64,000 bases of DNA from Dyella marensis. GTDB taxonomy: Bacteria; Pseudomonadota; Gammaproteobacteria; Xanthomonadales; Rhodanobacteraceae. This document shows, in pieces, positions 1 to 64,000 of the stretch. Under the pieces are notes generated by a model. The model saw only the letters and a program-made list of their open reading frames with translations, had not been told where the DNA came from and did no database searches. The stretch lies in contig NZ_FONH01000003.1 of the NCBI RefSeq assembly GCF_900112865.1, positions 204,005 to 268,004 of the forward strand, written 5' to 3'. The position numbers were made by a program, and so were the translations under genes. The stretch's first letter is position 1, and the number at the start of each line of letters is the position of its first letter.

Positions 1-405
1 GATGCCTGGTGTCGCAATCAATTGCTGGTCGATGCGCACTGCAAGGTGCAGGGCTGCACCCTGGCCGGGCGCGGCACTCTGCTGTCCGCGGTGGACCTGC
101 AGGCCTGGTGCCTGAAGCTGCCGCCGTTCCTGGAGGGCGAGCTGACGGAGCTGCACCTGTGCAGCGTGAGCGACCGCATCGGCCTGCACCTGCAGCGGCC
201 GGTGCAGGAAAACCTCACCGCGGTGACGGTAGCCCTGGTCGACCCCGCGCGCGACGGGCATACCCTGTACGACGCCTGGCACAGCGGGCGCGGCCTGCTG
301 TTCCTGGTCACCCAGCTGCAGCTGCAGGAATTCTTCGCGCAACTGGAGCGTGCGATGCACCGCTTCCCGGTGCGCTACGGCCACGCACAGCGCCAGCCGG
401 CCTAG
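1..405 (+). CDS. 3' part of an unrecognised gene, cut by the left window edge
   Basis: The reading frame is open from base 1 and ends at TAG 403-405, so the true start probably lies outside the window; the TTG at 22 is only the first possible start codon inside it. The visible 134 residues alternate short hydrophobic stretches with charged ones and show no signal peptide or membrane segment. The C-terminal half looks like a mixed alpha/beta fold. I recognise no family. It converges with the aldo/keto reductase gene that ends at 427. Confidence 0.5.
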   Translation, partial: DAWCRNQLLVDAHCKVQGCTLAGRGTLLSAVDLQAWCLKLPPFLEGELTELHLCSVSDRIGLHLQRPVQENLTAVTVALVDPARDGHTLYDAWHSGRGLLFLVTQLQLQEFFAQLERAMHRFPVRYGHAQRQPA

Positions 406-426
406 CTCCTTCCGGTAGAAGGCCGG

Positions 427-1317
427 TCAGGGCACCGGGTGCCCTTTGCCGGCCGTCCAGATCGCATACCAGTCCTCGTTGCCCAGCCGCACGTCCAGCG
501 CGGCCACCGCTTCGCGCAGGCCTTCCACGCGGCCGGTGCCGGTGACCGGATGCGGGCGCGAGGGATGGCGCAGCACCCAGGCGAAGGCGAGCGTCGCCAG
601 GCTGATCCCGAGCCGCGTCGCGATCGCCTCCATGCAGGCGCGTACGCGCACGGCCTGTTCGTCGGTGCCGGTGAACAGCCGGCCGCCGCCCAGCGGCGAC
701 CAGATCATCGGACGCAGGCCCAGCTGCTGGGCCTGGTCCAGCGTGCCGTCGTCGAGCGCGCCCAGCTGCAGCGGCGAAAGCTCGAGTTGGTTGGTGAGCA
801 GCGGCGTGCGCCCATGCAGCAGCGCGAACTGGCTGGCGCTGTGGTTAGACACGCCCCAGTGCCGCACCTTGCCTTCGCGGGTGAGCGTGGCGAAGGTGTC
901 GGCGAGCCCGGCGGCGTCCATCAGGTAGTCGGGGCGATGGATCAGCACCAGGTCGACGTGGTCGGTATGCAGGCATTGCAGCGAGCGCTCCACCTGCGCG
1001 CGCACGTAGGCGGCCGTGGTGTCGTAGTGATTCACTTGATACGGACGGCTGGCGGAGCGCAGGCGGATGCCGCACTTGGTCACCAGCTGCATGCGCCGGC
1101 GCAAGGACGGCGCGGCTTTCAACGCCTCGCCGAAGACCGCCTCTTCCGCATAGTCACCATAAATGTCGGCATGATCGAACGAGCTGATGCCCAGCTCCAG
1201 CGCCTGCTCGATCCAGCGCACGCGCGCCTGCACGTCGAGGTTCCAGCTGGTGAGGCGCCACAGGCCGGCGACGATGGGGGAGAGTTGCAGCTGCGGGGAG
1301 GCGGCGAGTGGTTGCAT
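427..1317 (-). CDS. Aldo/keto reductase (YdhF-like)
   Basis: Predicted cytoplasmic NADPH-dependent oxidoreductase of 296 residues with the (beta/alpha)8 aldo/keto reductase fold. The catalytic tetrad is visible as Asp48 (in SFDHADIYG), Tyr53, Lys81 (VTKCG) and His127 (LIHRPD). The length and the HADIYG and LVTKCGIR motifs fit the E. coli YdhF group, whose natural substrate is not established. The C-terminal segment around the ATRLG and LAFAW motifs forms the usual cofactor loop. The gene stands alone, with a family A repeat just upstream of its start, so the substrate cannot be inferred from neighbours. Confidence 0.88.
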   Translation of the reverse strand: MQPLAASPQLQLSPIVAGLWRLTSWNLDVQARVRWIEQALELGISSFDHADIYGDYAEEAVFGEALKAAPSLRRRMQLVTKCGIRLRSASRPYQVNHYDTTAAYVRAQVERSLQCLHTDHVDLVLIHRPDYLMDAAGLADTFATLTREGKVRHWGVSNHSASQFALLHGRTPLLTNQLELSPLQLGALDDGTLDQAQQLGLRPMIWSPLGGGRLFTGTDEQAVRVRACMEAIATRLGISLATLAFAWVLRHPSRPHPVTGTGRVEGLREAVAALDVRLGNEDWYAIWTAGKGHPVP

Positions 1318-1378
1318 GGCGGGGTCGATGCAGAAAGACGCTCATGCTATCGGCCGTTTAAGCGATGCGCATCAAGCT

Positions 1379-1505
1379 CGTCATGCCGGCGCAGGCCGGC
1401 ATCCAGTGACGACAGTGCATGGACGGGCGACAAGCCAGGAGCGACGCACGTTTTCGCTCGATCGTGGCGTGTCGCTACTGGATGCCGGCCTGCGCCGGCA
1501 TGACG
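1379..1505. repeat. Family A palindromic element (isolated copy)
   Basis: A 127-bp element with long inverted ends: the left arm runs from CGTCATGCCGGCGCAGG to ATCCAGT and the right arm mirrors it from ACTGGAT to CCGGCATGACG. The inner sequence is not conserved with the array copies at 56.8-57.7 kb, but the arms and overall length are. It ends 4 bp from the stop codon of the SDR gene (1510), as expected for an element tolerated just downstream of genes. Confidence 0.85.
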
Positions 1506-1509
1506 ATGG

Positions 1510-2238
1510 TCAGCACAGGCCGCCATTGACGGCGAGCACCTGCCGCGTGATGTAGCCCGCCTCCGGACTCAGCAGGAACTGCACGGCGGCGGCGACTTCG
1601 TCCGGCGTGCCCATGCGCTGCATCGGGATCGCCGCGAGGATTTCATCCAGCGGCAGCCCGGCGTCGACCATGTCGGTATCGATCAGCCCCGGCGCCACGC
1701 AGTTGACGGTGATGCGGCGCTTCGCCAGTTCCAGCGCCAGCGCCTTGGCCGCGCCGATCACGCCGGCTTTCGACGCGCTGTAGTTCACCTGGCCGCGGTT
1801 GCCGATCAGGCCGGATACCGAAGTGATGCACACGATGCGCCCCGGCGCGCGGCGGCGGATCATCGGCATCACCAGCGGATGCAGCACGTTGTAGAAGCCG
1901 TCGAGATTGGTGCGCAGCACCTGGTCCCAGTCCTCGTCAGTGAGCGCGGGAAAGGCGCCGTCACGGGTGAGTCCGGCATTGCACACCACGCCGTAATAAG
2001 CGCCATGCGCGGCCAGGTCGGCCTCCAGTGCGGCGGCGCAGGCGGCGCGGTCGGCGATGTCGAACTGCAGCACGCGCGCCTGGCGTCCCAGTGCCTGGAT
2101 CGCCGCCTGCACGGCTTCGGCCTCGTCGCGCCGCGAACGGCAGTGCAGCACCAGGTCGTAGCCCGCCTGCGCCAGGCGCAGGGCGATGGCGCGGCCGATG
2201 CCGCGGCTGGAACCGGTGACCAGGATGGTGTCGGTCAT
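1510..2238 (-). CDS. FabG-like 3-oxoacyl-ACP reductase (SDR)
   Basis: Classical short-chain dehydrogenase of 242 residues. The Rossmann motif TGSSRGIG is at residues 8-15, NAG at 87-89 and the catalytic Ser140, Tyr153 and Lys157 (YSASK) are all present, so it should be an active NADP(H) reductase. HCRSRRDEA after beta-2 suits an NADPH enzyme. It lies 43 bp downstream of a COG4648 membrane protein gene on the same strand. That pairing is typical of aryl-polyene/xanthomonadin-type pigment clusters, where such a reductase (FabG2/ApeQ type) reduces the growing polyene. The ketosynthases and dehydratases of such a cluster are not in this window, so the pigment role is an inference. Confidence 0.85.
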   Translation of the reverse strand: MTDTILVTGSSRGIGRAIALRLAQAGYDLVLHCRSRRDEAEAVQAAIQALGRQARVLQFDIADRAACAAALEADLAAHGAYYGVVCNAGLTRDGAFPALTDEDWDQVLRTNLDGFYNVLHPLVMPMIRRRAPGRIVCITSVSGLIGNRGQVNYSASKAGVIGAAKALALELAKRRITVNCVAPGLIDTDMVDAGLPLDEILAAIPMQRMGTPDEVAAAVQFLLSPEAGYITRQVLAVNGGLC

Positions 2239-2281
2239 GCGTGGCGATCCTCGATAAGCGCAGCGGCAACCATAGCGAAGT

Positions 2282-2830
2282 TCATGCGGCCTGCCGCAGC
2301 ACGCGGCGGCGCACCAGCCACTCGCCGGCGAACAGCGCGCCCATGATGAAGTAGGCGATCAGGCCGTTGTAGAGCGTCCACCAGCGCAGCGGCGCCCATA
2401 GCGTGAGCGCGGCCGATGCCAGCGCGTTGGCGGCGAAGAAGCCCATCCACAGCCAGGTGACCTTGCGCGTATACGGCACGGCCGCCGCCGGCAGCTGCGG
2501 ATCCTGCAGGCGCGCGATGCGCTCGATCATCGGCGGCCCGTAGCGCAGGGTCAGCCCGAAGGCGAGCAGCAGCAGCGTGCAGATCAGGGTGGGATACCAG
2601 CGCAATAGCTGCGATTCGCCGCTCAGAGCCAGCAAGGCGCAATAGGCCAGCGCGGCGCCGAGCATCCAGCGGCCGCCCGGCTGGCGCCACAGCGCGGGCG
2701 CGCGCAGCAGCCAGGCGACGCCCAGCGCCAGCGCGAACGCCTGCGGCGGCACGTGTTGCATGCCGAAATACACCAGGAAGGGATACAGCACGCCGACGGC
2801 GAGCAGCAGGAAGGACGTGAGTTTGCGCAT
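2282..2830 (-). CDS. COG4648-type multi-span membrane protein
   Basis: Inner-membrane protein of 182 residues with about six hydrophobic segments and charged connecting loops. The start is taken at MRKLTSF (ATG 2828-2830), since the preceding in-frame codons encode an arginine-rich stretch with no membrane character. From memory it matches the small COG4648 proteins found in aryl-polyene and xanthomonadin biosynthesis loci, where they may help deliver or anchor the lipid-linked polyene. Its exact biochemical role is unknown. It is probably co-transcribed with the FabG-like reductase downstream. Confidence 0.7.
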   Translation of the reverse strand: MRKLTSFLLLAVGVLYPFLVYFGMQHVPPQAFALALGVAWLLRAPALWRQPGGRWMLGAALAYCALLALSGESQLLRWYPTLICTLLLLAFGLTLRYGPPMIERIARLQDPQLPAAAVPYTRKVTWLWMGFFAANALASAALTLWAPLRWWTLYNGLIAYFIMGALFAGEWLVRRRVLRQAA

Positions 2831-2917
2831 GCGGCCGGTCGGCACTCCACGAAACAGGCGGGGTTCGCCGCCTCCGCGACGGTCTGGCCGAGGCGGGCGC
2901 ATGCTACCAGAGGCGGC

Positions 2918-5083
2918 TCAGCTGTCCCGCACTTCCAGCGCCAGCTCGGCCAGCCGCTCGCGCTGCGCCTGGATCAGGGCGAGCTGGCCCAGCACCAGCC
3001 GTGCGGTTTCGTCGCCGCCGACATACGCCGGCAAGGCCAGCAGCAGCGGCGCCGGCTCGTTCGTCTCCAGCGCTTCCGCCAGCTGCTCCAGCGCTTCCAC
3101 GGTCCGCGCGCCGCAGGCTTGCACGGCCTCGCGCGCATGCCCCGCGGCCAGCGCCTGGCGGTTGGCGCCCAGCGCGGACAGCTGGCTGAGCAGCACGTGC
3201 GCCGCGCCGAGGAAACGCAGCAGCGCTTCGCCGCCGCGCCGGTGCCGGCCCGGCTCGCGCAGCATGTTGGAGAGCACGCCGCTGAGGCTGGCATCGGCGT
3301 TGTGGGCGTCGCGCCGCGCGATGCGGTAGGGCAGGTCGTCGCGCCGCCCCTCGGCGTACTGGGCCAGGATCCGCGCCAGGTAGCGCGCATCGCAGCGCAG
3401 GGTGTCGGCCATCACCTGGTCGAGCCGGCGTCCCTGCCAGTCCGGCAACACCAGATGGATGGCCAGCGCGGTGATCGCCACGCCGATCAGCGTGTCCACC
3501 ATGCGCGGCCACATCACCTCGTAGCCGTTGCCGACCTGGTTGAAGCACAGCACCACGAACAGCGTGATCGCCGCGGTCGCCAGCGTGTAGCGGCGCTGGC
3601 GCGCGGCGAAGAACACCACGCCGGCGACGATCAGCAAGGGCACCTGCGCCGGTCCGAACGGCAGCAGGCGCAGCGCCGCCCAGCCGGCGACCAGCCCGGC
3701 CAGCGTGCCGGCCGTGCGCTGCAGCAGGCGCCGCCGCGTGGCGCCGTAGCTGGGCTGGCACACCAGCAGGGTGGTCAGCAGGATCCAGTAGCCATTGAGC
3801 GGGTGCACCACGCGCAGCACCGCATAGCCGGCCAGCAAGGCCAGCGCCAGGCGCAGCGCATGGCGGAAGCGGAACGAGCGCGGCGTGAACTGGATGCGGA
3901 TGCGTTCCCAGGCTTCGGCGAGGTTGCCCGGTCCCGGATCCTGCAGCGCGCTTTCCTCGCCCGGGACGGGGCCGCTGGCCGGTTGTTCGTGTTCGAGCAG
4001 CGCCTGGATCGCTTCCATATTGCGCAGCAGGGCGTCCAGCGACTGCAGCAGCTGCGTCGTCGGCGGCGCGGACTGCATGCGCAGCGCGTCGATCGCGTCG
4101 TGCACGTCGTTGAGCGCGGCGCGCGCGGTGCCGTCGACCTGCAGGGACGTGCGCAGGCGCAGCGTCCGCGCGCGGTGCCGGCACAGGCCGGCGTGGCGGC
4201 GCAGCAGGTGTTCGCAGCGGAACAGCACGTCGCTGTGGAAGAACGCCTCGGCCAGCGCGTCGTACGGATAATGCGAGGAGCTGACGCGCTCGTGGATGTC
4301 CTGCGCGGCGAAATACAGGCGCAGGCGCTCGGCGGTGGGGCCGCTGGGCCGGCGCGGGCCGATGCGGTCGATCAGCACCAGCCGCGTCTCGTTGAGCGCC
4401 TGCACCACTTTTTCGTTGCGCATGGCCAGGTCCTGCTGCAGCGCCTCGCGGTCCACGCCCGGCAGGGGCGCGAACAGCGCCGCCTTGCTTTCCAGATAGC
4501 CGGCCAGCGCATCGAAGGTGCGCGCCAGCGCATGGCGCACCGCCTGCTGCGGCGACAGCGCGCTCCACAGCAGCGACAGCAGGCCGTACCAGGCGGCGCC
4601 GCCCAGCAGCAGGGCGGACTCGCCGAAGACGCCGGGATGCGCGCCGGAGCGGGCAGCGGCATCCGCGGCGATCATGGTGTAGACCGATAGCAGCAGGGTC
4701 GAGCCGGCGATGGCGGCGTAGCGATGGCTGGCCGCGCCGAGCATCACCAGCGCAAACGTGGCCAGTGGCAGGCCCAGCGCGAACAGCACCGGGTGCGGCA
4801 GCAGCAGCTGGACCGCGCCCGCGGCGACGGCGTAGCAGGCCAGGGTCACCAGCAGGGTGACCAGCCGGCTGCGCCAATGGTCCTCGGTCTCCGCGAGCGC
4901 GCAGGCGATCACCCCGAGCAGGGCGGGGATCGCATCGGCGAAGCGGCCTTCGGCCAGGCAATAGAGCACCACGCCGCCCAGGCCGAGCAGCACGCGCAGG
5001 CATTCGGCGAAGCGGTCCGAGCCGCGCAGGCGGCGCCAGGTATCGATGAGGGAAGCAGGAGGGAGGCTCACGCGCATCAGCAT
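2918..5083 (-). CDS. FUSC-family inner-membrane protein (YccS/YhfK-like)
   Basis: Large protein of 721 residues with the duplicated layout of the YccS/AaeB (FUSC) family: a hydrophobic bundle at roughly 25-170, a long soluble helical region at about 190-400, a second bundle at about 410-540 (including the SFRFRHALRLALALLAGY segment), then a cytoplasmic C-terminal domain. Relatives such as AaeB export aromatic acids; the function of YccS itself is unproven. ATG at 5081-5083 is used; a second in-frame ATG two codons later is equally possible. The gene is 87 bp upstream of the COG4648 gene and may belong to the same transcription unit. Confidence 0.85.
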   Translation of the reverse strand: MLMRVSLPPASLIDTWRRLRGSDRFAECLRVLLGLGGVVLYCLAEGRFADAIPALLGVIACALAETEDHWRSRLVTLLVTLACYAVAAGAVQLLLPHPVLFALGLPLATFALVMLGAASHRYAAIAGSTLLLSVYTMIAADAAARSGAHPGVFGESALLLGGAAWYGLLSLLWSALSPQQAVRHALARTFDALAGYLESKAALFAPLPGVDREALQQDLAMRNEKVVQALNETRLVLIDRIGPRRPSGPTAERLRLYFAAQDIHERVSSSHYPYDALAEAFFHSDVLFRCEHLLRRHAGLCRHRARTLRLRTSLQVDGTARAALNDVHDAIDALRMQSAPPTTQLLQSLDALLRNMEAIQALLEHEQPASGPVPGEESALQDPGPGNLAEAWERIRIQFTPRSFRFRHALRLALALLAGYAVLRVVHPLNGYWILLTTLLVCQPSYGATRRRLLQRTAGTLAGLVAGWAALRLLPFGPAQVPLLIVAGVVFFAARQRRYTLATAAITLFVVLCFNQVGNGYEVMWPRMVDTLIGVAITALAIHLVLPDWQGRRLDQVMADTLRCDARYLARILAQYAEGRRDDLPYRIARRDAHNADASLSGVLSNMLREPGRHRRGGEALLRFLGAAHVLLSQLSALGANRQALAAGHAREAVQACGARTVEALEQLAEALETNEPAPLLLALPAYVGGDETARLVLGQLALIQAQRERLAELALEVRDS

Positions 5084-5128
5084 ACGATGCGCGCGCCATC
5101 GTTGGGTCTGGGGAGTTATCGACGTTGC

Positions 5129-5204
5129 GCTCCGCCCGGCCCCTCATCCTGCCCTCTCCCCGGAGAGGAGAGGGGTATCGCATCCTGCCTGCGCAGGAAT
5201 GACG
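5129..5204. repeat. Chimeric repeat: family C left half joined to family A right half
   Basis: The stretch begins GCTCCGCCCGGCCCCTCA and CCCTCTCCCCGGAG, shared with 56638-56690, and continues directly into CCTGCCTGCGCAGGAATGACG, the right arm of a family A element. The two halves belong to different repeat families elsewhere in the window, which suggests recombination or nested insertion. Confidence 0.7.
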
Positions 5205-5236
5205 AAAAAAAACGCCTCCCGATCGGGAGGCGTTTT
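5205..5236 (-). terminator. Rho-independent terminator of the leucine dehydrogenase gene
   Basis: Read leftward, a perfect GC-rich hairpin (arms ACGCCTCCC and GGGAGGCGT around GATC, 5212-5233) is followed by eight T residues (complement of 5205-5212). It begins about 20 bp after the stop codon of the gene at 5258-6361. Confidence 0.9.
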
Positions 5237-5257
5237 CATAAACGACAACCGCGCGGC

Positions 5258-6361
5258 TTACTGCCCGCGCATCCGCCCGGCAAAGCGCGGCGCGCCATTC
5301 CCCATGTGCGGCAGCTTGATCTTGCCGATCGAGCTGATGCGCTCCTCCGCCAGGCGATCGGCCGCCTTATACGTCGGCACATTCTCCGACTTCGAAATCT
5401 CGAAGATCCGGCCCAGGTTGTAGTAAATCGTGCGCATCATGCGCATCGCACGCTCGCGGTTGTAACCGTCGATCTCCAGCGACACATTCATCACGCCGCC
5501 CGCGTTCACCGCGTAATCCGGCGCATACAGCACGCCGCGGCGGGTCAGCTCGTCGCCGATCGCATCGGTCGCCAGCTGATTGTTGGCGGCGCCGCAGATG
5601 ATCTTCGCCTTGATGCGATCGATGGTCTGCTCGTTGAGCGTGCCGCCCAGCGCGCACGGCGAGTACACGTCGGCGTCGACGTCGTAGATCTCGTCCAGGC
5701 CCACCGCCTCGCAACCCAGCTCGTCCACGCAGCGCTGCACCGCATCCTTGTTGATGTCGGTGACGAACACCTTGGCGCCCTGCTCGCGCAGCAGCTTGAT
5801 GAACTCGCTGCCGACGTGGCCGCAACCCTGCACGGCGTAGCTGTACTTGCCCACGTCCTCGTTGCCGTGCTTGACCTGCAGCGCGGCCATCAGGCCCTGC
5901 AGGGTGCCGAACGCGGTGAACGGCGACGGATCGCCGGAGCCGCCGTGCACCTGGTGCACGCCGGTCACGTATTCGGTTTCACGGAACACGTATTCCATGT
6001 CGTTGACGTCGATGCCGACGTCCTCGGCCGTGATGTAGCGGCCGTTGAGCGAGTTGACGAAGCGGCCGAAGGCGCGGAACAGCGCTTCGGACTTGTCCTT
6101 GGACGGATCGCCGATGATCACCGCCTTGCCGCCGCCCAGGTTCAGGCCGGCCACGGCGTTCTTGTAGGTCATGCCGCGCGACAGGCGCAGCACGTCGTTC
6201 ACCGCGTCCTGCTCGGTCTTGTACGGCCACATGCGCAGGCCGCCGAGGGCCGGGCCCAGCACCGTGTTGTGGATCGCGATGATGGCCTTCAGGCCGGCGT
6301 CCTTGTTGTGGCAGAAGACGACTTCTTCGTGCCCCGTTTTGGCGATGGTTTCGAAAATCAT
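5258..6361 (-). CDS. Leucine/branched-chain amino acid dehydrogenase
   Basis: NAD-dependent oxidative deaminase of the Glu/Leu/Phe/Val dehydrogenase family, 367 residues, the usual length for leucine dehydrogenase. Substrate-site signatures are present: GPALGG at 36-41, Lys67 (MTYKNA) and the catalytic Lys79 in the glycine-rich motif AGLNLGGGKAVI. The NAD-binding fold contains GCGHVG at 179-184. It would convert Leu, Ile and Val to branched 2-oxo acids, which in Xanthomonadales feed iso-branched fatty acid synthesis. Its own terminator downstream and another upstream (6451-6474) make it a single-gene transcript. Distinguishing leucine from valine preference is not possible by eye. Confidence 0.92.
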   Translation of the reverse strand: MIFETIAKTGHEEVVFCHNKDAGLKAIIAIHNTVLGPALGGLRMWPYKTEQDAVNDVLRLSRGMTYKNAVAGLNLGGGKAVIIGDPSKDKSEALFRAFGRFVNSLNGRYITAEDVGIDVNDMEYVFRETEYVTGVHQVHGGSGDPSPFTAFGTLQGLMAALQVKHGNEDVGKYSYAVQGCGHVGSEFIKLLREQGAKVFVTDINKDAVQRCVDELGCEAVGLDEIYDVDADVYSPCALGGTLNEQTIDRIKAKIICGAANNQLATDAIGDELTRRGVLYAPDYAVNAGGVMNVSLEIDGYNRERAMRMMRTIYYNLGRIFEISKSENVPTYKAADRLAEERISSIGKIKLPHMGNGAPRFAGRMRGQ

Positions 6362-6450
6362 TGGAACGGTGACTCCACGTTGGGGTGGCGCGGTTGGGGA
6401 TGCGGTTGTCGGTACGGCGGCCGGAACGGCGTGCGCATGCCTTTAAAGTC

Positions 6451-6474
6451 AAAACCCCGACCGGGGGTCGGGGT
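6451..6474 (-). terminator. Hairpin terminator downstream of the TonB receptor gene
   Basis: Read leftward, CACCCCGACC is followed by the complementary GGTCGGGGTTTT, giving a strong GC hairpin with a short T run. It lies 120 bp after the receptor stop codon and 90 bp before the leucine dehydrogenase start, so it separates the two genes. The U tract is short, so it may be imperfect. Confidence 0.65.
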
Positions 6475-6594
6475 GCTAACACAGTCCATAAGTCTAGCGG
6501 GTCACCCGGCGGGGCGCTGTTGCGTTGCAGCAGGAGGGCCGGGCGGGGCCGGCCAAGGCCCGCGCCAGGCCTTGGTCCGCCTCGATTCATTCGA

Positions 6595-9471
6595 TCAAAA
6601 CGTCACCGTCGCCCGCACCCAGTAGTAGCGGCCCATCACGTCGTAAGTGGCTACGTCGGTGTTCGAGTTGTTCACATTGTTCTGGTACATCAGCGGCGGT
6701 TGCTTGTCGGAGAGGTTGTCCACGCCGATGTCGAAACGCGTGTGCCATGCCTTCGCCTCGTAGCCCAACTGCACGTTGTGATAGGCATACGCACCGACCT
6801 TGCGCACCACGGCCGGCACGCTGAGGTCAGCCGACAGCTGCTGCCGCGTGTCGTCGCTGCCGACCTGCGTGCGGCCCACGTAACGCACGCGCCAGCTGGC
6901 GCTCCATGGGCCGCGCGACCAGTTCAGCGTGGCGAGCCCGCGCCAGCGCGGGAAGTTGCCATAGGCATAGGTGTAGCGGCCGGCGTTGTGGATGGTCACC
7001 GTGGTCGGATCGGACGGGTCGGGATTGACGTCGTAGCGCGCCACATAGGTGCTGTCCAGGCGCAGGCCGAAGCGGCCGTAGCGATCGGTGTCGAAGCGGT
7101 AGGCCACGCTGCCGTCCACGCCCTTGGTCGACAGCGCGCCGAGGTTCACTGTCGGCTCGGCCACGTAGTTGATATCGCCGCTGGCGAAGCGATGGATGAA
7201 GCTGCAGAACGCACTCGAAGGATTGGCATAGCACTGGTTGAGCACCGTCTGCGCCGAGATCGCGGTGATGGTGTCATTGAGATTGATGCGCCACACGTCC
7301 GCGCTCAACGACAGGCCCGGCACCCACTGCGGGTCGTACACCACGCCGAAGTCGAACGATTTGCCCTGTTCGGGCTTGAGCTGATAGCCGGCCGCGACCG
7401 AGCCGGAGGTCTTGGCCGAGACCTGCGGATTGGCCTGGCTGTAGCTGCCGTCGGTGGGCACGTTGGCGCAGGCCTGCGGATGGCCGCCCGTGTAGTAGTT
7501 GCAGGGATCGTTCACCGTCGGCGCATCGCCCGCAATGCCGCTGTACAGCTCGCTGATGTTCGGTGCGCGGAATACCTCGGACACGGTGCCGCGCAGCAGC
7601 AGGTTCTCGATCGGCCGCCATTCGACCGCCAGCTTGCTGTTGGTGCTGCGTCCCGCGCTGCTGTAGTCGGACCAGCGCGTGCCCAGGGTCAGGTTCAGCG
7701 TCTGCGCCCAGGGCTTGCCCGACAGCAGCGGAATGAGCGTCTCGGCATAGGCCTCCTTCACGTTGAAGCTGCCGGCCAGTACCGAGCTGCAGAACTCCAC
7801 CACGCCGCACAGGCCATTGAGGTCGGCTACCGCCAGCGGATCGGTGCGCGTCGAGGTGCTTTCCTTGCGGTACGAGAAACCGGTGGCCAGGTTCACCATG
7901 CCCGCGGGCAACTCGAACAGGTTGCCATTGGCATTGGCCTCGAACTGCTTCACCGTGTACTCAGTGGTGGTCGCCGGATTGCGCTGGATGTTCTTCAGCG
8001 CTGCGATGGTGGTGGGATCGTTGACATTGAAGATATTGATCGGCGTGCAGCCGGCGATGGGGTTGCCGGGTGTGCCGCAGGTCACCTGTCCGGTGGATGC
8101 ATCCCGGTACGACGGCCCCAGTCCCTGCTGGAAGCCGGTGTAATCGAGGAAGCCGTAGTTGACCGACTTCTGCCGCATCTTGCCGTAGTTGACCGCCGCG
8201 TCCCATTGCCAGCTGCTGTCGCCGAAGCTGCCGCGCAGGCCGGGCGTCACCTGCAGGTTGTAGGTGTTGTAGACGTAGCGGCGATAGCCCAGCGTGGTGA
8301 AGCGCGTATTGAAGTCGCCGTTGTTGGCGCCGCTGACGCGGTCGGTGCCGAAGTCCACGCCGAACGGGTTGTAGTAGTTGTCCTTGGAGACGATGAAGTT
8401 GTCGCCGTTGGCGAACACCGGCACCGGGGCGATCTGCGATTCGGACTGCGTCTTGGTGTAGTAGAGGTTGGCGTAGGCCTCCACCGCGTCGGTGAGCTTG
8501 TACTTGCCCAGCGCGAAGAACTGGTCGCGCTGCTGCGGCGTCTGCAGGATGTTGTCGCCCTGGTAGTTGTAGCTGTCCGCCACGCTGTAGCAGTGGTAGT
8601 CGCCCGGCGTGGTGGCGCCGCTGACGCCGGCGTTGAGCGCCACGCGCGAAGTGCAGCCCAGCGCATTGGCCTGCGTCTTGGGCAGGGTGATCGCGCCGTA
8701 GGGCGTGGCGGACGAACCGCTGACGATCACCTGGCCGCCGGTGAGGTTGAGCGCATCGCGCGAGAACGCGCGATCGCGCGCGGACACCGCATCCAGGCTC
8801 TGATGACCCAGCCCCACCACGACGCTGCCGCGTTGTCCGCTATGGCCGGCCGTCAGGTTGAAATTGCGGCGGAAGCCGTCGCCGTGCCGGCTCTCGGCGA
8901 AATCGCCGGACAGCTGCACGCCGTCGAAGCGTTCGCGCAGGATGAAGTTCACCACGCCGCCGATCGCATCCGAGCCGTAGATCGCCGAGGCGCCATCGCT
9001 CAGCACCTCCACGCGATCGATCATATTGGCCGGGATGCTGTTGACGTCGTTGTAGGCCAGGCGTACGCCATTGACCAGGATCAAGGTGCGCTTGTCGCCC
9101 ATGCCACGCAGCGAGATGGTCGCCGCACCGGTGCCGCCGCCGTTGTTGGTATTGGCATTGGTCGCGTTGCCGGCGATCGACGGCAGCTCTTGCACGAGAT
9201 CGCCCAGGGTAGCCTTGCCGGTGGCGGCGATCTGCGCGCGGTCCAGCGTTACCACCGGGTTGGCGGTTTCCACATCGACGCGGCGGATGCGCGAACCGGT
9301 GACGGTCACGCCCTCCAGGTTCCTGGCCTTCTCGGGGTTGGCGGCATCGTCGGGCGGCGGCGCATCCTGCGCCCAGCCATGCGTGGCGAGGCCCAGCATG
9401 GAGGCGGCGAGGGCGAGCTGCACGGCAAGGCTCAGTGCGCGCGGATGGCGATGATTGACACGATGAAGCAT
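6595..9471 (-). CDS. TonB-dependent outer-membrane receptor
   Basis: Outer-membrane active transporter of 958 residues. The start is set at ATG 9469-9471 because it begins a standard Sec signal peptide (basic MLHRVNHRHPR, a hydrophobic core, cleavage near GWAQ about residue 35). The longer frame upstream lacks protein character. The plug domain follows (LEGVTVTGSRI, SLRGMG, ILVNGVRL and the VLSDGASAIYGSDAIGGVVNF segment), then a 22-strand barrel ending in an aromatic-rich strand with a terminal Phe (WVRATVTF), the BAM recognition signal. The plug and barrel style resemble the large Xanthomonadales carbohydrate/peptide receptors rather than siderophore receptors. The substrate is unknown; the neighbouring Tat-exported hydrolase suggests a carbohydrate. 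Confidence 0.93.
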   Translation of the reverse strand: MLHRVNHRHPRALSLAVQLALAASMLGLATHGWAQDAPPPDDAANPEKARNLEGVTVTGSRIRRVDVETANPVVTLDRAQIAATGKATLGDLVQELPSIAGNATNANTNNGGGTGAATISLRGMGDKRTLILVNGVRLAYNDVNSIPANMIDRVEVLSDGASAIYGSDAIGGVVNFILRERFDGVQLSGDFAESRHGDGFRRNFNLTAGHSGQRGSVVVGLGHQSLDAVSARDRAFSRDALNLTGGQVIVSGSSATPYGAITLPKTQANALGCTSRVALNAGVSGATTPGDYHCYSVADSYNYQGDNILQTPQQRDQFFALGKYKLTDAVEAYANLYYTKTQSESQIAPVPVFANGDNFIVSKDNYYNPFGVDFGTDRVSGANNGDFNTRFTTLGYRRYVYNTYNLQVTPGLRGSFGDSSWQWDAAVNYGKMRQKSVNYGFLDYTGFQQGLGPSYRDASTGQVTCGTPGNPIAGCTPINIFNVNDPTTIAALKNIQRNPATTTEYTVKQFEANANGNLFELPAGMVNLATGFSYRKESTSTRTDPLAVADLNGLCGVVEFCSSVLAGSFNVKEAYAETLIPLLSGKPWAQTLNLTLGTRWSDYSSAGRSTNSKLAVEWRPIENLLLRGTVSEVFRAPNISELYSGIAGDAPTVNDPCNYYTGGHPQACANVPTDGSYSQANPQVSAKTSGSVAAGYQLKPEQGKSFDFGVVYDPQWVPGLSLSADVWRINLNDTITAISAQTVLNQCYANPSSAFCSFIHRFASGDINYVAEPTVNLGALSTKGVDGSVAYRFDTDRYGRFGLRLDSTYVARYDVNPDPSDPTTVTIHNAGRYTYAYGNFPRWRGLATLNWSRGPWSASWRVRYVGRTQVGSDDTRQQLSADLSVPAVVRKVGAYAYHNVQLGYEAKAWHTRFDIGVDNLSDKQPPLMYQNNVNNSNTDVATYDVMGRYYWVRATVTF

Positions 9472-9637
9472 GGGCGGATACCTCGCATGTGGCGTCGTTG
9501 ACAGCGGCGTCTGCAGCGGCCCTCCCTCAGGGCGGATGCGTTTCTTCAGGCAACGGGGCACCGTGCCGGGCTTCCCGCCAGGCTGTGTCCGTTGCGTTTC
9601 CTGCGGCCCGCTTGCAGCGGGCATGACGCGCTTAGTC

Positions 9638-9949
9638 CTAGCCGGGCGCGTCAGGTTGAAATTGCCGGTGCACGGCGTAGCGCTCGCCATGCACCTCGTT
9701 CAAGGGCGTCGCCACGACGGCGCCTTCGCGCGCGGGGGCTTGGATGCGGAGCTTGCGCGCCGAAAGCGTGCGCAGCCGGGCGGCCACTCCGGGCCGCCCG
9801 GCTGCCACGTCCGGCGCCGGCCGGGGTCTGGGTTGCGGGTTGGGGGCGGCGTCATAGCCGCGGCACTGCCCATCGCGGGCGAGACCGGCGACGGCCACGT
9901 GTTGCAGAAATCGTCTGCGGTGATCGCTACAGCCTGACGGCATGCCCTC
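9638..9949 (-). pseudogene. Possible relic of a Tat-exported glycosidase (GH127/DUF1680-like ends)
   Basis: In one leftward frame the stretch ends at TAG 9638-9640. It has a twin-arginine-like start (RRRFLQHVAVAGLA) and, only about 60 residues later, a C-terminal tail (TPLNEVHGERYAV) that resembles the end of DUF1680/GH127 beta-L-arabinofuranosidase proteins. The region between is low-complexity proline/arginine-rich sequence. This could be a gene whose middle was deleted, leaving both ends. The match is from memory and the segment is short, so it could also be chance. Confidence 0.35.
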
Positions 9950-10085
9950 TCCCCGTACGTGCTGGATGACGGCGCATCCCCCCATGCGCATGGTTTCATC
10001 GTGCCGTCACATGCATGGGGCGTCTTGTCGTATTTGGGAAAGGGGCGTGCGGAATTGCGCACAGTGCCGCGCCCACGACGCACAT

Positions 10086-10218
10086 GTAGGTTGGGGTGAG
10101 CAACGCGAACCCCGACAAACGCGCAAAGTCGCCAAGCCATTCCCAACCGTTGCCGGCGAAACGAGCCCAGTGCTTTGCCATGGGTGGAGATTTGTTGGGG
10201 TTGTCACCCCAACCTACG
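10086..10218. repeat. Family B palindromic element supplying the stop of the next gene
   Basis: Left arm GTAGGTTGGGGTGAGCAACG, right arm GTTGTCACCCCAACCTACG, with a 90-bp diverged interior. The TAG stop of the leftward gene 10214-12553 is the CTA of the right arm's CCTAC, so the element directly defines that protein's C-terminus. Between the TonB start (9471) and this element there is nothing further I can support beyond the possible relic at 9638-9949. Confidence 0.8.
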
Positions 10219-12553
10219 TGAAGGTGGCGGTGATGTGTGTGCTGCGGCCGCTGAGGCGGACCGACTCGCCGCGCCGTTCTTTCACCAGGACGCCGTCGAT
10301 GCGCACTTCGCCGAGCCGTTTCCCTTCAGGCGCGCGCAGGCTCAACCACACCGCGCCGGGCATGCGCTCGGGCAAGACGACTTCACCCGCGACGCCATGC
10401 CCGCCATCCGGCTGCAGGCGCACATCGACCCGCCCCCAGCGTGTGGGCGCGCTGCGTATCTCGATCGCCTTGCCGCCACCCATCCACCGCCGCGGCACTG
10501 CGCGCGCCAGCTGCAGCGTCTCGCCCGCGCTGTCCTCGAACACCAGCATCCAGCGCAACAGCAGGGGCATGGTCAACTGCGCGGGCATGCAGAACAGCGG
10601 CATGCCGCCGCTCAGGTCGCTCACTTCGCCCGCGGTCCAGCTGCCGGGCGTATGCGCGTGGTAGCGGTGCGCGTAGACGAACAGCAGGTATTCGTCGATG
10701 CGGTCCAGTCGCAGCAGCTGCTGGGCGTAGCCATAGGAGATGAAGCCGAGGATGTCGCGTCCCTCCGGCGACGGTGGCGCGACGTTGGCGACCACGCCGA
10801 CGGAAGTGGCGCCGTGGCCGCGCATGCAATCGATCACCAGGTTGGCCAGGTCATCGGGCAGCACGTCGGCCTGCAGCAGTTCGGCGTAGGCGCGGTGCGG
10901 CCATTGCTGTTCGCTGGGTTTTTCCTGCAGCAGGGATTGGCGAAAGGTGAGTTTTGCGCCGGGCAGCGGGCCGATATAGGGCGGATGCAGATCGTGGCGG
11001 ATGTTGGCGCGCAGCGTGCGCACGAGCTGGTCGGAGAGCACGCTCGCGCGTTCGCGCCAGCGCGCGGCCTGGGTTGCGCCGCCGGTGTCGATCTGCGGCC
11101 AAGCCACTGCCAGGTCGAGGAACCCGCGCACCGCGAGCGCGCTGTTGGCGTAGTACGGCTTCCACCACACCTGCGGGTCGGGGAACAGGCAGGCATCCGA
11201 TTCGTTCCAGCCGTGGATCAGGCCGTGGCCGGGATCCTGCTTCGGCAAGCGCAGGCTGGCGTCGTGCAGCTCCTGCAGAATCCGCGCGGTGGCTTCGATC
11301 TTGCCCCGGTGCTTGCGCAGCAGCGTCACGTCGCCGGTGTAGTGCAGATAGCGCGCCAGCAGCGACAGGGTGAGGCCGAACTGGCCGGTCTCCGCGCCGC
11401 GCATGTTGACCATGCCATCGTCCTGCACGAAGTCGCTGAAGTACCCGTCCAGCACGATCGCCGCCTGCTTGAAGCGGCCCCATTCGAGATTGGCGTAGAG
11501 CGAACTGGTGAAGGTGTCCTGGAAGCCGTCGTACTCATTGCCGTAGTAGTCGCGGTCGACCGCGCCGTACTTCGGATAGCTGCCGCCCGGCCGCACCACC
11601 AGCTCGCGCGCGAAGGCGAAGCGTGCCATGTCGGCCCAGCTCTGGTCCGGCGTGCGCATCGCGCAGGTGTCGGCGAGCTGCTGTTGCCATGTGTCGTGGA
11701 AGCGCAGCAGCGCGCGATAGAACGCCGCGGCCGTCGGCGGCTGCCGCGTGGGCGGATACGACGGATAGCTGTAGCCGTAATGCACCTCGCTCATCTGCCC
11801 ATGTTCGACCAGCGCGGTGCGATGCCAGGTCTGCACCACGAAGCGGTCGGTCGCATCCACGTCGGCGAACACCAGCACGTCGTACCAGCGCCCGTCGCCC
11901 AGCGGGAACACCTTGTGCACGGCCGGAAGCCATCCGCCCAGCACGCCTTCGCGCCGCTTCGGCGCGAGTGTTTCGTCGCGCAATGCCGGCGTGTCCTGCA
12001 TCGGCTTGAAGGTACGCGTGCGGCCGTCCGGAAACACCGGCATCGTATCGGCGCAAGTCACATTGCCCACGAAGGTGGTCCAGGGCAGCCGGCCGTTGTA
12101 GTCCTTCGGATCCAGCACGCAGGCGAGCGGCGGCGCGGCCAGCCGAACCTGCTCCGGATCGGGCTCGCCGCGCTTGAGCAGACGGTCGGCCAGCAGGTCC
12201 GCATCGGCCAGCGCCAGCTCTTTCAGTGCGACGCCAAGATAGGGCGTCCCCGCTTCAGCCGCGCATGATTCGGTGCGCTTGCCAAGCACGCAGGCGCCAT
12301 CCGGCCCGACCAGGGTGATCGCGCCATCCGGGGTGACGAGATCCTCGAACACCGACCAGGCCGCGCCCTGCAGATCGAAATGGCCTACTCGCAGTTGGCC
12401 TTCGGTGGAAAGCGACGCCAACGGCACGCGCGGCGGAGGCGGCAGCGCGGCCTGCGCTTGCCCATCGACTGCCGCGCTCGTGACATCCCAACCCACCACG
12501 CCGGCAGCCGCGCCGGTCGCAGCCAAGCCTTGCAGAAAGCGACGCCGATCCAT
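10214..12553 (-). CDS. Tat-exported (alpha/alpha)6-barrel glycoside hydrolase-like protein
   Basis: Protein of 779 residues with a twin-arginine signal (MDRRRFLQGLAATGAAAG), so it should be folded in the cytoplasm and exported to the periplasm. An N-terminal beta-rich region (about 40-270) is followed by a helical region with repeated aromatic/acidic motifs (LYANLEWGRF, GWNESDACLF, WWKPYYANSALAVRGF) typical of (alpha/alpha)6 glycosidases. A short beta domain forms the end. No exact family could be assigned; the acidic residues in DGYFSDFVQDDGM and HGWNESD are candidates for catalysis. It may act on sugars imported by the TonB receptor downstream. Its stop codon is inside a family B repeat. 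Confidence 0.65.
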   Translation of the reverse strand: MDRRRFLQGLAATGAAAGVVGWDVTSAAVDGQAQAALPPPPRVPLASLSTEGQLRVGHFDLQGAAWSVFEDLVTPDGAITLVGPDGACVLGKRTESCAAEAGTPYLGVALKELALADADLLADRLLKRGEPDPEQVRLAAPPLACVLDPKDYNGRLPWTTFVGNVTCADTMPVFPDGRTRTFKPMQDTPALRDETLAPKRREGVLGGWLPAVHKVFPLGDGRWYDVLVFADVDATDRFVVQTWHRTALVEHGQMSEVHYGYSYPSYPPTRQPPTAAAFYRALLRFHDTWQQQLADTCAMRTPDQSWADMARFAFARELVVRPGGSYPKYGAVDRDYYGNEYDGFQDTFTSSLYANLEWGRFKQAAIVLDGYFSDFVQDDGMVNMRGAETGQFGLTLSLLARYLHYTGDVTLLRKHRGKIEATARILQELHDASLRLPKQDPGHGLIHGWNESDACLFPDPQVWWKPYYANSALAVRGFLDLAVAWPQIDTGGATQAARWRERASVLSDQLVRTLRANIRHDLHPPYIGPLPGAKLTFRQSLLQEKPSEQQWPHRAYAELLQADVLPDDLANLVIDCMRGHGATSVGVVANVAPPSPEGRDILGFISYGYAQQLLRLDRIDEYLLFVYAHRYHAHTPGSWTAGEVSDLSGGMPLFCMPAQLTMPLLLRWMLVFEDSAGETLQLARAVPRRWMGGGKAIEIRSAPTRWGRVDVRLQPDGGHGVAGEVVLPERMPGAVWLSLRAPEGKRLGEVRIDGVLVKERRGESVRLSGRSTHITATFT

Positions 12554-12735
12554 TTCATCCCCAGGCCGACGCTCCCCGCGCGGCGAATCATGAAGAGAAA
12601 GTCCGCATACGCGCCGGCGTGCGGCAGAAGACGGGGAGGTGGCTTCCGTAGGCGGACCTTAGCCGCAGGCTCCCACGCGCCAAGATCCGGGTCTTGTATC
12701 GATGCGGCGGTGGGTGTGCGGAAAGCCGCATAGTG

Positions 12736-12747
12736 AGACAGCTGTCT
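12736..12747. promoter_or_regulatory. Perfect 12-bp palindrome AGACAGCTGTCT
   Basis: AGACAGCTGTCT is perfectly self-complementary and extends to 18 bp with one mismatch (GTGAGACAGCTGTCTTAC). It lies about 180 bp upstream of the start of the Tat-exported hydrolase gene, in otherwise featureless sequence, and could be a transcription-factor site. No regulator can be named. Confidence 0.4.
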
Positions 12748-12789
12748 TACATCAGGCCGGGAACGATCAGCCTCACGCTCCCCCCGGCC

Positions 12790-12839
12790 CCACACCCCTT
12801 CACCCCTCTCCCCGGAGGGAGAGGGGTGAAGGGGTGTGG
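12790..12839. repeat. Perfect 50-nt hairpin (family C element)
   Basis: Two perfect 23-nt arms, starting CCACACCCCTTCACCCC and ending with the mirror image GGGGTGAAGGGGTGTGG, surround the tetraloop CGGA. It is the most symmetrical of the CCCTCTCCCC repeats in the window and would form a very stable cruciform or RNA hairpin. The 577-bp gap 12554-13131 also holds the palindrome at 12736, the inverted repeat at 12894 and a family A half near 13085, but no gene I can support. Confidence 0.85.
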
Positions 12840-12893
12840 CAAGAACAGCGCAGCGCCAAAGCTCGCCTCAGTCCGAGCTCTCAGGCCATTTCT

Positions 12894-12935
12894 TTTTGGT
12901 TACTTTTGCTTTGGGCCAGCAAAGAAAAAGTAACT
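12894..12935. repeat. Inverted repeat GGTTACTTTT / AAAAAGTAACTC
   Basis: GGTTACTTTTGCTTTGGGCC is followed by its near mirror AGCAAAGAAAAAGTAACTC, forming an A/T-rich hairpin. This type of repeat is common between genes in Xanthomonadales genomes. It is a different family from A, B and C. A terminator role is possible but not shown. Confidence 0.6.
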
Positions 12936-13131
12936 CGGGCGCCGGCAGGCGTCCGAAATGCCCGCTGCATAAGCGGCCAGATCACGGAAACGCGACCATC
13001 AGGCGATACCGTTACTGGATGACTCGCTTCGCTCGCCCCTTCGGGGCCGCCCTTCGGGCGTTCTTCGCGCTACGCGCTCGTCCTGCCTGCGCAGGAATGA
13101 CGAGCAAAAAAACCGCTATACAGACGACAGA

Positions 13132-14556
13132 CTACTTCCGCGCGGCAGCCGCCAACCCCCTCGCCGCCAGGCGACTGTGCGATCGCCCATACCCCAAATA
13201 CACCACACACCCCACCAACAACCAGATCCCAAACCGCACATAGGTCACCGCCGGCACCCCCCAGATCAACCAACAGGAGAACCCCACGCCGACCAAGGGC
13301 ACAAACGGCACCCACGGCGTGCGAAACGGCCGATGCAACTCCGGCCGCCGCCACCGCAGCACCGCCACCGCCGTACAGATCACGATGAACGCGCCAAGCA
13401 CCCCGATATTCACCAGCTTCGCCAACTCATCCAGCGGAAACAGCCCCGACGCCACCGCCGTCACCGTCCCCAACAGAAAAGTCGCCCGATGCGGCGTCCG
13501 CCACCGCGGATGGATTCCGGCGAACCACCCCGGCAACAACCCGTCGCGCCCCAGGCTGAAGCCGATGCGCGCTCCCGCCAGCAGGTTGGCGAAGATCACG
13601 CTGGTGATGCCGCACACCGAAGCCAGTGAAATCACCGCCATCGTCCACGGCATGCCGATGCGGATAAACGCATTCGCCACCGGCGCATCGTTGTCGAGCG
13701 TCGTGTACGGCACGATGCCGGTCAGCACCAGGCAGATGGCGAAATACAGCAGCATCGCGATGCCCAGCGAAAGCAGCACCGCACGTGGCAGGTCGCGTTG
13801 CGGATTGCGCGACTCCTCGGCCGCGGTAGTCAGCATGTCGTAGCCGAACACCGCGAAGAACACCACCGCCGCGCCGGTCACCACGCCATGCATGCCGAAC
13901 GGCATGAACGGATGCCAGCGCTCCGGCTTCACGTAGGCGGCACCGGCGATCACGATCAACGCGGCGCCGGCGATCTTGATCGCCACGATCAGCGTGTTGA
14001 AGCGCGCGCCCCATTCCATGCGCACCGCGAGCAGGGCGGTGATCAAGACCGAGATCAGGATCGCCGGCAGATTCACCACGCGCCCGGGCGCGGTGCCCCA
14101 TGCGCCTTGCGCCCAGGTGGGCAAGGGCAAGCCGAAGTTGTCGAGCAGCACCTGCGCGTAGCCGGACCAGCCCACCGCCACCACCGCGGCAATCAGTGCA
14201 TATTCCAGCAACAGGTCCCAGCCGATGATCCAGCCGGCGAACTCGCCCAGCACCGCGTAGCCGTAGGTATAGGCGCTGCCGGAGACGGGAATCAGGCCGG
14301 CGAACTCCGCATAGCACAGCGCCGCCGCCGCGCTGGCGATGCCCGCGAGCAGGAAGGACAGCAGTACTGCCGGTCCGGCCTGCGTCGCCGCCACCGTGCC
14401 GGTGAGCACGAAGATGCCCACGCCGATGATGCCGCCCAGGCCGATCGCGGTGAGCTGCCACAAGCCGAGCACGCGGCGCAGGCCGGTGCCCGTGTCGGCC
14501 TCGCGCTGGAGGCTTTCGACCGGCTTGCGCCGGGTGATGTCGTCGATCAGGCCCAT
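13132..14556 (-). CDS. APC-family amino acid permease, last gene of the hydroxyproline operon
   Basis: Inner-membrane amino acid/proton symporter of 474 residues with about twelve membrane segments. The first helix has the family signature GLGGIIGVGIF at residues 39-49, and PVSGSAYTYGYAVLGE marks helix 3. It most resembles the cationic amino acid transporter/YfnA branch. It lies 30 bp downstream of the DUF885 gene and is the distal gene of a run reaching back to the hydroxyproline epimerase, so uptake of hydroxyproline, proline or another released amino acid is a reasonable inference. The substrate is not readable from sequence. Confidence 0.88.
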   Translation of the reverse strand: MGLIDDITRRKPVESLQREADTGTGLRRVLGLWQLTAIGLGGIIGVGIFVLTGTVAATQAGPAVLLSFLLAGIASAAAALCYAEFAGLIPVSGSAYTYGYAVLGEFAGWIIGWDLLLEYALIAAVVAVGWSGYAQVLLDNFGLPLPTWAQGAWGTAPGRVVNLPAILISVLITALLAVRMEWGARFNTLIVAIKIAGAALIVIAGAAYVKPERWHPFMPFGMHGVVTGAAVVFFAVFGYDMLTTAAEESRNPQRDLPRAVLLSLGIAMLLYFAICLVLTGIVPYTTLDNDAPVANAFIRIGMPWTMAVISLASVCGITSVIFANLLAGARIGFSLGRDGLLPGWFAGIHPRWRTPHRATFLLGTVTAVASGLFPLDELAKLVNIGVLGAFIVICTAVAVLRWRRPELHRPFRTPWVPFVPLVGVGFSCWLIWGVPAVTYVRFGIWLLVGCVVYLGYGRSHSRLAARGLAAAARK

Positions 14557-14586
14557 CGGTTCCTCCCCGAAACCATGTTGTATTCG

Positions 14587-16350
14587 TTACGGCGCTTTCG
14601 CCTCCGCATACGGCGACTTGCCGCCGTCGGCGATGAAGCGGTCAACGCGCTGCTGCAGTACCGGCAGCGGCACCGAGCCGAGCGACAGCACCGTGTCGTG
14701 AAAGGCGCGCAGGTCGAAGCGTTCGCCCAGCGCCTTTTCCGCCTTGGCGCGCGCATCGACGATGGCCATCTCGCCCAGGTAGTACGACAGCGCCTGGCCC
14801 GGCCAGGCGATGTAGCGGTCCACCTCGGTCTCGATCTCGTGCTCGCTCAATGCGGTGTGGTCGCGCATGAAGGCCTGCGCCTGTTCGCGCGTCCAGCCCA
14901 GGTGATGGATGCCGGTATCGACCACCAGGCGGCAGGCGCGCCACATCTGGTAGCTGAGATAACCGAAGCGGTCGTAGGGCGTGTCGTACATGCCCATCTC
15001 CACGCCCAGCCGCTCGGCATACAGCGCCCAGCCCTCGCCGTAGGCGGAGATGTACGTATAGCGGCGGAAGTCCGGCAGGCCTTCGTGTTCGGCCGCCAGC
15101 GGCATCTGCAGCGCGTGGCCGGGCGCGGATTCGTGCAGGGTCAGCGCGGTCAGCGAATACAGCGGGCGCGAGGGCAGGTCGTAGGTATTGACCAGGTAGA
15201 TGCCCGGGCCGCCGCGGCCGCCGGTATAGAACGGCGCCAGGTCCGGCGGCACCGGCTCGATGGCGAAGCGCTGGCGCGGCAGGCGGCCGATGTACTGGCC
15301 GAGCTTGCCGTCGACGCGCTTGGCGATCCAGGCGGCGTCCTTGAGCAACTCGTCGGCGCTCTTCGGATAGAACTTCGGGTCGGTGCGCAGATAGTGCAGG
15401 AACTGGGCGAAGCTGCCCTTGAAGCTGCTGTCGCGGATGGCCTCGTCCATCTCGGCGCGGATGCGCGCGACTTCCTGCTCGCCGATCGCGTGAATCTGGT
15501 CGGGGTCGAGCTCCAGCGTGGTGAACTCGCGGATCTGCGCCTGGTAGAACGCCTTGCCGTCCGGCATCGCTTCCGCCGCCAGGCTGGTGCGCGCCTGCTT
15601 CATATAGGTGTTGCGCATGAAGTCCAGCAGCCTGGCATAGGCCGGAACGACCTGGTCGCGCAGAGCGGCGTGCGCCTGCGCGCGCAACTGTTCCTGCGTG
15701 GCGGCGGGAATGCTGTCCGGCATCTTGCGGAACGGCGTGTAGAACAGGTTGTCGTCGCCCTTGGCATTGGCCACGTCGGCGATCGACTGGTCGCGCCCGG
15801 CCAGCGTCACCCGCGGCACGCTGAAGCCGCGCGCCAGGCCGGCGCGCATATTGGCGATCTGCTCGTCGAAGTAGCGCGGGATGTCACGCAGCTGGCCCAG
15901 GTAGCGACGGTACTCGTCCGCCGTGCGCATCGGCTTGCGCGCGGTGAAGCCGAGGTTGGTCCAGAACGCGGTGTCGCTGTTGAACGGCATTTCCCAGGTG
16001 CGGAAGCGCTGTCCGGCCAGCAAGGTCTCGACCTGGTTGCGGTAGACCGCATAGTTGACCGGGTCGTCGCCGTGCAGGTCTTTCGGGGGGATCGCATCGA
16101 GCTGCTTGAGCACGCCGGCCCAATAGCGCTCGCGTTGTTCCTGCGTGGCCGGATCCACCTTGGGCAGGCGGTCGGCTGCCTTGCCTGCGCCGTCCTCGTC
16201 GTCGCCGCCGGCGAACTGCGCCTGGCGCCACTGCCATTCCTGCGTGTAGATGGCGCGGAAGCGCATGTCCGCGTCGTCGGCGGCGTGGGCGAGGAGAGGA
16301 GCGATGGCGAGGCAGATGGCGCAGGTCAGCGTAGCGATCGGTCGTTTCAT
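14587..16350 (-). CDS. DUF885-family exported metallopeptidase
   Basis: Exported protein of 587 residues with a clear Sec signal (MKRPIATLTCAICLAIAPLLAHA, cleaved before about residue 24). It carries the DUF885 zinc-binding motif HESAPGH at 406-412, a variant of the HExxH type, followed by a helix with YGEGWALYAE whose Glu is the expected third ligand. DUF885 proteins are putative periplasmic peptidases, and some release C-terminal or prolyl residues. Its place 21 bp after a Xaa-Pro dipeptidase gene, in a hydroxyproline catabolic operon, suggests it digests collagen-like or prolyl peptides in the periplasm before uptake. That role is an inference. Confidence 0.85.
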   Translation of the reverse strand: MKRPIATLTCAICLAIAPLLAHAADDADMRFRAIYTQEWQWRQAQFAGGDDEDGAGKAADRLPKVDPATQEQRERYWAGVLKQLDAIPPKDLHGDDPVNYAVYRNQVETLLAGQRFRTWEMPFNSDTAFWTNLGFTARKPMRTADEYRRYLGQLRDIPRYFDEQIANMRAGLARGFSVPRVTLAGRDQSIADVANAKGDDNLFYTPFRKMPDSIPAATQEQLRAQAHAALRDQVVPAYARLLDFMRNTYMKQARTSLAAEAMPDGKAFYQAQIREFTTLELDPDQIHAIGEQEVARIRAEMDEAIRDSSFKGSFAQFLHYLRTDPKFYPKSADELLKDAAWIAKRVDGKLGQYIGRLPRQRFAIEPVPPDLAPFYTGGRGGPGIYLVNTYDLPSRPLYSLTALTLHESAPGHALQMPLAAEHEGLPDFRRYTYISAYGEGWALYAERLGVEMGMYDTPYDRFGYLSYQMWRACRLVVDTGIHHLGWTREQAQAFMRDHTALSEHEIETEVDRYIAWPGQALSYYLGEMAIVDARAKAEKALGERFDLRAFHDTVLSLGSVPLPVLQQRVDRFIADGGKSPYAEAKAP

Positions 16351-16371
16351 CGGCTCCTCTCCAGAGGTGGC

Positions 16372-17577
16372 TCAGGCGAAGGGCTGGTCGATGGCCGGCG
16401 ACGGTGGCGTGAACCAGGCGGCGCCGTCGTCGGTGACGTAGAAGTGGTCTTCGAGGCGTATGCCGAAGCGCTCGGGCACCACGATCATCGGCTCGTCGCT
16501 GCAGCACATGCCGGGCCGCAGCGCGGTGCGCGAGCCGCGCACCAGGTAGGGCATCTCGTGGATGGCCATGCCGCAGCCGTGGCCGGTGCGATGGGGAATG
16601 CCGGGCAACCGGTAATCGGGACCGAGGCCCGCGCGTTCGACCACTGCACGCGCGGCATCGTCGACGGCGGCGCAGCTCACGCCCGGTCGCACGGCCTCGA
16701 ACGCGGCGCGCTGCGCGGCCTGCTCCAGCGCCCAGATGCGCGCCTGCTCGGCCGTCGGCGTGCCGAAGGCATAGGTGCGGGTGATATCGGAGTGGTAGCC
16801 CTGCACCGTGCAGCCGGTGTCGATCAGCACCAGCTGGTCGCGTTCCAGGTATTGCTCGCCGGGGATGCCGTGCGGATAGGCGGTGGCATGGCCGAACTGC
16901 ACGATGCAGAAGCTCGAGCCGTTGTCGGCGCCCATCGCGCGGTGCGCTTCGTCGATGAAGCGCACCAGCTCCGTGCGCGAAATGCCTTCGCGCATCAGGC
17001 CGGCGGCGAAGCGGTGCACTTCCAGCGTCATCGCGGTGGCCTGTTTCATCAAGGCCAGCTCGGCGGGCGACTTGCACATGCGGCAGCCGTCGACGATGGC
17101 GGTGGCGTCGGCAATGGGCTTGCCGCCGAGCACGGCGCGCAGGCGTTCGGCGACCAGGAACGGCGCCGCCGGATCCAGCGCGAGGCTGCCCGCGCCGCGT
17201 TCGGCAAGCGCGTCCGCGACGAGCTGCTGCGGGTCCTCGTGTTCTTCCCACAGGCGCACATCGGCCGGAACGCGCAGCACCGCGGCCAGCGAGCCGGCTT
17301 CGAAGCCGGGACAGATCAGGATCGGATCGCCGTGCGCGGTGAGCAGCATGCCGACCAGCCGCTCGCTGGCGCCCCAGGCTACGCCGGTGAAATAGCGCAG
17401 CGAGATGCCGGCGGTGACCAGCAGGGCGTCGATGCGCTGCGCGCGCAACAGCGCGCGGGCATGCTCCAGGCGATGCTGGTATTCGTCCGCGCCGATCGCC
17501 GGCGCGGTGGCCTGCCACGGGCGCAGGCGCGAACGTGCCTGGGCGAGATCGAGGCCGCCGATCTGGCTGGAACTCAT
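16372..17577 (-). CDS. M24-family Xaa-Pro dipeptidase
   Basis: Metallopeptidase of 401 residues with a creatinase-like N-terminal domain and a pita-bread catalytic domain. The five metal ligands are visible in order: Asp in LIDTGCT, Asp in HSDITRT, His in HRTGHGCG, Glu in SDEPMIV and Glu in RLEDHFYV. No signal peptide is seen, so it acts in the cytoplasm, presumably freeing hydroxyproline or proline from X-Pro dipeptides. The ATG at 17575-17577 overlaps the stop of the aldehyde dehydrogenase gene by 4 bp, which favours it over longer upstream frames. Confidence 0.9.
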   Translation of the reverse strand: MSSSQIGGLDLAQARSRLRPWQATAPAIGADEYQHRLEHARALLRAQRIDALLVTAGISLRYFTGVAWGASERLVGMLLTAHGDPILICPGFEAGSLAAVLRVPADVRLWEEHEDPQQLVADALAERGAGSLALDPAAPFLVAERLRAVLGGKPIADATAIVDGCRMCKSPAELALMKQATAMTLEVHRFAAGLMREGISRTELVRFIDEAHRAMGADNGSSFCIVQFGHATAYPHGIPGEQYLERDQLVLIDTGCTVQGYHSDITRTYAFGTPTAEQARIWALEQAAQRAAFEAVRPGVSCAAVDDAARAVVERAGLGPDYRLPGIPHRTGHGCGMAIHEMPYLVRGSRTALRPGMCCSDEPMIVVPERFGIRLEDHFYVTDDGAAWFTPPSPAIDQPFA

Positions 17578-19175
17578 GCCTGCTTCGTCTCCAGGTCGTC
17601 CACGCACCAGCAGCCATCGATCTGCCGCGCCACCCCGCCGGGGTTGTGGTCGCGCAGCTCGGGCGGCAGCAGGTGTTCGGGCACGTTGTCGTAGCTGTGC
17701 AGGGCGGCGAAGCGGCGGATCGCCGCCGGCATGCCCACCGCGGTGAAACCCGGATGGCCGGTGCTCGGATACGGGCCGCCATGGTTCATCGCCGCGCTCA
17801 CCGCCACGCCGGTCGGCATGCGGTTGGCGATCAGGCGGCCGACGCGCGGACGCAGCGCCTGGGCGACGTCGTTCCACGCGGCATCGTCGGCGCTGTTCGC
17901 GTAGAGCGTGCCGGTGAGATTGCCCTCGAAGGCCGTCGCGACCTGGACCATCTGCGCGACGCCGTCGACCCGGACCAGCAGGCTGGCCGGACCGAAGGCT
18001 TCGGTCTGCAAAGCTTGCGGTTCACGCAGGAACTGCGTGGCATCCACTTCGAGCAGGGTCGGCGCATGGCGGTAACCGGGCGAGCCGGTGTCGCCGCCGG
18101 CCAGCAGTTGCGCGCCCGCCGCGCGCAGCGTGGCGATGCCCTTCTGCAGATGCTCCAGCACGCCGCCCGAGAACAGCACGCTCGGCGCCGCGGCGGCGAA
18201 ATGTGCCTTGGCCGCTTCGACGAAGGCATCGCCGGCCTCGCCACGCGGCACGATCACCACGCCGGGGTTGGTGCAGAACTGGCCGCTGCCCATGGTGCAG
18301 GAAGTGAAGAACTCCTGCGCCAGTGCGATGCCGCGCTCGGCGAGCGCGCCCGGCAGCAGGAACACCGGGTTGACGCTGGACAGTTCCACGTAGGCGGGAA
18401 TGCCCGCCGCATCGGCGGCGGCCTTCAGCGCGAGGCCGCCGGCGCGGCTGCCGGTGAAGCCGATCGCACCCAGGCGCGCATCGCCGGCGAGCTTTCCGCC
18501 GATCGCGTGATCGAAGTGATAGAGCATCTGCACCGATGCCGCCGGCAGCCCGGCTTGGCGCAGCGCCGCGAACGCCGCGCGCGCCAGCCGTTCGCTGGTG
18601 CCCGGATGCGAGGGATGCGCCTTGGCGATCACCGGATTGCGCGCGGCGATGGCCGAGGCGAAATCGCTGCCGGCGATCGCGTTGAAGGCGAACGGGAAGT
18701 TGTTGGGGCCGAACACCAGCACCGGCTTGCCCAGCGGCGCGAGGTGCGAGCGCAGGTTGGCGGCGGTGTCGATCACCGGCTGCGTCCACGCGTAGCTGCG
18801 CACGGCCTTGGCGGCGAGGCGCAACTGGTTGGTGGTGCGCGGCAGTTCCACCGCGGCGAGGCGGGGCTGTTTCGGCAACGCGGTTTCGGCATGGGCGATG
18901 TCGACCAGCGCTTCCGCATCGGCTTCGATCGCATCGGCATACGCTTCGAGGAAGGCTGCGATACGTTCCGGCGGCGTGGCGGCAAGCTCGGCGGCTGCCG
19001 CGGTCGCGGCGGCGAGCGCCGCCTCGACATCCGCCGCGCCGCAGATCGGGAAGGCCGGGCCGATCGCTTCGCCCGTGGTCGGATTCTCGGCGCGGAACTG
19101 GCCGACCGGCGCGCTTGCCGCGCGCCAGTCGCCATCGATCAGAACGGGTTGGACAGGAGCCGGCTGCGTAGTCAT
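17574..19175 (-). CDS. 2-oxoglutarate semialdehyde dehydrogenase
   Basis: NAD(P)-dependent aldehyde dehydrogenase of 533 residues, the long form seen in type III alpha-ketoglutarate semialdehyde dehydrogenases. The cofactor segment FGPNNFPFAFN, the general-base Glu264 (VELSSVNP) and the nucleophile Cys301 (GQFCTNPG) are all present. It would perform the last step of hydroxyproline breakdown, oxidising 2,5-dioxopentanoate to 2-oxoglutarate. It starts 1 bp after the preceding gene's stop and overlaps the next gene by 4 bp, so translation is probably coupled. Confidence 0.92.
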   Translation of the reverse strand: MTTQPAPVQPVLIDGDWRAASAPVGQFRAENPTTGEAIGPAFPICGAADVEAALAAATAAAAELAATPPERIAAFLEAYADAIEADAEALVDIAHAETALPKQPRLAAVELPRTTNQLRLAAKAVRSYAWTQPVIDTAANLRSHLAPLGKPVLVFGPNNFPFAFNAIAGSDFASAIAARNPVIAKAHPSHPGTSERLARAAFAALRQAGLPAASVQMLYHFDHAIGGKLAGDARLGAIGFTGSRAGGLALKAAADAAGIPAYVELSSVNPVFLLPGALAERGIALAQEFFTSCTMGSGQFCTNPGVVIVPRGEAGDAFVEAAKAHFAAAAPSVLFSGGVLEHLQKGIATLRAAGAQLLAGGDTGSPGYRHAPTLLEVDATQFLREPQALQTEAFGPASLLVRVDGVAQMVQVATAFEGNLTGTLYANSADDAAWNDVAQALRPRVGRLIANRMPTGVAVSAAMNHGGPYPSTGHPGFTAVGMPAAIRRFAALHSYDNVPEHLLPPELRDHNPGGVARQIDGCWCVDDLETKQA

Positions 19176-19176
19176 G

Positions 19177-20082
19177 TCACACCTTCGGTGCGTGGGCGAT
19201 GGCGTGGTCGATCACGCGCAGCGCGGCTTCGCGTTCCGCGCCCGCCACGGCCAGGCGCGGTGCGCGCACCTGTTCGCTGCCCATGCCGACCTTGGCCTGC
19301 ACCAGCTTGATCAGTTGCACGAAGGTCGGCACGGTGTCCAGGCGCAGCAGCGGCAGGAACCAGCGGTACAGCTCCAGCGCCGCATCGGCGCCGCCGTCGC
19401 GGGCCAGCTCGAACAGTTTCACCGATTCCTTCGGGTAGGCGTTGACCAGGCCGGCGATCCAGCCGCGCGCGCCCATCGCCACGCCCTCGACGATGGCGTC
19501 GTCCATGCCGACCAGCAGTTCCACGCGGTCGCCCAGCAGCGCGCGGATGCCGGCGAAGCGGCGCACGTCGCCGGAGGATTCCTTCACCGCCTGCACGTTC
19601 GGGAATTCGTGCGCCAGTTCGGCGATCTGCTCCGGCGCGAAGTCGGTCTTGTAGGCGACCGGGTTGTTGTAAAGCATGCACGGCAGGTCGGTGGCGGCGA
19701 TCACCGCGCGCAGGTGCGCACCCATCTCGCGCCAGTCGGTGGAATACACGTAGGGCGGCAGCACCATCAAGCCCGAGCAGCCCAGCGCCTTGGCTTCCTT
19801 GGCCAGGCGCACCGCCTCGGCGGTGGACAGCGCGGCGATGCCGGGGATGACCGGCGCGCGGCCGTTCAGCGCCTTGACCAGGGTGCGGATGATCTCGACC
19901 TTCTCTTCGAAGCTCAGCGTGGCCGCTTCGCCCAGCGAGCCCAGCGGCACGATGCCGGTGCAGCCCGCGTCGATCAGCTGGTTGGCGTGCTTGCCGAGGA
20001 AGGCGTGGTCGACCTGGCCGTCGGCGGTGAAGGGCGTGGTGATGGCGGGAATCACGCCGCGCCAGATGGAAGCATTGCTCAT
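19177..20082 (-). CDS. 1-pyrroline-4-hydroxy-2-carboxylate deaminase (DHDPS family)
   Basis: Class I aldolase-type lyase of 301 residues in the DapA/NAL superfamily. The Schiff-base Lys167 (AVKESSGD) and Tyr138 (MLYNNP) are conserved, as is the GSLGEAATLS pocket in place of the GTTGE of true DapA. In this operon the expected reaction is deamination of 1-pyrroline-4-hydroxy-2-carboxylate to 2-oxoglutarate semialdehyde. The ATG overlaps the stop of the upstream FAD-oxidoreductase gene by 4 bp. A lysine-biosynthetic DapA role is unlikely given the context and the altered loop. Confidence 0.9.
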   Translation of the reverse strand: MSNASIWRGVIPAITTPFTADGQVDHAFLGKHANQLIDAGCTGIVPLGSLGEAATLSFEEKVEIIRTLVKALNGRAPVIPGIAALSTAEAVRLAKEAKALGCSGLMVLPPYVYSTDWREMGAHLRAVIAATDLPCMLYNNPVAYKTDFAPEQIAELAHEFPNVQAVKESSGDVRRFAGIRALLGDRVELLVGMDDAIVEGVAMGARGWIAGLVNAYPKESVKLFELARDGGADAALELYRWFLPLLRLDTVPTFVQLIKLVQAKVGMGSEQVRAPRLAVAGAEREAALRVIDHAIAHAPKV

Positions 20083-21365
20083 GTCGATGACCTCGATGCG
20101 TCGGAAGAGGAAAGGGCGAGCCCCGCCAGGGTAGCGAGGCGCGCGGGAAACAGGGGCGGACGGCCGGCGCCGCGCGGGAAGCGGCCCAGTTCGGCCAGCG
20201 CGGTGCCGCAGATGCGGCCCTGGCAGGCGCCCATGCCGCAGCGCGTGGCGAGCTTGGCGTCGCGCGCGTCGGCGTAGCCGTCGAGGGCGCCCAGCGGGAC
20301 GTCCTCGCAGCGGCAGATCAGGGTTTGTGGCGTGGCCAGCGCATGCACGCGCGCGCCGGGGGCGAAGTGCCTGGCCAGCAGCGCGCCGAAGCGGCGGGCG
20401 CGATCGCGTTCCGGCAGCAGGGCGCGCGCGTCATCCTGGTGGCCGGCAGCCATGTGGCCGGCGATGGCGCCTTCGATGCGCGCCACCGCAAGGCCGCCGA
20501 TGCCGCAGGCTTCGCCCGCGGCGAGGATGGCCGGCACGCTGGTGCGCAGCAGTTCGTCCACCTGCACGTGCGGATGCGGGTGGCCGTGGTCGAGTGCGCA
20601 GCCGAGCAGCTGGGCGAGTTCGACGTTCGGCACCAGGCCATAGCCGACCGCGAGCAGATCGCAATCCACCAGCGAAGTGCCATGCGCGCCGTCGATCTCC
20701 ACCAGGCGCAGCGCGTCTTCGCCATGCGCCTGGCGCACTACCGAACCGAAACGGTAAGGCACGCCCGCAAGCTTCGCGCGCAACAGCGCGGCCTGCGTAG
20801 CGCGTGCTGGCCAGTGCAGGAGCTGCCGCGCGAAGGCGTGCACGCTTTCGGCGGAAGCCTGTTCATGGATGCCGACCAGCTTCGCGCCATGCGCACGCAG
20901 CGTGGCGGCGGCGGCCAGCAGCAACGGGCCGCTGCCGGCGACCACCACGCGTTTGCCGGCCACCGGCCAGCCTTGCTTGGTCAGCGCCTGCAGGCCGCCG
21001 GCGCCGCTCACGCCGGGCAGCGTCCAGCCAGGGAAGGGCAGCAGCAGTTCGCGCGCGCCGGTGGCCAGCACCAGCGCGCCGTAGGTGAGCAGGGTCGAGC
21101 CTTGCGGGATTTCCACGCGCAGCGCGCCATCCTCGCTGGCGATCACGCTGTGCTGCGCCAGCAGGGTGACGCCATGCAGCGCGGCGATGGCTTCGCGTGC
21201 CGCGCGCGGCGCGTTCTTGCGCACGTCGTGGCGCCACACCTGGCCGCCGGCGCGCGGTTGCGCATCGAGCAGGCCCACGCGCGCGCCATGTGCCGCGGCC
21301 GTACCTGCCGCGGCAAGGCCGGCGGGGCCGGCGCCGACCACCAGCACGTCGTAGCGCTCAGTCAT
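20079..21365 (-). CDS. D-hydroxyproline dehydrogenase, FAD/BFD-type subunit
   Basis: Flavoprotein of 428 residues resembling HcnB and the alpha subunit of heteromeric D-hydroxyproline or opine dehydrogenases. The N-terminal dinucleotide motif VVGAGPAGLAAAG (residues 9-21) binds FAD, and a second glycine motif near VVVAGSGPLLLAAA suggests another nucleotide site. The C-terminus has a BFD-like [2Fe-2S] cluster motif, CRCEDV followed by CGMGACQGRIC. It overlaps the small ferredoxin-like gene by 8 bp and probably forms a complex with it and with the DadA-like subunit. Confidence 0.87.
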   Translation of the reverse strand: MTERYDVLVVGAGPAGLAAAGTAAAHGARVGLLDAQPRAGGQVWRHDVRKNAPRAAREAIAALHGVTLLAQHSVIASEDGALRVEIPQGSTLLTYGALVLATGARELLLPFPGWTLPGVSGAGGLQALTKQGWPVAGKRVVVAGSGPLLLAAAATLRAHGAKLVGIHEQASAESVHAFARQLLHWPARATQAALLRAKLAGVPYRFGSVVRQAHGEDALRLVEIDGAHGTSLVDCDLLAVGYGLVPNVELAQLLGCALDHGHPHPHVQVDELLRTSVPAILAAGEACGIGGLAVARIEGAIAGHMAAGHQDDARALLPERDRARRFGALLARHFAPGARVHALATPQTLICRCEDVPLGALDGYADARDAKLATRCGMGACQGRICGTALAELGRFPRGAGRPPLFPARLATLAGLALSSSDASRSST

Positions 21366-21603
21366 GGCTGTCCACCTGCATGCCGTCGCGCGCCGGGGTC
21401 ATGCATGCGCGCTGGTGGGCGACGCCGTCGATACGCACGCGGCATTCGAAGCACACGCCCATGCCGCACAGCGGTGCACGCGCTTCGCCGCTGACCGAGG
21501 TGCGGAAATGCAAGGTCCAATGCGCCACCGCGGCGGCGACGGTGGCGCCATCCGGCACGTCCACCGGCTGGCCGTTCACCTGCAGGCGCACGCTGGCGCT
21601 CAT
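21358..21603 (-). CDS. Small [2Fe-2S] subunit of D-hydroxyproline dehydrogenase
   Basis: HcnA-like protein of 81 residues with a ferredoxin-like fold: a beta-grasp start (VRLQVNGQPVDVPDG), then CGMGVCFEC and a later Cys in QRACM, four cysteines for one [2Fe-2S] cluster. It should carry electrons between the two flavoprotein subunits encoded on either side. It overlaps the upstream gene by 4 bp and the downstream gene by 8 bp, which argues for stoichiometric, coupled translation. Confidence 0.88.
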   Translation of the reverse strand: MSASVRLQVNGQPVDVPDGATVAAAVAHWTLHFRTSVSGEARAPLCGMGVCFECRVRIDGVAHQRACMTPARDGMQVDSHD

Positions 21604-22706
21604 GCCGCCATCCTCGATGGCGAGTAGGGAGCGGGATCGATCGCCGGCTGGCGGTTACGGATCAGGTCCAGCAGCAGGCGCGCGCTGCCCAGCGCGGTGG
21701 TGACGCCCAGGCCTTCGTGGCCGGCGGCGACCCATTGGTCGGTGCTGCCCGGCACCGCGCCCAGGTAGGGACGTCCATCCGGCGTGGTCGGGCGGAAGCC
21801 GGTCCAGGCGCGCACCGCCTGCAGTTCGCGCAGGGCAGGGACGAAGGAGAAGCAGCGTTCCAGCATCCGGCGCAGCATCGCCGGCGATACCGCGGCGTCG
21901 GTGGCGCTGAATTCGCGCGAGGAGCCGAGCAGGATCTGTCCGGTCGGGCGCGGTTGCACGTTGAAAGCGACGCTGCTGTCCGCGTCGCCGTGCGCACTGT
22001 CGGCGTAGCCCAGTTCCAGCAGCTGATGGCGGATCACGCCGGGATAGCGATCGGTGATCACCAGGTGGCCCTTGCGTGCGCGCATCGGCAACTGCGGCAA
22101 CAGCGCGGGCAGGGCGCAGCCGGTGGCGACCAGCACGGGGCCGCTCAGCATCGAGCCGTCATCCAGCTGCGCGCCGCCGCGGCGCAGCGCCTGCACGCGG
22201 CGACCGGCATACAGCACCGCGCCGCGCGCTTGCGCGCGACGGACCAGGTGTTGCGCCACGCGCGGCGGATACACCACCGCCTCGCGCGGCACCAGCATGC
22301 CGCCGCTCATGCCGGGGGCGAGTTCCGGCTCCAGTTCGTAGAGTTGCTGCGCATCGAGCAGTTGCGCTTCCACGCCGGCAGCTCCCAGGCGCGCGGCGCG
22401 CGTTGCAGCGGACGCCAATTCGTTCTCGCCGCGCGCCACCCACAAGGTGCCGCAGCGGCTGAATTCGGCTTCCTTCAGATCGGCGAAGGCTTCCCACTGC
22501 CGCAGCGAATAGCGCGCCAGCGCCAGCTCGGCCGGATCGTCGTCCATCGCCACCAGATGACCCATCGCCGCCGCGGTGGCGCCGCCGCCGACCGGGCCGG
22601 GCTCGACGATCGCCACGCGCAGGCCGTCGGCGCTGGCCGCGTCCGCACAGGCCGCGCCGACGATGCCGGCGCCGATCACGATCAGGTCATAGCCGGCGAC
22701 GCTCAT
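21600..22706 (-). CDS. D-hydroxyproline dehydrogenase, DadA/HcnC-like subunit
   Basis: D-amino acid oxidase-family flavoprotein of 368 residues. The N-terminus has the FAD motif [13 protein letters not shown] at residues 9-21, and the C-terminal part has [14 protein letters not shown] and [12 protein letters not shown], standard for this fold. It is expected to oxidise cis-4-hydroxy-D-proline to the pyrroline. The ATG at 22704-22706 overlaps the epimerase stop by 4 bp; longer frames running into the epimerase gene are rejected because the FAD motif must lie near the start. Confidence 0.88.
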
Positions 22707-23644
22707 TCGGCGCCGCTGCCCCAGGTGAAGGCATCCGCTTCGTCGAACAGCAAGGTGGAACGCGCCACCACATAGGCGCTGCCGGTGATGCGCGGCTTCA
22801 CGCCGCGCGCGCCGAGCGTGTAGGTCGCCTCGAATTCGCTGCCCTCGCCGAGGATGCTTTCCTGGCGCCACACCTCGCCGGGCGCCAGCTTGCCGTCCGC
22901 GGCCAGGCAGGCCAGCTTGGCGCTGGTGCCGGTGCCGCAGGGCGAGCGGTCGTAGGCCAGGCCCGGGCACAGCACGAAGTTGCGGCCGGCCTTGCCGGGC
23001 AGGTCGGCGTTGATCTCGATATGGTCGATCTCGCCGCCTTCGGCACCGGTGATGCCTTGCGCTTCGAGCACGCGGCGGATCGCCTCGGTGTAGGCGGTCA
23101 GTTCGCGCTGGTGCCCGATGTCCAGCGGCAGCGGGGTGTCCTTGGTGATGAAGAACCAGTTGCCGCCCCAGGCGATGTCGCCGGTGACCTCGCCGTAGCC
23201 GGGCACGCTCACTTGCACGTCCTTGGCATGGCGATAGCTCTCCACGTTGTCGATCGACACGCGGCCGTCGGCGTGCAGTTCGGCGCCCACCGTGCCCACC
23301 GGCGTCTCGATCCGGTGCAGGCCGGGGCCGATGCGGCCCATGTGCTGCAGGGTGCGCACCACGCCGATGGTGCCGTGACCACACATGCCGAGGTAGCTGA
23401 CGTTGTTGAAGAAGATCACGCCGGCACAGGCGTCCGCACTTTGCGGCGGCAGCAGCAGCGCACCGACCACCGTGGCCGAGCCGCGCGGCTCGCAGGCGAT
23501 GCCGGCGCGCCAGCGGTCGAAGTCGCGGCGGAAGCGTTCGCGCTGTTCCATCAGCGTGCCGGCGCCGAGGTCGGGGAAGCCTGCGATGACGGTGCGGGTG
23601 GGTTCGCCGCCGGTGTGCGAGTCGATCACGTCGATGGTATGCAT
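22703..23644 (-). CDS. 4-hydroxyproline 2-epimerase (proline racemase family)
   Basis: Cofactor-independent epimerase of 313 residues. Both catalytic cysteines are present: Cys88 in [10 protein letters not shown] and Cys236 in SPCGTGTS. This marks a true two-base epimerase and separates it from trans-3-hydroxyproline dehydratases, which have Thr at the second site. It would convert trans-4-hydroxy-L-proline to cis-4-hydroxy-D-proline, the first step of the pathway. The start at ATG 23642-23644 ([17 protein letters not shown]) matches the family N-terminus; upstream frame extensions are rejected. It is the first gene of the nine-gene operon. Confidence 0.93.
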
Positions 23645-23712
23645 GACCGCCATGCTCGCCGCCGGGGTGGCGCAGCGTCTAGCAGGGCTTGGCATCGCTC
23701 CGTGCGGAAATC

Positions 23713-23758
23713 GGCACAATGCGCCTGGCCTGTTTTGTGCCATGCTGCGATTGCACAA
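23713..23758. promoter_or_regulatory. Candidate operator for the PAS-AraC regulator
   Basis: The 139-bp divergent region holds three copies of a GCACAA half-site: 23714-23719 forward, 23735-23740 inverted (TTGTGC) and 23753-23758 forward. The first two form a 7-bp inverted repeat (GGCACAA / TTGTGCC). Spaced half-sites between a regulator and its target operon fit AraC-family binding. This is an inference from arrangement only. Confidence 0.5.
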
Positions 23759-23783
23759 GGCTTTACGACGAGGCGGACCCGCG

Positions 23784-24512
23784 ATGGACATGAAGATTTC
23801 GGCCGACGAGCTGGAGGCGCTGTTCGACGCCTTGCCCGACGTGGTGTTCTTCGTGAAGGACAGCCAGGGCCGCTACACCCATGCCAACCTCACCCTGGTG
23901 CGCCGGCTGGGCCTGAAGCAACGCGCGGACGTGATCGGGCGCAGCGTGGTCGAGCTGTTTCCCGCCACGCTGGGCGGTTCTTACGCCTCGCAGGACCGGC
24001 GCGTGCTGGACGGCGAGGTGATCGAGAACCAGCTCGAAGTGCACATGTTCCCCAACCGCGTGCCCGGCTGGTGCCTGACCTGCAAGCGTCCCTTGCAGAA
24101 GCGCGGCGAAGTCCACGGCATCGTCGGCATCTCGCGCGACCTGGGCAAGCCGGACGGCCGCCATCCGACCTATGTGCGCCTGCGCCGCGTGCTGGCTTAC
24201 CTGCAGGAGCACTACGCCGAAGGCGTGCGCGTGGCGAAGCTGGCGGAGCTGGCCGACCTGTCGGTGGCGCAGCTGGAGCGGCATTTCCGCCGCGTATTCC
24301 AGCTGACGCCGCAGCAGGTGCAGACCAAGCTGCGCATCGAAGCGGCGATGCGCCTGCTGCGTGGCGAGGAAAGCGTGGCGGCGATCGGCCTGGCCTGCGG
24401 TTTCGCCGACCAGAGCGCATTCGCGCGGCAGTTCAAGGCGACGGTGGGGATGACGCCGCGGGATTACCGGGCGATCGCGGCGGGGGCACCGCGCGCCGCG
24501 CCGGTGGCGTAA
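23784..24512 (+). CDS. PAS-AraC transcriptional regulator of hydroxyproline catabolism
   Basis: Protein of 242 residues. An N-terminal PAS domain (about 5-125, with [18 protein letters not shown] and [10 protein letters not shown]) is fused to a C-terminal AraC double helix-turn-helix (about 140-232, with [20 protein letters not shown] and [18 protein letters not shown]). It is divergent from the epimerase gene and is most likely its activator, with the PAS domain sensing a pathway intermediate. The start at ATG 23784 is used because translation upstream gives cysteine/arginine-rich non-domain sequence. Confidence 0.88.
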
Positions 24513-24516
24513 TCGC

Positions 24517-24609
24517 GCAGGTTGGGGTGAGTCGAAGGCGAACCCCAACATAGCCACCTGCGAGCGCACCGCATCGTTGGGGTTCGCCTTCGGCTCACCC
24601 CAACCTACG
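24517..24609. repeat. Family B palindromic element between convergent genes
   Basis: Arms CAGGTTGGGGTGAGTCG and its mirror GGCTCACCCCAACCTACG each also contain an inner inverted GAACCCCAAC / GTTGGGGTTC, so the whole folds into a long hairpin. It fills the gap between the PAS-AraC stop (24512) and the stop of the leftward gene at 24616 and may act as a bidirectional terminator. Confidence 0.8.
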
Positions 24610-24615
24610 CGTGCT

Positions 24616-24972
24616 TCAGCCGTTCACCCACACGCCGACGTTCAAATGCCAACCGTCGTTGTGGTGTTCGTAATGCGGATGGACGTAGTGGTAACCGGGC
24701 CGTTCGATTTCCCAGTGTCCCGGCACCGCGACATATTCGCGTCCGCTCCAGCGCCAGTAGCCGCGCGCCCACACATAGCCCGGGCGCCGCGCCGGTTCCA
24801 CTTCCACCAGTCGTTCCGGCGGCGGTTGCGGTGCCACCACTTCGACCACTTCACGACGCACCACCGGGCGTTCGATCACCACGGGGCGGTCGTGCACTAC
24901 GCGTTCTTCTACGCAACCGCTGGCGAGCATGGTCAGCGCGGCGAGCGCCACGATTCGAATCTGCATGGTCAT
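24616..24972 (-). CDS. YXWGXW-type small lipoprotein
   Basis: Exported protein of 118 residues. A signal peptide ends in the lipobox LASGC (Cys about residue 20), so it is probably lipid-anchored. After a low-complexity Val/Pro/Glu region it has one copy of the aromatic YVWARGYWRWSGREYVAVPGHW pattern typical of YXWGXW-repeat proteins and a His/Tyr-rich tail. The function of this group is unknown; envelope or metal binding is sometimes suggested. A second start two codons later is possible. It is probably co-transcribed with the related upstream gene at 25038-25367. Confidence 0.75.
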   Translation of the reverse strand: MTMQIRIVALAALTMLASGCVEERVVHDRPVVIERPVVRREVVEVVAPQPPPERLVEVEPARRPGYVWARGYWRWSGREYVAVPGHWEIERPGYHYVHPHYEHHNDGWHLNVGVWVNG

Positions 24973-25037
24973 TCCCTTCTTTGGTCAGCCAATAAAAAGC
25001 GCGGCTGCCGAGGCAGCCGCGCCGAAGTCGAACGGGC

Positions 25038-25367
25038 TCAATGGCCCCAGTAGCCGTCGTGGAAACGCCAGCCGCCGCGGTAGTGCTCCCAGCGCGGCTG
25101 GCGATAGACGTAGCCGTGGCGCGCCGGCATCCAGCGGCCGACCACCCACACGTGGCGGTGGGCATACGGATCCCAGCGCCAGTAGCCCGGCGCCCAGGCG
25201 TAGCCGACGCGCGGCGGCGGCACCACTTCGTAGCGCGGCGCGGGCGGCGCGACGTTGATCCCTACCGAGATCTGCGTGCGTGCGGCGGCGTCGGGGGCGT
25301 AGGCGGAAGCGCCCAGCCCGAGGCCCAGCGCGGTCAGCACGGCGAAGGTTCGTGCCAGCGTTCTCAT
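25038..25367 (-). CDS. Secreted YXWGXW-type small protein
   Basis: Protein of 109 residues with a signal peptide (MRTLARTFAVLTALGLGLGASAYA) followed by a Pro-rich segment. It then has a Trp/Tyr/His-rich part (GYAWAPGYWRWDPYAHRHVWV, RWEHYRGGWRFHDGYWG) made of degenerate YXWGXW units. The start at ATG 25365-25367 is supported by the ribosome-binding site GAGGAG 7-12 bases upstream. It is a paralogue of the next gene on the same strand. The function is unknown. Confidence 0.78.
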   Translation of the reverse strand: MRTLARTFAVLTALGLGLGASAYAPDAAARTQISVGINVAPPAPRYEVVPPPRVGYAWAPGYWRWDPYAHRHVWVVGRWMPARHGYVYRQPRWEHYRGGWRFHDGYWGH

Positions 25368-25494
25368 GCGTTTCTCCTCGGCCACGCAAGGTGTGGCCCG
25401 CACGGAAAAACGGCGGCGGCCGGCGTCTGTTGACGCCGGCCGCGCGCTTCGTTCAGAAGCCGGTGAGGTTGCGCGGTCGAGCCCGGCCGCGACT

Positions 25495-26298
25495 TCAGAG
25501 CTTGCAGTTGGGCGTATGTCCGGCGGCGCGTGCCTGGTCGTATACCGGCATCAGCAGGTCGGCCTGCTTGCTGAGCGATTGCTGGCGGTTGTACGAGGCG
25601 GGATGGGTGGACATGAAGGCCGGCTGCTTGGCGCCGCCACCGGCCGCCGCGGCCATCTTCTGCCACAGGGTGGCCGCGGCGCGCGGATCGAAGCCGGCCT
25701 GCGCCATGTAGCGCTGGCCCAGCGTGTCCGCCTCGCTTTCCTGGGTGCGCGAGAACGGCAGCAGGATGCCCACCTCGGCGCCGGCGCCCAGCGCGGCGGC
25801 GGCGTAGCCGGCATTGGTGCCGCGGCTGGCGGCGTAGGCGCTGCCGGCGATCACCACTACCTGCGCGGCGAGCTTGTCGGACATGCGCTCGGCGCCGTGG
25901 CGCGACACCACGTGCGACAGCTCGTGGCCCAGCACCACCGCGAGCAGGTCCTGGTCGCTGGCCACCTTGAACATGCCGCGGTTCACGCCGATGCGGCCGC
26001 CCGGCAGGGCGAAGGCATTGGGGGTGTTGTCGTCGATGATCTGCACTTCCCACTGCTGCGTGTTCCACGGCGGCGGCAGCACCGCCTCCAGCGCATTGGC
26101 CACGCAGGTGGCGTAGGCGCGCTCCTTGGGCGAGTCGACGAACTTGCCTTTGGTGCGCATATCGTTGAACGCGGCCAGGCCGGCCTTCGACATGTCCGCG
26201 TCGGAGACCATCATCAATTGCTTGCGGCCGGTGGGCGAGGTGGTGCAGCCGCAGATCAGGGCGCCAAGAGCCAGCGCGAGCGGCAGACGGAATTTCAT
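25495..26298 (-). CDS. M48-family metalloprotease lipoprotein
   Basis: Zinc metalloprotease of 267 residues, similar to LoiP/YcaL and BepA-type periplasmic proteases. A signal peptide ends in a lipobox-like ICGC (Cys about residue 18; Cys rather than Ala/Ser precedes the Gly). The catalytic HELSH is at 125-129, and SRTQESEADTLG supplies the third ligand. FALPGGRIGVNRGMF is the conserved substrate-strand segment. A role in turnover of misfolded outer-membrane proteins is the family expectation. The start at ATG 26296-26298 is chosen because the long in-frame extension upstream runs through the TetR gene on the other strand. Confidence 0.9.
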   Translation of the reverse strand: MKFRLPLALALGALICGCTTSPTGRKQLMMVSDADMSKAGLAAFNDMRTKGKFVDSPKERAYATCVANALEAVLPPPWNTQQWEVQIIDDNTPNAFALPGGRIGVNRGMFKVASDQDLLAVVLGHELSHVVSRHGAERMSDKLAAQVVVIAGSAYAASRGTNAGYAAAALGAGAEVGILLPFSRTQESEADTLGQRYMAQAGFDPRAAATLWQKMAAAAGGGAKQPAFMSTHPASYNRQQSLSKQADLLMPVYDQARAAGHTPNCKL

Positions 26299-26374
26299 GC
26301 GTTTTACCTCCCTGGAAAACTGTCGCGAAGCATAACCTTGCGTTCCCTGGCGGGATTGTGTGCCAGGTCGGCAC

Positions 26375-26403
26375 TTGAAAAGAACGAACGGTCGTTCTAT
26401 TTT
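26375..26403 (+). promoter_or_regulatory. TetR promoter with operator in the spacer, predicted leaderless
   Basis: TTGAAA (26375-26380), exactly 17 bp, then TATTTT (26398-26403). The spacer is filled by the palindrome AGAACGA-ACGG-TCGTTCT (26381-26398), a classical TetR-type operator, so binding would block RNA polymerase directly. Transcription would begin about 26409-26410, at the A of the ATG (26410), so the mRNA is probably leaderless. No Shine-Dalgarno sequence is present. Confidence 0.75.
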
Positions 26404-26409
26404 CCGGCC

Positions 26410-27012
26410 ATGAACGCAACGACCGCCCCCGGCAAGCGCGCCGCCACCCGCGAGATGATCCTGGACCGGGCCTACGCCATGGCCTGCAACGACGGCCTGG
26501 AGGGCTTGTCGATCGGCACCCTGGCGCTGGCGGTGGAGATGTCCAAGAGCGGCGTGTTCGCCCACTTCGGCTCGCGCGAAGACCTGCAACTGGCGGTGCT
26601 GGAACTGGGCGCGCAGCGCTTCATGGACAACGTGCTGCTGCCGGCGCTTAAGACCCCGCGCGGCCTGCCGCGCCTGCGCAGCATCGTCGAGCACTGGTGC
26701 GACTGGGCGCATCGCTACGAGCGCGGCTGCGTGCTGCAGTCCGCCGTCGGCGAATACGACGGCCGCGACGGCGCCCTGCGCGACGCGGTGGTGCGCCAGC
26801 AGGCCGGTTGGCGCGGCCAGCTGGAGAAGGCGATCGGCCACGCCGTGGCCGAGGGGCATCTCGGCGCCGGCACCGAGGTCAGCCAGCTCGCCTTCGAGAT
26901 CTACGCCTTCATGCTCGTGCTGCACCACGACGCCGGCCTGTTCGGCTTCGAGGAAGCGCGCCGCCGCACGCTGGCGGCGGTCGAGCGCCTGTTTGCCAGC
27001 TATCGCACCTGA
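26410..27012 (+). CDS. TetR-family repressor
   Basis: Regulator of 200 residues. The N-terminal helix-turn-helix (about 15-60) includes GLSIGTLALAVEMSKSGVFAHFGSREDLQ, and the C-terminal part is a helical ligand domain of the YjdC/TetR_C type (VEHWCDWAHRYERGCVLQSAVGEYDG). The start ATG 26410 is chosen from the promoter position, because upstream in-frame sequence lies in another gene. It is likely autoregulated through the palindrome in its own promoter. It is 20 bp upstream of an alpha/beta hydrolase gene, which it probably controls. Confidence 0.9.
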   Translation: MNATTAPGKRAATREMILDRAYAMACNDGLEGLSIGTLALAVEMSKSGVFAHFGSREDLQLAVLELGAQRFMDNVLLPALKTPRGLPRLRSIVEHWCDWAHRYERGCVLQSAVGEYDGRDGALRDAVVRQQAGWRGQLEKAIGHAVAEGHLGAGTEVSQLAFEIYAFMLVLHHDAGLFGFEEARRRTLAAVERLFASYRT

Positions 27013-27032
27013 ATCCCCACGGGAGCCCCGCC

Positions 27033-27974
27033 ATGCCACGCCCGCAACGCGCTCATCGTCCGCACGGTCGCCCCACGGCCGGTCTCCTGCTGAAACTCGG
27101 CGCCGTGCGCGCCAGCTTCGCCGTCGGCGGGCGGCTGGCGCCGCGCCGCACGGTCGACCGTGCCGCGCGCCTGTTCGCCACGCCCTTCGCCAGCAGCCGC
27201 AGCCGCGCGCTGGCGGCGCAGCCGGACGACGCGATGGTGCAGGGGGCTTTGAAGGTCGGCGACGAGATGATCGCCACCTATGTATGGGGCGATCCCAGGA
27301 CCCAGCCCTATGCGCTGCTGGTGCACGGCTGGTCGAGCTTCGGCCTGCGCTACCTGCCGTGGGTGCAGCGCCTGCGCGAAGCGGGCCTGGCGGTGGTCGC
27401 GTTCGACCAGCCGGGCCACGGCCGCAGTTCGGGGCGCCTGTGCACGCTGCCGGATTTCATCGCCACCATCCTCGCCGTCGGCCAGCATTACGGCCATGCG
27501 GCGCTGGCGATCGGCCATTCGCTCGGTGGCGCCGCGCTGGCCCTGGCGCAGAGCGAGGCCTGGCTGGCGCGGCAGCTGGTGCTGATCGCACCCGCGGCCG
27601 ACATGGAAGCCGCCACCGGCCGCTTCTTCCGCTTCGTCAAACTCGGCGACCACCTGCGCGAGGCGTTCTACGGCTGGCTGGAGCGGCGCACCGGCGTGAC
27701 CGTGCGCGACCTGCAAGTGCACAAGCACCTGCCCGCGCTCGGCCAGTCCGGGCTGGTGGTGCATGACCTGGACGACCGCGACGTGCCATGGGAAGAGGGC
27801 GAGCGCTATGCCCGCTATTGGCCGGGCGCGCGGCTGCTCACCACCACGGGCCTTGGCCACCATCGCGTGCTCGACGCGCCGGAAGTGATCGAGGCAACCT
27901 TCGCCTTCCTGCGCGGCGAGACGGTGGGCGACCGCGTGGTGGCGACGCCGAACCTGCCTTACGGCGTCGCGTAG
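27033..27974 (+). CDS. Alpha/beta hydrolase
   Basis: Serine hydrolase of 313 residues. The oxyanion motif HGW is at 98-100, the nucleophile Ser163 in GHSLGG, a conserved FDQPGHGRSSG loop, a late Asp in HDLDDRDV and a His in GLGHHRVL, giving a full Ser-Asp-His triad. The Arg-rich N-terminus is not a clear signal peptide. Co-transcribed with the TetR gene; the substrate is unknown. The TAG stop is the TAG of a family B repeat (GTAGGTTGGGG), which may have set the C-terminus. Confidence 0.87.
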   Translation: MPRPQRAHRPHGRPTAGLLLKLGAVRASFAVGGRLAPRRTVDRAARLFATPFASSRSRALAAQPDDAMVQGALKVGDEMIATYVWGDPRTQPYALLVHGWSSFGLRYLPWVQRLREAGLAVVAFDQPGHGRSSGRLCTLPDFIATILAVGQHYGHAALAIGHSLGGAALALAQSEAWLARQLVLIAPAADMEAATGRFFRFVKLGDHLREAFYGWLERRTGVTVRDLQVHKHLPALGQSGLVVHDLDDRDVPWEEGERYARYWPGARLLTTTGLGHHRVLDAPEVIEATFAFLRGETVGDRVVATPNLPYGVA

Positions 27975-28129
27975 GTTGGGGTGACAACCCCAACGTCGTC
28001 ACTTGCAAGCGCACCGTATCGTTGGGGTTACGGGCTGCATCGGCAGCCCGCCCTCCGGGCCATCCGCTACGCGGATGTTCGCTACGGCATCCTGCCTCCG
28101 CAGTCGCCTGTGGCTCACCCCAACCTGCG
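27971..28129. repeat. Family B element with a long interior
   Basis: Left arm GTAGGTTGGGGTGACAACCC, right arm GGCTCACCCCAACCTGCG, and a 90-bp interior carrying a small hairpin (CGGGCTGCATCGGCAGCCCG). It sits between two convergent genes: it supplies the stop of the hydrolase at 27974 and ends 8 bp from the stop of the next leftward gene (28137). Confidence 0.78.
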
Positions 28130-28136
28130 GGTGTGA

Positions 28137-28472
28137 TTATCTGGGGGGCAGCACGCGTCCCGTGCGATAGCTGCGATAGCGGCACACGTCGAAGTTGCGT
28201 TGCACCAGCGTGCGCCCGTCGGCGAACGTCGCGCGCAGGTCGCGTCGGCAGCCTTCCTTGCCATCGAGCGCCACCGTGACGGCATTCCCGCCGCCGATCA
28301 GCGGGCGGTCGCCGATGGCGACATCGTGGAACGCCTCCGTCCCCGCCGGCGCGACAGCCAGCGTCACGAGGCTCGACGGCGCGTCGTTGTAGACCTCCAG
28401 ATAGCGCGTCTGCGCGCCGGCCACGGCCGGCAGCAGGGCGCAGGCGCACGACAACACGATGCGATGGATCAT
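28137..28472 (-). CDS. Small secreted protein of unknown function
   Basis: Protein of 111 residues with a Sec signal (MIHRIVLSCACALLPAVAGAQ, about 21 residues). The mature part is a beta-rich domain with Cys in EGCRRDL and FDVCRYRSY that may form a disulfide. The start ATG 28470-28472 has a good ribosome-binding site (GAGAGGAAGCC) upstream. It is divergent from the LytS/LytTR operon across 189 bp and may be a target of that system. I recognise no family. Confidence 0.65.
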   Translation of the reverse strand: MIHRIVLSCACALLPAVAGAQTRYLEVYNDAPSSLVTLAVAPAGTEAFHDVAIGDRPLIGGGNAVTVALDGKEGCRRDLRATFADGRTLVQRNFDVCRYRSYRTGRVLPPR

Positions 28473-28661
28473 GGCTTCCTCTCCGCTGGACGCGCCGCAA
28501 CGGCGGCGCTGCTGCGGATTGGGATGCGAAACGGCGGACCAAGGTGGCCGATCCGGGACGGATCGTAGCCGGCGCGGGACGAATGGCAGCCGTGACCTGC
28601 GAATCTGTTCCCGCGCGGCTTCGCCTGTGTAGGATGCGGACGCCCTGGAGGAGGAGTGCGG

Positions 28662-29717
28662 ATGCGATTCTGGCGTTACCTGGCCGCGTGGAGCGTTCCG
28701 GCGGTGCTGTTCGCCATCCAGGGCTACAGCATGGACGCCATGCGCGGACACACCTGGAACGCGTCCGACTACATCCGCTGGGCGATGGTGCAGTGGTACA
28801 CGCTGGCGGTGCTCGCGCCGGGCGTGTTCGCGCTGGCGCGGCGTTTTACCGTCGACTCCACTGCGCAATGGCGCTACCTGCCGGTGTACGTCGCCGGCAG
28901 CCTGGTCTTTTCGGCCTGTGCCGTGCTGATCGGCGCCATGCTCGGCAATCTGCTCGAACCCGGCCATCCGCCGTTCGATGACCAGCTGCAGCAGTTCATC
29001 GACAAATACGTCTTCATCGACTTCTTCATCTACTGGGTGCTGGTGGTCGGCTGGCATGCGCTGCGCTTCTTCCGCGAGAAGGACCGGCGCGCCGACCAGT
29101 TGCAGGCGCTGCTGGCGCAATCGCGCCTGCAGGTGCTGAAGATGCAGCTGCAGCCGCATTTCCTGTTCAACACGCTGCATGCGATCACCACGCTGATCCG
29201 CGAGGAGCCCGAAGTCGCCGAGGACATGCTGCTGCGCCTGAGCGAGCTGCTGCGGGTGTACCTGGACGAAGACCGCCACGAGATCGCGCTGGCCCGCGAG
29301 CTGGAACTGCTGGATCTCTACCTCGGCATTCAGCGCGTGCGCTTCAAGGACCGCCTCGATGCGCGCGTGGATGCGGCCGTCTCCGCGCTCGGCGGCGCTG
29401 TGCCCGGCCTGATCCTGCAGCCGCTGGTGGAGAACGCCATCCATCACGGCGTCGGCCGGCATGCCGGCAGCGACACGGTGGAGGTGTTCGCGCATCGCGA
29501 CACCGACCACCTCTACCTGGAAGTGCGCAACCGCAATGGCACGCTGGAAGTGACGCCGGACGAGGCGTTCACCCGCGGCATCGGCCTGTCCAATACGCGC
29601 CTGCGCCTGAAGGAGCTGTACGGCGACGCCGCCTCGGTCTACATCGATGCGCTGTCGCCGCGGGGCGTAACCTGCCGCCTGCGCCTGCCGTTCCGCGCGC
29701 TCGGCGCGGCCGCATGA
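28662..29717 (+). CDS. LytS/YehU-type sensor histidine kinase
   Basis: Membrane kinase of 351 residues with four predicted membrane segments within about 8-135, then the His_kinase domain with phospho-acceptor His166 in QLQPHFLFNTLHAI and an ATPase domain with the N-box PLVENAIHHGV and the RGIGLSNTRLRLKELYG lid. It has no extracytoplasmic loop large enough for a classical sensor domain. ATG 28662 is preferred over the GTG at 28656 because GGAGGAG sits at the right distance. It overlaps the regulator gene by 4 bp. Confidence 0.9.
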   Translation: MRFWRYLAAWSVPAVLFAIQGYSMDAMRGHTWNASDYIRWAMVQWYTLAVLAPGVFALARRFTVDSTAQWRYLPVYVAGSLVFSACAVLIGAMLGNLLEPGHPPFDDQLQQFIDKYVFIDFFIYWVLVVGWHALRFFREKDRRADQLQALLAQSRLQVLKMQLQPHFLFNTLHAITTLIREEPEVAEDMLLRLSELLRVYLDEDRHEIALARELELLDLYLGIQRVRFKDRLDARVDAAVSALGGAVPGLILQPLVENAIHHGVGRHAGSDTVEVFAHRDTDHLYLEVRNRNGTLEVTPDEAFTRGIGLSNTRLRLKELYGDAASVYIDALSPRGVTCRLRLPFRALGAAA

Positions 29718-30490
29718 GCATCCGCGCGCTGATCGTGGACGACGAGCCGATCGCGCGGCACAGCATCGCGCGCCTGCTGCGCAAGGAGGCGGAGATCGTC
29801 ATCGCCGGCGAATTCGGCGACGGCGCCAGCGCGCTGGAAGCGATCCGCCGGCTGCGGCCGGACCTGGTGTTCCTGGATATCCAGATGCCGGAGATGACCG
29901 GCATCGATGTCGCCGCGGCGCTGGGCGAGGAAGAGCTGCCGGCCACGGTGTTCGTTACCGCCTACGAGCAGTACGCGGTGCGCGCGTTCGAAGCCAACGC
30001 CGTCGACTACCTGGTCAAGCCGTTCAGCCGCGAACGCTTCGATGCCGCGTTGCGCCGCGTCCGCAAGCGCCTGGCGGGCGAGGGCGGCGATGCCGCGCCA
30101 GCGCGGGTGTGGCAGGCGCTGGCCGAATTGCGGCGCGAGCAGGCGTATGCGCGCCGCCTGCCGATTCCCGTGGATGGCAGCGTGATCCTGCTGGAGGTGG
30201 CGCGCATCGACTGGATCGAAGCCAACCGCAACTGCGTGCGCCTGCACGTGGGCAAGGACACCTACGAGTTGCGCGAGACGATGGCAGCGCTGGAGGAGCG
30301 CCTCAGCCCGCGCCAGTTCGCGCGCGTGCACCGCTCGGCGATCGTCAATATCGATCGCATCCAGGCGATCCATCCGTGGTTCAAGGGCTACCACATGGTG
30401 GTGCTGAGCACGGGGCAGGAGCTGCGCATGAGCCGCTACCAGCACGATGCGTTCCGCGAGCTGGTGCGGCTGCAAGGGCGGACGCCGTAG
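29714..30490 (+). CDS. LytTR-family response regulator
   Basis: Response regulator of 258 residues. The receiver domain (1-120) has the acidic pair Asp9/Asp10, phospho-acceptor Asp55 (LVFLDIQMPEM) and the conserved Lys in YLVKPFS. The C-terminal LytTR DNA-binding domain (about 155-255) has the ARVHRSAIVNIDRI and GQELRMSRY strands. It pairs with the kinase upstream (start overlaps its stop). LytTR regulators in related bacteria control surface structures; no target is provable here. Confidence 0.92.
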   Translation: MSIRALIVDDEPIARHSIARLLRKEAEIVIAGEFGDGASALEAIRRLRPDLVFLDIQMPEMTGIDVAAALGEEELPATVFVTAYEQYAVRAFEANAVDYLVKPFSRERFDAALRRVRKRLAGEGGDAAPARVWQALAELRREQAYARRLPIPVDGSVILLEVARIDWIEANRNCVRLHVGKDTYELRETMAALEERLSPRQFARVHRSAIVNIDRIQAIHPWFKGYHMVVLSTGQELRMSRYQHDAFRELVRLQGRTP

Positions 30491-30693
30491 CGGAGGCCGC
30501 GTCGAAGGGGCCAGCAGGGATCGGGCGCGTTGAACAGATGCAGACCTGGCCGGGGCCTGCCTGGTCGATGTTTGCTCCGGTCGAGCGCGACCCGCCAGTA
30601 ATGACATGTCGATTTCGGGGGAGCTGTTTCGTCGCCTAGGCAAGTCGGCGATCCTGCCGGCGGACAAACCACACACCACAAGGAATGCCGACC

Positions 30694-31320
30694 ATGCACG
30701 CCATCGCCCACCGTCCCCTGCGCACCCTGATCGCCGCCGCCGCCCTGGTCCTGGCCGGCGCGTCCGCGCACGCCGCTTCCGCTACCTACATCATCGATCC
30801 CACCCACACCTATCCGAGCTTCGAGGCCGACCACTTCGGCGGCCTGTCGGTGTGGCGCGGCAAGTTCAACCGGACCAGCGGCAAGATCACGCTGGACAAG
30901 GCCGCCGGCAGCGGGACGGTGGACATCACGGTGGACATGAACAGCGCCAACTTCGGCCTGGACAAGATGGACGAAGCGGCGCGCGGCCCCGAGCTGTTCG
31001 AGACCGCCAAGTACCCGACCGCCACGTACAAGGGCAAGCTCGCCGGCTTCGTCGACGGCAAGCCGACCAAGGTGGTTGGCGAGCTCACCTTGCATGGCGT
31101 GACGCGCCCGCTGGAGCTGGCCGTCAACTCGTTCAAGTGCATGCCGCATCCGCTGCTCAAGCGCGAACTGTGCGGTGCCGATGCCAGCGCCAGTTTCCAG
31201 CGCGATGCGTTCGGCATGAGCGGCGGCAAGGACTACGGCTTCAAGATGGATGTCGCGCTGCGCATCCAGGTCGAGGCCATCGTCGATGAAGCGGATGCCA
31301 GGAAAGTCGCCGTACGCTGA
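30694..31320 (+). CDS. YceI-family periplasmic protein
   Basis: Secreted lipocalin-like protein of 208 residues with a Sec signal ([27 protein letters not shown], cleaved near residue 27), then the YceI beta-barrel ([43 protein letters not shown]). YceI proteins bind polyisoprenoids; the physiological role is unclear. The second ATG (30694) is preferred over the one at 30685 because AAGG lies about 10 bases before it. Its stop is separated by 1 bp from the stop of the convergent MocR gene. The preceding 203 bp show no gene. Confidence 0.92.
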
Positions 31321-31321
31321 T

Positions 31322-32797
31322 TCACAGGCAGCTCTTCAGCCGGCGCACCGCCTCATCGAGCGCGCGTGCGTCGGCGCCGCCGTAGCCGAGGATCAGGCCG
31401 CCGCGCGCGGGCGGCTCCGCGTAGCACGGCGACAGCGGCCGCGCGGAAACGCCGACCTGGGCGGCGCGGCGCGACAGCGCGATGTCGTCGATGTCCGGCG
31501 GCAGCAAGGCCACCAGCTGCATGCCGGCTTCGGCGCCGATCACTTCCAAATGCTCCGGCAGGTGCGTGCGGATGGATGCGACCAGGGCCGCGCGGCGTTC
31601 CGCGTACAGCACGCGCATGCGGCGGATGTGCCGCGCGAAATGCCCTTCGCGGATGAAGTCGTTCATCGCCAGCTGCGGCAAGGCGGCGGTGCAGGTGTCC
31701 AGCGCGTCGCGGCAGGCGGCGAAGGTGCCGACCAGGTCCTTCGGCACCACCAGGTAGCCCAGGCGCAGCGAAGGGAACATCACCTTGCTGAAGGTGCCGA
31801 CGTAGATCACGCGCTCTTCCGTATCCAGGCCCTGCAGCGAGGCGACCGGGCGGCCGCCGAAGCGGTACTCGCTGTCGTAGTCGTCCTCGACGACCCAGGC
31901 ATCGGCGCGCGCAGCCCAGCGCAGCAGCTGCATGCGCCGCGCGGCGCTCAAGGTCATGCCCAGCGGGAACTGGTGCGAGGGCGAGGTATAGACCAGGCGC
32001 GCATCCGGCGCGCGGCGGATGCCTTCGGCCACGTCCAGGCCTTCCTGGTCCACCGGCACCGGCACGATCCGCGCGCCGATGGTGCCGAAGGCCTGGCGCG
32101 CGCCGGGATAGCCGGGGTCTTCCAGCCAGGCGCGGTCGCCCGCGTCGAGCAGGGCATGTGCGCAGATCTGCACGCCCTGCTGCGAGCCGGTGGTGATCAG
32201 TACCTGCGCGGCATCGACGCGCACCGCGCGCACGGCGCCCAGGTAATCGGCGATGGCCTCGCGCAGCAGCGGGCAGCCGCGCGGATCGCCGTATACCAGC
32301 GACTCGGTGCTCGGCGCCCGCGCATGCCGGTTGAGCAGCTTGGCCCACAGCGCCGAGGGGAAATGCTCCAGCGCCGGCAGGCCGACGCGGAACGCGCCCT
32401 GGCTGTCCAGCCAGGTCTGTTCCGGCGCGCGCATGGTGGCCACGCGCTGTGCCACGCGGCGGGTGGCATCGCGGCGCGCGACCGGGACAGCGGCCAGCCT
32501 GGGGCGGGAGGGCTTCGGCGCCGCCGTGGGAATCGACGGCGCCACGCGGGTGCCGGCGCCGACAAAGCTCTGCAGATACCCTTCCGCCAGCAGCTGCTCG
32601 TAGGCGCTGAGCACGGGCAGGCGCGACACGCGCAGTTCCGTGGCCAGGCTGCGGGTGGACGGCACGCGCTGGCCGGGGCGCAACTGCCCGTCGGCGATAG
32701 CGCGGCGGAACCACTCCGACAGCTGCTGGTAGATCGGCACGCCGCTGCCGGCTTCCAGGGCGATCGGCGGGAGAAAGGACGTGGACGCACGCGGCAT
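31322..32797 (-). CDS. PdxR/MocR-type regulator (GntR helix-turn-helix fused to aminotransferase fold)
   Basis: Protein of 491 residues. The N-terminal winged helix (about 20-85, with YQQLSEWFRRAIADGQLRPGQRVPSTRSLA) is joined by a flexible linker to a type I aminotransferase-like domain (about 120-485) with PLP-lysine Lys338 in GTFSKVMFPSLRLGY. It resembles PdxR (pyridoxal-responsive) regulators, though other MocR proteins sense GABA, taurine or amino acids. Start ATG 32795-32797 is used because the longer frame runs through its own operator region. It is divergent from the beta-barrel gene. Confidence 0.9.
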   Translation of the reverse strand: MPRASTSFLPPIALEAGSGVPIYQQLSEWFRRAIADGQLRPGQRVPSTRSLATELRVSRLPVLSAYEQLLAEGYLQSFVGAGTRVAPSIPTAAPKPSRPRLAAVPVARRDATRRVAQRVATMRAPEQTWLDSQGAFRVGLPALEHFPSALWAKLLNRHARAPSTESLVYGDPRGCPLLREAIADYLGAVRAVRVDAAQVLITTGSQQGVQICAHALLDAGDRAWLEDPGYPGARQAFGTIGARIVPVPVDQEGLDVAEGIRRAPDARLVYTSPSHQFPLGMTLSAARRMQLLRWAARADAWVVEDDYDSEYRFGGRPVASLQGLDTEERVIYVGTFSKVMFPSLRLGYLVVPKDLVGTFAACRDALDTCTAALPQLAMNDFIREGHFARHIRRMRVLYAERRAALVASIRTHLPEHLEVIGAEAGMQLVALLPPDIDDIALSRRAAQVGVSARPLSPCYAEPPARGGLILGYGGADARALDEAVRRLKSCL

Positions 32798-32809
32798 GGC
32801 GGCAGGCCT

Positions 32810-32844
32810 CAAGTGGTCATGCCGGATGATAGCCAAGTGGCTAT
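32810..32844. promoter_or_regulatory. Candidate MocR operator
   Basis: Direct repeats CAAGTGGTCAT (32810-32820) and CAAGTGGCTAT (32834-32844) are spaced 24 bp apart, and the second lies inside the perfect inverted repeat ATAGCC-AAGT-GGCTAT (32829-32844). They sit just upstream of the MocR start, between it and the divergent barrel gene. This suits GntR/MocR binding at direct repeats, but the assignment is inference. Confidence 0.5.
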
Positions 32845-32913
32845 TCGCCCGGGCCACTGCCATTCGTAGTGTTGCGCCGCGGCCGGGTGGCCGGGCCTGA
32901 GGTGGAGGCGGAC

Positions 32914-33900
32914 TTGAGCGTGGGGTACGGCGTGAGGCGCAGGATCAAGAACAGGGCGATCGGATGGCTGCTGGGCGCGTTGGCATGCGTAATGGCAACT
33001 GTTGCCATGGCGCAGGACGCGGGCGTGCCGATCCGCCAGTCCCGCGACGACGCCTGGTGGACCGGCCCCATGCTGGCCAACGGCGCCGAGACCCTGCCGC
33101 AGGGCCATATGCTGATCGAGCCCTACATCTATGACGTGACGACGCCGGGCGTGGACGCGTTCGGCTCGCGCGCCTACGTGCTGTACGGCCTGACCGACCG
33201 CCTGACCGTCGGCGCCATCCCGATCATCGGCTACAACCGCGTGAGCGGCGCGCCGAACAGCTCCGGCATCGGCCTGGGCGACCAGATCCTGCAGGCGCAG
33301 TACCGCTTGCGCCGCTTCCACGAAGGCAGCTGGTTGCCCACCGTATCGCTGATGCTGCAGGAGACAGTGCCCACCGGACGCTACGACCGCCTCGGGCAGC
33401 GGCCCGCCAACGGCATGGGCGGCGGCGCCTACGCCACCACGCTGGGCGTCAACATGCAGAGCTATTTCTGGATGCCCAACGGGCGGATTCTGCGTGCGCG
33501 CCTCAATGCCACCACCACCTTTGCCGGCGGTGCGCGCGTCGAGGGCGTCAGCACCTACGGCACCAGCGAGGATTTCCGCGGCCATGCGCGCGCCGGCGAC
33601 AACTTCTATGTGGGCGCGGCGCTGGAATACAGCCTGACCACGCGCTGGGTGCTGGCGCTGGACCTGACCTACAGCCACAACGGCAACACCTGGGTGAGGG
33701 GCTATGACGTGGTGCCGGGCCTGGAGCCGGTGCGGGTGAGCAAGCGCTTCGGGCGCAGCGACGCGGTCGGCTACGCGCCGGCGATCGAATACAACTGGTC
33801 GCCCAATATCGGCCTGCTGTTCGGCGTGCGGGTGATTGCGGGCGGCAACAACGTACAGCGCTCGGTAACGCCGGCCATCGCGCTCAACTACGTGCGGTAG
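32914..33900 (+). CDS. Outer-membrane beta-barrel protein of unknown function
   Basis: Protein of 328 residues with a signal peptide (RRIKNRAIGWLLGALACVMATVAMAQ) and a mature part of alternating aromatic/polar beta strands ending near PAIALNYVR, as in small outer-membrane barrels often annotated 'transporter' or MetA-type phenol-degradation channel. No cytoplasmic or catalytic motif is seen. The start is uncertain: TTG 32914 is chosen for its GGAGG site five bases upstream; GTG at 32869 or later codons are possible. The TAG stop is inside a family B repeat. It is divergent from the MocR gene, which may control it. Confidence 0.65.
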   Translation: MSVGYGVRRRIKNRAIGWLLGALACVMATVAMAQDAGVPIRQSRDDAWWTGPMLANGAETLPQGHMLIEPYIYDVTTPGVDAFGSRAYVLYGLTDRLTVGAIPIIGYNRVSGAPNSSGIGLGDQILQAQYRLRRFHEGSWLPTVSLMLQETVPTGRYDRLGQRPANGMGGGAYATTLGVNMQSYFWMPNGRILRARLNATTTFAGGARVEGVSTYGTSEDFRGHARAGDNFYVGAALEYSLTTRWVLALDLTYSHNGNTWVRGYDVVPGLEPVRVSKRFGRSDAVGYAPAIEYNWSPNIGLLFGVRVIAGGNNVQRSVTPAIALNYVR

Positions 33901-33985
33901 GTTGGGGTGAGCCGCAGGCGAACCTCAACGGAGGCACAGACGAAGCGCCACGTTGGGGTTCGCCTGCGGCTCACCCCAACCTACG
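33897..33985. repeat. Family B palindromic element supplying a stop codon
   Basis: Left arm GTAGGTTGGGGTGAGCCGC, right arm GCGGCTCACCCCAACCTACG, plus inner GCAGGCGAACCTCAACG and its partner CGTTGGGGTTCGCCTGC, giving a nearly perfect 89-bp hairpin. Its first TAG is the stop codon of the barrel gene. A PepSY protein gene begins 84 bp downstream. Confidence 0.85.
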
Positions 33986-34068
33986 TCAGCGTTGTCTCGC
34001 GGCAAAGATGCGAACCATTCTCATCCCTGTGCTAAGGTCGCGCCCCAGCTTCCACGCCGCCGCGACCC

Positions 34069-35199
34069 ATGACCGTCCCGTCCCAGCCATCCGTGCGCCA
34101 CCCCTGGCGCCCCCGCGACCTGCTGCGCAAGTTGCACCTGTGGCTGGGCCTGAGCGTGGGCCTCGCCTTCGCGGTGCTGGCGCTGTCCGGCACGGTGCTG
34201 GCATTCCAGACCGACCTGCTGCGCTGGCGCCACCCCGAACTGTTCGGGCATGCCTTGCCAACTCCCGCGCAACGCGCGGCGATCCTCGAACGCATCCACG
34301 ACGCGCACTGGCCCGCACCACTGCGCAGCATCGATACGCCAACCGCCGAATTGCCGGTGTGGCAGCTGTCGCTGGCAGGCGAAAAACGCGTTTATCTCGA
34401 TCCAGCCGACGGCCATGAACTGCTCACCCGCTCCAAGGACCACGACCTCGTGCTCTGGCTGCGCGACCTGCACACCCATCTGCTCAGCGGCAAGAACGGC
34501 GAAACCGCGCTCGGCATCCTGGGACTGGCGGAACTGAGCCTGATCCTGATCGGCCTCACCCTGTGGTGGCCGCGCCGCGGACATTGGCGCCATGCGGTGC
34601 GCATGTATGCGCAACCGCCGACACGGCGCTGGCGCAGCTGGCACCAGAGTGTGGGCGCCATGCTGTTTCCGTTGCTGCTGCTGAGCACGCTCACCGGCAT
34701 CACCCTGATCTACAAGGACACCACGCGCAGCGTGCTCGCCGCCGCATTCGGCGACCGGCAAGGTCCGCCTTCTAAGGCGAGGGCGTTGCCGCCGCGTGAC
34801 ATGCCGCTGCAATGGGCCGCCTCGCTCGCCGCCGCACAGGCCGTGCTGCCCGATGCGGAATTGCGCCGCATTACCTTGCCCAGCGAAAAGAACGCCGCGC
34901 TCACCGTCCGTGCGCGCGGACCGCGTGAATGGAATGCCGTCGGCCGCAGCGTGGTGGTGATCGATCCGTACAGCGCGACGGTGCTGTCGGTGTACGACGC
35001 GCAGGCGCAGGGCGGCGGCGCGCGGCTGATCGACAAGCTGTACCCGGTGCATGCCGGCCAGGTCGGCGGCGTGCCGTGGCAACTGCTGATCGGCGTCGTC
35101 GGCGTGTTGCCGGCATTCTTCCTGGCCACCGGTTTCCTGTTCTGGCGTACGCGTCGGCGTCATCTCAAGCACGCGCAGCACATGCTCGGCAAGGCCTGA
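34069..35199 (+). CDS. PepSY-associated TM-helix membrane protein
   Basis: Inner-membrane protein of 376 residues of the PiuB/PepSY_TM group. It has about four membrane segments (around residues 25-45, 145-165, 190-215 and 335-360) and a large periplasmic part with PepSY-like repeats. The N-terminal [27 protein letters not shown] segment and the WWPRRGHW motif after helix 2 are characteristic. PiuB-type proteins are usually linked to iron-siderophore uptake and may be reductases, but no iron gene is adjacent here. It is followed after 92 bp by icmF. Confidence 0.85.
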
Positions 35200-35291
35200 T
35201 CGATACGCCTTCGTCCACGCGTCGCAGCAAGCGCTTAACAGCGTTCCACACTAGAATTGCGCGTCTTACGCAGATCCAAGTTGGAGTCGCC

Positions 35292-38200
35292 ATGAGTTCC
35301 CCCGCCCAGCACGTTTCCGCCAGTGCTGCAGTGCACGAAGGTCGTCCCCTGCGCTTCGTCACCGCCGCCAGCTTGTTCGACGGCCATGACGCGGCGATCA
35401 ATATCATGCGCCGCATCATCCAGTCGCAGGGCGCGGAAGTGATCCACCTGGGCCATAACCGCTCGGTGGAGGACGTGGTCCGCGCTGCCCTGCAGGAAGA
35501 CGCCGACGCCATCGCGCTGTCCTCGTACCAGGGCGGCCACGTCGAGTACTTCAAGTACATGGTGGACATGCTCAAGGAACACGGCGCCGCGCATATCCGC
35601 GTCTTCGGCGGTGGCGGTGGCACCATCACCCCGGAGGAAATCCGCGAACTGCAGGCCTACGGCGTGGAGCGCATCTACCACCCGAACGACGGCATGAAGC
35701 TCGGCCTCACCGAGATGATCGAGGACGTCATGCGCCGCACCCGCGAGGCCGCCGACCAGCGTGCCGGCGCGGAGCAGGCCACCGCCGTCGCGCCGCGCGT
35801 GGACATCGACGACGAGATCTCGATCGGCCACATGCTGTCCTCGATCGAGGAAGGCCAGCTGCCCGAGGCGGAACTCGACCACCTGCGCAAGCAGTGGAAG
35901 ATGGCCGGCAAGCAGACGCCGGTGCTCGGCGTCACCGGCACCGGCGGCGCGGGTAAGTCCTCGGTGGTGGACGAGCTGCTGTTGCGCTTCCTGCACGCGT
36001 TCCCGGACATGCGCATCGCGGTGCTGGCGGTCGACCCGACCCGCCGCCGCAGCGGTGGCGCGCTGCTGGGTGACCGCATCCGCATGAACTCGTTGCGCAG
36101 CCATCGCGTGTACATGCGCTCGATGGCCACGCGCCGCCAGCACGCGGCCACCAGCGTGGTACTGCATGACTGCATCGATTTCCTCAAGGCGCAGCCCTAC
36201 GACCTGGTGATCGTGGAAACCGCTGGTATCGGCCAGAGCGATTCGGAGATCGTCGACCTGGTCGATTTCCCGATGTACGTGATGACCAGCGACTACGGCG
36301 CGGCCAGCCAGCTCGAGAAGATCGACATGCTGGACTTCGCCGAACTCGTGGTGCTCAACAAGTTCGACAAGCGCGGCGCCGAAGACGCGCTGCGCGACGT
36401 GCGCAAGCAGTGGAAGCGCAACCGCACCGCGTTCGCCCTGAAGGACGACGAAGTGCCGGTCTATCCGACCATCGCCAGCCAGTTCAACGATCCGGGCGTG
36501 ACCTGGATGTTCGCCAACCTGTGCCGCCTGCTGCGCGACAAGCTCACCCTGCCGGCGCCGAAGTGGACGCCGGAGCTGGACACCTCGCTGAAGGAGCCGC
36601 GCGCCACCGTGCTGATCCCCGGCAGCCGCGTGCGTTATCTGGCCGAGATCGCCGAGCAGGGCCGCGGCATCAATGCCGGGATCGAGCGCGAGGCGGAATT
36701 CGCCAGCAAGGCGCAGCACTACTACGAGTCGCTGAAGGACCTGGGCGATGCGCGCCTGCCGCGCGAGCTGGCGCGCTACGACAGCCAGTCGCTGCACGAG
36801 GAGGGCGCCGACCGCACTCTGCTCACGCTGCGCCAGCGCTACAACCAGGCGGTGAAGGAACTGAGCCACGAAGCCGTGCACCTGCTGCACGACTGGCCGG
36901 CGCGCTACAAGTCGGTCACCGACGAGTACAACGAATACAAGGTGCGCGACAAGACCATCCGCGTCGAGAACTATCGCGAATCGCTCAGCCACCAGAAGAT
37001 CCCCAAGGTATCGCCGCCCAGGACCAAGGACTGGGGCGACCTGGTGCGCTTCCTGATGCGCGAGAACCTGCCGGGCTATTACCCCTATACCGGCGGCGTG
37101 TATCCGTACCGCCGCACCGGCGAGGATCCCACCCGCATGTTCGCCGGCGAAGGCACGCCGGAACGCACCAACCGCCGCTTCCATTACCTCAGCCAGGGCG
37201 GTGCGGCCACGCGCCTGTCCACCGCGTTCGACTCGGTCACGCTGTACGGCGAAGACCCGGCGCCGCGCCCGGACATCTACGGCAAGATCGGCAACTCCGG
37301 CGTCAACGTCGCCACGCTGGACGATATGAAGAAGCTGTATTCCGGCTTCGATCTGAGCGCGCCCAGCAGTTCGGTGTCGATGACCATCAACGGTCCGGCG
37401 CCGATCATCCTTGCGATGTTCATGAACACCGCGATCGACCAGAACATCGAGAAGCACCTCAAGGCCGATCCGGCACGCTGGGCCGAGGCGCAGCAGAAGA
37501 TCGCCGCGCTGCAGTCGCACGGCGGTCCGCGCTATTCAGGCGAGCTGCCCAAGGGTAACGAGGGCCTCGGCCTGGGCCTGCTCGGCATTACCGGCGACCA
37601 GCTGGTGGATGCGCAAACCTATGCGCGCATCAAGGAAGAAACCCTGCAGATCGTGCGCGGCACGGTGCAGGCGGACATCCTCAAGGAAGATCAGGCGCAG
37701 AACACCTGCATCTTCAGCACCGAGTTCGCGCTGCGCATGATGGGCGACATCCAGCAGTATTTCGTCGATCACAAGGTGCGCAACTTCTATTCGGTGTCGA
37801 TCTCCGGCTACCACATCGCCGAGGCCGGCGCGAACCCGATCAGCCAGCTGGCCTTCACGCTGTCCAACGGCTTCACCATCGTCGAGTACTACCTCGCGCG
37901 CGGCATGCACATCGACGATTTCGCGCCGAACCTGTCGTTCTTCTTCTCCAACGGCATGGACCCGGAATACACCGTGATCGGCCGCGTGGCCCGCCGCATC
38001 TGGGCCCGCGCCATGCGCGAGCGCTACGGTGCCAGCGCGCGCAGCCAGATGCTGAAGTACCACATCCAGACTTCCGGCCGCTCGCTGCACGCGCAGGAGA
38101 TCCAGTTCAACGACATCCGCACCACGCTGCAGGCGCTGTATGCACTGTTCGACAACTGCAACAGCCTGCACACCAATGCCTACGACGAGGCGATCACCAC

Positions 38201-38759
38201 GCCGACCGAGGAAAGCGTGCGCCGCGCGGTGGCGATCCAGCTGATCATCAACCGCGAGCTGGGCCTGAACTTCAACGAGAACCCGTGGCAGGGCAGTTTC
38301 GTGGTGGACGCGCTCACCGACCTGGTCGAAGAGGCGGTCTACCGCGAGTTCGAGGCGATCAGCGAGCGCGGCGGCGTGCTCGGCGCGATGGACACCATGT
38401 ACCAGCGCGGCAAGATCCAGGAAGAGTCGATGTACTACGAGCAGAAGAAGCACGACGGCAGCCTTCCGCTGATCGGCGTGAACACCTTCCTGCCCAAGGA
38501 CCACGGCGGCGAGATCGCCACCGAGATCGAGCTGATCCGCTCCACCGAAGAGGAGAAGGGCCAGCAGATCGACAACGTGCAGGCCTACGCCAAGGCCCGT
38601 AACGGCCTGGCCCCGGAGAGCCTCAAGATCCTGCAGAACACCGCGCGCGAACGCCGCAATGTGTTCGAGCAGTTGATGGAGGCGGTGAAGTACAACTCAC
38701 TGGGGCAGATCAGCCACGCCTTGTACGACGTCGGTGGCGAGTATCGCCGCAACATGTGA
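35292..38759 (+). CDS. icmF: Fused isobutyryl-CoA mutase IcmF
   Basis: Coenzyme-B12 enzyme of 1155 residues. An N-terminal B12-binding domain (about 20-150, with cobalt-ligand His31 in DGHDAAIN and the FGGGGGTI loop) leads into a MeaB-type G-protein chaperone domain (about 190-440, P-loop GTGGAGKSS with Lys222, ETAGIGQSD). The C-terminal TIM-barrel mutase domain (about 560-1130) contains [12 protein letters not shown]. This order matches IcmF, a self-chaperoned mutase that interconverts isobutyryl-CoA and butyryl-CoA, rather than the two-subunit methylmalonyl-CoA mutase. Some relatives also act on isovaleryl-CoA; the substrate residues could not be aligned by eye. It has its own terminator at 38764. 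Confidence 0.93.
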
Positions 38760-38763
38760 CCGG

Positions 38764-38790
38764 AAGGGGCCGCAAGGCCCCTTCTTTTTG
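38764..38790 (+). terminator. Rho-independent terminator of icmF
   Basis: AAGGGGCCGCAAGGCCCCTT folds into an 8-bp GC hairpin around CGCA and is followed by CTTTTTG. It begins 5 bp after the icmF stop. Confidence 0.9.
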
Positions 38791-38805
38791 CGCATGCCTC
38801 AAGCT

Positions 38806-38852
38806 GGCACCCCTCTCCCCGCCGGGGAGAGGGCAGGGTGAGGGGCCGTTCT
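38806..38852. repeat. Family C element (CCCTCTCCCCGCCGGGGAGAGGG)
   Basis: The core palindrome CCCTCTCCCC / GGGGAGAGGG is followed by CAGGGTGAGGGGCCG, the same arrangement as near 56.65 kb. It lies between the icmF terminator and the end of the MFS gene; the rest of 38853-38953 shows nothing recognisable. Confidence 0.7.
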
Positions 38853-38953
38853 AGCGACAACGCTGCTTCCGAAGGACGCGCACTTGGATAACGACGGCGA
38901 GATCCTGTGCGAAGAAGTAAGAGCGCATAGGGTCGAAGCGGTTTGAGCGCAGC

Positions 38954-40255
38954 TCACCTCTCCGACCGCCACCGCCACGCCTTCGTCACTACCGGATTGG
39001 TCTCCGGCATCGCCAGCAGCACCGGCAGGACGACAATCGCCACCAGGCCGATCATCGCGCCGGGTACCGCGTGCCAACCGGTCATCTTGATCAGCAGCTC
39101 CGCCAGAAACGGCGTCAATCCGCCGAAGATCGCCGTCGCCATGGTCACGCCAAGCGCCAGTCCGCTCAGCCGCCCTTCGCCCGGAAACTGTTCGGCAGTC
39201 GCCGGCGCGCCCACCGCGCTCACCCCGCCGGCAAGGCAGGCCAGCACGATCGCGCCGAGCGCAATATTGAGTTCCATCGCGCGCGCCATCAGCTGGAACA
39301 TCGCCAATGGCAACAGCACGCTGGCGACGGCCAGCCACACCAGCACCGGCCGGCGTCCCACCCGGTCGGACAGTGCGCCGGCCAGCGGCGTGACCAGGAT
39401 CACCGCCACCGCGGCGAGCGTCGACAACCACAATGAGCGTTCCTCGGCGAGGATGCCCGACGAGCTGAGAAACGCCGGCACATAGGTAATGCCCACGTAG
39501 TAGGTGATCGAGCCCAGCGCCGAGATGGCGAAAGTGCGGAACAGGGCAGGACGATGGTTGGCGAGCATGTGGCCGAGCGGCGAATCCGGCACGGTGTGCT
39601 GCTCCACCTGCCGCACGAAGTCCGGCGATTCCTCCATGGTCGAGCGCGCGATCCACACGCAACCGGCCAGCGCGGCGCCGACGAAGAACGGGATGCGCCA
39701 GCCCCAGGAGTCGAGCTGGGCCGTGCTCATGGCGCTGACGGTCAGCGCCGACACGCCCACCGCCAGCAGCGCGCCGATCTCGCTGGCGGCGGAGGCGAGC
39801 GAAGTGATCAGGCCTCGCCGGTCCTTGCGCGCGCCTTCGAGCAGATAGGCAACCACGCCGGTGTATTCGCCACCAACCGAGAACGCCATGAAGCAGCGCA
39901 GCAGCAACAGCAGCGCACCCGCTGCCGGCCCGGCGACGGCATGCGAGGGCAGCAGTGCCGTCGCCAGCATCGCCAGCGTCATCAGCATCATCGACAGGAG
40001 CAGCGTGCGGCGCCTGCCGATGCGGTCGCCGATATGCCCGAACACCACCGCCCCCAGCGGACGCATCGCGTAGGAGATGGCGAAGCCGGCCAGCGTGGCG
40101 AGCAGCGAGCTCTCGCCGCCGCCGAAGAACACCCGCGACAGCACGGTGGCGAAGTAGAGGTACAGGGTGAAGTCGTACCACTCGACGACGGTCGAGAGGG
40201 CAGCGACAGCCATGGAGCCGCGGGAAATCTCGGGAGTACCGGGCTTTTCGGTCAT
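38954..40255 (-). CDS. MFS transporter of the metabolite:H+ symporter type
   Basis: Inner-membrane transporter of 433 residues with twelve predicted helices. It has the family motif GHIGDRIGRRRTL after helix 2 and its repeat DRVGRRPVLVW after helix 8. The N-terminal VVEWYDFTLYLYFATV and the loop motif SVGGEYTGVVAYLLE are typical of the MHS (ProP/KgtP/ShiA) group, which imports dicarboxylates, betaine/proline or aromatic acids. The substrate is unknown. ATG 40253-40255 (MTEKPGTPEI) gives the usual short cytoplasmic N-terminus. It is divergent from the phosphatase gene. Confidence 0.88.
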   Translation of the reverse strand: MTEKPGTPEISRGSMAVAALSTVVEWYDFTLYLYFATVLSRVFFGGGESSLLATLAGFAISYAMRPLGAVVFGHIGDRIGRRRTLLLSMMLMTLAMLATALLPSHAVAGPAAGALLLLLRCFMAFSVGGEYTGVVAYLLEGARKDRRGLITSLASAASEIGALLAVGVSALTVSAMSTAQLDSWGWRIPFFVGAALAGCVWIARSTMEESPDFVRQVEQHTVPDSPLGHMLANHRPALFRTFAISALGSITYYVGITYVPAFLSSSGILAEERSLWLSTLAAVAVILVTPLAGALSDRVGRRPVLVWLAVASVLLPLAMFQLMARAMELNIALGAIVLACLAGGVSAVGAPATAEQFPGEGRLSGLALGVTMATAIFGGLTPFLAELLIKMTGWHAVPGAMIGLVAIVVLPVLLAMPETNPVVTKAWRWRSER

Positions 40256-40337
40256 GCGCAGACGGTCGCCGGTTGCAGGAACCGCGATCCTAGCGCGATA
40301 CGTCGTGTCCAGCCGATCCATGCCTGGCATCGGCTGC

Positions 40338-40444
40338 GTAGGTTGGGGTGAGCAAAGCGAACCCCAACGTCGCCGCTGCGCATGATGGTGTGCTGGCGGG
40401 GAGCGGTGCGATGTTGGGGTTCGCTTTGCTCACCCCAACCTACG
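40338..40444. repeat. Family B element between divergent genes
   Basis: Arms GTAGGTTGGGGTGAGCAAAGC and GCTTTGCTCACCCCAACCTACG are perfect mirror images. Unlike the others, this copy lies between two divergently starting genes (MFS at 40255, phosphatase at 40620), so it cannot serve as their terminator. The rest of the 364-bp gap has no supported gene; the phosphatase promoter is presumably in 40445-40619. Confidence 0.8.
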
Positions 40445-40619
40445 ACGCGTGTCATGCGTGGGGCGGAGCAGTCGCCTTCGCGCTGGATGTGCAGAAGACG
40501 TGAAGAAGGCCTCGCCGCAAGTCCGGCCACAACGCTACCGACTTCGCGCGATTGTGATCCCGCTCTCTTCCTGCACTTCGCAGCGGATCGCAAGATGCGC
40601 TGCACTGGGGGAGCGTCAC

Positions 40620-42926
40620 ATGGTGTTGCGCAGTATCGCGTCGCGGCTGGCCGTCTGGGTGCTGGCCGGAACCTTGCTGGTGGTCGTCGCCGGCGGGTTG
40701 CTGTTGTTCCGGGTGGTCCGGCAGCAGATCCTCGAGCAGACCCATCGCGAATCGGCGGTGCTGGCGGGCGACGTCAGCCATCGCATCCAGCATCGCCTGG
40801 ACAAGGTGGCCGATACCGCACAGATGCTTGCCGCCTTGATCGGGCCGCGGCCGGACGATGCGGAGCCGCTGATCCGCGATGCCCTGGCACACAACGCCGA
40901 CCTGGACGGATTGGCCGCCGCTTATGTGCCGGCCTCGATCGACGCCAGGGCGCCGGTCCGCTCGCCCTTCGTCAGCCGCCACCTCGATGGCAGCCTGAGC
41001 GTGCGCGACCTGCTGAAGGATCCCGCGCCGTACTGGACGCAGGCCTGGTTCGCCACGGGACTGGCGTGCGCCACGGGTTGCTGGCAGCAACCGTTCTTCT
41101 CGCAATCGCGCCAGCGTCGGCTGGTCAATTATTCGGCCGCGATCGAAGCGGGTGGCCGGCCGGTCGGCGTGCTCAATGCCGATGTCACGCTGGAGTGGCT
41201 GCAGGGCGTGCTGCAGGCCTTGAACAAGCCGCGCGATACCGAGGCGTTCGTGATCGACCAGCAAGGGGTATACCTCGCCGTCGAAGGCTCGGCGCTGGCC
41301 GGGCAGCGTGCGCAGGATGAATTGATCGCCGCCTTGCGCGGCGATCCGGCGGAACCGATCCGGCATACCGGCCTGCTGGCGACCCACGCCAATGCACCGG
41401 TGTGGATCTATCACGCGCCGATCGACGGCACGCATTGGCAGTTCGGCCTGGTGGTGCCGGAAGAGCGCATCTACGGCGGCGTGCGGCGCACCTTCTCGGT
41501 AGCCTTGTCGGTGGGTGCGCTGGCGCTGCTGAGCCTGACTTTGCTGACCTTGGTTGTCACGCGGCGCGTGCTCAGTCCGCTGGGCGTGTTGACGGAGCGC
41601 GCCGAACAGGTGGCCAAGGGGGCGCTGGATTTCGAGCTGCCCAGGGTGCGCCGCCGCGACGAAGTCGGCCGGCTGACCCATGCCTTCGACCGCATGCGCC
41701 ACGAACTGGCCGATCACCTGGCCGAGCTGGGCCGCGTGGCGCGCGAGCAGCAGCGCCTGGCCAGCGAGCTGGAGATCGCCCAGCAGATCCAGACCGCCTT
41801 GCTGCCTGGTGCGCATTTCCTCGACGCGCGCTGCAACAACTTCGAGTTGCATGCGGTGTTGAAGCCGGCGCGCACGGTGGGCGGCGATCTGTACAGCTAT
41901 TTCATGCTGCACGACCAGCGCTTCTACATCATGGTCGGCGACGTGTCGGACAAGGGCATCCCCGCCGCGTTGTTCATGGCGCGCGCGATCACCCTGGCCA
42001 AGGCCTTGGCGCCGCGCGCGCAGTCGCCGCAGCAGCTGTTGCAGTTGCTCAACCAGGAGTTGTGCCGCAACAACGACGGCTGCATGTTCGTCAGCCTGTT
42101 GTGCGGCCTGCTGGATACCGCGACCGGGCATTTCTCGATGGCCAGCGCGGGGCATGAGCCGCCGGTGCTGTGGGGCGAGGGCGCGCCGCAGCTGCTGGAG
42201 ATCGAGACGGGGCCTGCGCTGGGCCTCGATGACGAAGCCACCTACAGCTCGCGCCGGGTGCGCCTGCGGCCGGGCGAGACCCTGCTGATGTATACCGACG
42301 GCATCACCGAGGCGACGGATGCCGAGCTGCGCATGTACGGCCCCGAGCGCATGCTCGATTGCCTCGGGCGCTATGCCGCGCACGGCGACGGCGATCCGGC
42401 CGGCTATCTGCTGGCCGATGTGGAAGCCTTCGCGGCCGGCCATGGGCAGGCCGACGACATCACCGTGCTGGCGCTACGCTGGCACCATGCCGGAGCCGAT
42501 GGAGGTGCGTCGATGCTGGAGCTGACCATGCCCGCTTCGATCGAAGCGGTGTTCGATGCGCTGGCGCGCTGCGAGGAGCAGCTGGCCGCGGCCGGCGTCG
42601 CCCAGGGCGTGCGTGGCGACGTGCGCCTGGTGCTGGAGGAGCTGATGGTCAACATGGCCGAGCACGGACGCCCGCATACCGGCGCGGCGCGCATCGAGCT
42701 GCGCATGACTCTGGCCACCGACGCCGTGCTGGTCGATCTGCATCACGACGGCGTGCCGTTCAACCCGCTGCTGTCGCCCGAGCCCTTGCTTACCGGCGAC
42801 GTGGCCGACCGCGAGATCGACGGCGGTCTCGGCATCCATCTGGTGCGTGCCATGGCCAGCGATTTCAGCTATGCGCACGACGAAGAAGGCAACCACCTGC
42901 AGTTGCGTTTCATCCTTCCTACCTGA
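40620..42926 (+). CDS. SpoIIE/RsbU-type phosphatase fused to an anti-sigma-factor kinase domain
   Basis: Membrane protein of 768 residues. Helix 1 is at about 10-32, followed by a periplasmic sensor (dCache-like, about 35-280), helix 2 at about 285-310 and HAMP at about 310-365. A PP2C phosphatase domain (about 385-615, with VGGDLYSYF, VSDKGIPAALFM, TDGITEA and DDITVLAL) is followed by a C-terminal HATPase_c_2 domain of the RsbW type (about 635-765, with LVLEELMVNMAEHG and GGLGIHLVRAM). Kinase and phosphatase of a partner-switching pathway are thus on one chain. The start ATG 40620 follows a GGGGGAGC site. A STAS protein follows. Confidence 0.92.
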   Translation: MVLRSIASRLAVWVLAGTLLVVVAGGLLLFRVVRQQILEQTHRESAVLAGDVSHRIQHRLDKVADTAQMLAALIGPRPDDAEPLIRDALAHNADLDGLAAAYVPASIDARAPVRSPFVSRHLDGSLSVRDLLKDPAPYWTQAWFATGLACATGCWQQPFFSQSRQRRLVNYSAAIEAGGRPVGVLNADVTLEWLQGVLQALNKPRDTEAFVIDQQGVYLAVEGSALAGQRAQDELIAALRGDPAEPIRHTGLLATHANAPVWIYHAPIDGTHWQFGLVVPEERIYGGVRRTFSVALSVGALALLSLTLLTLVVTRRVLSPLGVLTERAEQVAKGALDFELPRVRRRDEVGRLTHAFDRMRHELADHLAELGRVAREQQRLASELEIAQQIQTALLPGAHFLDARCNNFELHAVLKPARTVGGDLYSYFMLHDQRFYIMVGDVSDKGIPAALFMARAITLAKALAPRAQSPQQLLQLLNQELCRNNDGCMFVSLLCGLLDTATGHFSMASAGHEPPVLWGEGAPQLLEIETGPALGLDDEATYSSRRVRLRPGETLLMYTDGITEATDAELRMYGPERMLDCLGRYAAHGDGDPAGYLLADVEAFAAGHGQADDITVLALRWHHAGADGGASMLELTMPASIEAVFDALARCEEQLAAAGVAQGVRGDVRLVLEELMVNMAEHGRPHTGAARIELRMTLATDAVLVDLHHDGVPFNPLLSPEPLLTGDVADREIDGGLGIHLVRAMASDFSYAHDEEGNHLQLRFILPT

Positions 42927-42940
42927 GCGGAGGCACGACC

Positions 42941-43333
42941 ATGAGCTTCAGTCTGCATACCGATGGCCTGTCGCCGCAGCGCGCCACCCTGCGCCTGCAC
43001 GGGCGGCTCGACGCGATGACCTTCGGCGACTTCGACGGCGGCGCCGCGCCGGTGCTGGAACAGATGGGGCAGGGCGGCACAGTGGTGCTCGACCTTGCCG
43101 CGCTCGACTACATCAGCAGCGCGGGACTGCGCAGCATTGCGAAGATCCGCAAGCTGATGCGGGCGCGCGAGGGACATACCTTGCTGGTGAATCCGCAGCC
43201 GCAGGTGCGCAAGGTGTTCGAGATCGTCAAGGCGGTGCCGGTGAGCGATGTGTTCTCGAGTGTGGAGGAGTTGGATGTGTATCTGGATCGGATACAGCGG
43301 AAGGTGCTGAGCGGAGAGGACGAGGACACGTAA
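42941..43333 (+). CDS. STAS-domain anti-sigma-factor antagonist
   Basis: Cytoplasmic STAS protein of 130 residues, RsbV/SpoIIAA-like. The phosphorylation loop LDYISSAGLRSI (Ser59/Ser60) follows the STAS strand LDLAALDY. It is the probable substrate of both domains of the upstream fused protein: phosphorylated by the HATPase part and dephosphorylated by the PP2C part. It starts 14 bp after that gene, with GGAGG upstream. The sigma factor or output partner is not in the window. Confidence 0.92.
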   Translation: MSFSLHTDGLSPQRATLRLHGRLDAMTFGDFDGGAAPVLEQMGQGGTVVLDLAALDYISSAGLRSIAKIRKLMRAREGHTLLVNPQPQVRKVFEIVKAVPVSDVFSSVEELDVYLDRIQRKVLSGEDEDT

Positions 43334-43339
43334 GCAGGC

Positions 43340-43426
43340 ATAGGTTGGGGGGGCGCAGCGAACCCCAACAAGGCGGCCCCATTGAGAGGTTCGTTGGGGT
43401 TTGCCTTTGGCTCACCCCAACCTACG
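43340..43426. repeat. Family B element (diverged left arm)
   Basis: Left arm ATAGGTTGGGGGGGCGCAGCG (T-G-A of the consensus changed to G's) and right arm TGGCTCACCCCAACCTACG. It follows the STAS stop by 6 bp and precedes the TetR promoter. Confidence 0.75.
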
Positions 43427-43466
43427 CGTTCCCTGCGGTGACGCGAGCCCCTGCCATTGGTCACCT

Positions 43467-43504
43467 TTGCCGACTCCGAAGATGCATGTATACACTGTAT
43501 ACAT
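43467..43504 (+). promoter_or_regulatory. Promoter and overlapping operator of the second TetR gene
   Basis: TTGCCG (43467-43472), 16 bp, TATACA (43489-43494). The palindrome ATGTATACACTGTATACAT (43486-43504) overlaps the -10 box and reaches the ATG at 43503; each half (TGTATACA) is itself palindromic. Predicted transcription starts within two bases of the start codon, so the mRNA is leaderless or nearly so, and the site is ideally placed for autorepression. Confidence 0.7.
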
Positions 43505-44084
43505 GCCAAGGCTCAGCACCCCCGAAAAGATCCTCCGCGCCGCCCGCAAGCTGATGGACAGCGGCGGCGCCGACGCCGTCAGCATGCGCCGCGTGGCGGA
43601 GGCCGTGGGCATCACGCCGATGGCGATCTACCGCCACTTTCCCAACCGCGAGGCGCTGCTCAAGCGCATCTCCGACGACAGCTTCGCCAGCGTGGCGCAG
43701 GGCTGGGAAAAGCGCTCGAAGCACCGCGATGTGTACAAAGGCCTGCTCAAATCGCTTGAGCAATACCTCGACTACGCGCAGACCCATCCAAACCTGTTCG
43801 ACCACGCCTTTTCCGTGCGCCGCGACGACGCGCGCCGCTTCCCCGAAGACTTCCGCGACCGCCAGTCGCCCACCTTCAACGTCATCGCCGACAAGCTGGC
43901 CGAAGGCATGGAACGGGGGCTGTTTCGCCGGGCGGATCCGTGGGACGTCGCCATGACGCTGTGGGGCCTCGGCCACGGCCTGATCGCGCTCTACCGCGCC
44001 GGCCGCTTCAATTACGACGAGAAGCAGTTCCGCGCCTTCTATCTGAAATCACTGGAGACCGCGTTCGATGGCATCAAACAATGA
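43503..44084 (+). CDS. TetR/AcrR-family repressor
   Basis: Protein of 193 residues. The helix-turn-helix (about 5-52) contains ADAVSMRRVAEAVGITPMAIYRHFPNREALL, followed by a helical ligand-binding domain of the WHG/TetR_C_33 type (TLWGLGHGLIALYRAGRF). ATG 43503 is preferred over the in-frame ATG at 43482 because the -10 box (43489-43494) lies between them. The gene overlaps the acyltransferase gene by 17 bp, so that gene and the downstream hydrolase are its likely targets. Confidence 0.9.
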   Translation: MPRLSTPEKILRAARKLMDSGGADAVSMRRVAEAVGITPMAIYRHFPNREALLKRISDDSFASVAQGWEKRSKHRDVYKGLLKSLEQYLDYAQTHPNLFDHAFSVRRDDARRFPEDFRDRQSPTFNVIADKLAEGMERGLFRRADPWDVAMTLWGLGHGLIALYRAGRFNYDEKQFRAFYLKSLETAFDGIKQ

Positions 44085-45495
44085 TCCGCGCCGGCTCTTT
44101 GCCGGCCTTCTCGCCACGGCGCTGTCCGCGCTGGCCTGTGGCTTCGGCACCGGGCTGCATCCGCTGCCGTGGCTGACCTGGCTGGCGCCCTTGCCGCTGG
44201 CCTTGCTCGCGCCGCACGTCAAGGCGCGCTGGCTGGCGCTCGCGGCCTTCGCGGCCGGCGCGCTGGGTGCGCTCAATCAATGGCACTACCTGCACGGTGT
44301 GGTCGGCGTGCCGTTGCCGATGATCGTGGCCTTCACTGCGCTGCCAGGGGTGGTGTTGGCACTGTGCGTCCTGTTGTTCCGCCGGCTGTTGCTGCGAGGC
44401 CGCGGCGTCGCGGCGGTACTGGCCATGCCGGCCTTGTGGGTGGCCGTCGAATACCTCAATACGCAGACCTCGCCGCATGGCACCTTCGGCAGTCTCGCGT
44501 ACAGCCAGATGGACATGCTCCCCGTGCTGCAGCTGGCGTCGATCACCGGCCTGTGGGGCATCAGCTTCCTGCTCCTGCTGGTGCCGGCGGCGCTGGCGGT
44601 GGCGTCGATGCGCAAGCTCTCGTCCGGCACGCGCCTTGCAGCGGTTGCCATCGTGGTGGTGACCGTTGGCGCAACGCTGGCCTATGGCTATGCACGTCTG
44701 TACGCGCCCGTCACCGATTCCGTAAAGGTGGGACTCGCCTCGATGGAGAAGCCGGTTCGCCCGGCCCTGTCCACGCCGGAAGGGCAGGCGTTACTGGATC
44801 GCTATCTCGCCGCGGTCGACCGCCTGGCCGCTGCCGGCGCCACCGTCATCGTCACGCCGGAAACCAACTTCGCCACCGGCGAAACCACCGTGCCGGCCTT
44901 CGCCGAAGCGGCAAGCCGCCACGGCCTGATCCTCGCCGCCGGCATCGACGCCAAGGGCGGCGCGGACGGCGAGCGCAACGCGCAATGGATCTTCCGCGCC
45001 GGCTCGCAGTCGCCGGCCACCTACGCCAAGCACCACCTGATCCCCGGTTTCGAGGACCAGTACCAGCCCGGCGCGACCTACACCATGCTCGACGGCGCGC
45101 CGCGCATCGGCCTGGCGATCTGCAAGGACATGGACTTCCACGATATCGGCCGCGCCTATGCCGATCGCCAGGCGCAGCTGCTGCTGGTGCCGGCCTGGGA
45201 TTTCGGCGTCGACGGCTGGCTGCACGGGCGCATGGCGATCATGCGCGGCGTCGAAAGCGGCTTCGCCATTGCCCGCGCGGCGCGTGCCGGACGCCTCACG
45301 CTCAGCGACGATCGCGGCCGGGTGGTGGCGGAAGCATCGAGCGAGCAGCATGATGCCGAGCTGGTCGGCGACCTGCCGCTGCACGCCTCGCGCACGTTCT
45401 ATGCGCAGTGGGGCGACTGGTTCGCCTGGGCGGACCTGGCCCTGCTGGCGATGCTGCTGGTCTGGGCTTTCGTGGTACCGGCCCGTTCGAGATAA
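44068..45495 (+). CDS. Apolipoprotein N-acyltransferase-like membrane protein
   Basis: Protein of 475 residues with about six N-terminal membrane helices (up to about residue 210), a carbon-nitrogen hydrolase domain, and a final membrane helix (about 450-470), the layout of Lnt. The nitrilase triad is visible: Glu in VTPETNF, Lys in YAKHHLIPGFE and Cys in LAICKDMDFH. It is shorter than classical Lnt (about 510) and is sandwiched in a TetR-controlled operon, so it is probably an accessory paralogue, not the housekeeping lnt. Its acyl donor and substrate are unknown. Confidence 0.88.
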   Translation: MASNNDPRRLFAGLLATALSALACGFGTGLHPLPWLTWLAPLPLALLAPHVKARWLALAAFAAGALGALNQWHYLHGVVGVPLPMIVAFTALPGVVLALCVLLFRRLLLRGRGVAAVLAMPALWVAVEYLNTQTSPHGTFGSLAYSQMDMLPVLQLASITGLWGISFLLLLVPAALAVASMRKLSSGTRLAAVAIVVVTVGATLAYGYARLYAPVTDSVKVGLASMEKPVRPALSTPEGQALLDRYLAAVDRLAAAGATVIVTPETNFATGETTVPAFAEAASRHGLILAAGIDAKGGADGERNAQWIFRAGSQSPATYAKHHLIPGFEDQYQPGATYTMLDGAPRIGLAICKDMDFHDIGRAYADRQAQLLLVPAWDFGVDGWLHGRMAIMRGVESGFAIARAARAGRLTLSDDRGRVVAEASSEQHDAELVGDLPLHASRTFYAQWGDWFAWADLALLAMLLVWAFVVPARSR

Positions 45496-45515
45496 AAATT
45501 TTGCCGGAGCCGCGC

Positions 45516-46316
45516 ATGCCTGCCACGACCACCGAGGATTTCTGGATCGCCACGGATCGCGGCCGGCTGCATGTGCGGCACTGGTATCCGGCTGCAGGCG
45601 AGCCCGCGGCGGCACCGATCGTCCTGTTCCACGACTCGCTGGGTTGCGTCGAGCTCTGGCGCGACTTCCCCGAGCAGTTGGCGGACGCAACCGGGCGGGG
45701 TGTGATTGCCTACGACCGGCTTGGCTTCGGCCAATCCGATCCGCACCTGGGCCGACTGGATGCCGGCTTCGTCGGCGAGGAAGCCCGCGACGGTTTCCGC
45801 TTCCTGCGCGAGGCGCTGCGCCTGGACCGCTTCGTCGCCTTCGGCCACAGCGTCGGCGGTGGCATGGCGGTGGCCTGCGCGGCAGCCTGGCCGGACGACT
45901 GCGACGCCCTGATCACCGAATCCGCCCAGGCCTTCGTCGAAGACCGCACGCTGCAGGGCATCCGCGTGGCCAAATTGTCGTTCGCGCGGCCCGGCCAGCT
46001 TGACCGCCTGCGCAAGTACCACGGCGACAAGGCGGCCTGGGTACTGCAGGCCTGGATCGAGACCTGGCTGGCCCCGGACTTCGCGGCCTGGAACCTCGAC
46101 GAAGCGCTGCGCCAGGTGCGCTGCCCGCTGCTGGTGCTCCATGGCGACCGGGACGAATTCGGCTCGCCGCGTCATCCCGAGCGCATCGCGGCGCTGGCGG
46201 CCGGGCCGGTGGCGAAGCACGTGTGGGAGGGTTACGGCCATGTGCCGCATCGCGAGAACGCTGCCGCGGTGACCGCACTCGCCAGCTCCTGGCTGGACAC
46301 CGCCACCGCCGGTTGA
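45516..46316 (+). CDS. Alpha/beta hydrolase
   Basis: Serine hydrolase of 266 residues. LFHDSLG forms the oxyanion side, Ser112 sits in the elbow GHSVGG, Asp in LHGDRDEFG and His in GYGHVPHREN, a complete triad. No signal peptide. It is 20 bp downstream of the acyltransferase gene on the same strand and is probably the third gene of the TetR operon. The substrate is unknown. Confidence 0.87.
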   Translation: MPATTTEDFWIATDRGRLHVRHWYPAAGEPAAAPIVLFHDSLGCVELWRDFPEQLADATGRGVIAYDRLGFGQSDPHLGRLDAGFVGEEARDGFRFLREALRLDRFVAFGHSVGGGMAVACAAAWPDDCDALITESAQAFVEDRTLQGIRVAKLSFARPGQLDRLRKYHGDKAAWVLQAWIETWLAPDFAAWNLDEALRQVRCPLLVLHGDRDEFGSPRHPERIAALAAGPVAKHVWEGYGHVPHRENAAAVTALASSWLDTATAG

Positions 46317-46343
46317 CGACCCCGGCGGCACCCGCCACGCCAT

Positions 46344-46363
46344 TAATCAAAACCTAACGGCCC
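46344..46363 (+). promoter_or_regulatory. Shared motif upstream of the OmpR-type regulator gene
   Basis: TAATCAAAACCTAACGGCCC matches TAATCAAATCCTAAAGACCC upstream of the DUF3313 lipoprotein gene (48268-48287) at 17 of 20 positions. Within each, a YTAA unit is repeated at a 10-bp step, the helical spacing used by OmpR/PhoB-family regulators. It is therefore the likely binding box of the regulator encoded at 46399. Confidence 0.6.
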
Positions 46364-46398
46364 TGGCGCATGCTCCTGCCTTCCTGTCCTGGCCGGGT

Positions 46399-47067
46399 GT
46401 GCCTGTGTATCTGCTGCTGGTGGAAGACGATGCGATGCTCGGCGAGGCCATCTGCGATGGCATTCGCGAACAGGGCTGGACGGTCGACCGGGTTGGCGAT
46501 GCCGGTTCGGCCAGGGCGGCGCTGGTCGATCATCCCTATACCGCGGTGCTGCTCGATATCGGCCTGCCCGGCGATTCCGGCCTGACCGTGCTGCGCTTCC
46601 TGCGCGAGCGTTACGACGCCATCCCCGTGCTGGTGCTCACCGCGCGCGGCCAGCTCAGCGACCGCATCCGCGGCCTGGATGCTGGCGCAGACGATTACCT
46701 GGTCAAGCCATTCCAGTTGGGCGAGCTGCTGGCACGGGTGCGTGCGGTGGCGCGGCGCAGCGAGGGACTGGTGGTGCCGACGCTGCGGCACGGCGATGTG
46801 GTGCTCGATCCGGTGCGGCGGCGGGTGACCAAGGCGGACGAGCCGGTGTCGCTGAGCGCCTACGAGTACCGCATGCTGCTGACGCTGCTGCAGCGCGCAG
46901 GTCATGTGGTGACGCGCGACGAATTGGAGAAGGCTATCTATGGCGACCGCGCCGTGGTTGGCAGCAATACGGTATCGGTGTTCGTGCACCAGCTGCGCCG
47001 CAAGCTGGGCGACGAGCTGATCGCCACCGTGCATGGACATGGCTACACGCTGGGGGGAGCGCCGTGA
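46399..47067 (+). CDS. OmpR-family response regulator (QseB/PmrA-like)
   Basis: Response regulator of 222 residues. The receiver domain (1-115) has Asp10/Asp11, phospho-acceptor Asp53 (VLLDIGLPGDS) and Lys in YLVKPF. The C-terminal winged helix (about 130-220) has LSAYEYRMLLTLLQRAGHVVTRDELEKAIYG and SNTVSVFVHQLRRKLG. Initiation appears to be at GTG 46399 (no ATG is near the domain start). It overlaps the kinase gene by 4 bp and probably binds the box at 46344-46363 to regulate itself. Confidence 0.92.
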   Translation: MPVYLLLVEDDAMLGEAICDGIREQGWTVDRVGDAGSARAALVDHPYTAVLLDIGLPGDSGLTVLRFLRERYDAIPVLVLTARGQLSDRIRGLDAGADDYLVKPFQLGELLARVRAVARRSEGLVVPTLRHGDVVLDPVRRRVTKADEPVSLSAYEYRMLLTLLQRAGHVVTRDELEKAIYGDRAVVGSNTVSVFVHQLRRKLGDELIATVHGHGYTLGGAP

Positions 47068-48221
47068 GATCGCTGCAATGGCGCATGCTGGCGATGCTGG
47101 GCCTGGTGATCGTGCTGGCCTGGGCGATCTCCATCGCGATGTTCGCCGCGGTGCTGGGCTCCGGGCGGGCGAATTTCTGGCACGAGCACCTGGACCGGCT
47201 GGGCCAGACTCTGGTCGGCAGCCTGCCGGAAAACCTCAAGCCGGAGGCATCGCCGCGTACCGCGCCTGTGCTGCCGGATGCGAGCGAGCCTTCTGTGCGT
47301 GGTGGCGACCCCGGCGGCATCCTCACCGCGATGCTGCTCAACACGGTGGAACTGGCCATCGTCGGCCTGCTGATGTGGTGGGCCGTGGTGGCGTCGCTGC
47401 GGCCGTTGAAGGCGATGTCGGTGGAGATCGGACGACGCAAGGCGTTCGATGCCACGCCACTGCCGGCCGAGCGCGTGCCCGCCGAACTGCGGCCGTTGAT
47501 TGCCGCCTTCAACGCGCTGCTCGGCCGCGTCGACACTGCCATGAAGGCGGAGCATCAATTCATCGCCGATGCCGCGCACGAGCTGCGCACGCCGCTGGCC
47601 GCACTGCACGTGCAGGCCGACGTGGCACTCCTCGCCGGCACGCCCGAGCGCAAGGACGAAGCACTGCGCAAGCTGCTCGATATCGCGCAGCGCAGCCACC
47701 GCCTGGCCGAGCAGCTGCTGGATCTGGCACGGCTGGATGCGGGTCTGCACGCATTGAGTGTGCAACGCATCGACCTGCTGGAACTGGCCAACCACGTGGT
47801 CAGCGAATTCGCCGTGCGCGCCGACGATCGCGGCACGCGGCTGTCGATCGACGGCACCTCGTGCTGGGTGCGCTGCGACGTCGACGAGATGGGCATCCTA
47901 ATCCGCAACCTGATCGACAACGCGCTGCGCCACGGGCGCGCGGATGGCACGGTGGAGGTGACTTGCGGACACGTGGTGCGTGACGACGGCATGCACCCGA
48001 TGCTCGAGGTGACCGATGACGGGCCGGGTGTGCCCGAGCACGAACGGGCCGCCATCTTCGATCGCTTCTATCGCGCGCAGGGCAGCGTCGTGCGCGGCAG
48101 CGGGATCGGCCTGTCGCTGGTGGCGCGCATTGCCGAACTGCACGAGGCGACCATCGAGACCGGCGCGGGCATGGGCGGCGCGGGCCTGTGCGTGCGCGTG
48201 ATGTTCGCCCCGCAAGGCTGA
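47064..48221 (+). CDS. Sensor histidine kinase (QseC/PmrB-like)
   Basis: Membrane kinase of 385 residues. Helix 1 is at about 8-30, then a short periplasmic domain (about 35-85), helix 2 at about 90-110, HAMP-like linker, the HisKA domain with His172 in DAAHELRTPLAAL and a catalytic ATPase domain with LIDNALRHG, DDGPGVPEHE and GSGIGLSLVARIAELH. The short sensor loop is typical of this subfamily. It overlaps its regulator by 4 bp and precedes the motif at 48268. Confidence 0.92.
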   Translation: MRSLQWRMLAMLGLVIVLAWAISIAMFAAVLGSGRANFWHEHLDRLGQTLVGSLPENLKPEASPRTAPVLPDASEPSVRGGDPGGILTAMLLNTVELAIVGLLMWWAVVASLRPLKAMSVEIGRRKAFDATPLPAERVPAELRPLIAAFNALLGRVDTAMKAEHQFIADAAHELRTPLAALHVQADVALLAGTPERKDEALRKLLDIAQRSHRLAEQLLDLARLDAGLHALSVQRIDLLELANHVVSEFAVRADDRGTRLSIDGTSCWVRCDVDEMGILIRNLIDNALRHGRADGTVEVTCGHVVRDDGMHPMLEVTDDGPGVPEHERAAIFDRFYRAQGSVVRGSGIGLSLVARIAELHEATIETGAGMGGAGLCVRVMFAPQG

Positions 48222-48267
48222 AAAACGGCGCCTGCGTCAGTATCCGTTCAAGTCCGCGGCGCAGGTC

Positions 48268-48287
48268 TAATCAAATCCTAAAGACCC
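48268..48287 (+). promoter_or_regulatory. Second copy of the OmpR-type regulator motif
   Basis: TAATCAAATCCTAAAGACCC, 56 bp upstream of the DUF3313 start, matches the copy before the regulator gene at 17 of 20 bases. CTAA occurs at 48267 and again 10 bp later, preserving the tandem arrangement. It suggests the two-component system controls the 48343-50253 operon. Confidence 0.6.
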
Positions 48288-48342
48288 CTTCCTAGCCTTC
48301 GCATCGCGGCAATCGCCGTGACATCCACGACAGGAAGGGACC

Positions 48343-49008
48343 ATGCGTATCCACCCCAAGGCGCCCGGCGCCATGCTGCTGTGCGCGGCGCTGACGGCGC
48401 TGGCCGGCTGCGCCACCACGCGGCCGATGCCGTACCAGGGCATCCAATCCTCCAGCTACCTGCGGCCCAACGAGCAGGCCCATCGCGGCCACCAGCCCTA
48501 TGTCTACGACACGCCGGTGGACTGGAACCGCTATCGCAGCTTCGTGATGGACCCGGTGGACATCTATCGCGGCCCCGACCAGCAGTTCGAGAAAGTCTCC
48601 GACGCGGACAAGCAGGTCCTGGCCGGCTACATGCAGGAGCAGTTCCAGGCGAAGCTGCGCGAGCGCTATGCGCAGGTGTTCGAGCCGCGCTCCGGCACGC
48701 TGCGCGTCCACGTCACGCTGACCGGCGCGCGCGCCTCGACCAAGTTCATCAGCACCTTCACCAAGATGGACATCGGCGGCGCGCCGTACAACACCGTGCA
48801 GGCGGTGCGGGGCAGGGAAGGCCTGTTCACCGGCTCGGTCAGCTATGCGGTGGAGATCTATGACGCCTCGACGCAGAAGCTGCTCAAGGCCTATGTCGAC
48901 AAGCAATATCCGAACGCGATGAACATGAAGGCGACGTTTGGCGCGCTGAGCGCGGCCAGGACCGGCATCCAGAAGGGCGCCGACAACCTGCTCGACAATC
49001 TGCAGTGA
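48343..49008 (+). CDS. DUF3313-family lipoprotein
   Basis: Outer-membrane or periplasmic lipoprotein of 221 residues. The signal peptide ends in the lipobox TALAGC (Cys23). The mature domain has the family's beta-rich start (FVMDPVDIYRGP) and VSYAVEIYDASTQKLLKAYVDKQYPN near the end. The function of DUF3313 proteins is unknown. It is 14 bp upstream of the first pqiA-like gene and carries a probable regulator box in its promoter, so it is likely induced by the two-component system next door. Confidence 0.85.
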   Translation: MRIHPKAPGAMLLCAALTALAGCATTRPMPYQGIQSSSYLRPNEQAHRGHQPYVYDTPVDWNRYRSFVMDPVDIYRGPDQQFEKVSDADKQVLAGYMQEQFQAKLRERYAQVFEPRSGTLRVHVTLTGARASTKFISTFTKMDIGGAPYNTVQAVRGREGLFTGSVSYAVEIYDASTQKLLKAYVDKQYPNAMNMKATFGALSAARTGIQKGADNLLDNLQ

Positions 49009-49021
49009 GCGGCGCGACGCC

Positions 49022-49621
49022 ATGCGCACGCATCCGTCGCTGATCGTCTGCCCGCATTGCGATGCGGTCTACCGCCGTCCCGCGCTCGCCGCGGGGCAGG
49101 TGGCGCGCTGCGGCGAATGCGACGCGGTGCTGCATCGCGCTGCCAGGCTGGACATGAACGGCTGGACCGCGCTTACGCTGGCGGCGGCGATCCTGTTCGT
49201 GCTGGCCAATGCCTTTCCGGTGATCAGCGTGGGCATGCAGCCGTTCCGCAACGACGCCACGCTGTGGCAGGCCACCGCATCGCTGGTGCACGGTGCATGG
49301 GCGCCATTGGCCTTGCCGGGCGTGGCGGTGGCAATCGTGGCGCCGTCGGTGCAGATCGCCTTGCTGGGCTGGGTATTGTTGTTTGCATGGCACGGGCGGC
49401 GTGCGCCGGGCTTTCGCCTGGCGATGAAGGCGCTGGACTGGTTGCGGCCATGGAGCATGCTCGACGTGGCGCTGCTCGGCGTGGCCGTGGCGGCGATCAA
49501 GCTGGCGGGCATGGCCGAGGTGGCGATCGGGCCCGGCCTGTGGGCGATGGCGGCGCTGATCGGTGTCACCGCCGTCACCGCGAAAGGCGACCCGCGCTGG
49601 CTGTGGGAGGCGACCGAATGA
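49022..49621 (+). CDS. Half-size PqiA protein, first copy
   Basis: Inner-membrane protein of 199 residues with an N-terminal zinc-ribbon (Cys10, Cys13, Cys30, Cys33: CPHC...CGEC) and four helices (about 50-70, 95-115, 135-155, 165-185). It corresponds to one half of E. coli PqiA, which is a tandem duplication of this unit. The MCE partner PqiB is not found downstream. Its stop overlaps the start of the second copy by 4 bp. Confidence 0.88.
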   Translation: MRTHPSLIVCPHCDAVYRRPALAAGQVARCGECDAVLHRAARLDMNGWTALTLAAAILFVLANAFPVISVGMQPFRNDATLWQATASLVHGAWAPLALPGVAVAIVAPSVQIALLGWVLLFAWHGRRAPGFRLAMKALDWLRPWSMLDVALLGVAVAAIKLAGMAEVAIGPGLWAMAALIGVTAVTAKGDPRWLWEATE

Positions 49622-50253
49622 CCGTGCGGCCGCGTGCGCAGCACCTGGGCATGGTCGGTTGCCGTGTGTGCGGCCTGGTCGTTTCCGCGCCGCTGCAGTC
49701 CGATCAGAGGTCGTTCTGTCCGCGCTGCCGGTCCGAGCTGCAGCCGCGGCTTGCCGGCGGTTCCGCCCGCGCCTGGGCATTCTGGCTCGCCGCATTGATC
49801 TTCTATGTGCCGGCCAATCTGTTGCCGGTGATGGATATCCGCGTGCTCGGCGGGGCGCAGCACGCGGCCACCATTCTGGGCGGCGTGGTGGATCTGTGGC
49901 GCGACGGCTCGCATGGCGTGGCGCTGGTGGTGTTCGTCGCCAGCGTGCTGATCCCGACGGTCAAATATCTCGCGCTGGTCTTCCTGCTGCTGACCGTGCG
50001 CCATGCCAACGGCTGGGCCCGGCGCGCGCGGGCCAGGTTGTATCGGTGGCTCGAAGCAGTGGGTTACTGGTCGATGCTGGATGTGGTGGTGGTCGGCCTG
50101 CTGGTCAGCCTGGTGCAGTTCCAGGCGCTGGGCGAGATCCAGCCGCGGGCGGGGATCCTGTTCTTCGGCATGTCGGTGGTGCTGACGATGCTGGCGACGC
50201 AGAGTTTCGATGCGCGGCTGATCTGGGACGGGGAAGGCGACGATACGGTTTGA
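49618..50253 (+). CDS. Half-size PqiA protein, second copy
   Basis: Protein of 211 residues with its own zinc-ribbon (Cys15, Cys18, Cys34, Cys37) and four helices, the equivalent of the C-terminal half of PqiA. With the preceding gene it rebuilds the full transporter as two chains. PqiA is thought to help PqiB/PqiC move lipids across the envelope under redox or detergent stress; a matching MCE gene must lie elsewhere if that role holds here. Confidence 0.87.
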   Translation: MTVRPRAQHLGMVGCRVCGLVVSAPLQSDQRSFCPRCRSELQPRLAGGSARAWAFWLAALIFYVPANLLPVMDIRVLGGAQHAATILGGVVDLWRDGSHGVALVVFVASVLIPTVKYLALVFLLLTVRHANGWARRARARLYRWLEAVGYWSMLDVVVVGLLVSLVQFQALGEIQPRAGILFFGMSVVLTMLATQSFDARLIWDGEGDDTV

Positions 50254-50381
50254 GCGGTGGGCGTCACGGGCGGAGGTGGATCACGGCTCGCCGCGCCGCG
50301 CGCACGCATCGCCGCATTTCGCTGGCGGGCGTTGCGGCCATGCCGGCTTAATCGCCGCACCCCCGCCAACCCGGAGCTGCC

Positions 50382-50876
50382 GTGAAATCTTTGCTTCCCG
50401 CGCTGTTGCTGTTTGCCGTGTCAATGGCACCTGTCCACGCCAAGGACGCCGCGCCTGATCCGTCCCAGGACGAGATCCGGCAATTGGTCGAGCAGTTCAA
50501 GACCGCCATCAAGGCCCATGACGGCGAGGGCATGGCCAAGCTGTTCCTGCCCGGCGGTTCGTGGCTGCAGACTCTGGACGACGCCTCGTGGGAGAAGGTC
50601 AAGGCCAAGGAGCCCGACGCCAGGCAGGTGACGACAGGCGACTATCAGAAGTTCTCGCAGTTCGTGGGCAAGGCGACCAAGCCGATCGAAGAGACCTTCG
50701 ACAACGTGCGCATCGAGACGGACGGCACCATCGGCATGGTGTACTTCGACTACGTCTTCCTGGCATCCGGCAAGCCGACCAACCACGGCAACGAGACCTG
50801 GCAGCTGGTGCGTACGCCGGACGGCTGGAAGATCAGCGCGATGCTGTACTCCATCGTGCTGGATGACAGGCGCTGA
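50382..50876 (+). CDS. Secreted NTF2-like (SnoaL-type) protein
   Basis: Protein of 164 residues with a Sec signal (MKSLLPALLLFAVSMAPVHA) and an NTF2-like cone fold: a helix with QLVEQFKTAIKAHDGEGMAKLFLPGG, then the sheet with GMVYFDYVFLASGKPTNHGNETWQLVRTPDGWKIS. Such DUF4440 proteins include enzymes and binding proteins; no catalytic residue can be assigned. It lies 62 bp upstream of the second LytS gene. Confidence 0.8.
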   Translation: MKSLLPALLLFAVSMAPVHAKDAAPDPSQDEIRQLVEQFKTAIKAHDGEGMAKLFLPGGSWLQTLDDASWEKVKAKEPDARQVTTGDYQKFSQFVGKATKPIEETFDNVRIETDGTIGMVYFDYVFLASGKPTNHGNETWQLVRTPDGWKISAMLYSIVLDDRR

Positions 50877-50937
50877 GCTTCGGGCTAGGGTGCGCCGGAG
50901 CCGGCAGCGGACCGGCGCACCACCGAGCACGACAGCC

Positions 50938-52029
50938 ATGCACGCCTCGCCGACGCGACCTGCCGTTCCACCGTTCTGGCTTCCGCTCGCGGCGGGCCTG
51001 CCGCTGACGCTGTGCATGGCCATCCTGGCGTTGCCGGAAGCGGGGCATGGATATGCGATCGCCTATCGCACGTTCTACGCGGCGGCCTATCTGTTCTGGA
51101 TCGTGCCGCTGAGCATGCTGCAGCGGGCCTTGTGGCGCCGGCGCGTGTCGGCGTGGACCACGGTCGCCGTGTTGCTGGTGGCGACCTACGTGCCATCGGT
51201 CATCAACAGCGTGATCGGCGGATGGGCGGCCTTGCACTTCGGGCTGATTTCGTCGCTGCCGCTGCAACGCATTTTCACCGGCCTGGACGGTTGCTGGCTG
51301 CCGCTGATCGCCTTCTGCGCCATCCATGCCCTGGTGCTGCACTACACCGAACTGCAGCAGTCGCGCCTGCGCGAGGCGGAGGCGGCGCGCCTGGCCCAGG
51401 AGGCGCAATTGCGCGCGCTGCAATATCAGCTGCAACCGCATTTCCTGTTCAACACGCTCAACAGCATTTCCTCCTTGGTCGCCGTTGGCCGCGGTGCGGA
51501 TGCCACGCGCATGCTCGCGCGCCTTGGCGATCTGCTGCGCGATTCGCTGGAACGCAGCGATGCGCGCGAGGTGACGCTGGCCGAAGAGCTGAGCACTACC
51601 GAGCATTACCTGGATATCGAGAAGGCCAGGCTCGGCCGCCGGCTGAACGTGGAGATGCGCATCGGCGCTGGCGTGCTGCATGCGCTGATGCCGCCTTTGT
51701 TGCTCCAGCCGCTGGTGGAGAATGCGATTCGGCATGGTATTGCGCCGAGGGTGGAGGGCGGAACGCTGGCGCTGCACGTCGAGCGGCAGGGCGAGTGGCT
51801 TGGGATCGAGTTGCGCAACGATGGTGTGCCTGTTGACGAGCGTGGCGATGGCAATGGGCGTTCGAGTGCCGTCGGCCTGAACAACGTTCGCCAACGCCTG
51901 GGTGCGCTCTATCCCGAGGCGCACGAGTTTCGGCTGGATCTGGCCGATGACGGCTCATGCCAAGTGCACATCCGCTTGCCGTTGCGCCTGTCGTCGTCGC
52001 CTCGCGATGCGGAGGCGCTCACCGCATGA
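50938..52029 (+). CDS. LytS-type sensor histidine kinase (second system)
   Basis: Kinase of 363 residues with about four membrane helices (residues 12-135), the phospho-acceptor His168 in QLQPHFLFNTLNSI, and an ATPase domain with PLLLQPLVENAIRHG and VGLNNVRQRLGALY. It is a diverged paralogue of the kinase at 28662. ATG 50938 is the first start after the NTF2-like gene; longer frames would overlap it. It overlaps the response regulator by 4 bp. Confidence 0.9.
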   Translation: MHASPTRPAVPPFWLPLAAGLPLTLCMAILALPEAGHGYAIAYRTFYAAAYLFWIVPLSMLQRALWRRRVSAWTTVAVLLVATYVPSVINSVIGGWAALHFGLISSLPLQRIFTGLDGCWLPLIAFCAIHALVLHYTELQQSRLREAEAARLAQEAQLRALQYQLQPHFLFNTLNSISSLVAVGRGADATRMLARLGDLLRDSLERSDAREVTLAEELSTTEHYLDIEKARLGRRLNVEMRIGAGVLHALMPPLLLQPLVENAIRHGIAPRVEGGTLALHVERQGEWLGIELRNDGVPVDERGDGNGRSSAVGLNNVRQRLGALYPEAHEFRLDLADDGSCQVHIRLPLRLSSSPRDAEALTA

Positions 52030-52751
52030 TGCGCGTGCTGGTGGTGGACGATGAGCCCCTGGCGCGCGGCGGCGTGCGTGCGCGGTTGGCCGCGCATGCC
52101 GACGTGCAACTGGTGGGCGAGGCGGCGGACGGCGTAGCGGCGATCAAGAGCATCGAATCGTTGCGCCCGGACCTGGTCTTCATGGATGTGCAGATGCCTG
52201 GCCTGGACGGCCTCGCGGCCTTGCGCCACCTGCCGCCGGCCGAACGGCCCTTGTCCATCCTGCTCACCGCTTACGACCACTTTGCCGTGGGTGCTTTCGA
52301 GATCCAGGCGCTGGATTATCTGCTCAAGCCGATCGATGACGAGCGGTTCCGGGAGTCGCTGGATCGGGCTCGTGCTGCTTTTCGTCATCGCGTAGCGGGC
52401 GAGGCTGCACCTGCGGTCTACGCGAAGCGCTTTACTGTGCGTACTGGCCAGCGTATCGCCGTTGTCGATGCGGACGAGATCGATTGGATCGAAGCTTGTG
52501 ACGACTATGCCGGACTGCACGTGGGGCCGCGCGTACACCTGCTGCGCGAACCGCTGCACCAGCTTGCAGGACGGTTGGACCCGGCGCAGTTCGTGCGCGT
52601 CCATCGCTCGGCGATCGTGAAGCTGGACCGGATCGCCGAGCTGGAGCCGCTGGTGAATCGCGACTGCTTGGTGCGGTTGCGGGATGGGACGCCGTTGAGG
52701 GTTAGTCGGACGTATATTGATCAACTGAACGCGGCACTGGCGGTGCGGTGA
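52026..52751 (+). CDS. LytTR-family response regulator (second system)
   Basis: Protein of 241 residues. The receiver domain has Asp8/Asp9, phospho-acceptor Asp54 (LVFMDVQMPGL) and Lys in YLLKPID. The LytTR domain has FVRVHRSAIVKLDRIAELEPL and LRVSRTYIDQL. It pairs with the kinase upstream. Two LytS/LytTR pairs within 23 kb are probably an ancient duplication, given low sequence identity outside the motifs. Confidence 0.92.
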   Translation: MMRVLVVDDEPLARGGVRARLAAHADVQLVGEAADGVAAIKSIESLRPDLVFMDVQMPGLDGLAALRHLPPAERPLSILLTAYDHFAVGAFEIQALDYLLKPIDDERFRESLDRARAAFRHRVAGEAAPAVYAKRFTVRTGQRIAVVDADEIDWIEACDDYAGLHVGPRVHLLREPLHQLAGRLDPAQFVRVHRSAIVKLDRIAELEPLVNRDCLVRLRDGTPLRVSRTYIDQLNAALAVR

Positions 52752-52850
52752 GTCAAAAGGGGCGCAATAAGCGTCATCGAACCCCAATCGCTGCAGCGCG
52801 TTAATTCATCGCGTTACTGGTGGAATCAACTCATCAAGGAAAACCGAGTC

Positions 52851-54083
52851 GTGTCGCTTGCCATTGCTCCTTTGCTACCCCGCGATGTCTTCGATTTCCC
52901 ACCCGGCACCCTCTGGCTTTCTCACTGCAAGGACGGCCCCGTTCCGCGTGCGTCTGCGCAGCGCCTGAGCGACCTCCTGAGCACCGAACTCCACCCTTGG
53001 GCCCTGCGCTGGAACGAGGACTTCCTCGACATCCAAGCCTCTCTCCGGCAAGCCGGCGCTGCTCTCTTTGGCGTTGACGTCCACGACCTCAGCCTCACCA
53101 CCTGCACCTCCACGGGACTACAAGCCGTCTCCCTGGGCTATCCCTGGAAAGAGGGCGACGAGGTGCTGATTCCGGTGGGCGAATTTCCCAGCAACCGGTT
53201 GCCATGGCTTGCGCTCGAATGCAAAGGCGTCCGCTGCCGCGAGGTGGCGCTATGGCCGGGGCAGGCAGTCAACGCGGCGGTGCCGCCCGACGCCAGCATC
53301 GAGCCGGAACAACACCTGCTCGATGCGATCGGACCGAGCACTCGTATCGTTTCCGTTTCCTGGGTGCGTTATCAGGATGGTGTTCGCCTCGATCTCGCCA
53401 AGCTGGGGCGCGGTTGCCGCGAACGTGGCGTCCATCTGGTGGTGGACGGCATCCAGGGTGCCGGCACGATGGTGCCTTCGTTCGAGGGCGTGAGCGCCTT
53501 TGCCACCGGTGGGCATAAGGGGCTGCTCGGATTGCAAGGGCAGGGCTTGCTATGGACCGATCCCGTCCTCCGCGAGTTGCTGATGCCGGTGGGCACCTGG
53601 CTGTCGGCGCCGGACGCATTTTCTCAGTCCGGTACTCAGGCTGCAGCGAGCTCGCCCTGGGCCGCCGATGGCCGCCGGCTGGAAGCGGGCAGTCCCTCGA
53701 TTCTTTCGTGCGCCGCGCTGGCCAGTTCGATCCAGATACTGCTGGATCATGGTGGCGCGCCGGCCATACAGGCTCATGTGGTGGGGCTGCAAAATGCTTT
53801 GCTGGCGGAATTGGCGGGTTCGGCTGCCTGGGTTTCCGAAGCCGCCCGCCTGGACAGTCTGGTACGCGCGGGCAAAGTCGGCTCCATCCTCTCGTTCGTG
53901 TTATCCACCGACCATTGTGAGCGGCTATGGAAAGCAGCCGAGGCCGGCGGCATCAGCACCAGTATCCGGGAAGGCTATCTGCGCATCGCGTTTCATGGTT
54001 GGCACTCGGGCCAGGATGTGGAGCGATGCGCGGCGTGGTTGTTGACTGCGAGCAGCAGCGTGGATAGCGGCACGCATTGTTGA
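52851..54083 (+). CDS. Class V aminotransferase-fold PLP enzyme
   Basis: PLP enzyme of 410 residues in the IscS/kynureninase/isopenicillin-N epimerase group. The Schiff-base Lys223 in ATGGHKGLLGLQGQG, the phosphate-binding TTCTSTGLQAV segment (about 82-92) and the VVDGIQGAG strand with the pyridine-nitrogen Asp are all visible. No cysteine-desulfurase Cys loop is present, so it is more likely an aminotransferase, lyase or epimerase; the substrate is unknown. The GTG start (52851) is preceded by AAGGA. It stands alone, converging with the aldo/keto reductase operon. Confidence 0.85.
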   Translation: MSLAIAPLLPRDVFDFPPGTLWLSHCKDGPVPRASAQRLSDLLSTELHPWALRWNEDFLDIQASLRQAGAALFGVDVHDLSLTTCTSTGLQAVSLGYPWKEGDEVLIPVGEFPSNRLPWLALECKGVRCREVALWPGQAVNAAVPPDASIEPEQHLLDAIGPSTRIVSVSWVRYQDGVRLDLAKLGRGCRERGVHLVVDGIQGAGTMVPSFEGVSAFATGGHKGLLGLQGQGLLWTDPVLRELLMPVGTWLSAPDAFSQSGTQAAASSPWAADGRRLEAGSPSILSCAALASSIQILLDHGGAPAIQAHVVGLQNALLAELAGSAAWVSEAARLDSLVRAGKVGSILSFVLSTDHCERLWKAAEAGGISTSIREGYLRIAFHGWHSGQDVERCAAWLLTASSSVDSGTHC

Positions 54084-54094
54084 CGAGTAACTGG

Positions 54095-55066
54095 TTACTC
54101 ATGTCCCAGCACTCGATGCGGCCTATAAGGCGCCTCCAACCGCGCGCAATCTTCTTCTGCAAGCGTCAACCCTACCGCTTCCACAGCCTGCTCAAGTTGG
54201 TCCTTCCGTGTGGCGCCGATGATCGGAGCACTCATGCCCGTTCGACTAAGCAGCCAGGCTAGAGCAATTTGCGCCTGCGGAACTCGCCGTTCCTCCGCAA
54301 GCGCCGCCACCGCATCCACCACCCGATAATCGTCCTCGCTGTAATACAACCCCTGCCCAAATACATCGCTCTGCGCTCGCACTGTCGCGACATTATCCCG
54401 TGGCCGCGCCAGAAAACCTCTCGCCAACGGACTCCACGGCAACACTCCAATCCCAGCATCCCGACATAACGGCAACATCTCCCGCTCTTCTTCCCGATAC
54501 ACCAGGTTGTAGTGGTTCTGCATCGAGATGAAGCGTGTCCAGCCTTGGCGCTCGGCGGTCATCAACGCCTTCTGGAACTGCCACGCATACATGCTCGACG
54601 CGCCGATGTAGCGCGCCTTGCCGCTGCGCACGATGTCGTGCAGCGTTTCCAGGGTTTCCTCAAGTGGCGTTTCGTCGTCCCAGCGATGGATCTGGTAGAG
54701 GTCAACGTAATCCATGCCAAGACGGGTGAGCGAGGCATCGATGGCGTGCAAAAGATGCTTGCGGGAAAGGCCGCGCTGGTTCGGTCCGGGGCTGGTGGGG
54801 TAGTAGGCCTTGGTGGCGACTACGACTTCTTCGCGTCGCGCGAAGTCGCGCAGGGCGCGGCCGAGTACGCGCTCGCTCTCGCCGCCGGAATACATGTCGG
54901 CGGTGTCGAAGAAATTGATGCCCAGTTCCAGTGCGCGGCGGAGGATGGGGCGGCCTTGTTCTTCGCTGAGGATCCAGGGCTTGGCGTGTGGGTCGCCGTA
55001 GCTCATGGCGCCGAGGCACAGACGCGATACCTTCAGGCCGCTGCGTCCGAGGTTGACGTATTGCAT
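54095..55066 (-). CDS. Aldo/keto reductase
   Basis: Oxidoreductase of 323 residues, close to the YajO/YhdN-like AKR group. The tetrad is visible as Asp54 (FFDTADMYS), Tyr59, Lys86 (VVATKAYYP) and the His of LYQIHRWD. The MQYVNLGRSGLKVSRLCLGAMSYG start is typical. It is 7 bp downstream of the EamA exporter gene, so both are on the strong promoter at 55966-55994. The substrate is unknown; one possibility is that the exporter removes the product or substrate. Confidence 0.9.
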   Translation of the reverse strand: MQYVNLGRSGLKVSRLCLGAMSYGDPHAKPWILSEEQGRPILRRALELGINFFDTADMYSGGESERVLGRALRDFARREEVVVATKAYYPTSPGPNQRGLSRKHLLHAIDASLTRLGMDYVDLYQIHRWDDETPLEETLETLHDIVRSGKARYIGASSMYAWQFQKALMTAERQGWTRFISMQNHYNLVYREEEREMLPLCRDAGIGVLPWSPLARGFLARPRDNVATVRAQSDVFGQGLYYSEDDYRVVDAVAALAEERRVPQAQIALAWLLSRTGMSAPIIGATRKDQLEQAVEAVGLTLAEEDCARLEAPYRPHRVLGHE

Positions 55067-55073
55067 GGCGCGC

Positions 55074-55955
55074 TCACTCCGCCGGCCGATGCAGCGCCAC
55101 GCCGGCCGCCACCAGCGCCACGCCCTGGATATCTACTGGCGTCGGCATCTGGCGCAGCACCAGCACGCCGATGATGACCGCGGTCGCGGGCAGCAGGGCC
55201 ACGAACAACGCGTAGGTCGCACGCGGCAGGCGCGCCATCGCCAGCTGGTCGAACACATAGGGGATGACCGAGGAACTGAGGCCGACGGCAATGCCGGCGC
55301 CGAGTGCGATCGGATCCAGCAGGGCGGGGGCGGCGTCGCGCAAGCCGAGCGGAGAGATCGCCACGCCCGCCACGATCATCGCCGCGCCCAGCCGGTCGAT
55401 CGGACTGGTGGCCGGATCGGCGCGGGACACTGCATGCGCCAGCACGATGTACGCCGTGAACAGGCCGGCATTGGCAAAGGCCCAGAAGAACGCCTCCGGC
55501 GCACCGCCGAAGCGCACCTGGGTGAGCAGCGAAACGCCGGCCGCGGTCAGGCCCAGCGCCACGATATTGCGTCGCGAGCGCACACCGGCGAGGGCGAGCG
55601 CTACCGGTCCGATGAATTCGATGGCCGCGACGGTACCCAGCGGCAGGGCGGCGATGGCCTTGTAGAACGAGTAGTTCATCAGGGCGAAGACGCCGCCCAG
55701 CGCAATCATGGTGGCCTGCGCGCGGCGCTCTGCCGACAGGAAGGCCCGCCACGGCCGGCGCCACAGCGCGAATACCAGCGCCGCCGAGACGATGCGCAAC
55801 CAGGCGACGCCGGGGACCGGCACGCGTGCGAACAGCAGTACGGCGAACGAGGGGCCGAGGTAGTGAAAGATGGCGCTGCCGACGAAATACGCATGGGGAG
55901 GGATACGGTCAGCCAGCGGCGGTTGGTTATCTGTCTTACCGTCTAATGTATTCAT
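55074..55955 (-). CDS. EamA/RhtA-type exporter
   Basis: Drug/metabolite transporter of 293 residues with ten predicted helices in two EamA repeats. The second half has VGLSSSVIPYVFDQLAMARL and AALLPATAVIIG-like segments of the RhtA (threonine/homoserine efflux) branch. The ATG at 55953-55955 lies only 10 bases past a consensus -10 box, so translation probably starts on an almost leaderless mRNA. It is divergent from the CGNR regulator gene, its probable controller. Confidence 0.88.
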   Translation of the reverse strand: MNTLDGKTDNQPPLADRIPPHAYFVGSAIFHYLGPSFAVLLFARVPVPGVAWLRIVSAALVFALWRRPWRAFLSAERRAQATMIALGGVFALMNYSFYKAIAALPLGTVAAIEFIGPVALALAGVRSRRNIVALGLTAAGVSLLTQVRFGGAPEAFFWAFANAGLFTAYIVLAHAVSRADPATSPIDRLGAAMIVAGVAISPLGLRDAAPALLDPIALGAGIAVGLSSSVIPYVFDQLAMARLPRATYALFVALLPATAVIIGVLVLRQMPTPVDIQGVALVAAGVALHRPAE

Positions 55956-55965
55956 GGTGGTGAGA

Positions 55966-55994
55966 TTTATACGCTCGGAAAACTCACCTGTCAA
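55966..55994 (-). promoter_or_regulatory. Consensus sigma70 promoter of the exporter operon
   Basis: Read leftward: TTGACA (55989-55994), exactly 17 bp, TATAAA (55966-55971). This is nearly ideal for a housekeeping sigma factor. The predicted start point is about 55959-55960, four to five bases before the exporter ATG. The same 57-bp gap must carry the promoter of the divergent CGNR gene, so binding there could control both. Confidence 0.85.
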
Positions 55995-56012
55995 AATCAT
56001 ATAGCTGGTAAG

Positions 56013-56597
56013 ATGCGCCGCATGGACGCACTCAACCTCAATCCGGATGGCTATGGCGGCACCTACAAGCTGATCGGCGGTCGGCCCAGCCTGGACTTCG
56101 TGAATACGATCAGCTGGCCTGAGACCGAGCGGGAGCACGACTGGCTGGCGTTGCCGGAGAACGTGCGGCGCTGGTTCGCCGCGATGGACCTGCCGTTCCC
56201 GCGCGGCAAGGCGGTGGATCTGGCGCCGCTCTACAAGGCACGCCAACTGCTGACCCGCGTGTTGCGGCCACTGGCGCACGACACGCCAGCATCCGATGCT
56301 GCCATTGCGGAACTCAGCCGGATGGTGGCGAAGGCTTATCAATTGCGCGAGATCGAGCCGCGCACGCTGGCCTGGCATTGGCCGGAACCGTCGTCGGCGT
56401 CAGAAGCCCTGGCGCCCATCCTGCTCGATGCCGCGGAGTTGGTGACGGCCGCGGATCACGAGCGGTTGCGTTACTGCCCGTCCTGCGATTGGCTGTTCGA
56501 GGATCAGACTCGCAATGGGCAGCGTCGCTGGTGCGATATGGCGGATTGCGGGAGTCGCGATAAGGCGCGGCGGTATTACCAGCGGACGAAGGGGTAG
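56013..56597 (+). CDS. ABATE-domain protein with a CGNR-type zinc finger (probable regulator)
   Basis: Protein of 194 residues (191 if the ATG at 56022 is used). The N-terminal ABATE-type domain (GGRPSLDFVNTI...) is followed by a C-terminal zinc finger with CPSCDWLF, WCDMADCGSRDKARRYYQR. The signature CGNR is changed to CGSR here. These proteins are small regulators, often divergent from a transporter or oxidoreductase operon, as is true here. It probably controls the EamA/aldo-keto reductase operon. Confidence 0.85.
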   Translation: MRRMDALNLNPDGYGGTYKLIGGRPSLDFVNTISWPETEREHDWLALPENVRRWFAAMDLPFPRGKAVDLAPLYKARQLLTRVLRPLAHDTPASDAAIAELSRMVAKAYQLREIEPRTLAWHWPEPSSASEALAPILLDAAELVTAADHERLRYCPSCDWLFEDQTRNGQRRWCDMADCGSRDKARRYYQRTKG

Positions 56598-56644
56598 TTG
56601 TTCGGGTTTCTTGCGCTTGTCGCGATCCTCGGCGTGACGCTCCG

Positions 56645-56776
56645 CCCGGCCCCTCACCCCAGCCCTCTCCCCGGAGGGGAGAGGGGGCATGGTGGTGAGA
56701 TTCAGCGCCGCGCTCCGATTTGGAACTCTTCTCCCCTCCGGGGAGAAGATGCCGGTAGGCAGATGAGGGGCCGGGG
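56645..56776. repeat. Family C composite element
   Basis: Outer arms CCCGGCCCCTCA and TGAGGGGCCGGG face each other across 130 bp, and inside are two separate CCCTCTCCCC- or CTCCCCTCCGGGGAG-type hairpins. It is the first block of the repeat-filled gap 56598-57822, where no gene is supported. Confidence 0.75.
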
Positions 56777-56813
56777 CTCGCCTATTGGCTGGGTAGCATC
56801 GGAGCTCACCGCT

Positions 56814-56936
56814 CGTCATTCCGGCGTAGGCCGGAATCCAGTAGCGAAAACCCAGGGTTTCGCGACAACGCCGGTTTGGCTTTTCGCGACCATCGGGCGG
56901 CGTCGCTACTGGATTCCGGCCTGCGCCGGAATGACG
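56814..56936. repeat. Family A element, inverted relative to the array copies
   Basis: A 123-bp element whose interior (TAGCGAAAACC to GGTTTGGCTTTTCGCGACC) is the reverse complement of the interior of the elements at 57073, 57332 and 57591, while the arms remain in place. This shows that the family can occur in both orientations as a discrete unit. Confidence 0.85.
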
Positions 56937-56950
56937 AGCAAAGCGCCGGC

Positions 56951-57818
56951 GTAGGTTGGGGTGAGCGCAGCGAACCCCAACGTCGGCACATCGATATGCA
57001 CCGCAACGTTGGGGTGCGCCTGCGGCTTACCCCAACCTACGACGGTGGTTACGGCGGCTCGCCTCCCACCACCGTCATTCCGGCGCAGGCCGGAATCCAG
57101 TGACGACATCGTTCGGTAGTCGCGAAAAGCCAAACCGATGTTGTCGCGAACAGCCCAGGTTTTCGCTACTGGATTCCTGCCTGCGCAGGAATGACGAGCA
57201 AAGAACGGCGTAGGTTGGGGTGAGCGCAGCGAACCCCAACGTCGGCATATCGATACGCATCGCAACGTTGGGGTGCGCCTGCGGCTTACCCCAACCTACG
57301 GCGGTGGTTACGGCGGCTCGCCTCCCACCACCGTCATTCCGGCGCAGGCCGGAATCCAGTGACGACATCGTTCGGTGGTCGCGAAAGGCCAAACCGATGT
57401 TGTCGCGAACAGCCCAGGTTTTCGCTACTGGATTCCTGCCTGCGCAGGAATGACGAGCAAAGAACGGCGTAGGTTGGGGTGAGCGCAGCGAACCCCAACG
57501 TCGGCACATCGATGTGCACCGCAACGTTGGGGTGCGCCTGCGGCTTACCCCAACCTACGACGGTGGTTACGGCGGTTCGCCTCCCACCACCGTCATTCCG
57601 GCGCAGGCCGGAATCCAGTGACGACGTCGTTCGGTGGTCGCGAAAAGCCAAACCCATGTTGTCGCGAACAGCCCAGGTTTTCGCTACTGGATTCCTGCCT
57701 GCGCAGGAATGACGAGCCAAGAACGGCGTAGGTTGGGGTGAGCGCAGCGAACCCCAACGTCGGCATGTCGATACGCATCGCAACGTTGGGGTGCGCCTGC
57801 GGCTTACCCCAACCTACG
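56951..57818. repeat. Composite tandem array: three 259-bp units plus a terminal B element
   Basis: GTAGGTTGGGG recurs at 56951, 57210, 57469 and 57728, exactly 259 bp apart. Each full unit is a family B element of 91 bp, a short spacer, a family A element of 124 bp and another short spacer. The fourth unit has only its B element. B copies are 56951-57041, 57210-57300, 57469-57559 and 57728-57818; A copies are 57073-57196, 57332-57455 and 57591-57714. Units differ at only a few bases each, so the amplification is recent or homogenised. Long ORFs across it are an artefact of the repeat. Confidence 0.95.
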
Positions 57819-57822
57819 GCGG

Positions 57823-58101
57823 TTACGACGGTTGCTGTTGCCATTGCAGGCGTAGATGCGCCTGCGTGGCGCAGCGGGTGCCCATTTCGATGAAGGCGGC
57901 GATGCCGTCGAGCATGATTGGAAGTCGATGGGCATCGACACTGCCGCGTTCGTGCACCAATTCCGCCAGCAGTTTGACCGCGTGGTAGGCGTATTGAAGC
58001 CACTCGGTGGCATCGTTCAACAGTTCATCCGGCTCTGCGTTCGGGTCGGAGAAGTAGTTGGTGTGTCGAATGATCCAGGGTTCGCCAAAAACGTTGTTCA
58101 T
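57823..58101 (-). CDS. Small DUF3077-like protein of unknown function
   Basis: Cytoplasmic protein of 92 residues with an N-terminal segment rich in polar residues and two amphipathic helices (DELLNDATEWLQYAYHAVKLLAELV and LDGIAAFIEMGTRCATQAH). The layout recalls small DUF3077/DUF6124 proteins of pseudomonads, but that is a weak impression. The start ATG 58099-58101 has a strong AAGGAG ribosome-binding site 6 bases upstream. The TAA stop lies 4 bp past the end of the repeat array. The decayed gene upstream is on the same strand. Confidence 0.6.
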   Translation of the reverse strand: MNNVFGEPWIIRHTNYFSDPNAEPDELLNDATEWLQYAYHAVKLLAELVHERGSVDAHRLPIMLDGIAAFIEMGTRCATQAHLRLQWQQQPS

Positions 58102-58262
58102 AAGCAACTCCTTGCTAAGCGCCGCAGCTTCGCTCCGTAAACGGCATGCCGCAGACAACACGACAGGCCGCGATCACACGGACTCGAGGGTTCACCGGCG
58201 GCTCGAAGGTTGAGCGCCGGGCGGCTTGATTGAGGAAGTGGGTGCGGGGCTAGGAGGTTTCG

Positions 58263-58575
58263 CTATGGCACAGCCTTACGCGCCGGGTAGGACGGCTCGG
58301 AAAACTGTCTACGAAAACTCTTAGCCTGCGGTTCTTCAACCGTGTCCGCGGTGTCGTCGGACAGCCCGGGTGGGCGGTGAGGATGTCGCCGTGGGGATCG
58401 GCGAGCGCTTGCGTACCGTATGATCTGGGGTAGCCATGATCAACTGCTCCAAGTTGGTGATGGTCAGCGGGTCAGGGGTGTTCTCAGCACCCTTGGCCCG
58501 CGCTTCTCACAGCATTGCTGCCATGGTTGCCCGCGACGCGTACTCGAAACACTCCGCGGGCAACGCGATTCAAGC
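58263..58575 (-). pseudogene. Decayed gene with one stop and two frameshifts
   Basis: Read leftward, protein-like sequence continues across three frames. One frame gives EYASRATMAAML, an in-frame TGA (58507-58509), then DPLTITNLEQLIMATPDHT. A second frame gives ALADPHGDILTAHPG, and a third gives SDDTADTVEEPQAKSFRRQFSEPSYPARK up to TAG (58263-58265). Joined, they make about 100 residues of plausible small cytoplasmic protein. I do not recognise the family. The rest of 58102-58652 has no supported gene. Confidence 0.55.
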
Positions 58576-58652
58576 TATCAAAGCAACCCCAAATTGTCTT
58601 TAGTCGAAATCCGATTTGCAGAGGGCTTGGATTTCGCCGCCCGCGCGCTTCG

Positions 58653-59036
58653 TCACAAGCTTTCCAACAGCCGCTTCACCCGCGCCCCGATATCGTCACG
58701 CACCGCGCGATAGCCATCGTCATCCATATGCTTGGGATCGGGCAGGTTCCAATCCTCGCGCCGCTTTGCCGGCACCCATGGGCAGCTGTCACCGCAACCC
58801 ATCGTCACCACGGCATCGAACTCGCCATCGATGTCATCCAACGATTTGGACGCATGCCGGCTCAGGTCGTAGCCCAGCTCCGCCATGAAACGCACGGCCT
58901 TCGGGTTGATGAGCCCGGAAGGCCGCGAACCCGCGCTTTGCGCATCGACATCGGCGCCGCCGTATATGTGCGCGAACGCTTCCGCCATCTGGCTGCGGTT
59001 GGCGTTCTCCACGCAGACGAAAAGTACGCGCTTCAT
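58653..59036 (-). CDS. arsC: Arsenate reductase of the LMW-phosphatase type
   Basis: Protein of 127 residues with the tyrosine-phosphatase P-loop CVENANRS (Cys8 to Arg14) and a later CGDSCPW Cys pair used for the disulfide relay, plus NLPDPKHMD supplying the general acid Asp. It reduces arsenate to arsenite with thioredoxin. The start ATG 59034-59036 is 2 bp past the arsI stop; the longer frame overlapping arsI is rejected. It is the last gene of the arsRIC operon, which in this window has no efflux pump. Confidence 0.9.
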   Translation of the reverse strand: MKRVLFVCVENANRSQMAEAFAHIYGGADVDAQSAGSRPSGLINPKAVRFMAELGYDLSRHASKSLDDIDGEFDAVVTMGCGDSCPWVPAKRREDWNLPDPKHMDDDGYRAVRDDIGARVKRLLESL

Positions 59037-59038
59037 GC

Positions 59039-59527
59039 TCAGCAGCAAGCCGAGCCTGGCGCGCAACCGGAGCGAGGAGCGGCAGCCACGGCTTCTACCG
59101 GGCTGGCCGCCGGCGCACAGGTCGCACCCTCAGTGCCGCACATCGCCTGGCTGGCGTAGTAGGACGTCGCTGCGCCTACTGTATGGAAGGTTTCCCAGCG
59201 CGTGCCCTGCGGATCCTCCGTCCATAGCTTGTCCGACTGCGCATAGCAGCAAACTGCACCGGCTTCCGGCATCACGGTGCCGCCTGCGGCATCGAGTCGA
59301 TGACCCAGCTCGGCGAGTTCGTCGCCGCTCTCTGCCTGGATGCCCAGGTGATCGACGCCCGGGTTGCGTCCGGTCTGCGAGATGGCAAAGTTCACGCGCG
59401 GATCGTCCAGCATCCACTTGGCGTAATCGTCCTTGCGCACGGCGGGCTCGGCGGCGAACAGCGCGGTATAGAAGCGGATGCTGGATGCGAGATCGGCAAC
59501 ATTGAGGTGCACGTGGAAGCGGTTCAT
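59039..59527 (-). CDS. arsI: ArsI/CadI-family C-As lyase-like metalloenzyme
   Basis: Vicinal-oxygen-chelate protein of 162 residues. The metal ligands are visible: His in FHVHLN, His60 (VDHLG) and Glu112 (WETF). The vicinal pair Cys93-Cys94 (AVCCYAQSDK) is the arsenic-binding signature of ArsI, which breaks carbon-arsenic bonds in trivalent methyl- and aromatic arsenicals using Fe(II) and O2. The C-terminal tail is unusually rich in cysteine (CGTEG, CAPA, CAPGSACC). The start overlaps the arsR stop by 4 bp. CadI-type heavy-metal proteins are the alternative. Confidence 0.87.
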   Translation of the reverse strand: MNRFHVHLNVADLASSIRFYTALFAAEPAVRKDDYAKWMLDDPRVNFAISQTGRNPGVDHLGIQAESGDELAELGHRLDAAGGTVMPEAGAVCCYAQSDKLWTEDPQGTRWETFHTVGAATSYYASQAMCGTEGATCAPAASPVEAVAAAPRSGCAPGSACC

Positions 59528-59865
59528 GTCTTCTTGCCTCTCTTGGAGGGTTTGCAGGAACTGACGGGTGCGCAGTTGCCGCCGCCCGCGCAGCAGTTTT
59601 CGGTGAGGTAATCGATAAGCCCGTTCATCTGCGCGTAGTTGGCGCGCACGCGGATAACGCGGCCTTCGCGCTGGTCGATCACCAGGTCTGCAGCTCGCAG
59701 CGTATTGAGATGCGCAGTCAGCGTGGCGCCGGGAGCGCCCAGGCGTTCCCGCAATTCGCCTACGGCGAGGCCTTCGGTGCCGGCCTGGACCAGTTCACGG
59801 AAGGCGGTGAGGCGGGTTTCATGGCCCAGTGCGGCCAGGGTGGCGAGTGCGGTGTCTGCGTCCAT
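59524..59865 (-). CDS. arsR: ArsR-family arsenic-responsive repressor
   Basis: Winged-helix repressor of 113 residues with the recognition helix in LTAHLNTLRAADLV. A C-terminal metal site has Cys91-Cys92 and Cys98, the same CC-x5-C spacing as the As(III) site of Acidithiobacillus ArsR (Cys95, Cys96, Cys102), plus Cys104. The start ATG 59863-59865 is used because the frame upstream runs through the operator. The mRNA is probably leaderless. Confidence 0.92.
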   Translation of the reverse strand: MDADTALATLAALGHETRLTAFRELVQAGTEGLAVGELRERLGAPGATLTAHLNTLRAADLVIDQREGRVIRVRANYAQMNGLIDYLTENCCAGGGNCAPVSSCKPSKRGKKT

Positions 59866-59870
59866 GGATT

Positions 59871-59901
59871 CGATATTTCCAGAATTATGGAAATATCGCA
59901 A
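59871..59901 (-). promoter_or_regulatory. ArsR operator and promoter of the ars operon
   Basis: A perfect inverted repeat, CGATATTTCC and GGAAATATCG around AGAATTAT (59871-59898), overlaps TTGCGA (-35, 59896-59901) and AAATAT (-10, 59873-59878), 17 bp apart. Seven bases separate the -10 box from the arsR ATG, so transcription should start at the ATG. The site would block polymerase binding when ArsR is metal-free. Confidence 0.85.
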
Positions 59902-59993
59902 GTGGCCACTTGGCGGGTTACCGGGCGAGCATCTGCCAGCGAAGCGTGCTTCCCGATCCTGCTGCCAGTTTGGTGGACGCAAAAACGCTGCGG

Positions 59994-61610
59994 CTAGGCG
60001 CTGGCGTCCAACGCCCGATACCGGAATTCCCGCAGCACGACGCTGCCCTCATTCGCGCTGTAGATGCCGATCTTCAGCGCCAGGAACCCGCCGAACACAT
60101 TGTGATGGATGCCGGACACCTCCATCCGCATCGGATGCTGGACCCAGGTGCGCCCGTCATCGTGGGAGTAGTGCCATGTCACCACATGGTTGTCGTTGGT
60201 CAGGCGGATGTGCACGCGCGAGGTGGACATCGCCTGGCGGATCCAGGGATGCTCCTGCGCGTACTCGAACATCTTCATCGTATCCGGCGTAAAGCCGATG
60301 CCGACGAAGGCCTTGGGGTTGTAGAACAGCAGCAGGCCGCCCTCGGCCTTGCCGTCGAGTTCCAGGACGAGTTCCGCCTCGTACGAGCGGTCGCCCACGG
60401 TGCACACGAGCGGCGTGCTGTCGGCTGGCGATTGACCCTGCGCGGCGAGGCGCATGCCGCCTCCGGCGATGTCACGGACGCGTTGCATTTCGGTCGGCGT
60501 CGCATCGTGGAACGACCACGGCATGCCCAGCTTGCGCACGCTGAAAGGGCCCGACAATGCCATCCCATCGGCGCCGGCGCGGCCGCCCTTGGGCTTGGGC
60601 AACGGCTTGGACAGATCGCCTCCCAGCGCGCGGAACCAGCCATCGCCGGTCCATTCGATCGGCTCCAGCAATGTCTGCCGGCCCAGCGTGCGAAAGCCAT
60701 TCTCATAGCCGTGATAGACCATCCACCAATCGCCCGCCGGCCCCTCCACCAGCGATGCATGGCCGCGCGACCACCACGGCTCATCGGCGTTCTTCGTCCG
60801 CACCAAGGGGTTATGCGGGCAGTGCTCCCACGGCCCGTGCACGGACTTCGAGCGCGCCGCGATCACCATATGCCCGGTCGGTGGGCCGGCGGTGCCGCCG
60901 ACCGCGGTGACGAGATAGAACCACTCGCCATGCTTGAGCAGCTTGGGGCCCTCGGGCGCGAAGGTCTCCACCACCCAGTCGTCCGGATACCGCCACGCGT
61001 TATAGGCCTGCTCCAACGGGCCATCCGTGGACAGGCCATCGTCGCTCAGGCGCACCTTGCGGATGCCATTGACGAACAGATAGCGCTTGCCATCCTCGCC
61101 GACGACATGGCCCGGGTCGATGCAACCGGGGATGTTCAGGTCGATCGGCTCGCTCCACGGCCCTTCGATGCGGTCGGCCCAGATCGCGTAGATCGACCAC
61201 GGTTTTCCTTCCGGCGCCGCGGGCAGATAGATGAAGTAGCGGCCGTTGTGCTTGCACAGGTCGACGGCCCAGACGGAGCCGATCGGCTTGGTCAGCGCAG
61301 GCACCACGGGCGTCCAGTTCACCAGGTCGGTGGAATGCCAGATCAGCAGCCCGGGGCAGGCGGAAAACGGCGAGAAGGTCATGTAGTAATCGCGGCCGTC
61401 CTTGAGGATGGTCGGATCGGGATGGTCGCCGGCAAGGATGGGATTGCGATAAGTGCCGTTGCCGGCATCCGCCTGGCGTTGCTGTTCGATGCCGCGGCGC
61501 CACGCTGGTCTGGTGGCGGCGTTATCGATGGCGGCTGCCTTGAGGGCCAACGGTGCGGCGGCCCCGGCCAGCATCAGCTTGAGCGTGTGGCGGCGATGTG
61601 GGTCGGTCAT
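59994..61610 (-). CDS. GH43-family glycoside hydrolase (beta-xylosidase/arabinofuranosidase type)
   Basis: Exported enzyme of 538 residues. A twin-arginine-like signal (MTDPHRRHTLKLMLAGAAAPLALKAAA) is followed by a five-bladed beta-propeller with catalytic base Asp65 (GDHPDPT), the pKa modulator Asp in PGCIDPGHV and the acid Glu in FAPEGP. A C-terminal beta-sandwich (about 350-535) follows. It would remove xylose or arabinose from plant xylan fragments in the periplasm. It starts 23 bp after the GH39 gene's stop on the same strand. Confidence 0.9.
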   Translation of the reverse strand: MTDPHRRHTLKLMLAGAAAPLALKAAAIDNAATRPAWRRGIEQQRQADAGNGTYRNPILAGDHPDPTILKDGRDYYMTFSPFSACPGLLIWHSTDLVNWTPVVPALTKPIGSVWAVDLCKHNGRYFIYLPAAPEGKPWSIYAIWADRIEGPWSEPIDLNIPGCIDPGHVVGEDGKRYLFVNGIRKVRLSDDGLSTDGPLEQAYNAWRYPDDWVVETFAPEGPKLLKHGEWFYLVTAVGGTAGPPTGHMVIAARSKSVHGPWEHCPHNPLVRTKNADEPWWSRGHASLVEGPAGDWWMVYHGYENGFRTLGRQTLLEPIEWTGDGWFRALGGDLSKPLPKPKGGRAGADGMALSGPFSVRKLGMPWSFHDATPTEMQRVRDIAGGGMRLAAQGQSPADSTPLVCTVGDRSYEAELVLELDGKAEGGLLLFYNPKAFVGIGFTPDTMKMFEYAQEHPWIRQAMSTSRVHIRLTNDNHVVTWHYSHDDGRTWVQHPMRMEVSGIHHNVFGGFLALKIGIYSANEGSVVLREFRYRALDASA

Positions 61611-61632
61611 GCGCGACTCCGTCGGTGCAGGT

Positions 61633-63222
61633 TCAAGGTTTGCCGGTGGGCGAGAGTTCGATCAGCACCACGTCGTTGTCGCGCATGGGGATCGCCAGCC
61701 GGCCAGTGCCGGATTTGTCGATGTGCAACTCACGCGTGGTGGGCCGGTCCGCGGTGAGCTCGTGCAGCTTCTTCAGCTGCGGCGCATCCAGCGACGCCGG
61801 CGACCCCATGCGCAGGTAGGCGGTGTAGGCATCGTTGGCGTCCAAGCCGGTGCGATGGATCGTCACCTGGTAGTTGCCGGCGCGCAGGCCTTTGAGGTCG
61901 AGTCGTACGCTGCCGGCCGGAGCGACAGGTTGCACCCGCGTGTAGAAGGAGCGGTTGCTCTGCGCCTGCTGCGGTTGCCGGAATTGCCACACCAGGGCCT
62001 TGAGCGTGTTGCCATCCCAGGTGGCGATGGTCTGGGCATCGCCAGTGGCGAGCTCGCGGTCGCCGAGCCTGTGCAGGTACTTGTAGGCGAAGTACGCGGG
62101 CTTGCGGATGCCCTGCGGATTGAGCAGCCCGAAGCCGCCCTGGAACGGCGCAGTGGGCGGGCCCGGTTCCTCGAACAGATCGCTGAAGGTCCAGTAGCTC
62201 ATGCCCTGCGCGAGGCCATCCACCGCCTTGAGCTTGCTCAGGATGTAGGCCGCGCTCAGGTAGGCATCGTGCACCGCGTCGCGCGGCGTGTAGCTGGTGC
62301 TCCATTCGGTGAAATACAGCGGCAGGCCGGGGCGCGCGGAAGCCTGGATCTGCTGCCGCACGCGGCGCACGTCGCCGACGATGGCATCGGGCGAGGGCGA
62401 GAGCTTGGTGTCTTCCTTGCCTTGCTCGTCGAGAAAGCCGCCGTCGACGCCATAGGTGTGCGTGGCGATGAAGTCGAGCGGCACATCGTCTTTCGCCGCG
62501 TGGGCGATGAATTCTGGCACCCATGCTGCACCGGCCGTCGCCGGACCGCCCACCCGCAATTGCGGGTCGACGCGCTTGAGCGCACGGGCGGTGGCGTCGT
62601 ACAGGGCGAAGTAGGCGGCCTGGTCCGCGCCTTCCCAGAAGCCGGCCAGGTTGGGCTCGTTCCAGACCTCGAAATACCAGCGGCGGATTTCCTCGCGGCC
62701 ATAGCGCTGTTCGAGGTGGCGCGCGAAAGTGTCGATCAGCGCGGTCCACTTCGCCAGGTCCGGATGCGAGGTGTTGCCCTTCCAGTAGAAGATGTGCTGG
62801 TCGGACGTCTTCATCGCCTCGGGCGTGAAGCCCAGTTCGACGAAGGGGCGGATGCCCATCGCCAACAGGCGGTCGTACAGCGTGTCGATCTTGGTCCAGT
62901 CGTAGTTCGGCTTGCCCCCATCTTCGCGATAGGTGCCGAGCACGTCGTGGAAGATGGCGTGGAAGCGGATGTAGCGGAAACCCAACTCGTCACGGACTGT
63001 CTTGAGCTGGGCGAGGCTGTCGTCACGCAACAACGTGCCGGGGTAGTCCGAGCCGATGGAAAAGGTTTCGAAGCCGCTGCGCGGCGTGGTCGGTCCGGCG
63101 ACGTCGATGGAGATCGGGCGGATCGGCGTTTGCGCGTGGACTGCGCCCTGGAACATCAGCAGCAGCGCCATCGCGCGCACGGCACCACGTTTTCCCCATC
63201 CGTTCACCAGCCCTCTCCCCAT
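61633..63222 (-). CDS. GH39-family beta-xylosidase
   Basis: Secreted glycosidase of 529 residues with a signal peptide (MGRGLVNGWGKRGAVRAMALLLMFQGAVHA). The (beta/alpha)8 barrel carries acid/base Glu189 (VWNEPN) and nucleophile Glu306 (FTEWST), the GH39 pair; a C-terminal beta domain follows. It would release xylose from the non-reducing ends of xylo-oligosaccharides. The start at ATG 63220-63222 begins the signal peptide; the longer frame is rejected. With the GH43 gene it forms a two-gene hemicellulose-degradation operon. Confidence 0.9.
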   Translation of the reverse strand: MGRGLVNGWGKRGAVRAMALLLMFQGAVHAQTPIRPISIDVAGPTTPRSGFETFSIGSDYPGTLLRDDSLAQLKTVRDELGFRYIRFHAIFHDVLGTYREDGGKPNYDWTKIDTLYDRLLAMGIRPFVELGFTPEAMKTSDQHIFYWKGNTSHPDLAKWTALIDTFARHLEQRYGREEIRRWYFEVWNEPNLAGFWEGADQAAYFALYDATARALKRVDPQLRVGGPATAGAAWVPEFIAHAAKDDVPLDFIATHTYGVDGGFLDEQGKEDTKLSPSPDAIVGDVRRVRQQIQASARPGLPLYFTEWSTSYTPRDAVHDAYLSAAYILSKLKAVDGLAQGMSYWTFSDLFEEPGPPTAPFQGGFGLLNPQGIRKPAYFAYKYLHRLGDRELATGDAQTIATWDGNTLKALVWQFRQPQQAQSNRSFYTRVQPVAPAGSVRLDLKGLRAGNYQVTIHRTGLDANDAYTAYLRMGSPASLDAPQLKKLHELTADRPTTRELHIDKSGTGRLAIPMRDNDVVLIELSPTGKP

Positions 63223-63463
63223 CCGGTATCGCGTCGCCGGATCGTATCGGCGCACATCGAGGATGCGGGGAAAAGCGCGGCGCGGCTGATGCAAAACGTA
63301 AGCCGGCACGGCGGATATCGCAAAGCCGCACACGGCCGGCGAGAGACCGCTGCCGGCGATGCCGCGGCGCGGCATATGTCACGCCGTGCGTGACGAGGCC
63401 ACCAGCCGCACAGCCCGCTTTGCTACGCTCCCGCCCACGAATCCGGCGAGGGGATGCAGGGGC

Positions 63464-64000
63464 ATGGCGGTGGAACACCAAGGGGTGGCGTTGCTGCCGG
63501 TCATTACGTTGCTGGCGGCCGGTGTCATCGCGGCGCCGCTGTTCAAGCGGCTGGGCCTGGGCGCGGTGCTGGGTTACCTGGCCGGCGGGCTGGCGATCGG
63601 GCCGTTCGGGCTGAAGGTCTTCACCGACCCAGGCGCCATCCTGCAGGTGGCCGAGCTGGGCGTGGTGATGTTCCTGTTCCTGATCGGGCTGGAAATGCAT
63701 CCTTCGCGGCTATGGAGCCTGCGCCGGCAGATCTTCGGCCTGGGCTTGGCGCAGGTTGCCGTCTGCGCGGTCGCGCTCACCTTGGTTGGCGTCCTGACCG
63801 GCTACCCGGTGGCGCCTTCGTTCGTGGCCGGCGCCGGCTTCGTGCTGACTTCCACCGCGATCGTGATGCAACTGCTGGAGGAGCGCCGCGAAGTGAACGA
63901 GCCCAGCGGCCAGCGCATCGTCTGCGTGCTGCTGCTGGAAGACCTGATGATCGTGCCGCTGCTGGCGGCGGTGGCATTCCTGGCGCCGATCGCGCCGGGC
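63464..64000 (+). CDS. Kef-type monovalent cation:proton antiporter, N-terminal part (cut by the window end)
   Basis: The first 179 residues of a CPA2-family transporter. The N-terminus has helix 1 (VALLPVITLLAAGVIAAPLFKRLGLG), then GAVLGYLAGGLAIGPFGLK and the conserved MFLFLIGLEMHPSRLW. Later helices with GAGFVLTSTAIVMQLLEERRE and CVLLLEDLMIVPLLA match KefB/KefC, which exchange K+ for H+ under glutathione control. A TrkA-N domain would follow outside the window. An AGGGG site precedes the ATG. Confidence 0.88.
   Translation, partial: MAVEHQGVALLPVITLLAAGVIAAPLFKRLGLGAVLGYLAGGLAIGPFGLKVFTDPGAILQVAELGVVMFLFLIGLEMHPSRLWSLRRQIFGLGLAQVAVCAVALTLVGVLTGYPVAPSFVAGAGFVLTSTAIVMQLLEERREVNEPSGQRIVCVLLLEDLMIVPLLAAVAFLAPIAPG

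Follow-up and report, generated by a model that had tools for sequence, protein, structure and literature searches.

Ordered clusters of REP sequences are already known as a phenomenon. In Pseudomonas fluorescens SBW25, REPINs form tandem clusters that include their flanks, among them GI-GIII arrays with a period of 184 bp (72 + 112), and the largest cluster holds four REPINs over more than 700 bp (Bertels and Rainey 2011, PMC3116915). In Stenotrophomonas, some repeated modules mix REPs of two RAYTs, and one third of the RAYT genes examined were directly associated with BIMEs (Nunvar 2010, PMC2817692). TnpA-REP has been found to cleave near GTAG REPs in vitro (PMC8266576). CGTC repeats are stated not to be associated with transposase genes in the part of Di Nocera 2013 available to us (PMC3733652). 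The same part describes CGTC-1 elements by an 8-bp stem that begins with AT, a 4-nt loop, a CCA tail and head-head dimers, with dRS3 as their representative in Neisseria, where they form mosaics with other repeats interspersed among them. It also reports that GTAG and CGTC REPs coexist in a few genomes, and within that part there is no mention of an ordered GTAG-CGTC tandem array. A literature search on repeats in Xanthomonadaceae found nothing.

A 259-bp tandem array of two REP doublets

The window that we analyzed, a stretch of 64,000 nucleotides from Dyella marensis (contig C25:204005-268004), contains an array of two palindromic elements, A and B. An earlier note made from the letters alone had described an exact period of 259 bp with four unit starts, and three lines of evidence confirmed both. 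TRF run on the window returned an array at 56903-57823 (period 259, 3.6 copies, 95% matches, 0% indels) with a score of 1693, compared with 62 for the next best array; self-identity was 0.964 at lag 259 and did not exceed 0.347 at lags of 20-399 outside 256-262; and the same 31-bp REP, GTAGGTTGGGGTGAGCGCAGCGAACCCCAAC, opens each unit at exactly 56951, 57210, 57469 and 57728. The array thus defined consists of three full 259-bp units and a partial fourth, head to tail, a copy number that is as given in a 44-contig draft assembly (5.0 Mb) without read support. The single-base differences noticed between units are indeed scattered, over 12 variable sites, with 6 differing positions between units 1 and 2, 6 between units 1 and 3, 10 between units 2 and 3, and no indels. 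The isolated copies reported elsewhere in the window were recovered as well, near 24519, 33897, 40338 and 43341 for B and near 1379 for A. As for the proposed order B-A-B-A-B-A-B, the alternation held and the completeness did not: an inverted, diverged copy of A (A', 56812-56936) had been overlooked, and the order of elements is A'-B-A-B-A-B-A-B. With alternating REP orientation, regular spacing and units repeated head to tail, the array has the features of a BIME or ordered REPIN cluster. The features of the locus are as follows.

56648..56780 (limits approximate), no strand assigned: palindromic repeat of a third family (CCCCTCACCCCAGCCCTCTCCCC / CCCCTCACCCC...GGGGAGAAG...GAGGGGCCGGGG), lying to the left of the array
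56812..56936, minus strand: A', an inverted and diverged CGTC-REP doublet, outermost element of the array, 86.5-87.3% identical to the array A units
56951..57040, plus strand: B1, GTAG-REP doublet (REPIN)
57041..57072, 57300-57331 and 57559-57590, plus strand: 32-bp linker of each unit, with a close variant on contig C5
57073..57198, plus strand: A1, CGTC-REP doublet
57210..57299, plus strand: B2, GTAG-REP doublet
57332..57457, plus strand: A2, CGTC-REP doublet
57469..57558, plus strand: B3, GTAG-REP doublet
57591..57716, plus strand: A3, CGTC-REP doublet
57728..57817, plus strand: B4, the GTAG-REP doublet with which the array ends, some 8 bp from the stop codon of the opposite-strand gene
57826..58101, minus strand: 91-aa open reading frame with the array at its 3' end; the gene family is matched 16 times in the genome
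58433..58598, minus strand: conserved structured leader of the gene module, 166 nt

The array lies between convergent genes, and part of its left flank is common to a paralogous locus on contig C37. Sequences similar to the third palindromic repeat were seen near the paired arms on contig C27 and near C28:623400.

B is a REPIN of the single RAYT gene

B consists of two inverted copies of a REP with a GTAG head, an 8-bp stem (GTTGGGGT) and an 11-nt loop, as in GTAG REPs. The 91-nt element folds as a single hairpin (-39 kcal/mol, z -9.5), the long hairpin of inverted REPs, and it is dispersed at high copy number, with 116 matches in the 2.09 Mb of the four large contigs. A search for tnpA-REP (RAYT) genes, suggested in the earlier note, found one in the genome, which matched NF047646 (REP-associated tyrosine transposase) with 187 bits (cut-off 80) and is homologous to E. 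coli TnpA-REP 4er8 (E 7e-45), the HMH and NPVKHG motifs both appearing in the alignment. This gene (contig C20; L009/L010, at L009 1201-2040) has GTAG REP doublets on both sides. Because the left REP of B is matched exactly (31/31 positions) by the REP pair downstream of the gene, as expected for a cognate RAYT, B is a REPIN of the genome's single RAYT.

A is a CGTC-1-type doublet

A comprises two inverted copies of CGTC-ATTCCGGC-GCAG-GCCGGAAT-CCAG, 126 bp in total, with a compensated stem change (CCTGC/GCAGG) in the right REP and a predicted fold of -46 kcal/mol (z -9.3). It shares with CGTC-1 the CGTC head, a stem of 8 bp whose first two positions are AT, a loop of 4 nt, the CCA tail and the head-head dimers, and nearly all full-length copies start with CGTC and finish with GACG or GACGAG. 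Judged by its sequence, A is therefore a CGTC-1-type REP doublet of the Neisseria dRS3 superfamily, a superfamily without a known transposase. The A-type motif CGTCATTCC did not flank a single one of the 30 RAYT loci examined in the family, and GTAG-type palindromes were near RAYT at more than half of these loci.

No transposase was seen near CGTC arms at the three places inspected, one of them partly masked. We considered whether A arms might flank a transposase, and rejected this as far as the sequence is readable: at the paired-arm places on contigs C27 and C28 there is a small gene or a masked stretch, or a transposase is lacking. At two places on C27 (C27:242273-243764, L124; and C27:167692-168961, L120, the latter partly masked), long inverted arms enclose a small gene whose leader is similar, each containing two CGTC REPs, a shared GC-rich palindrome and another repeat, with a B-type REP on both sides; these arms resemble an inverted duplication. 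Matches of A and B to Rfam microRNA families were weak and were set aside as chance hairpin matches.

No general pairing of A with B

Counts of A and B were made on the four largest contigs (2.09 Mb), and about 2.36 Mb, about half of the genome, was read directly. On these contigs the 116 matches of B stand beside 57 of A. Of the 54 A loci, only 3 have a B within 50 bp, where about 2 would be expected (P 0.33), an expectation raised by a crude estimate of the intergenic space that is probably too small. A-B pairs at unrelated sites are thus not above chance, whereas an excess would be expected of a RAYT-mobilised composite.

The best A-B composites outside the array are on contigs C37, C38, C13 and C5, the small contigs having been picked with a composite query, by which composites are over-represented. 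On C37 and C38 a single A-B pair is followed by the gene module, as at the array locus, with which they share a stretch of 0.88-1.03 kb (85-90%) that runs through B into the module; the composite on C13 has a degenerate module end, and C5 ends in B-linker-A-B, a candidate seed structure. On this evidence A and B together do not form a general mobile unit, and most of the best composites share one history, at the 3' end of a duplicated module. The earlier suggestion that RAYT-type activity acted on A and B as one unit is consequently not borne out: the REP of the RAYT gene matches B alone, the 30 RAYT loci lack the A-type motif, pairing is at chance, and the best composites are mostly linked to the module. 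A lies steadily 0-15 bp to the left of B (C27:404301 is an exception), and a target preference considered on these grounds was discarded since most of the cases are copies of one module-linked composite.

The gene module at the end of the array

The 91-aa frame next to the array gave no match in Pfam or NCBIfam. Its family has 16 matches in the array genome and 12 in the nearest relative, and its paralogues share around 750 bp, comprising the frame and its upstream region. Besides the leader and the 91-aa frame, the module has a conserved 33-aa frame, and it is dispersed, with copies in L205, L210, L214, L217, L220, L223, L226, L228, L230, L232 and L234. Among the copies read in the array genome, B is present at the 3' end of six and neither B nor A at that of five. 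In Dyella sp. SG609, only around 30 bp separate the regulator gene from the arsenate-reductase-like gene (L011 6580-6597), and around 2.05 kb, corresponding to 56598-58650 of the window with the third repeat, the array and the module, is absent at the same place. This difference may represent either an insertion in the array genome or a loss in SG609.

The base pairs of the leader, which is the upstream region of the module, covary strongly: among 17 sequences, both partners differ at 6 of the 41 pairs, compared with 2.5 in shuffles. In an alignment fitted to a model built from the leader, which leans towards structure and in which 27 of the 43 matches are full-length and the others partial and on the other strand, 31 pairs differ in both partners, compared with 18.2 in shuffles. 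The leader model matched in 9 of the 26 genera sampled in the family and in 11 of 41 genomes, a few of these matches being weak; the array genome has 23 matches, including partial and reverse-strand ones. On the strand opposite the leader, over the start region, Rfam SymR scored 63.1 bits in L242, the one occasion on which the cut-off of 61 was exceeded, 41-60 bits in other copies and 35.7 bits in the window. PtaRNA1 (Rfam) matched weakly on the same strand. The module may therefore be a family of small genes controlled by antisense RNA, and possibly a system similar to type I toxin-antitoxin systems.

Origin of the array

The A units of the array are 97.6-98.4% identical to each other, and the nearest A elsewhere (on C5) reaches 92.9%. 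The B copies of the array are 94-99% identical, and copies on C35 (98.9%) and C37 (97.8%) are equally close, so that B is a young dispersed subfamily and A the better marker for local amplification. As the array A units are closer to each other than to any outside copy or to A', the array was amplified locally, which supports a joint amplification of the A/B pair as the earlier note had put forward.

We consider it probable that the array, an ordered REP cluster of the BIME-like kind, arose by REP insertions beside a duplicating gene, and that its direct B repeats then underwent unequal recombination or slippage. What the elements are, their local amplification, their linkage to the module and the presence of the RAYT gene are directly visible; the mechanism of amplification and the order of events we infer. 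B and A would have inserted side by side where a single copy of the small multi-copy module has its 3' end and would have been carried to other sites as the module duplicated. At this locus, a B-linker-A-B arrangement like that on C5 would have provided two direct B repeats, and unequal recombination or replication slippage, aided by the strong hairpins, could then have amplified linker-A-B until three units were present. At least two steps would have been needed for this, and one of them probably copied a two-unit block. Four sites in or beside B alternate by unit (1=3, 2=4), which is the pattern expected from copying of a two-unit block and suggests such a step or gene conversion; the A sites do not show this alternation, so that only part of the duplication history can be read from the units. 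A further point against this account is that the linker common to the array and C5 means that the B-A-B unit was also copied between loci at least once. A is in the opposite orientation at C37 and at A', and so can apparently flip in place.

A less likely reading is that the RAYT drove a BIME expansion, cutting and joining single-stranded DNA at the B REPs and thereby multiplying B together with the trapped A. The genome has the cognate RAYT gene and its REPs, the cutting near GTAG REPs in vitro (PMC8266576) and the association of one third of RAYT genes with BIMEs (PMC2817692) lend it plausibility, and C5 offers a second B-linker-A-B unit. However, the array is on C25, apart from the RAYT gene on C20, there is no general A-B pairing, and homologous events account just as well for units that contain linkers and A. 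Compared with RAYT action on an A/B unit, slippage or unequal recombination is the simpler reading.

It is somewhat more doubtful that the array has been kept for a function, be it transcription termination or mRNA protection at two convergent 3' ends or the binding of gyrase or IHF reported for BIMEs. The strong single-strand folds of A and B (-46 and -39 kcal/mol, z about -9) and the position between convergent genes would suit such a role, and these hairpins may end or protect transcripts. Nevertheless, SG609 lacks the insert at the corresponding place, B or A is missing from many module copies, and there is no need to assume a specific function of the array. It is unlikely that CGTC REPs multiplied as passengers, a doublet between two GTAG REPINs being copied by the RAYT as B-A-B with the array and the C5 unit as products. 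An assembly artefact giving a wrong number of units is very unlikely: the draft is in 44 contigs and other copies are at contig ends (C5, C35 and C38), yet the units have private substitutions and therefore are not one unit copied by the assembler, and assemblers usually collapse rather than expand repeats.

Comparison with known systems

The array has close counterparts among described REP clusters. Like those of SBW25, it consists of tandem, near-identical units with their flanks, in which two REP families alternate at a fixed period. In SBW25, however, both families are RAYT-linked REPs, whereas in the Dyella array one partner is a CGTC REP without a known transposase, and both partners are doublets. 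The BIMEs and hybrid BIMEs of Stenotrophomonas, also a gammaproteobacterium, resemble it in having inverted REPs in repeated modules, but their REPs are all of the GTAG/GTGG type (PMC2817692). The Dyella RAYT is a clear homologue of E. coli TnpA-REP (PDB 4er8). Within the classes set out in the available part of Di Nocera 2013 (PMC3733652), B fits GTAG and A fits the CGTC-1 head-head dimers.

The array thus combines a CGTC REP, from a superfamily without a known transposase, and a RAYT-linked REPIN in one ordered structure, and the only RAYT gene of the genome belongs to the NF047646 family. The single-copy and two-B paralogous loci in the same genome make the amplification and passenger hypotheses testable. 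We found no earlier description of a GTAG-CGTC pairing in one array; the array is essentially an ordinary case of a known type of repeat cluster, in which the combination of parts is new.
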